Source of the DNA: Deltaproteobacteria bacterium RIFOXYA12_FULL_61_11
GTDB lineage: Bacteria; Bdellovibrionota_F; JAHFAK01; YA12-FULL-61-11
Assembly: GCA_001799195.1 (NCBI GenBank)
Contig: MGSU01000125.1
Span: forward strand, 8,231 to 14,719
DNA length: 6,489 nucleotides
Direction of reading: 5' to 3'
Positions 1 to 6,489 of this stretch are shown one piece after another (within the stretch, counting starts at the first letter, position 1; each line of letters opens with the position of its first letter). Position numbers and translations under genes: made by a program. The notes below the pieces were generated by a model. The model ran no database searches. It was not told the DNA's origin and worked only from the letters and a program-made list of their open reading frames with translations.

Positions 1-2
1 TC

Positions 3-1067
3 ACCGTCGACGACGCCAACATGATGGTGATAACGGCAGTCGGAGGCGACAACCAGAGCACGACCGTCGAAGGTCGCGAGCGCTACGGCATCAACGTTCG
101 CTACGCCAGGGACTACCGCGACGACTTGCAGGCCCTGCGCCGGGTGCTACTGCCGCTCCCGAATGGTAAGGGCCAGATCCCCATGGAGGAGATAGCGGAC
201 GTCGTGCTCGCCCAAGGGCCGTCGATGATTCGCGACGAGAATGGGCTCTTGGCGGGCTACGTCTATGTGGATTTCGACACGGCCAAGGTCGACGTGGGCA
301 CGTACGTCGAGCGCGCCAAGGAGGCCGTTGGCGCCAGCGTGAATATACCGACCGGCTACTCCATGACCTGGAGTGGGCAGTACGAAAACATGCTGCGCGT
401 GAAGGAACGGCTCAAGCTGATCCTGCCGCTTACTCTCGTGCTCATCTTCGTGCTGCTCTACATGAACACCAAGTCGGTGTTCAAAGCGACCATCGTGATG
501 CTCGCGGTGCCGTTCTCCGCGGTCGGCGCGGTCTGGCTGCTGTGGCTCCTCGGCTACAACATGTCGATAGCCGTGTGGGTCGGGGTGATAGCGCTCATGG
601 GCCTCGACGCGGAGACCGGCGTGTTCATGCTGCTGTTCCTCGACCTGTCGCACGACGAGGCCGAGAAGTCGGGGCACCTCAACACCCGCGGGGATCTGGT
701 CGAGGCCATCATCCACGGCGCGGTCAAGCGCGTCCGGCCCAAGGCCATGACAGTCTTTGCGGCCATGCTCGGACTGTTGCCCATCATGTGGTCCATCGGC
801 ACAGGCGCGGATCTCATGAAACGCATCGCGGCACCGATGGTCGGGGGGCTTGTGACTAGCTTCGGGATGGAACTGCTCGTCTACCCGGCGATCTACTACC
901 TCTGGAAACGCCGTGGCCTTCATGACGGCCCGCCCACCGAGACACCATCGGGGTATACAAACGACGAGGGTACCATAAGACTTGCAGGGCCGCCTGTGGT
1001 CAACACTGAAGCACAGTCCGAATTGGTTTCTCGATCAGCAGGTCGAGGGGCAGGTCGAACTCGCTGA
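3..1067 (+). CDS. cusA: CusA-type heavy-metal efflux RND pump, C-terminal part (5' truncated by window)
   Basis: This is the C-terminal third (about 354 residues) of an inner-membrane HME-RND transporter, the proton-driven pump of a CusCBA-type tripartite system exporting Cu(I)/Ag(I). The reading frame is open to the window edge, so the start lies outside. An early motif, TTVEGRERY, matches the CusA periplasmic region. It is followed by the GPSM segment and five hydrophobic segments (about 419-478, 487-555, 559-648, 744-798, 840-902). From memory of E. coli CusA, the proton-relay residues Glu939 and Lys984 correspond to Glu in DAETGVF (about 612-614) and Lys in RVRPKAMT (about 741-743); both are present. 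The methionine copper site would lie upstream. Homology appears to stop after LWKRRGL (about 920). A further ~48 residues resemble nothing I know and use A/T-ending codons more freely. Six of 18 Ile codons are ATA, unlike the downstream genes. The family call is firm; metal specificity is inferred. Confidence 0.93.
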   Translation, partial: TVDDANMMVITAVGGDNQSTTVEGRERYGINVRYARDYRDDLQALRRVLLPLPNGKGQIPMEEIADVVLAQGPSMIRDENGLLAGYVYVDFDTAKVDVGTYVERAKEAVGASVNIPTGYSMTWSGQYENMLRVKERLKLILPLTLVLIFVLLYMNTKSVFKATIVMLAVPFSAVGAVWLLWLLGYNMSIAVWVGVIALMGLDAETGVFMLLFLDLSHDEAEKSGHLNTRGDLVEAIIHGAVKRVRPKAMTVFAAMLGLLPIMWSIGTGADLMKRIAAPMVGGLVTSFGMELLVYPAIYYLWKRRGLHDGPPTETPSGYTNDEGTIRLAGPPVVNTEAQSELVSRSAGRGAGRTR

Positions 1068-1080
1068 CCAGAGCGTGAGG
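1003..1080 (-). pseudogene. Possible 3' remnant of an unidentified minus-strand gene
   Basis: On the minus strand, a protein-like stretch reads SPHALVSEFDLPLDLLIEK and then PIRTVLQC, ending at a TGA at 1000-1002. The 14 consecutive codons covering 1030-1071 all end in G or C, as expected of coding DNA in this genome. The overlapping + strand cusA tail has mixed third positions there. The frame stays open further upstream, but that part lies under the sensor gene and its promoter and is not credible as coding. I do not recognise the peptide. It may be the end of a decayed gene left beside cusA, or chance. A direct repeat CAGGTCGA (1039-1046 and 1051-1058) lies inside it. Confidence 0.2.
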
Positions 1081-1087
1081 ACTCTCA

Positions 1088-1116
1088 TTGAACCCTGTCC
1101 GAGGCTCTGCTATGCT
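1088..1116 (+). promoter_or_regulatory. Candidate sigma70 promoter with extended -10 for the sensor operon
   Basis: A TTGAAC -35 box (1088-1093, 4/6 to consensus) and a TATGCT -10 box (1111-1116, 4/6) are separated by exactly 17 bp. A TG one base before the -10 box (1108-1109) makes an extended -10 element. Transcription would start near 1122-1124, giving a leader of about 24 nt before the ATG at 1147. It lies in the only real intergenic gap of the window, just upstream of the first gene of the operon. No operator-like palindrome is evident beside it. Confidence 0.6.
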
Positions 1117-1146
1117 CGCAACGTTCCACTTCCTCCTCATGGCGCA

Positions 1147-2313
1147 ATGAAGTTTTCTACCCTCCTCTTCGGCCGGTTGCGGAACCGCACCCTGGCCTTC
1201 TTCCTCTTCACCGGCTTGACGCCGACTCTGCTCATCAGCGCCTATCTCCTGGTCAAGGTCCGCACCGACCTGCTCGAGAACGTGATGCAGACCCAGCGGC
1301 ACTCCATCGAGACCATCCGCAACGCGGTTTCCCATCATCTCATGTCCTACGAGCGCGGCCTGCTCACCCTGGGCGAGGAAATGGACGTGCAGAGCCTGGA
1401 ACCCGAGCGCATGGCCAGGGCCATGTCGCAGTTCCTGTTCCTCTCCGACCTTTTCTACAATGTGTTCTTCTTCGACCTCGAGGGCATGCTGCTCTGGGCC
1501 GAGTACAAGGATCGCTATCAGGGCAACCGCTACCTGCTCGGCAAGAACGTCCTGACCCAGGAACAGGAGGATTTCGACGACATCAAGGAGAACCTCCTGC
1601 AATTGAAGAAGACGGGGCAGAACCTGCGCTTGTGGTGGACCGATCCCCAACAGCAACGGACCTACCTGCAGATCATGACCCCGGTGTATTCCTTCGAAGA
1701 TCCCGCCACCCTGATCGGTATGCTCAGCGCCCGCATCCGGCTGAAGAGCTTCGAGTTGGAAGAGATGCTGTCCTTCTATCCGCTCGCTGCGGGCGAATAC
1801 CTGGTGATCGCCGATCTCGAGGGCTCGGTCTTCGTCGAGCTGGGCAAGGTCGCCGATCGGCCGTTACGCCGGCTCCGCTTCGTCTCCGAAGAAGAGCGTC
1901 TCGACGAGCGGACCGTCGGTTCCGGTCGTTTCACCATCGAGGGCAACGAACACCTCATCTCCTTCTCGGCCATCGCCGGCTTCGACCTGTTCATCGCCAT
2001 CGGCCAACCCTACGATCAGGTCGTGGCCTTCCTCCGCCACCTGCTCAATTCCCTCGCCGTGCAAATCCTGCTGGCGGTCATCCTGGTCGTGCTGCTGGGC
2101 GTCTACTTCTCCGATCACCTGAGTGCACCGATCCTGGCGCTGGTCGAGGGCATCAATCGGGTTGGTGCCGGGGACACCTCCCACCGCATTACCATCGCAC
2201 GCGATGACGAACTCGGGCAGGCCAGCGCGGCCTTCAACACCATGGCCAGCAACCTCCAACGCCAGCGGTTCCTGGAGTCCATCTGGAAGCGGACATGGCG
2301 CGAACGGGACTGA
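1147..2313 (+). CDS. Cache-HAMP membrane sensor protein lacking an output domain
   Basis: This 388-residue protein is built like the sensory half of a transmembrane receptor. TM1 is at about residues 15-36, a periplasmic region at 37-298, TM2 at about 299-321, and a HAMP domain at about 321-372. The periplasmic part has two similar beta-rich strings, YNVFFFDLEGMLLWA (104-118) and YLVIADLEGSVFVELG (218-233), typical of a double-Cache fold that binds small molecules. HAMP hallmarks are the proline in LSAPILALVEGI and the DDELG motif (353-357). Only about 15 residues follow HAMP, so there is no kinase, GGDEF, cyclase, phosphatase or chemotaxis domain. Output presumably goes through a partner. 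I chose ATG 1147 because it gives a normal N-terminal signal anchor; the frame is open upstream to 982, but that extension looks non-coding. No Shine-Dalgarno is visible. The stop overlaps the next gene by 19 bp. The ligand is unknown. Confidence 0.85.
   Translation: MKFSTLLFGRLRNRTLAFFLFTGLTPTLLISAYLLVKVRTDLLENVMQTQRHSIETIRNAVSHHLMSYERGLLTLGEEMDVQSLEPERMARAMSQFLFLSDLFYNVFFFDLEGMLLWAEYKDRYQGNRYLLGKNVLTQEQEDFDDIKENLLQLKKTGQNLRLWWTDPQQQRTYLQIMTPVYSFEDPATLIGMLSARIRLKSFELEEMLSFYPLAAGEYLVIADLEGSVFVELGKVADRPLRRLRFVSEEERLDERTVGSGRFTIEGNEHLISFSAIAGFDLFIAIGQPYDQVVAFLRHLLNSLAVQILLAVILVVLLGVYFSDHLSAPILALVEGINRVGAGDTSHRITIARDDELGQASAAFNTMASNLQRQRFLESIWKRTWRERD
2285..2289 (+). promoter_or_regulatory. Ribosome binding site for the transporter-HEAT gene
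   Basis: GGAAG lies 5 nt before the ATG at 2295, inside the 3' end of the sensor gene. It supports that start and independent or coupled reinitiation in the 19-bp overlap. Confidence 0.6.
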
Positions 2314-5039
2314 AACGCCTCACCGCCTTCTCCTTGCGGCTGTTCTACCAGGAAGCGGCCTGGAAATTTTACCTGCTCAATTTCTTGCACAAAGGCCTCG
2401 TCAATATCCTCTACCTGATCTTTTTCACCCTCTTCCTGAAACGTCAGGGCACCGATGCTATCCCCTATTTCTATATCACCTTGAATCTGTCCATGATCCT
2501 CGCCCAATTCCTGTTGCTGCGCTCGGGAACCATCCGGCCACTGCGCATCCTGCGTACGCAGACCGGGGTATTATTCCTCGCGGCCGTGGCCTTCGTGCCC
2601 TTCTTCGGGGAGGCTCCGTTCCTCTTCGTCTTCTCCTTGCTGACCGTCACCATGCTCTACAACAACCTGACCGGGTTGATGCTCATGGAGCACCTGGCCC
2701 AAATCTATGCGCCGCATCAGCTCAAACGCAGGCTCTCGGCCATCATGGCCGCGGGCACGCTCGGCAATATCGTGACCGGTTTCGGGGTGAAATTACTGCT
2801 CGAATGGATCTCCTTGCGCGCAATCTATTGCATCGGGCTGGGTATGATCGCTGCGGTGCTCTTCCTGCTCCCGTCCTTACGCCGGCACGGCCGTGGTGAA
2901 GCCGCGGAGAGCCGAACCGAGGGATCCTCCCCTCCTGCGGGTCAGTCGTTGCGTGCGATCTTCAGCACAGCCTTTGGCGGGAACCTGGTCGTCTGGTTGT
3001 TCCTCCTCGGGTTCATCGTCTTCATCGCCCGGTATTTGCTCGACTTCGGTTTCAACCTGACCGTGGACGTCCTCTACGCCACCGAAGGGGATTTTGCCGC
3101 GTTCCTGGGCGTCTTCACCTCGGTCCTGGACCTCATGGTCGTGCTGGTCCAGTTCTTCCTCACCAGCCGGTTATTGCGGCGCTGGCGTTTGGGCGCCGTG
3201 CTCGGCCTCCTCCCTCTGGGAGCCATGCTCATGTCCTTGGGAGCCGCAATCTCCAATCTGCCCGTACTCTTCGTCTTCACGCAGTTCCTCTACGTGCTCC
3301 TGTTCAAGGTCTTCTACCTGCCGATCAGCCACATCACCCTCAACCCCTTCACCGAACAACACCGGGCACGGGCTCGCATCGGCATCAATTTCAGTTGTTC
3401 CTTGGGGACCCTCCTCGTCGGGGTGTTCATCCTTCTCTTCAAGCCGATGCTCGGGCCTCAGGTCATCGCCTGGGGGTTGTTCTGTCTCACCGGCCTGATG
3501 TTCCTGGTGGTCGTGGGGGTCGATCGGGCCTATGTGCGCAGTATCGTCGAACGCTTGGCCTCGGGCTCGGCACAGCATCGCGGGGAGTTGGTCTCGTCCC
3601 TGCGCTACACCTCGTACACGGTCAGCCGGGATACGGTGGGCACCTTGTTGCGGGATCCGGATCCGGGCGTGCGCTTGGAGGCCTTAGAGGCCGTCGCCGA
3701 ACTCCAGGTCCAGGACCAGAGGAACTTGCTCCTCGAGCACCTCGAGGCCGAGACCGATCAACGGGTGTTGGCCAAGTCCTTCCGTCAACTCATCGCTCTC
3801 GAGCAGGGGGCCGATAGCCCGGCCTTGTTGCATTTTCTGGTACACGGCAAGGACGAGCGTATCTTGGCCAGTATTCTCGAGGCCCTCGGCGAGGTCGATC
3901 ACTCCCCGAGCTTGAACCGACTGATCGCCGAGCACCTCGACCACCCCAATCACCGGGTCAAGGCCAGTGCCATCCTGTGGTCCTTGCGCCGGAGCCAGGA
4001 CGAAAAGGTCTTGCAGCGAGCCCTGGAAGCCCTGGTGAGCTTCATCGAAGCCGAGGCGGAGCTCTTGCGGAGGACCGCCGGGGTGGTCATGGCTATGCAC
4101 CCCACGCCCTTCTTCCTCTCCGCCCTGGAACAGTTGCTCGACGACCGAGAACAAGGGGTTCGGGGCAATGCTCTCTTGGCCCTGGCCCGGCTCGATACCC
4201 CGGGGGCCCTCGGAGTCCTCAACCGTTACCTCGCGAAGGAAGCCCAACCCGAGTTGCACGCCAGGGCACTGGTCCTCCAGCAGCGTCTCCAAAGTGCGGC
4301 CTTGCTGGCCCTCTCGCAAGCCCTCGAGAGCATGTCGCCGAGTGACATCCTGGCCCTGGAGCGCAGCTTCGATGTCGATGGCGACCGACTCTCGGCCAGG
4401 CTCGCGGCGGCTTCGCCCGAGGCGAGGGTCGCGCTGCGGGGCTATCTGCAGGAAGAGCGCAACCAGGCTGCCTGTAGTTTCGTCCTCGGGGTTGTGGTCT
4501 CCGGTCTGCCGCCGGTCCAGAAGATCCTCGAACTCGTCACCGAGCTACCCGAGGAAGCCCACTGGTCCGGTTTCTTCAGGGTTCTCGAACACTTCGACCA
4601 GGAGGGCGGTGGGCACGCCGGGCGGAGGTTCTTCCGGGCTGTCCTGGACAGCGCGTGGCGCCACAGTCTGGTCCTGGGACTCTGTTCGGAACGCGGGGTC
4701 GGAGGAGAGTCTCTCATCAAGCTCAGCAACCGTCGCAATCGCTTGTTGCACGCGCTGGTGCATCTTGCCGCGGCCAAATGTTCCAAGGAAGAGAACCTGC
4801 ACCAGGCCTTCGACCATCTCTCCGACGGAGACGTGGTCGAACGCTCCCTGGCCCGCGAACTGATCGAAACCGTGCTGTCGGTCGCTCTCGGCCGGCAACT
4901 TATCCCTCTGTTCCGTTACCGGCATCAGCCCCAGCGGTTGCTCGAGCGCCCCCTCGAAGAGCACGCAGAGCTCCTCGCCACGTGCCGCGGTTTGCCGATC
5001 GATCGTCTCGTCGATGAGGAGGGACATCCATGTTCGTGA
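2295..5039 (+). CDS. MFS/NTT-like membrane protein fused to a C-terminal HEAT-repeat domain
   Basis: This 914-residue protein has two halves. Residues about 25-410 contain roughly 11-12 hydrophobic segments (e.g. 32-48, 57-76, 91-122, 147-167, 175-193, 230-247, 266-290, 298-318, 322-345, 365-383, 390-408). They are split by a polar loop at 195-222, the usual central loop of an MFS-type transporter. Residues about 430-665 contain alpha-helical HEAT-like repeats with D-P-x-x-x-V-R-x-x-A-type cores: LLRDPDPGVRLEALEAV (451-467), HLDHPNHRVKASAILWSL (547-564), LLDDREQGVRGNALLALARL (614-633), plus weaker units. Helical but less regular sequence runs to the end. Large proteins of this layout are often labelled Npt1/Npt2-type nucleotide transporters; I see nothing here proving nucleotide transport. 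The membrane half may transport or sense, and the HEAT half should be a cytoplasmic protein-binding scaffold. No cyclic-nucleotide-binding domain is visible. It overlaps both neighbours (19 and 10 bp). Architecture is secure, function unknown. Confidence 0.88.
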   Translation: MARTGLKRLTAFSLRLFYQEAAWKFYLLNFLHKGLVNILYLIFFTLFLKRQGTDAIPYFYITLNLSMILAQFLLLRSGTIRPLRILRTQTGVLFLAAVAFVPFFGEAPFLFVFSLLTVTMLYNNLTGLMLMEHLAQIYAPHQLKRRLSAIMAAGTLGNIVTGFGVKLLLEWISLRAIYCIGLGMIAAVLFLLPSLRRHGRGEAAESRTEGSSPPAGQSLRAIFSTAFGGNLVVWLFLLGFIVFIARYLLDFGFNLTVDVLYATEGDFAAFLGVFTSVLDLMVVLVQFFLTSRLLRRWRLGAVLGLLPLGAMLMSLGAAISNLPVLFVFTQFLYVLLFKVFYLPISHITLNPFTEQHRARARIGINFSCSLGTLLVGVFILLFKPMLGPQVIAWGLFCLTGLMFLVVVGVDRAYVRSIVERLASGSAQHRGELVSSLRYTSYTVSRDTVGTLLRDPDPGVRLEALEAVAELQVQDQRNLLLEHLEAETDQRVLAKSFRQLIALEQGADSPALLHFLVHGKDERILASILEALGEVDHSPSLNRLIAEHLDHPNHRVKASAILWSLRRSQDEKVLQRALEALVSFIEAEAELLRRTAGVVMAMHPTPFFLSALEQLLDDREQGVRGNALLALARLDTPGALGVLNRYLAKEAQPELHARALVLQQRLQSAALLALSQALESMSPSDILALERSFDVDGDRLSARLAAASPEARVALRGYLQEERNQAACSFVLGVVVSGLPPVQKILELVTELPEEAHWSGFFRVLEHFDQEGGGHAGRRFFRAVLDSAWRHSLVLGLCSERGVGGESLIKLSNRRNRLLHALVHLAAAKCSKEENLHQAFDHLSDGDVVERSLARELIETVLSVALGRQLIPLFRYRHQPQRLLERPLEEHAELLATCRGLPIDRLVDEEGHPCS
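5017..5022 (+). promoter_or_regulatory. Strong Shine-Dalgarno for the PhnD-like gene
   Basis: A perfect AGGAGG lies 7 nt before the ATG at 5030, within the 3' end of the transporter-HEAT gene. It fixes the start and suggests that this soluble exported protein is made in larger amounts than its membrane partners. Confidence 0.85.
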
Positions 5040-5878
5040 AAGCAGTGTACAGTATGGTGGCGCTGTTGACCCTTGCTACGGCCGAGGCCTCCTCCTGGAA
5101 GCTGCGGTACGAGTTGGAGGAAGCCGATACCCTGACCTTCGGCATCTTGCCCTACAAAGACCCCAAGCAGGTGCGCAGTGAACTCGAGCCCCTCGCCGGC
5201 TATCTCTCGAAACAGCTCGCCAGACCCGTCTCCGTGCTGGTGGCCTCCAGTTATCAGAACCTGGCCAGATTGGTGGACAGCGGGCGGATCTCGGTGGCCT
5301 GGTTCTCCCGGACCTCCTATGATCTCCTCCTGGCCAAACAACATAGGCCTTGGGCCATACTCTGTCATGCCTTACCGCTGAACGAGAGAGGGTACAGGGG
5401 CTTGGTGATCACCAGGGCCGACAGCGGCATCGCCGACCTCGGCCAGCTCCGCGGGAAATCCTTCGCCTATGTCGACCGTCATTCCGGCACGGGTTTCATG
5501 GCCCCCAACCAGATCTTACGCGATCGGGGTATCACCCCGTTGAGCTTCTTCGGCACCATCGTCTTCACCGGCAGTCACGGTGCCAGCGCCAAGGGGGTGT
5601 TGGAAGGACGTTTCGATGCCGCCGCGGTCTACGAAGACCTGGTCGCCCTCTTGCCGCCGGCCGAGAGGGAGCGTTTGCGCATCCTCGGCACGAGCGGTTG
5701 GATCGGCGCCGACCCACTGGTGGTCCTCGATCAGGGCAACAACCCTCAGCATGAACGGCTCAGGGCCGTGTTGCTCGGGATGGCCACAGACCCGGAAGCG
5801 AACCAGGTCCTCTCTCACCTGATCAAGGTTCGCGGCATCAAGTGCTTCAGCCGCTCGGATGTCGCCGGGGGAACCTGA
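5030..5878 (+). CDS. PhnD-like periplasmic substrate-binding protein (orphan)
   Basis: This 282-residue exported protein belongs to the phosphate/phosphite/phosphonate-binding (PhnD-like) periplasmic fold. The N-terminus is a signal peptide (K4, hydrophobic 5-18, likely cleavage after AEA at 18-20). Family features follow: FGILPYKDPKQV (38-49), the PLAGYLSKQL segment (54-63), SSYQNLARLVDSG (73-85), VAWFSRTSY (89-97), LRGKSFAYVDRHSGTGF (140-156) and FTGSHGASAKGVLEGRFDAA (179-198). By analogy with E. coli PhnD, Tyr75, Tyr97, the Ser152-Gly-Thr154 loop and His183 would line an oxyanion pocket. The usual STSG loop is altered to SGTG, so the ligand may differ. No phnC/phnE-type ATPase or permease is nearby. 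Its place between a membrane fusion protein and a SUMF1-like protein suggests a sensor or delivery role rather than classical ABC import. It overlaps upstream by 10 bp and downstream by 1 bp. Family call strong, ligand unknown. Confidence 0.9.
   Translation: MFVKAVYSMVALLTLATAEASSWKLRYELEEADTLTFGILPYKDPKQVRSELEPLAGYLSKQLARPVSVLVASSYQNLARLVDSGRISVAWFSRTSYDLLLAKQHRPWAILCHALPLNERGYRGLVITRADSGIADLGQLRGKSFAYVDRHSGTGFMAPNQILRDRGITPLSFFGTIVFTGSHGASAKGVLEGRFDAAAVYEDLVALLPPAERERLRILGTSGWIGADPLVVLDQGNNPQHERLRAVLLGMATDPEANQVLSHLIKVRGIKCFSRSDVAGGT
5867..5872 (+). promoter_or_regulatory. Weak G-rich ribosome binding site before the SUMF1-like gene
   Basis: GGGGGA lies 5 nt before the ATG at 5878. Together with the TGATG stop/start overlap it supports translation coupled to the PhnD-like gene. 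Confidence 0.4.
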
Positions 5879-6489
5879 TGAAGCCTCGCTCCCGGCGTTC
5901 GATCCTCCTCCTCGTAGGTGGCTCCGTCGTGCTCGTCCTCGCGGCCTTGACGGCCCTGGGTATCTATCGAGAACCGGCAACAACTCCTCCTGGGACCATG
6001 GCTGGTGCTCCCGGGCAACCGGGAGAGCACGACGAACAGGTGCTGCTCGAGGGGGGGTGCTTCGCCATGGGCAGGCCGGACGGTCGAGTCGGAGAGACCC
6101 CTGTCCACCGCGTCTGCGTAGCGAGCTTCTTGCTCGACCTGCACGAGGTCACGGTGGCGCAGTATCGGCGTTGCCGGGAGGCCCATGCCTGTGGAGAACC
6201 GGGACGAGCCTTGCAGCAGCGCGGTTGTACCTGGGAGGGGAAGGACTCGGAGGACCTGCCGGTGACCTGCGTGACCTGGTTCGATGCCAATGGTTATTGC
6301 CGTTTCGTCGGGCGGGAATTGCCCACCGAAGCGCAATGGGAATTCGCGGCTCGCGGACCGGAGGGCTCGGCCCATCCCTGGGGCGACGCCTCGGCCGACT
6401 GCAGTCGCGCGGTCTACAGCGAGCGCTATGGTACTTGCAAGCACCGAACCCCGCAAGCAGTCTGCTCCCGGCCTGCGGGCAGAAACCCG
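5878..6489 (+). CDS. Membrane-anchored SUMF1/FGE-sulfatase-family protein, N-terminal part (3' truncated by window)
   Basis: The 204 visible residues have a basic N-terminus (MKPRSRR), a signal anchor at about 8-29 without a lipobox, a Pro/Gly-rich linker (33-50), and then the start of a formylglycine-generating-enzyme-like (SUMF1, C-type-lectin-like) fold. Family motifs are EGGCFAMG (58-65), ETPVHRVCV (73-81), HEVTVAQYRRC (89-99), LPVTCVTWFDANGYC (127-141), RELPTEAQWEFAARG (146-160) and HPWGD (166-170). Ten cysteines (61, 80, 99, 105, 117, 131, 141, 175, 187, 196) suggest periplasmic disulfides. The C-terminal region that would carry the catalytic cysteines of true FGE lies beyond the window. 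Enzyme versus binding or structural role therefore cannot be decided; many bacterial members are non-catalytic. The ATG overlaps the previous stop as TGATG, making it the fourth cistron of the operon. No sulfatase gene is in view. The frame is open to the last base. Confidence 0.9.
   Translation, partial: MKPRSRRSILLLVGGSVVLVLAALTALGIYREPATTPPGTMAGAPGQPGEHDEQVLLEGGCFAMGRPDGRVGETPVHRVCVASFLLDLHEVTVAQYRRCREAHACGEPGRALQQRGCTWEGKDSEDLPVTCVTWFDANGYCRFVGRELPTEAQWEFAARGPEGSAHPWGDASADCSRAVYSERYGTCKHRTPQAVCSRPAGRNP
6005..6030 (+). other. Intragenic hairpin with GCAA tetraloop
   Basis: GTGCTCCCGG (6005-6014) can pair with CCGGGAGAGCAC (6019-6030), leaving a two-base bulge (6026-6027) and a GCAA loop (6015-6018) of the GNRA type. 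It lies in the linker-coding part of the SUMF1-like gene, between membrane anchor and folded domain. No U-tract follows, so it is not an intrinsic terminator. A role in pausing or mRNA stability is possible, but it may be incidental to Pro/Gly codons. Confidence 0.35.

Follow-up and report, generated by a model that had tools for sequence, protein, structure and literature searches.

The first three genes of a four-gene overlapping operon, encoding a Cache-HAMP receptor, an NTT-HEAT protein and a PhnD-type periplasmic binding protein, are a real conserved module, in which known families stand in a new combination. In the reading favored here, to which we give a probability of roughly 0.55, ligand sensing by PhnD and the Cache-HAMP receptor would gate, or signal through, the NTT-HEAT protein, the three forming a receptor-transporter module.

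The operon lies in the window, that is, the whole stretch of 6,489 nt analyzed, on contig 125 of a MAG (4.64 Mb, 342 contigs, 87% complete). ORF coordinates confirmed the 19, 10, and 1 bp overlaps claimed earlier among the four genes, which are all on the + strand (Table 1). The ORF of the fourth gene continues beyond the window end, crosses an assembly gap and reaches contig position 14986 (about 292 aa); the long ORFs that come after it run in the opposite direction. Window positions 3–1067 are the end of a CusA/CzcA-type heavy-metal efflux gene, which stops 80 bp short of the first operon gene and probably has nothing to do with the operon; adaptor-like and outer-membrane-factor-like genes lie further upstream on the contig.

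Table 1. Operon features, in positions of the window.
Feature	Positions	Strand	Basis or remark
Cache-HAMP receptor, 388 aa	1147..2313	+	Pfam HAMP and dCache_1; AF2 model; Foldseek matches
Conserved post-HAMP receptor tail	2260..2310	+	Proposed to dock onto the NTT-HEAT protein; Trp380 codon 2284-2286
NTT-HEAT protein, 914 aa	2295..5039	+	ORF; HEAT_2; AF2 model; start codon inside gene 1
12-helix NTT/MFS-fold membrane domain, residues 17-423	2343..3563	+	Profile and structural match to AtNTT1
HEAT/alpha-solenoid scaffold, residues 424-900	3564..4994	+	HEAT_2; helical pairs in AF2 model
PhnD-type periplasmic binding protein, orphan, 282 aa	5030..5878	+	Pfam Phosphonate-bd (PF12974) E=7.9e-51; nearest solved structures; pocket conservation
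SUMF1/FGE-like envelope protein	5878..6489, cut by window end	+	Pfam FGE-sulfatase (PF03781) E=4.7e-31

When gene 2 (NTT-HEAT) was used as the query against 386 genomes, one genome (G119) was found to carry a full-length relative between a gene 1 relative upstream and a gene 3 relative downstream, the arrangement of the window, here with 4 bp and 1 bp overlaps. In a second genome (G383), the relative adjoined a gene 1 relative only. Both belong to one phylum, Candidatus Riflebacteria (39 genomes). Loci of this phylum were then picked by gene 2 alone and their neighbors counted afterwards, an upstream Cache-HAMP gene being accepted within 500 bp. A Cache-HAMP gene preceded the NTT-HEAT gene at 33 of the 36 loci whose sequence reached far enough, 19 times with an overlap, and a PhnD gene followed it at 22 of 34 testable loci (15 overlapping). 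As PhnD was lacking at the other 12 of the 34 (e.g., L081, L134, and L145), it is not essential. Among the loci examined, two to four paralogous copies of the trio were present in several Riflebacteria genomes. Although the first two proteins share ~20–27% identity between the window's lineage and Riflebacteria, the order Cache-HAMP > NTT-HEAT > PhnD was kept. Riflebacteria contamination was rejected as the source of the operon, its tetranucleotide correlation being 0.92–0.95 with contigs of its own genome and at most 0.88 with Riflebacteria loci.

Gene-tree distances of the three genes correlated with values of 0.88, 0.90, and 0.85, and the observed pairing of receptor and NTT-HEAT paralogues was the best of 1152 within-genome arrangements. 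The three genes are co-inherited, with each partner tracking its own paralogue, a congruence that could follow from operon linkage alone and is no proof of contact. Genes that are just co-transcribed neighbors with no joint function could show it as well; that explanation is nevertheless very improbable, given that distant lineages retain the gene order and the overlaps at such low identity, in several paralogues per genome and in different surroundings.

The distribution of the trio was narrow. With a 32-sequence profile, the matches fell into two groups: trio-type full-length proteins, which scored at least 630 bits and came exclusively from Riflebacteria or the window's genome, and matches in all other phyla, which scored at most 289 bits. 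The trio was not found beyond these two phyla. Close NTT-HEAT homologues were not found in a scan of named genomes, a relatives search over 59 genomes returned only distant NTT-HEATs, and the window's own genome held PhnD and HEAT paralogues without a similar operon. No literature description joining HEAT, Cache, HAMP, and PhnD was found.

The preliminary description had put all four genes into one system. Rather than being scattered, homologues of the first three form a conserved, overlapping module, found again with unchanged gene order in a second phylum, but the fourth does not recur with them: the SUMF1-like gene was not found at the Riflebacteria trio loci by a single-sequence search with its in-window part as query, which a very distant one could escape. 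In alignments to solved FGEs, both catalytic Cys of the C-terminal motif were replaced by non-Cys residues, and FGE catalysis by this protein was rejected on that ground. With the gene not found at trio loci and both catalytic Cys missing, the four-gene system is unsupported, and the SUMF1-like gene is best seen as a local addition outside the conserved module. The stoichiometric coupling proposed in the preliminary description, and direct contacts among the products, are putative.

The receptor consists of TM1 (residues 11–35), a periplasmic dCache part (36–300), TM2, HAMP (324–371), and a short helical tail (372–388). Pfam matched HAMP with E=1.4e-12 and dCache_1 with E=6.8e-7, the latter below its own cut-off. 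Consistently, the AF2 model (pLDDT 87) comprised a double Cache on the periplasmic side, a pair of TM helices, the HAMP domain and a last helix that reaches the C-terminus, and a Foldseek search with it matched dCache chemoreceptors and kinases. No kinase, cyclase, PP2C, GGDEF, or MCP output domain follows the HAMP. That the protein is a sensor without output, as claimed earlier, was borne out by its homologues, as all 33 receptors stop shortly behind HAMP. In detail, Trp380 in the post-HAMP tail is invariant (33/33), and the 33 proteins end 6–24 residues past it (the window protein, 8 residues). Mean pairwise identity was 20% in the periplasmic part, 40% in HAMP, and 34% in the 13-residue tail. 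HAMP proteins outside Riflebacteria in the named-genome scan were longer, 433–893 aa. Because the receptors stop just behind HAMP with no output domain, they must hand the signal on to another component, for which NTT-HEAT is the most likely candidate. Judged from these alignments, an inner end that is conserved yet carries no enzyme suggests a protein partner for the receptor; it could also act on a distant, unlinked one.

The second protein had been described as a polytopic membrane protein with a scaffold. This was retained as a membrane domain plus a HEAT solenoid, and the membrane domain was corrected from generic MFS to NTT type. Pfam matched HEAT_2 (E=2.9e-17) in three stretches and MFS_1 with E=3.4e-6, below cut-off, while a profile of the membrane domain (25 members) matched AtNTT1 with E=3e-10; TLC was matched weakly by just 2 of the 25 members. 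In the AF2 model (pLDDT 82), a long and presumably cytoplasmic alpha-solenoid comes after the 12 TM helices. AtNTT1 (9j3m) was the top Foldseek match and also had the highest Z (31.8 over 407 residues at 3.5 Å) in structural alignments spanning only the membrane domain, with other MFS folds within 1 Z unit. The NTT nucleotide-translocator family is therefore the best match of the membrane domain, and a generic MFS identity was dropped on the profile and structural matches to AtNTT1.

ATP/ADP exchangers of the NTT type have four essential charged residues, K155, E245, E385, and K527 in AtNTT1. The alignment covers two of these four: the Glu385 equivalent is D250 (D or E in 30 of 32 sequences), and the Glu245 equivalent is hydrophobic. 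As the Glu385 position is kept and Glu245 is not, nucleotide exchange cannot be assumed. In the HEAT core, the charged residues R522, E529, R554, and R592 are near-invariant, a pattern typical of a binding surface. With one of the two testable charged positions kept and such residues in the solenoid, the NTT-HEAT protein might be a non-transporting sensor or signaling platform, as UhpC is with UhpB, whose solenoid would draw in a soluble effector from an unlinked gene and for which the receptor and PhnD are one input. We regard this as unlikely, since the 12-helix transporter fold is intact in the model, the membrane-core positions P57, A268, F270, and Q286 are invariant, and no conserved effector gene was seen beside the trio loci. 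In UhpC-UhpB of Escherichia coli, an MFS-fold membrane protein works with a membrane sensor, and the trio resembles it in this pairing; however, UhpB is a histidine kinase, and UhpC has no HEAT scaffold.

NTT-HEAT proteins and NTT-HEAT-cNBD fusions have been described, often with a cNMP-binding partner, and their function is unknown (Major, Embley and Williams 2017; PMC5381601). The trio shares with this family the NTT domain fused to HEAT repeats and the regulatory protein that the operon often encodes separately. In the trio, however, a periplasmic receptor made up of Cache-HAMP and PhnD stands where the others often have a cNMP-binding protein, and the trio NTT-HEATs group in a single clade (support 100) that leaves out six other NTT-HEATs. 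At 28 loci of NTT-HEAT or HEAT relatives outside the trio type, no Cache-HAMP or PhnD gene lay next to the relative on its strand. Ten neighbors of other NTT-HEATs, selected on visual inspection as likely cNMP-binding proteins, all matched PF00027 (10/10), and a cNMP-binding domain, fused or adjacent, is absent from the window operon. Further, an ordinary NTT-HEAT gene in Riflebacteria adjoins a gene in which a cNMP-binding domain is fused to GGDEF (L080:6852-7751), hinting at c-di-GMP in ordinary NTT-HEAT systems.

The nearest solved structures to the PhnD protein were ArrX, PtxB, and AioX. The oxyanion pocket of AioX is formed by Tyr88, Tyr131, Ser161, Ser163, and His192, with Cys106 and Asp210 specific for arsenite (PMC5908839). 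The five pocket residues map to Y75, Y122, S152, T154, and H183 in the window PhnD, and among 21 homologues Y75 was conserved in 20, Y122 in 16 (the rest His), S152 in 21, H183 in 19, and position T154 in 18 (the rest Thr). These conserved residues support the oxyanion-like ligand put forward in the preliminary description. The arsenite-specific positions are Ser93 (for Cys106) and Tyr201 (for Asp210) in the window protein, and none of the 21 homologues had a Cys at the Cys106 position; arsenite sensing via an AioX-type Cys was rejected accordingly. Similar to AioX/ArrX-AioS/ArrS-AioR (PMC5908839), the trio joins a PhnD-fold orphan having common oxyanion-pocket residues with a membrane sensor, whereas it has no histidine kinase or response regulator and lacks the arsenite-specific Cys and Asp. 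In Methylococcaceae (L234:6658-9419, L235, and L238), a PhnD gene directly precedes the gene of a histidine kinase with Cache-HAMP-PAS-HisKA architecture, and the pair looks like a two-component sensor that depends on PhnD. By analogy, these pairs may serve as a precedent for PhnD and Cache-HAMP as an input pair; in both cases a PhnD gene adjoins a Cache-HAMP receptor gene, but theirs have a kinase output and no NTT-HEAT, while the trio receptor has a bare HAMP end.

No PhnE permease scored above the family cut-off in ten genomes (the window's MAG, which is 87% complete, and nine trio-bearing Riflebacteria), and PhnD therefore looks like an orphan. Outside Riflebacteria, an NTT-HEAT gene of G184 (L083:8402-12327) directly follows an orphan SBP_bac_3 gene, with a cNMP-binding gene and response regulators alongside. 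The lack of a PhnE above cut-off, the adjoining transporter-like gene and the SBP_bac_3 arrangement would all fit plain uptake, in which PhnD hands its ligand to the NTT-HEAT membrane domain as in a binding-protein-dependent secondary transporter (the TRAP principle) and the Cache-HAMP protein is accessory. Such a role is quite improbable, as the receptor is a more constant partner than PhnD (33/36 vs. 22/34 loci) and HAMP and the tail are its best conserved part.

In the favored reading of a sensing module acting on NTT-HEAT, periplasmic PhnD would capture a tetrahedral oxyanion or phosphonate-like ligand through the pocket residues observed and, by analogy with AioX/AioS and the PhnD-kinase gene pairs, may present it to the periplasmic Cache of the receptor. 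The helical tail with its invariant Trp would dock onto NTT-HEAT, either on its HEAT solenoid or on its membrane part, and a shift of the HAMP would gate transport by the NTT domain or turn NTT-HEAT into a signaling platform. An extracytoplasmic sensor would thereby take the place of the usual cytosolic cNMP-binding partner. Tentatively, and at somewhat less than even odds, these proteins may represent a class of HAMP receptors without enzyme or methyl-accepting output that directly gate a transporter-scaffold; control of the transporter by an extracellular ligand would then take place within the membrane and need neither phosphotransfer nor a second messenger. In Riflebacteria, this class would have been duplicated into several copies per genome.

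NTT-HEAT proteins occur widely among bacteria, and the trio ties one clade of them to a sensor with a recognizable ligand-binding protein. It thus offers a handle on NTT-HEAT control, on the ligand via PhnD and on the coupling via one invariant Trp. The arrangement suggests an undescribed route by which an outside signal may act directly on a transporter-like protein; if the receptor does act directly on the transporter-scaffold, this would be a new output for HAMP receptors.

Additional genes follow the trio in some lineages. In some Riflebacteria paralogues, a PNP_UDP_1 gene encoding 961–984 aa overlaps the PhnD stop codon (L130:3421-6306, L144:3854-6739, and L146:10844-13798), the one at L146 also having a weak radical SAM match. 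In an Ozemobacter-like clade, a conserved protein of 370–380 aa comes after the trio (L079:11872-13008, L120-L123, and L153); it has no Pfam match and carries the motif GYVEQAIGG.QDPL..PISISRNG.
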